Assembly (NCBI GenBank): GCA_024400895.1
Contig: JAKSMA010000057.1
Coordinates: forward strand, 1 to 11,469
DNA from: Muribaculaceae bacterium
Lineage (GTDB): Bacteria; Bacteroidota; Bacteroidia; Bacteroidales; Muribaculaceae
Direction of reading: 5' to 3'
Length of the DNA: 11,469 nt
In this document: one piece after another, positions 1-11,469 of the stretch
How the letters are laid out: each line of letters starts with the position of its first letter
How positions within the stretch are numbered: the stretch's first letter is position 1
The notes under the pieces: generated by a model
Told to the model about the DNA's origin: nothing
The model's database searches: none
The model's input: the letters and a program-made list of their open reading frames with translations, nothing else
Translations under genes and position numbers: made by a program

Positions 1-125
1 AAAAGCGAAATCGGAATGGGTGTTTCGGGTGTTTCAGGTGTTTCGGGTGTGCGCGTCGGTGCCAACCTGTTTCCCTTCCAAGCGCCATCAGCCACGCCTT
101 GCTCCTCGGTTATCCTTTTCGTCAT
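1..125 (-). CDS. Possible N-terminus of a leftward gene, cut by the window edge
   Basis: Reading leftward from an ATG at 125-123, the frame stays open for 41 codons to the window edge. The predicted start is MTKRITEEQGVADGAW, followed by a Thr-Pro-Glu tripeptide repeated about three times (encoded by the 9-base tandem repeat at 20-50). I do not recognise the protein. The main support is not the short ORF but the excellent leftward promoter at 293-323, which must serve something transcribed in this direction and would give a leader of about 160 bases. No clear ribosome binding site is visible. The plus strand is also open over 1-135, so this frame could be chance; the real gene might also start beyond the window. 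Confidence 0.25.
   Translation of the reverse strand, partial: MTKRITEEQGVADGAWKGNRLAPTRTPETPETPETPIPISL
20..50. repeat. 9-base tandem repeat, about 3.4 units
   Basis: The unit GTGTTTCGG occurs at 20-28, 29-37 (with one G to A change) and 38-46, followed by a partial unit GTGT. Its period is a multiple of three, so on the minus strand it reads as repeated Thr-Pro-Glu within the possible leftward gene. Gain or loss of a unit would keep the frame. Confidence 0.8.
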
Positions 126-292
126 AATCCGCTGATCCCATAATTCTATTTAATTTCTGTTGCCTCCATAGGGGGGCAGGGCGCAAAAAAAAAAGGCCCT
201 TATTCATCACGAACCGGGGACTTTTGAATTTTATGAATAGAATCTGTATAGAAAAGTGCAATATAAAATGTTGTCTTTGTCTTTTTGCACTG

Positions 293-323
293 CAAAGTTA
301 TAAACACTTTCGGTTATGGCAAA
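293..323 (-). promoter_or_regulatory. Leftward Bacteroidota-type promoter
   Basis: On the minus strand, TTTG (320-323) is followed after exactly 19 bases by TAACTTTG (293-300). This matches the established Bacteroides primary sigma-factor consensus (-33 TTTG, 19-21 base spacer, -7 TAnnTTTG) in full. It is the best-formed promoter in the window. Transcription should start near 286 and run left, off the window. Confidence 0.7.
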
Positions 324-402
324 ATCATTTTATGTTATTTTTTGCTAAATATGTCAGATGGGCTATTTTTTTTCCGAAAAGTAACAATTTAGGGAGTGAA
401 AT

Positions 403-434
403 CCACTATCTTTGTACCCACAAACCAATAGTGG
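403..434 (+). promoter_or_regulatory. Promoter -7 box of the DUF4105 gene inside an inverted repeat
   Basis: TATCTTTG at 407-414 fits the Bacteroidota -7 consensus TAnnTTTG and lies 47 bases before the DUF4105 start codon, giving a leader of about 40 bases. No good -33 TTTG is present at the right distance. The box sits in a nested inverted repeat: CCACTAT (403-409) pairs with ATAGTGG (428-434), and TTTGT (411-415) with ACAAA (420-424). An operator for a dimeric regulator is one possible reading; no regulator is visible here. Confidence 0.5.
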
Positions 435-461
435 CACAATTTTTGCATTAGTAGATTACAG

Positions 462-1658
462 ATGACGAAGCGTGTTTTTACATATTTGATGATGCTGCTT
501 GGCGCGTGCTTGAGCGCGAATGCGCAGGTTGATTCTACAATTCGCGTGAGCCTGGTCACGATGTATCCCGGCAGCGAAGTGTACGAACTCTATGGCCACA
601 CCGAACTTCGGGTGGTTGATGAGCATGGCGACTATTTTTTCAACTATGGCTTGTTCGATTTCAATGCCCCTGGCTTTGTGTATCGTTTCGTGAAGGGCGA
701 AACTGATTATCTGTGTGGCGCTATTCCTGCATCGTTTGCACTCAGAGGTTATGAAGGCCGCCGTGTGGTGGAGCAAGAACTCAATCTCACTCCGGCTCAA
801 GCGCAGCAAGTGCGCGATTTGCTTTTTGAAAATGCAAAACCGGAGAACGCTACTTATCGCTATAAGTTTGTGACCGACAATTGCGCCACTCGTCCTCGCG
901 ACATCATAGAGGCTGCTTTGGGCGATGCGATGACATATCACCCAACAGATTCTGTCAATGTGACATACCGCGACATGATGCATCGCTACAATGGCAATTA
1001 TTCTTGGAACCGATTGGGTATTGATTTGGCTTTAGGATGCAATCTCGATACCGTGATTACTTATCGCCAAACTATGTTTGCTCCATTGGTGCTGATGGAC
1101 GCTGTTTCGCGCGCAACAGTGATGACCGCGAATGGGGGAGAGGCACCGCTCGTCAAATCCACTCTTACGCTAATCGACGGACCGGAAGAGGGGCTCGTTG
1201 AACCTCCCACTCCATGGTGGGCTTCACCTCTTATGATGGCGCTTGTGCTGCTTGCGCTTACTGTGGGTGTGTCGGCGCGTGACTATCGACGCCTTAAGGT
1301 GAGCCGCTGGTTCGATACTGTGCTGTTTGTGCCCTATGCGCTCTTTGGATGTGTGATGTTCTTCCTGGTGTTTGTTTCTATTCACGAGTTTACATCGCCC
1401 AACTATCATGCGCTCTGGTTGCACCCGCTCTACGTTTTGTTGGCAGTTCTGCCATGGATTGCGAAGGCGGAAAAGACGCTCAAGGCATTGCACGTAGCCA
1501 ACATTGTGTGGCTTGCGGTGGTGGTGCTACTACTTGTTACAGGCATTTTGTCGCAAGAAATTCCGTTGATTTTCTATCTGCTGATGGTGGTGCCAATGGC
1601 GCGCTCTATTAGTTATTTGCTTATTAATCGCTTATGCAGTCGCACAACAGACAAATAA
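462..1658 (+). CDS. DUF4105 (Lnb-like N-terminal periplasmic domain) membrane protein
   Basis: A 398-residue protein typical of Bacteroidota. A signal peptide (residues 1-21, ending SANAQ) leads into a periplasmic DUF4105 domain of about 170 residues. That family carries a conserved His and Cys, seen here as YGHTELR (His46) and TDNCATRPRD (Cys141), which suggest a cysteine-type hydrolase or transferase fold related to NlpC/P60-like proteins; the substrate is unknown. The C-terminal part (from about residue 252) holds about five hydrophobic segments, so the protein is anchored in the inner membrane with the catalytic domain outside. The ATG at 462 is chosen because it gives a clean signal peptide and lies about 40 bases after a -7 box. 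Its end overlaps the next gene by 25 bases, so the two are probably co-transcribed. The family call is solid; the function is open. Confidence 0.85.
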   Translation: MTKRVFTYLMMLLGACLSANAQVDSTIRVSLVTMYPGSEVYELYGHTELRVVDEHGDYFFNYGLFDFNAPGFVYRFVKGETDYLCGAIPASFALRGYEGRRVVEQELNLTPAQAQQVRDLLFENAKPENATYRYKFVTDNCATRPRDIIEAALGDAMTYHPTDSVNVTYRDMMHRYNGNYSWNRLGIDLALGCNLDTVITYRQTMFAPLVLMDAVSRATVMTANGGEAPLVKSTLTLIDGPEEGLVEPPTPWWASPLMMALVLLALTVGVSARDYRRLKVSRWFDTVLFVPYALFGCVMFFLVFVSIHEFTSPNYHALWLHPLYVLLAVLPWIAKAEKTLKALHVANIVWLAVVVLLLVTGILSQEIPLIFYLLMVVPMARSISYLLINRLCSRTTDK

Positions 1659-2059
1659 ATCGCCTTCTCACATCGATTATGGCTTCCATGGTGGTGCTTT
1701 CCGCTATGGCTGCTGTAGAGGTGCGTGTGCCCTGTGAAGATGTTGAGGTGATAGTGAACCAACTTCGGTCCGACTGCACCCTCCTGCTATCTGACCGCGA
1801 GGGGCAAGAAGCGCTTGGCCGGCTGCTCCGTCATCCCAAAGGCGAGGCTTTGGTGCGTGCCATTAAAGGCATTTCGCAAAAGCGTATTGGGGGCGAACTG
1901 AAATGCCAGAAATCGGTGGCGGCGACGCTTCCGCAGTTGCTCATTCCTTCAACCGCAAAATCATTACAATTCACCAATATACCCATAGAATCGGCTCTGC
2001 TTGCACCGGCATCGAAGAGCCAATTGAGAGTGCGAGCTCCCAGTATTGTTCTGATTTAG
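1634..2059 (+). CDS. Small exported protein of unknown function
   Basis: A 141-residue protein that I do not recognise. The N-terminus has basic and polar residues (SHNRQINR) followed by a hydrophobic stretch ending near LSAMA-AVEV, which reads as a Sec signal peptide with cleavage around residue 27. The mature part, about 115 residues, has three Cys (in VPCEDVE, SDCTLL and LKCQKS), no membrane segment and no recognisable motif. The start at 1634 lies inside the DUF4105 gene; a later in-frame ATG at 1679 would shorten the basic n-region, so 1634 is preferred. The 25-base overlap suggests translational coupling and a role next to the DUF4105 protein. The second half is Ser/Ala/Pro-rich and overlaps a plus-strand frame at 1903-2124, so decay by a frameshift cannot be excluded. 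Confidence 0.55.
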   Translation: MQSHNRQINRLLTSIMASMVVLSAMAAVEVRVPCEDVEVIVNQLRSDCTLLLSDREGQEALGRLLRHPKGEALVRAIKGISQKRIGGELKCQKSVAATLPQLLIPSTAKSLQFTNIPIESALLAPASKSQLRVRAPSIVLI

Positions 2060-2113
2060 CCTCTAAACAACTGGTTTCGGGGCGAAATCACTGTGTTTTT
2101 CAACTATTTTTAT

Positions 2114-2121
2114 TATCTTTG
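2114..2121 (+). promoter_or_regulatory. secA promoter, -7 box
   Basis: TATCTTTG fits TAnnTTTG. The upstream element is weak: only a T-run (2096-2100) lies near the expected -33 position. Transcription should start near 2127, giving a secA leader of about 86 bases. This also argues against the GTG at 2093 as a secA start, since that codon lies upstream of the predicted transcript. Confidence 0.5.
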
Positions 2122-2130
2122 TAACTCATT

Positions 2131-2181
2131 ATGCAGTGCTCCGCGGCGCGGCCAAATGGCAGCGGCGTGGCAGTGCAGTAA
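2131..2181 (+). CDS. Possible 16-residue upstream ORF in the secA leader
   Basis: Just after the predicted transcription start, an ATG opens a frame of 16 codons plus TAA ([16 protein letters not shown]), ending 31 bases before the secA ATG. The stretch is about 67% G+C (34 of 51 bases), unlike the AT-rich sequence on both sides, and is out of frame with secA. It could be a leader peptide controlling secA, as SecM does in Escherichia coli by a different sequence, or it could be chance. There is no visible ribosome binding site and the ATG is only a few bases from the predicted 5' end, so translation would have to be nearly leaderless. Confidence 0.2.
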
Positions 2182-2212
2182 ATATGTAAAAAAACAAAAC
2201 AATACAATATAT

Positions 2213-5200
2213 ATGGGATTAAATGACTTTTTAAAATCGATGTTCGGTAGCAAGAGCGACCGCGACTTGAAGAAACTGCGTCCTATCGTGCAGAAAATCA
2301 AGGATGTGTACCCTTCAATCGAAGCTCTTTCTAACGACGAACTTCGTGCGCGTGTCACTGCTATCCGCCAAGAAATTCAGGATTATGTGCAACCACAGCG
2401 CGACGAAATCGCACAAATTAAAGTTGAGGTAGAAGAACTTGAATTTGAAAAGCGTCAGCCACTTTGGGACAAGGTGGACAAGCTTCAGAAAGAAGTGCTC
2501 GATCGCATTCAGGAAAAACTCGACGAAGTGCTTCCTGAAGTGTTTGCTATCGTAAAAGATACTGCTCGCCGTTTCGCGCAAAACGAAACATTGGAGGTGA
2601 CCGCAACCGACTTCGACCGTCAATTGGCTGCTGAAGGTCGCGACTTCCTCTCAATTGAAGGCGACACGGCCACATACTACAACCACTGGGTGGCTGGTGG
2701 TAACGAAGTGACCTGGGACATGATTCACTACGATGTACAGCTCATCGGTGGTATCGTGCTTCACCAAGGTAAGATTTCGGAAATGGCTACCGGTGAAGGT
2801 AAAACCCTCGTGGGTACACTGCCTGTGTTCTTGAACGCACTTGGCGGCAATGGTGTGCACATGGTGACCGTGAACGACTACCTCGCTAAGCGTGACTCGG
2901 AGTGGATGGGTCCTCTCTACATGTTCCACGGCATCAGCGTGGCTTGTATCGACAAGACTCGCCCTAACTCTCCAGAGCGCCGTGCAGCCTACAACTGCGA
3001 CATTACTTTCGGTACGAACAGCGAATTCGGTTTCGACTACCTTCGCGACAATATGTGTATGAGCCCTGAAGAAATGGTGCAGCGTCCACACAACTTCGCC
3101 ATCGTGGATGAGGTCGACTCTGTGCTTATCGACGACGCCCGTACACCACTCATCATCTCAGGTCCTGTGGCAAGAGGTGAAGACCAAATGTTCAACGACT
3201 TCAAACCAAATGTAGAACGCGTGTACGATGCTCAACGCCGACTCGTCACTCAATTGCTCGCCGACTCTAAACGAATGATGGCAAGCGACGACGACAAGGT
3301 GTTTGAAGAAGGTGTGTTGCTGCTCTATCGTGCACACAAGGGTCTTCCAAAATACAAACCACTGATTAAGTATCTCTCTGAAGAAGGCGTGAAGCAGTCG
3401 ATGATGAAAATCGAGGCTAAGTATATGCAAGACAACAGCCGCGATATGCACATCGTCACCGACCCTCTCTACTTCATCATTGAAGAACAAAACAACACTG
3501 TAGAACTTACCGATAAGGGTATCGATGTGCTCACTAAGGGTACTGAAGACCCTAAGTTCTTCGTGCTTCCTGATATTGCAAGCGAACTTTCGGCAGTGAC
3601 CAACGAGCCTCTTACCGACGAAGAGAAGGTGGCTAAGCGCGACCAATTGTTGCAAAACTACTCACTGAAGGCAGAACGCGTGCACACTGTTACACAGTTG
3701 CTCAAGGCTTACACCCTCTTCAACCGCGACGACGAATATATCGTTGATGAAGAAGGTAAGGTGAAGATTGTGGACGAACAAACAGGTCGTATCATGGAAG
3801 GCCGTCGCTATAGCGATGGTTTGCACCAAGCTATTGAAGCGCAGGAAGGTGTGAATGTGGAAGCTGCTACACAAACTTTCGCTACTATCACTTTGCAGTA
3901 CTACTTCCGTATGTACCACAAGCTCGCTGGTATGACCGGTACTGCAGAAACCGAGGCTGGTGAATTCTGGGAAATCTACAAACTCGACGTTGTAAACATC
4001 CCAACCAACAAGAAGGTGCTCCGCAACGATATGCCTGACCGCGTTTACAAGACTCAAAAAGAGAAGTTCAATGCGGTGATTGAAGAAATTGAAAAGATGC
4101 GCAATTCGGGCCGTCCTACACTGGTGGGTACTACCTCTGTGGAAATCTCAGAAATGCTCAGCCGTATGCTCCGTTTGCGTCACATTCCACACCAGGTGCT
4201 CAATGCGAAACTCCACCAACAAGAAGCCGACATCGTGGCTCAAGCTGGTCAGTCGGTTGAAGGTAAGGGTGTTGTGACTATCGCAACCAACATGGCAGGT
4301 CGTGGTACCGATATCAAGCTTTCACAAGAAGTGAAGGATGCAGGTGGTTTGGCCATCATCGGTACTGAGCGTCACGAATCTCGTCGCGTCGACCGTCAGC
4401 TCCGTGGTCGTGCCGGTCGTCAAGGTGACCCAGGTAGCTCAGTGTTCTTCGTGTCGTTTGAAGACAAGGTAATGCGTCTCTTCGCAAGCGAAAAGATTGT
4501 GAAGTTGCTCGACCGCCTTGGCCTTGAAGATGGCGAAGCTATTGAATCACCAATGGTAACCAAGAGTATTGAAAATGCTCAAAAGCGCGTTGAAGAAAAC
4601 AACTTCGGTATCCGTAAGCACACTCTTGAATACGACGACGTGATGAATGCTCAGCGTAAGGTGATTTACACCAACCGCCACCACGCTCTCATTGGTGAAC
4701 GCATTGGCTTGGATATCATCAACACTATCTACGACACTGTAGAAGATGCTGTTGCAAGATTCAACGACTACGAATATGAAGACTTCAAGATGCATGTGAT
4801 GACCACATTTGCTATTGAGCCTCCATTGGATGAAGATGAATATCGCAAGCTCGACAAGCAAGCCAAGATTGACAAACTCTATAAGGTGGTGACTGAAGCC
4901 TTCAACCGCAAGATGGAACGCTTGCGCGAAGTGGCAACTCCTGTTATTAGCCAAATCGCTCAACAACAACTCGAAAATGGCGCTCCTGAGGTGATGGGTC
5001 AAATCCGTGTACCTGTTGGCGATGGCAAGCGTATGTTCGGTATCGTAATCGACATCAAGGAAGCTTACGAAACTGGTTGCAAGAATCTTGTGAAAGCTTG
5101 GCAAAAGGCTGTGCTCCTGCTTTCTATCGATGAAAACTGGAAGGAACACCTCCGCGAACTCGACCAATTGCGTCAATCAGTTCAGAATGCAAGTTACGAG

Positions 5201-5581
5201 CAGAAGGATCCACTCGTAATCTACAAGGTGGAATCATTCAAGCTCTTCGAAACGATGCTTGGCGTGCTTAATGGCAAGGTGGTGGCTACATTGCTCCGTG
5301 GTCAGATTCCTGTTGAAGCAAGCGACCCTGATAGCGTACGCCGCGAAGGTGAACGTGCACCTGAACGCACCAAACAACAGCAAAGATTGAGCGAAAACCG
5401 TGGTGATGATGCTCTTGCTGCTGCAGCAAAGGCTAATGCACAGGCTTCTCAATCGGCTTCACCACAAGCAGGTCGCCAACCAAACACTCCAATGGTGGCT
5501 GGTCCAAAGGTAATGCCTAACGACCCATGTCCATGTGGTAGTGGTAAGAAGTATAAAAAATGCCACGGCCGATTCGCATAA
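2213..5581 (+). CDS. secA: Preprotein translocase ATPase SecA
   Basis: SecA is the ATPase motor that drives unfolded preproteins through SecYEG. This copy is complete at 1122 residues, the long form usual in Bacteroidota, with an extra charged helical insert near residues 50-110. Walker A is ATGEGKT (Lys197) and Walker B is VDEVD (Asp299, Glu300), followed by [11 protein letters not shown]. Helicase motifs TNMAGRGTD and [13 protein letters not shown] lie in the second nucleotide-binding fold, and the last 20 residues form a SEC-C zinc site (Cys1106, Cys1108, Cys1117, His1118). The start at 2213 is chosen because [12 protein letters not shown] is a typical Bacteroidota SecA N-terminus and an A-rich leader precedes it; in-frame starts at 2093 (GTG) and 2156 (ATG) would add unrelated residues. 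Codon use is more uniform than in its neighbours (for example GGT, AAC, GAA), as expected for high expression. It has its own promoter and terminator. Confidence 0.98.
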
Positions 5582-5613
5582 TCCCGTCAGGCAATAAGAA
5601 ATACATTTAACTG

Positions 5614-5651
5614 ATAGTCGCTTCCTCGGCACTGCTGCAGGGAGCGACTAT
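5614..5651 (+). terminator. secA terminator hairpin
   Basis: A 12-bp stem with one G-U pair, ATAGTCGCTTCC (5614-5625) with GGGAGCGACTAT (5640-5651), closes a 14-base loop and is followed by TGTTTTG. It starts 32 bases after the secA stop codon. The T-tract is short but the stem is strong, consistent with intrinsic termination that insulates secA from the cassette downstream. Confidence 0.75.
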
Positions 5652-5758
5652 TGTTTTGAATCCAAAAAGGGCATTAAGGCATGGATGAGAAGTAAAATAT
5701 GGCCGTTGGTCTCTAATGTACTTTCTGGAATACTCAGAAAAGTTGGAGATGAGGAAGC

Positions 5759-6422
5759 TGTGTTTCGGTAATAATCACTAACTTTGTAGTGTGCAGAGAA
5801 AAATCTGCGTCAGTAGAGATATGGAATTTAACTCGTGGTCGTTTGTGATGTTTTTCCCGGTGGTGTGCCTGCTTTATTGGTGCATCAAGGGACAGCGCTT
5901 CCGCAATGTGTTTTTGCTTGCGGCGAGTTACTATTTCTATATGTGCTGGAATGCCAGTTATGGATTGCTGTTGCTCACGAGCACGCTGATTTCCTATGGC
6001 GTGGGTTTGCGTATGGAAAGCACAGAGAGCCGCACGCAGCGCAAATGGCTCGTCGGTGCTGGCGTGGTGCTGAATTTGGCGCTCATTGCCTATTTCAAAT
6101 ACGCCAATTTTGGTGTGGAAACCGTGAACTGGGTGATGCAACTGCTGGGCGTGGATATGAATGTGCCGTTGCCCAACATCCTGTTGCCTGTTGGCGTGTC
6201 GTTCTTCGTGTTCCAAAGCGTTGGCTACACTGTGGATGTGTATCGCCGCACTGTGCCAGCCGAGCGCAACTTTGTGAACTACGCGCTGTTTATCTCGTTT
6301 TTCCCGCAGTTGGTGGCTGGCCCTATTGAGCGCTCAGGCAATATGCTTCCGCAGTTTCGCGAGCAGCGCACTTTCGACGACGACAAGGCCATCTCTGGCT
6401 TGAAACTGATGCTGTGGGGCTA
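5759..6422 (+). repeat. Perfect 664-base direct repeat, copy 1
   Basis: Every base from 5759 to 6422 matches 8219-8882 (offset 2460). The repeat starts in the promoter spacer and ends at the third base of MBOAT codon 200 plus two bases, where the first mismatch (T/C at 6423) begins a region of about one mismatch in five. No inverted ends or target duplications are visible, so it is not an insertion sequence. Confidence 0.97.
5779..5786 (+). promoter_or_regulatory. Promoter -7 box of cassette 1
   Basis: TAACTTTG fits TAnnTTTG. It is enclosed by a short inverted repeat, CACTA (5776-5780) and TAGTG (5787-5791). No good -33 box precedes it: the base quartet 18 bases upstream is GCTG. Transcription should start near 5793, which places the GTG at 5791 outside the message and supports the ATG at 5821 as the MBOAT start. 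Confidence 0.5.
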
Positions 6423-7236
6423 TTTCATGAAACTTGTGCTGGCCGACCGTTGTGGATTGTATGTCGGCAGTGTGTTTGATGCTCAAATGGAAGACGGTTA
6501 CTCGTCATTAATTGCAATTCTGCTCTTCTCTTTTGAAATCTATGGCGACTTCGCAGGCTACACCTATATAGCCATAGGCGCCGCACGAATCATGGGTTTT
6601 CATCTCAACGACAATTTCCGCCACCCATATTTTTCCGCCACTGTTACAGAGTTTTGGCGCCGGTGGCACATCTCGCTGTCCACGTGGTTTCGCGCCTATC
6701 TCTATTTCCCGCTTGGCGGACGCCGGTGTGGCAAATGGCGCGTCTACTTCAATCTGATGGTCACTTTCTTGGCCAGCGGTTTGTGGCATGGCGCTGGTTG
6801 GTCTTTTGTGCTGTGGGGTGGTCTGCATGGGCTTTTGCTTTGCATCGAACGCGCATTTCACCTTCATGACAAAAAACTCACTAAATTTAGGAGAGTGCCT
6901 CATGTGGTGATTACATTTTTGATGGTTTCATTATGTTGGATGATTTTTAGAGTTCAATCATTGGAACGAATTGCTTATCACCTTCAGCGAGCATGCTGCT
7001 TTGATGATATTTCATTAGGCGACACCCAGACATGCTACTCGTTGGCAGTCGTTTTCTTTGCAATCCTCGTTATTGCTGTGAAAGAGTCATTTGAAAATTA
7101 CGCTCAATCTGCAATGAAGAGATTGTCATCTATATGTGTATGGTGGATAGATGTAATGATTGCACTATTCCTGTTGTTGTCGATTTCGTTTTTCGCATCT
7201 CCAAAGGGAGGGGCTTTTATATATTTCCAATTTTAG
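5821..7236 (+). CDS. MBOAT family membrane O-acyltransferase (AlgI/DltB type), copy 1
   Basis: A 471-residue polytopic inner-membrane protein of the AlgI/DltB/PatA branch of MBOAT, which passes acyl groups, usually acetyl, from a cytoplasmic donor to an extracytoplasmic acceptor. Family marks in order are a start like MEFNSWSFVMFF, LLPVGVSFFVFQSVGYTVDVYR, QLVAGPIER, FWRRWHISLSTWFR (His283) and LASGLWHGAGW (His323, matching the essential His322 of Pseudomonas AlgI). Odd point: residue 292 is Ala (GCC, 6694-6696), giving FRAYLYFPLGG, where copy 2 and most family members have FRDYLY. Residues 1-206 are identical to copy 2. After about 6850 the gene turns AT-rich and diverges. The ATG at 5821 is used because the predicted transcript starts after the GTG at 5791. 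The SGNH-like partner follows 6 bases after the stop, so they are translated together. The natural acceptor is unknown; this copy may have altered or reduced activity. Confidence 0.9.
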   Translation: MEFNSWSFVMFFPVVCLLYWCIKGQRFRNVFLLAASYYFYMCWNASYGLLLLTSTLISYGVGLRMESTESRTQRKWLVGAGVVLNLALIAYFKYANFGVETVNWVMQLLGVDMNVPLPNILLPVGVSFFVFQSVGYTVDVYRRTVPAERNFVNYALFISFFPQLVAGPIERSGNMLPQFREQRTFDDDKAISGLKLMLWGYFMKLVLADRCGLYVGSVFDAQMEDGYSSLIAILLFSFEIYGDFAGYTYIAIGAARIMGFHLNDNFRHPYFSATVTEFWRRWHISLSTWFRAYLYFPLGGRRCGKWRVYFNLMVTFLASGLWHGAGWSFVLWGGLHGLLLCIERAFHLHDKKLTKFRRVPHVVITFLMVSLCWMIFRVQSLERIAYHLQRACCFDDISLGDTQTCYSLAVVFFAILVIAVKESFENYAQSAMKRLSSICVWWIDVMIALFLLLSISFFASPKGGAFIYFQF

Positions 7237-7242
7237 AAGATG

Positions 7243-8145
7243 ATGAAACACCGCTTCCTTAAAATGCTGTTCACTGTTTTTACGGTAGGTTTAGCAATTA
7301 TATTAATTGTTAAGTTCTCATCGTTGGCATATATCGACAAGGCGCTTGATTTCAACCTTCCAAAAGAGAAAAAAGTGTTGGTTTTGGGAAGCTCATTCGG
7401 TGAAGACGCCATTGATGATAGCATTCTAAATAACTGGTCGAATAAATGTCATAGTGCAGATATGCTGTTCTGTACATATGTTTTGTTGAATCGCTATTTA
7501 GAAAAGAATCAGGTGGATACGGTTCTGGTGCAATTAGATGAATTTGGCATGGGCGACGATGCCTACATTTCTACTAATTATCTCCTATATGAGAGCTCAC
7601 GGATGGCTATTGCAGGTGTTGACGTGGTTAAAGATTTGGTGTCGGTTGATGCAGAATCGGTTTTGTCATTTTATTTATTGAACGATTTATTCACGCTCTC
7701 TCAAAAGCATGTAATAGGCGGGTATGAGAATTGGCATCATCAAGGACTAACTACAGAACTTCAAGAGTTGGATGCCAAATTAAAGAAAAATGGGAAAATG
7801 AAATTGCCTAAGTTCCCTCTTTCGTGCTATAGCTTGCAGAATAAATATCTTACAAAAATCATTGAGCTATGTAAGCGTAAAGGTGTTCAATTGGTATTGG
7901 TCAACTATCCTAAATATAAGCGAGGGATGTATTATGATCGGTCTGTGGTGTGGGACTATTACACCACTTTAGACGATAGCGTGAAGATTGCTGAGTATGA
8001 AAATTTTGAGTTCCCTGACACATCCTACTATGCTAATAGTGGACACCTCAATTATCGAGGCGCAGCATATTTCTCATCAGCACTTCGCCGTGAAGGCTTG
8101 AAACTACAGTCGCCCAAATCATGGTGTGCCACCCGTCACGACTAA
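7243..8145 (+). CDS. Membrane-anchored SGNH-like partner of the MBOAT protein, copy 1
   Basis: A 300-residue protein with one N-terminal membrane segment (residues about 8-25) and an extracytoplasmic domain. It resembles the SGNH partners of MBOAT proteins (AlgJ/AlgX, PatB, DltD type), which take the acyl group from the MBOAT protein and place it on the polymer. Block I is VLVLGSSFGEDAI with the probable nucleophile Ser51. The C-terminal block is NSGHLNYRGAAYFS with His268; the residue three before the His is Asn265, where SGNH enzymes normally have Asp. The ATG at 7243 is preferred to the one at 7240 because it gives exactly the length of copy 2 and the same MKHRFLK start. About half of its residues match copy 2 in an ungapped alignment. 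Base composition is clearly more AT-rich than copy 2. Partnership with the preceding gene is inferred from order and spacing. Confidence 0.75.
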   Translation: MKHRFLKMLFTVFTVGLAIILIVKFSSLAYIDKALDFNLPKEKKVLVLGSSFGEDAIDDSILNNWSNKCHSADMLFCTYVLLNRYLEKNQVDTVLVQLDEFGMGDDAYISTNYLLYESSRMAIAGVDVVKDLVSVDAESVLSFYLLNDLFTLSQKHVIGGYENWHHQGLTTELQELDAKLKKNGKMKLPKFPLSCYSLQNKYLTKIIELCKRKGVQLVLVNYPKYKRGMYYDRSVVWDYYTTLDDSVKIAEYENFEFPDTSYYANSGHLNYRGAAYFSSALRREGLKLQSPKSWCATRHD

Positions 8146-8155
8146 TGTGCGAAGG

Positions 8156-8172
8156 GCTCTTTGTTCAAGAGC
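8156..8172 (+). terminator. Small hairpin after cassette 1
   Basis: GCTCTT (8156-8161) pairs with AAGAGC (8167-8172) across a 5-base loop, ten bases after the SGNH stop codon. There is no T-run after it, so termination would be weak and some read-through into cassette 2 is likely. Confidence 0.3.
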
Positions 8173-8218
8173 GACTACATGCTATATATATATGGTAAGA
8201 TGTTGGGCACATTTAGGT

Positions 8219-8882
8219 TGTGTTTCGGTAATAATCACTAACTTTGTAGTGTGCAGAGAAAAATCTGCGTCAGTAGAGATATGGAATTTAACTCGTGGTC
8301 GTTTGTGATGTTTTTCCCGGTGGTGTGCCTGCTTTATTGGTGCATCAAGGGACAGCGCTTCCGCAATGTGTTTTTGCTTGCGGCGAGTTACTATTTCTAT
8401 ATGTGCTGGAATGCCAGTTATGGATTGCTGTTGCTCACGAGCACGCTGATTTCCTATGGCGTGGGTTTGCGTATGGAAAGCACAGAGAGCCGCACGCAGC
8501 GCAAATGGCTCGTCGGTGCTGGCGTGGTGCTGAATTTGGCGCTCATTGCCTATTTCAAATACGCCAATTTTGGTGTGGAAACCGTGAACTGGGTGATGCA
8601 ACTGCTGGGCGTGGATATGAATGTGCCGTTGCCCAACATCCTGTTGCCTGTTGGCGTGTCGTTCTTCGTGTTCCAAAGCGTTGGCTACACTGTGGATGTG
8701 TATCGCCGCACTGTGCCAGCCGAGCGCAACTTTGTGAACTACGCGCTGTTTATCTCGTTTTTCCCGCAGTTGGTGGCTGGCCCTATTGAGCGCTCAGGCA
8801 ATATGCTTCCGCAGTTTCGCGAGCAGCGCACTTTCGACGACGACAAGGCCATCTCTGGCTTGAAACTGATGCTGTGGGGCTA
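8219..8882 (+). repeat. Perfect 664-base direct repeat, copy 2
   Basis: Identical to 5759-6422. Its left end lies in the promoter spacer, 20 bases before the -7 box, and its right end at MBOAT codon 201. The two copies are in the same orientation with 1796 bases between them, so homologous recombination could delete or multiply a 2460-base unit. Confidence 0.97.
8239..8246 (+). promoter_or_regulatory. Promoter -7 box of cassette 2
   Basis: TAACTTTG, identical to that of cassette 1 and in the same inverted repeat. The upstream sequence differs because the repeat begins at 8219: here GTTG (8217-8220) lies 18 bases before the -7 box, one base from the TTTG consensus, against GCTG in cassette 1. 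Cassette 2 may therefore have the stronger promoter. Confidence 0.5.
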
Positions 8883-9696
8883 CTTTATGAAACTTGTGGT
8901 GGCCGACCGATGTGCACTTTATGTGGGCAGTGTGTTCGACACACCTCAAGTGGAAGGCTATTCTTCGCTTTTGGGCATCTTCCTCTTCCCGTTCCAGATT
9001 TATGGCGATTTCGCAGGCTACACTTATATTGCCATAGGCTCGGCACGAATCATGGGTTTCCATCTCAACGATAATTTCAATCATCCATATTTTGCTGCCA
9101 CGGTAAGCGAATTTTGGCGCCGTTGGCACATTTCGCTATCCACTTGGTTTCGCGACTATCTGTATTTCCCGCTTGGCGGAAGCCGGTGTGGCAAATGGCG
9201 CGTCTACTTCAACCTCATGGTCACTTTCCTGGCCAGTGGCTTGTGGCATGGTGCCATGTGGACTTATGTGGCATGGGGTGGCGTGCATGGCCTTTGCTTA
9301 TGCATAGAGCGCGCTCTTGGATGGCAGAAAAAGAAATTTAAAGCATTGGAGAAATGTGTGCATGTGGCAGTCACCTTTGTGATTGTGTCGCTTGCTCGTC
9401 TTATCTATCGTGCCGGTAGTATAGAAATGGCTGTCGTTCATTTCAAGCGTGCTCTTCATCCTTCAAATTTCACTCTGGGTAATGAAAATACCCATTTCGC
9501 TTTGCTGATGATTCTCATATCTGTAATCATTGTGGTGGTGAAAGATGCAGTGGAAGAGTGGGGTGGCGGCATGCAGAAACTACGCTGCTCAGTGTCGGTC
9601 TGGTGGCGCGATGTGGCCATCGTATCGCTACTGATTGTGGCTATTTCTCTTATGGCTTCGCCTGAAGGTGGCACATTTGTGTATTTCCAATTTTAG
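8281..9696 (+). CDS. MBOAT family membrane O-acyltransferase (AlgI/DltB type), copy 2
   Basis: A 471-residue paralogue of the protein at 5821-7236, with the same length and identical over residues 1-206. All family marks are intact: QLVAGPIER, WRRWHISLS (His283), FRDYLYFPLGGSR with Asp292 (GAC, 9154-9156), and LASGLWHGAMW (His323, the expected catalytic His). It should therefore be an active acyl-transfer channel for an extracytoplasmic glycan or cell-wall polymer. The part beyond about residue 340 is strongly diverged from copy 1 but still hydrophobic and ends in the same YFQF. The ATG at 8281 is used for the same reason as in copy 1. The next gene starts 5 bases after the stop, indicating a two-gene operon. 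No glycosyltransferase or polysaccharide genes lie nearby, so the acceptor cannot be inferred from this window. Confidence 0.93.
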   Translation: MEFNSWSFVMFFPVVCLLYWCIKGQRFRNVFLLAASYYFYMCWNASYGLLLLTSTLISYGVGLRMESTESRTQRKWLVGAGVVLNLALIAYFKYANFGVETVNWVMQLLGVDMNVPLPNILLPVGVSFFVFQSVGYTVDVYRRTVPAERNFVNYALFISFFPQLVAGPIERSGNMLPQFREQRTFDDDKAISGLKLMLWGYFMKLVVADRCALYVGSVFDTPQVEGYSSLLGIFLFPFQIYGDFAGYTYIAIGSARIMGFHLNDNFNHPYFAATVSEFWRRWHISLSTWFRDYLYFPLGGSRCGKWRVYFNLMVTFLASGLWHGAMWTYVAWGGVHGLCLCIERALGWQKKKFKALEKCVHVAVTFVIVSLARLIYRAGSIEMAVVHFKRALHPSNFTLGNENTHFALLMILISVIIVVVKDAVEEWGGGMQKLRCSVSVWWRDVAIVSLLIVAISLMASPEGGTFVYFQF

Positions 9697-9701
9697 AAAA
9701 A

Positions 9702-10604
9702 ATGAAACATCGCTTTCTTAAAACAATAGCATTGGCATTTCCCCTGAGCATTTTGATGGTGTTTGGGTTGAAGTTTGCTACGCTTGCCCATATGAGGAGC
9801 CAGCTCAACTTCAGTTTGGGTGCCGATAAGAAAGTGCTGGTGCTGGGCAATTCGCACGGGCGTGACGCAATTTGCGATTCGTTGTTACCGGGATGGGCAA
9901 ATCGGTGTGCCGATGGTGAGGTCTACTTCGGCGTGTATCAGTTGGCGAAACGTATGCTTGACCAAAACAAAATCGACACGCTGGTGATTCATATGGTGGA
10001 TTTTGAGTCGTATCCCGACGAGAACATCAACACAAATTTTATGCTCTATGAAAGTTCGCGCATGGCGTTGGCCGACGAGGAGCTACTCTCGAGGTTGTGG
10101 CAAATGAATTGGGGCGATTTGCTCTCGTTTTATTGTATCAACGATGTGCAAGCCATGCTCAAGCCTGTGGAAGTGGGTGGATATGAGCATTGGGACCACC
10201 ACAATCTCTCTCTGGAATTGAAAAATCTGGAATATAGGCTGGCAAACAAAGGCAAAACATCAACCCCGAAGAATTCGATTGCTCACTACACATTGCAAAC
10301 ACACTACTTAAACCGGATTATTCAACTCTGTAAACAGGAGGGTGTTCAATTGGTGATGGTCAACTATCCAAAATATAAGCGCAGCAAATATTTCGACCGT
10401 TCAAAGGCTTGGGATTACTACACCACCCTGGAGGGGGGACTTCTGATTGCCGACTACGAGAATTTTGTTTTCCCCGACTCTACCTATTTCGCCAACTGCA
10501 CTCACCTCAACTACCACGGAGCCGAACTCTTTACCTCATCGCTCCGCAAGGAAGGTTTGAAATTGCAGTCGCCAAAAGCTTGGCGCTCCACTCGAAAAGA
10601 TTAA
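9702..10604 (+). CDS. Membrane-anchored SGNH-like partner of the MBOAT protein, copy 2
   Basis: A 300-residue paralogue of the protein at 7243-8145, with an N-terminal membrane segment (residues about 8-25) and an extracytoplasmic SGNH-like domain. Block I reads VLVLGNSHGRDAI with probable nucleophile Ser51, closer to the GNSH/GDSH form seen in acyl-transfer partners than the GSSF of copy 1. The C-terminal block is NCTHLNYHGAELF with His268 and, as in copy 1, Asn265 in place of the usual Asp. The stretch VQLVMVNYPKYKR and the tail GLKLQSPK are nearly invariant between copies. It starts 5 bases after the MBOAT stop. The likely job is final transfer of the acyl group to the polymer outside the membrane; a pure esterase role is possible. 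Confidence 0.78.
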   Translation: MKHRFLKTIALAFPLSILMVFGLKFATLAHMRSQLNFSLGADKKVLVLGNSHGRDAICDSLLPGWANRCADGEVYFGVYQLAKRMLDQNKIDTLVIHMVDFESYPDENINTNFMLYESSRMALADEELLSRLWQMNWGDLLSFYCINDVQAMLKPVEVGGYEHWDHHNLSLELKNLEYRLANKGKTSTPKNSIAHYTLQTHYLNRIIQLCKQEGVQLVMVNYPKYKRSKYFDRSKAWDYYTTLEGGLLIADYENFVFPDSTYFANCTHLNYHGAELFTSSLRKEGLKLQSPKAWRSTRKD

Positions 10605-10623
10605 CATCGCGTTAAAATAAGCA

Positions 10624-10651
10624 AAGAGCGTGGCCGATTGGACACGCTCTT
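10624..10651. terminator. Bidirectional terminator hairpin between convergent genes
   Basis: A perfect 9-bp stem, AAGAGCGTG (10624-10632) with CACGCTCTT (10643-10651), closes a 10-base loop. It lies 19 bases after the second SGNH stop and 24 bases after the nuclease stop on the other strand. The T-rich tail (TTTGCTTATTTT) is on the minus-strand side, so it should work better for the nuclease gene than for the cassette. Confidence 0.65.
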
Positions 10652-10675
10652 GCTGTATATTGTGTTGTGGAGTGC

Positions 10676-11449
10676 TTATTTGTAGATGCTGTTGAGGAGG
10701 TGGGCTAAGCGAAGGCCGCCTTTGAGGAATTGTTGCTCAACCACGGGCGCATATTTGGCACCATAGTTGTAGGATACTCGGGAGCCTTCTGGGGTGTCGG
10801 CATAGATGCCAGCCACGATGCTGATGCTTTCTTTTGCCCAAGTATCTACGTCGCCAGCCACAATTTTTGCTTCTTCTTCGGCAGAGGCGCGGTCGATTTG
10901 GAATTGCCATTCGCTGTAGCTCCATTTGTGAACGAAATCCACGATTTCGCTGTCCCAATAGCTGTGGAGGTTGGTGTCGCGATTGAAGCTGAAAATCTTG
11001 ATTTTGTTGCCGCCGAGGTCCACTTTGTGGCCCATGTGCAAAGGCTGATGCAAATCGCCCACAAGATGGATGAGCATACGGAGCGCTATATTTTCATCTT
11101 CATGGCTGAGGTTGCCATTTTTGAGTTTGTTCACTATGTCTTTGATAGCCCATACCACGTCGCCAGTTGAGATGGTTGGTGCAGATTCGTATGCTTGTCC
11201 GTCTTCCACGTTCTTGTAGTGCCAGGTTTTGGTATAGCGATATTCAGGAGTGTTGCTGGCATTGTCGAGCCAGTTGGAATAGTACACCAACGAATGGCCG
11301 TCGAGCGCCGCTTCCACTTTTGCCTTAACTTGTTCTGAGAGATGTTGCTCGGCAATATATGCCGTTACGTCGTGTCCTTTTTGTCCCCAGGCAAATGCGC
11401 TTACTGCGGTGCCAAGGGCTGCAACGAGAAGTAGAAAATTTCGTTTCAT
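10676..11449 (-). CDS. Exported S1/P1-type zinc nuclease
   Basis: A 257-residue member of the S1/P1 nuclease family, which cleaves single-stranded RNA and DNA and removes 3'-phosphates using three zinc ions. The signal peptide ends at AFA (residue 20), so the mature protein begins with Trp21, as this family needs for zinc binding by the N-terminus. The expected ligands are all present with the spacing of nuclease P1: Trp21, His26, Asp62, His77, His128, Asp132, His138, His162 and Asp166 (motifs WGQKGH, KTWHYKN, HLVGDLHQPLH, LHSYWDSE). Length is in the usual range. It acts in the periplasm or outside the cell, probably in nucleic-acid scavenging. It is convergent with the acyltransferase cassette and functionally separate from it. 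The start at 11449 gives the clean signal peptide; its promoter lies mostly beyond the window. Confidence 0.95.
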   Translation of the reverse strand: MKRNFLLLVAALGTAVSAFAWGQKGHDVTAYIAEQHLSEQVKAKVEAALDGHSLVYYSNWLDNASNTPEYRYTKTWHYKNVEDGQAYESAPTISTGDVVWAIKDIVNKLKNGNLSHEDENIALRMLIHLVGDLHQPLHMGHKVDLGGNKIKIFSFNRDTNLHSYWDSEIVDFVHKWSYSEWQFQIDRASAEEEAKIVAGDVDTWAKESISIVAGIYADTPEGSRVSYNYGAKYAPVVEQQFLKGGLRLAHLLNSIYK

Positions 11450-11469
11450 TTATTCTTAGTTTAAAAGTT

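Follow-up and report, generated by a model that had tools for sequence, protein, structure and literature searches.

Two tandem predicted MBOAT-SGNH O-acyltransferase cassettes with an identical front block and diverged back modules in a Muribaculaceae bacterium

The 11,469-nucleotide stretch of Muribaculaceae DNA analysed here (the window throughout) appears to hold two functional MBOAT-SGNH O-acyltransferase cassettes, arrayed in tandem, whose front has been homogenised recently and whose back diverged anciently, a reading to which we assign a probability of about 0.6. The kind of enzyme is known; it is the recombining arrangement that is unusual. The cassettes follow one another in the same orientation, with secA on one side and an S1/P1 nuclease gene on the other, and the two complete pairs of the original prediction are borne out, all four genes being located, open and on the forward strand. 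The equal gene lengths it reported also hold (471 residues for both MBOATs, 300 for SGNH2 and 300 or 301 for SGNH1); the first start of each MBOAT frame is an upstream GTG giving 481 residues, and the ATG gives 471. The features are as follows.

2213-5581, forward: secA, left flank, outside the cassettes
about 5613-5652, forward: hairpin 3' of secA, from a fold of 5583-5680 (ends counted by hand, approximate)
5759-5786, forward: 28-bp promoter-like element, cassette 1, with TAACTTTG at its end
5759-6422, forward: repeat R copy 1 (promoter region, 5' UTR, MBOAT1 codons 1-200 plus two bases)
5821-7236, forward: MBOAT1, 471 aa from ATG, C-terminal FIYFQF, His323 and His336, Ala292 where Asp is near-invariant
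6423-8145, forward: diverged module U1 (MBOAT1 codons 201-471 and SGNH1)
7243-8145, forward: SGNH1, 300 aa, or 301 from an ATG at 7240, with an N-terminal membrane helix
8219-8246, forward: promoter-like 28-bp element of cassette 2, containing TAACTTTG
8219-8882, forward: repeat R copy 2 (promoter region, 5' UTR, MBOAT2 codons 1-200 plus two bases)
8281-9696, forward: MBOAT2, 471 aa from ATG, C-terminal FVYFQF
8883-10604, forward: diverged module U2 (MBOAT2 codons 201-471 and SGNH2)
9702-10604, forward: SGNH2, 300 aa, 49% identical to SGNH1
10676-11449, reverse: S1/P1 nuclease gene, right flank, convergent, outside the cassettes

The stretch downstream of secA (5583-5680) has as a whole a fold energy of -31.8 kcal/mol, and its hairpin is likely a terminator separating cassette 1 from secA. 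The other ORFs of the window encode an Lnb-like protein, a small ORF, SecA and the S1/P1 nuclease, so the earlier remark that no polysaccharide genes stand around the cassettes is true within the window; in the sister genome G043 an AT3 acyltransferase gene comes after the nuclease gene.

The two MBOATs match PF03062 with 87.0 and 90.8 bits (cut-off 27), and His323, His336 and Tyr468 are present in 120 of 120 aligned MBOATs, both window copies included, the invariant tyrosine lying in the C-terminal hexapeptide. Each MBOAT is adjoined by an SGNH-fold partner with a membrane anchor, a fold seen in the SGNH1 model at modest, in fact weak, confidence (pLDDT 61.6). Ser52 and His269 occur in all 12 of the 12 SGNH family members and Asp260 is invariant; three residues before His269 stands Asn in 11 of the 12, where the DxxH motif of SGNH proteins has Asp. 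PatB and OatA were among the matches of SGNH1. When SGNH2 or the family profile was searched against PDB sequences, no credible relatives emerged, and PatB was not among the matches listed. As far as their sequences tell, the two pairs are paralogous and apparently intact, neither looking like a pseudogene.

The solved structure closest to the MBOATs is DltB of the teichoic acid D-alanylation system DltB/DltD, by sequence for MBOAT2 and by fold for the MBOAT1 model, and 3bma, titled D-alanyl-lipoteichoic acid synthetase and presumably DltD, was among the top Foldseek matches for SGNH1 (E 0.014). The tyrosine tail is fused to the MBOAT in the window, whereas Dlt has a separate DltX peptide, and membership of Dlt was rejected with TIGR04091 scores of 155.1 and 154.2 bits against a curated NCBIfam cut-off of 375. 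The peptidoglycan O-acetyltransferase PatA/PatB is likewise an MBOAT-SGNH pair (PMC12148441, the source from which we take the mechanism), but the window holds a tandem of two such pairs that share an identical front block. By analogy with PatAB and Dlt, each MBOAT would take an acyl group from cytoplasmic acyl-CoA, attach this group to the tyrosine in the FI/VYFQF tail at its own C-terminus and pass it to its membrane-anchored SGNH partner, from which it would reach an envelope or exported glycan.

It is repeat R that sets this locus apart. Its two copies (664 bp; 5759-6422 and 8219-8882, offset 2460) are 100% identical, an exactness that in a draft assembly (67% complete, 261 contigs, probably metagenome-derived) could be the consensus of near-identical copies and that leaves the number of R-U1 units unfixed. 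The original prediction started at 5759, the first base of R, and did not mention the identity of the block. Across codons 1-200 the MBOATs differ by no synonymous change at about 135 sites; divergence sets in abruptly at 6423, in codon 201, with pS of 0.66 in codons 201-260, 0.47 in 261-345 and 0.71-0.84 in 346-471, and of 0.84 between the SGNH genes, so that codons 346-471 and the SGNH genes are close to synonymous saturation. MBOAT1 is thus a mosaic, 100% identical to MBOAT2 over its first 200 codons and 53-62% identical over codons 201-471 to each of 14 relatives compared, MBOAT2 included. On the other side of the block, the sequences directly 5' of the two copies are unrelated, and the flank of copy 2 differs from the secA flank.

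The sharp edge at codon 201 marks recombination, whether conversion or crossover at the repeat: a tract without synonymous change is bounded by strongly diverged sequence, and within the tract the paralogues (100%) are closer than the orthologues (93-95%), although crossover at an already shared repeat would give R the same order of likeness. G043 has 440-461 bp of R, and these are 5-7% different from either window copy, so the window copies were made alike after the split from G043. Older conversions are suggested, weakly, by the fewer synonymous changes in codons 261-345, where MBOAT1 and MBOAT2 differ at 27 of 57 sites as compared to 44 of 54.5 between MBOAT2 and G041 (Fisher p=0.0003); the hint is weak since between the single cassettes of G041 and G002 pS also falls as low as 0.55 (codons 261-300). 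In codons 346-471 this difference is absent (p=0.47). With U1 and U2 near synonymous saturation, the age of their split cannot be ordered against that of the species, and the notion that U1 is older than the whole clade was not established, a clade of MBOAT1, MBOAT2 and P0014 not being rejected in the C-half tree (AU p=0.228).

Each cassette was said to have its own promoter. Both do carry the same upstream element, with TAACTTTG starting 42 bp before each MBOAT ATG (5779 and 8239), and the 28 bp are unchanged in G043 even though the 5' UTR behind them differs. The Bacteroidales -7 element is TAnnTTTG, with 10 matches in the window against a chance mean of 7.7, not above chance, and a generic sigma-70 promoter scan of the window likewise gave nothing above chance. 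Within 140 bp upstream of the MBOAT, a TAnnTTTG-type match is present in G041 (at -107) and L013 and absent in G002 and five of the six other named MBOAT loci. With the motif count near chance and the motif absent at most of the other loci looked at, what speaks for a promoter is where the element lies and that G043 has conserved it.

The original prediction further held that the C-terminal half of the MBOAT and the SGNH partner diverge together, as expected if that half docks the partner. The other half, however, shows no difference up to the edge at codon 201, synonymous sites and the sequence before the gene included, and such a pattern is a recombination footprint rather than a measure of functional constraint, so docking cannot be concluded from co-divergence. 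Between the single cassettes of G041 and G002, too, the MBOATs differ most in residues 346-471, and in the MBOAT-MBOAT-SGNH operons described below the MBOAT C-termini differ despite the one SGNH-sized gene seen alongside. In the published PatAB model, moreover, the SGNH protein contacts both terminal MBOAT helices, the first as well as the last (PMC12148441). The C-terminal half may nonetheless dock the SGNH protein.

Head-to-tail MBOAT paralogues also occur in MBOAT-MBOAT-SGNH operons of the same genus (G089, G084 and G069), in which the MBOATs are 19-67 bp apart and one SGNH-sized gene follows both, whereas the window has one SGNH per MBOAT and a long exact repeat. These tandems have no long exact repeat, the longest in-register exact run being 26-80 bp, and their MBOAT paralogues are most diverged in protein sequence at the C-terminus. 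In G069 a nearly identical string of type-diagnostic residues runs through both copies to about residue 397, after which one is a-type and the other b-type, and core pS is 0.19-0.36 within the genome as compared to 0.34-0.67 to the same-type copies of G089 and G084. This clearly reads as an independent homogenisation of the core with the C-terminus kept distinct; strong homogenisation was not seen in the G089 and G084 tandems.

For the window, we propose that recent homologous recombination between the copies equalised a constant module at the front (MBOAT residues 1-200 with the 5' UTR and promoter region before them), and that the diverged back module (the C-terminal part of the MBOAT with its SGNH) very probably provides each cassette with an activity of its own behind a single type of promoter. 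The cassettes would be co-expressed, and recombination at R could remove cassette 1 or multiply it. It is also fair to suppose two acceptors or two acyl groups. More tentatively, and with real doubt, we speculate that the locus is a specificity array, in which R is a constant promoter and acyl-loading module, the MBOAT C-terminus and SGNH are exchangeable, and whole modules are added, lost, multiplied or swapped between strains by RecA-type recombination at R, which would make glycan acylation strain- or phase-variable without a dedicated recombinase; the C-terminus exempted in G069 would follow the same principle.

A switchable surface modification, as raised in the original prediction, is possible. 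The window has no inverted repeats of at least 20 nt, on which ground an inversion switch was rejected, none of its eight ORFs scanned is a recombinase, and the upstream element stands in both copies. In constant/variable tandem gene families, gene conversion homogenises the constant front and the variable back is kept diverse; the window shares the recombining front and diverse back, but what is repeated in it is an entire enzyme cassette of two genes that brings its upstream element along, and no silent copies, inverted repeats or recombinase were seen in it. MBOAT-SGNH pairs determine the acylation of many envelope polymers, and to our knowledge the determinants of partner and acceptor choice are poorly known. 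MBOATs that nature has recombined, with 200 residues in common and divergence beyond them, are ready-made chimeras that show which part two partners can share and which they cannot, and, if recombination at R alters module content between strains, gut Bacteroidales would have a simple route to variable surface chemistry. Among the papers listed by our literature searches there was none on conversion between MBOAT paralogues. A pneumococcal paper on O-acetylation and DNA inversions was rejected as a precedent, its topic being hsdS inversion under the control of acetylation (PMC12324116).

Alternatively, U1 and U2 might be alternative cassettes of the species, united as a merodiploid by one recent crossover at R between a resident R-U2 and an incoming R-U1; R would already have been shared and conversion between neighbours would be unneeded. 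We regard this as unlikely, yet deserving serious attention: R is unbroken from the promoter region through codon 200, the sequence 5' of copy 1 can be aligned to the secA-side flank of G043, and G041 and G002 have single cassettes of the same clade at other loci. An SGNH1 orthologue of 88% identity (P0002) also lies on an 18,654-bp contig, longer than any contig of the 15 MBOAT clusters listed for this clade (P0013-P0027), as if U1 could stand with no U2 behind it. P0002 lacks the first 8 SGNH1 residues, however, so its contig may begin there, and the candidates of the whole-MBOAT1 search (the best 7,999 scored, 120 of them listed) exclude MBOAT fragments under 0.55 of query length. The lower synonymous divergence in codons 261-345 and the G069 case point to conversion between resident copies.

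It is improbable that alleles of two strains were joined through R during assembly or binning, no cell having both cassettes in this order. The draft is in many contigs, an exact 664-bp repeat exceeds short-read length and the G043 assembly breaks inside the same stretch (C70 ends at window-equivalent 6195 and C71 starts at 9170), but a distinct spacer of 73 nt (8146-8218) joins U1 to R copy 2, whose 5' flank is unlike the secA flank, and two alleles of a single site would both continue into the nuclease gene. The contig ends of G043 might conceivably bound an identical tract within that genome, at about codons 126-296.

That cassette 1 is a decaying or inactive duplicate, whose sequence persists only because its front half is converted, is similarly improbable: MBOAT1 departs at six positions that 95% or more of the relatives conserve (Q239E, D292A, T328S, G347H, A378V and E426N) and MBOAT2 at none, so that cassette 1 may be altered or weakening, the MBOAT1 branch in the C-half tree is long (0.78) and a search of 507 candidates with MBOAT1 residues 330-471 gave no second protein at E<=1e-12, the U1-type C-terminus matching only itself, but the frames are open throughout, the catalytic His and Tyr are retained, pN lies below pS (0.40-0.48 against 0.71-0.84 in MBOAT 346-471; 0.34 against 0.84 in SGNH) and the 88% SGNH1 orthologue exists. 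D292A was rejected as proof of inactivity, residue 292 varying in other MBOATs too (E, K, H, Q, L, T and Y).

The locus is a real tandem, well described and of a known enzyme-pair kind; the cassette coordinates and gene lengths of the original prediction are correct, and the genes are arranged as follows.

Leftmost in the window: gene for an Lnb-like protein
Between the Lnb-like protein gene and secA: small ORF
Left of MBOAT1: secA
5821-7236: MBOAT1
7240/7243-8145: SGNH1
8281-9696: MBOAT2
9702-10604: SGNH2
Right of SGNH2, convergent: S1/P1 nuclease gene

What is unusual in this tandem appears to be a recently homogenised constant front joined to anciently diverged backs, a pattern of which we found no description for MBOAT-SGNH genes in the literature searched. 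Positions 5759-6422 and 8219-8882 (repeat R: promoter region, 5' UTR and MBOAT codons 1-200) are identical at all 664 bases, a feature absent from the original prediction. The sequences directly 5' of the two blocks are unrelated, divergence between the copies begins at once past 6422, and codons 1-200 hold 0 differences at ~135 synonymous sites. As synonymous sites and the region upstream are identical too, protein constraint cannot explain R, and we take its edge at codon 201 to mark a recombination breakpoint. All the junctions (R-U1, U1-R, secA-R, R-U2 and U2-nuclease, where U1 and U2 are MBOAT codons 201-471 plus the SGNH gene of each cassette) lie in the contig. Because R is an exact 664-bp repeat in a draft genome, the number of R-U1 units may differ from the one in the contig, and the population may include deleted or excised forms.

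Beyond codon 200 the proportion of synonymous differences (pS) between MBOAT1 and MBOAT2 is 0.66 (codons 201-260), 0.47 (261-345) and 0.71-0.84 (346-471), and it is 0.84 between the SGNH genes. Protein identity between the MBOATs is 100% (1-200), 78-90% (201-345) and 33-37% (346-471), and between SGNH1 and SGNH2 49%. The near-saturated synonymous sites show that the U1/U2 split is ancient, saturation hiding its order relative to species splits. In codons 261-345, MBOAT1 and MBOAT2 differ by fewer synonymous changes than MBOAT2 and the gene of the related genome G041 (27/57 versus 44/54.5; Fisher p=0.0003), and in codons 346-471 the difference is not significant (p=0.47). This is suggestive, and no more, of older conversions, since the G041-G002 pair of genomes gives a pS of 0.55-0.70 in codons 261-345.

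Comparison with 14 clade relatives (MBOAT2 and P0014-P0026) leads us to regard MBOAT1 as a mosaic. Its codons 1-200 score the same as MBOAT2 against the relatives, and its codons 201-471 are just 53-62% identical to any of the 14; the C-part of MBOAT2 reaches 86% identity to relatives, and 98% to P0014. MBOAT1 sits near the base of the C-part tree on a long branch, and the AU test (p=0.228) did not reject a clade of MBOAT1, MBOAT2 and P0014. SGNH1 and its 88% orthologue P0002 separate from ten other family proteins with support of 94/88, below the tool's star and with long-branch warnings.

A related, independent arrangement was found in three genomes of the same genus, in which two adjacent MBOATs precede one SGNH-sized ORF, assigned as SGNH by position (the G089 ORF is without a Pfam match). 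These are among the matches listed, and hence no census.

L169 166-3028 (G089): MBOAT-MBOAT and SGNH-sized ORF
L170 1436-4258 (G084): MBOAT-MBOAT and SGNH-sized ORF
L171 5750-8567 (G069): MBOAT-MBOAT and SGNH-sized ORF

For G069, core pS is 0.19-0.36 between its own copies versus 0.34-0.67 to same-type copies in other genomes, and residues 301-352 of its b copy are 88-92% identical to a copies and 71-76% to b copies. G089 and G084 agree on an a/b difference at 43 diagnostic sites. In G069 these sites read nearly alike in the two copies as far as about residue 397, with two exceptions; farther on, a-type residues predominate in the a copy and b-type residues in the b copy. Over residues 353-466 the a copy has 13 a, 2 b and 5 other, and the b copy 5 a, 11 b and 4 other. 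Homogenisation of this strength is not shown by G089 or G084 (within-genome pS 0.36-0.73, residues 1-352). Together, the G069 diagnostic-site pattern and the window tandem indicate that the core has been homogenised, and the C-terminus preserved, at least twice in the genus. The G069 MBOAT C-termini differ despite the one partner gene seen beside them.

In the genus group searched (101 genomes, own one included), SGNH proteins at least 44% identical to SGNH1 occur, besides the own genome, only in G043, G041 and G002, and matches at E<=1e-10 in 7/101. SGNH2 has matches at E<=1e-3 in 27/397 genomes of the family, weak (E 1e-17 or worse) outside those same four genomes. G041 (contig 5,127 bp) and G002 (12,928 bp), whose assemblies are 77-80% complete, each carry a single cassette of the clade at another locus. 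The own genome encodes three more full-length MBOATs, which are 36-43% identical, and one MBOAT fragment at the end of a contig.

The nearest genome, G043, shares 96.6% identity with the window in the Lnb-to-secA stretch and 99.0% in a stretch of 2,302 bp that starts at MBOAT2 codon 297 and takes in the nuclease gene; where it has R (440-461 bp), it is 93.3-94.5% identical to the two copies. U1 was not found in this 78% complete assembly, whose contigs end at window-equivalent 6195 and resume at 9170. At these ends (L160 1 and L157 1) the secA-side MBOAT breaks off at codon 125 and the nuclease-side MBOAT resumes at codon 297, a pattern that would be compatible with an identical tract in a different position in G043. 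G043 lacks about 70 bp of the sequence that precedes the cassette 1 promoter (window 5653-5734), and just past its nuclease gene lies an AT3 (Acyl_transf_3) gene (L157 2412-3530), possibly another surface acyltransferase. In G042 the secA stretch is 80.5% identical, and the 866 bp left on the contig past it contain no cassette; they carry a gene for a Phd-like antitoxin, whose match (E 6.5e-6) falls short of the Pfam cut-off, and an ORF of 112 aa (L161 6196-6805). With these ORFs in place of the cassettes, the spot downstream of secA seems variable.

MBOAT1 has deviating residues at six positions that 95% or more of relatives conserve, and MBOAT2 at none. The frames are intact, the catalytic residues are kept, synonymous changes exceed nonsynonymous ones, SGNH1 has an orthologue and position 292 varies in other MBOATs, all of which speaks for a working, perhaps altered, cassette 1 enzyme. 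In the clade's SGNH family (7243-8145 and 9702-10604 included) Ser52, Asp260 and His269 are invariant; Asn replaces the Asp of the DxxH motif in 11/12 members, and SGNH1 and P0002 have GSSFGED versus GNSHGRD in 9/10 others.
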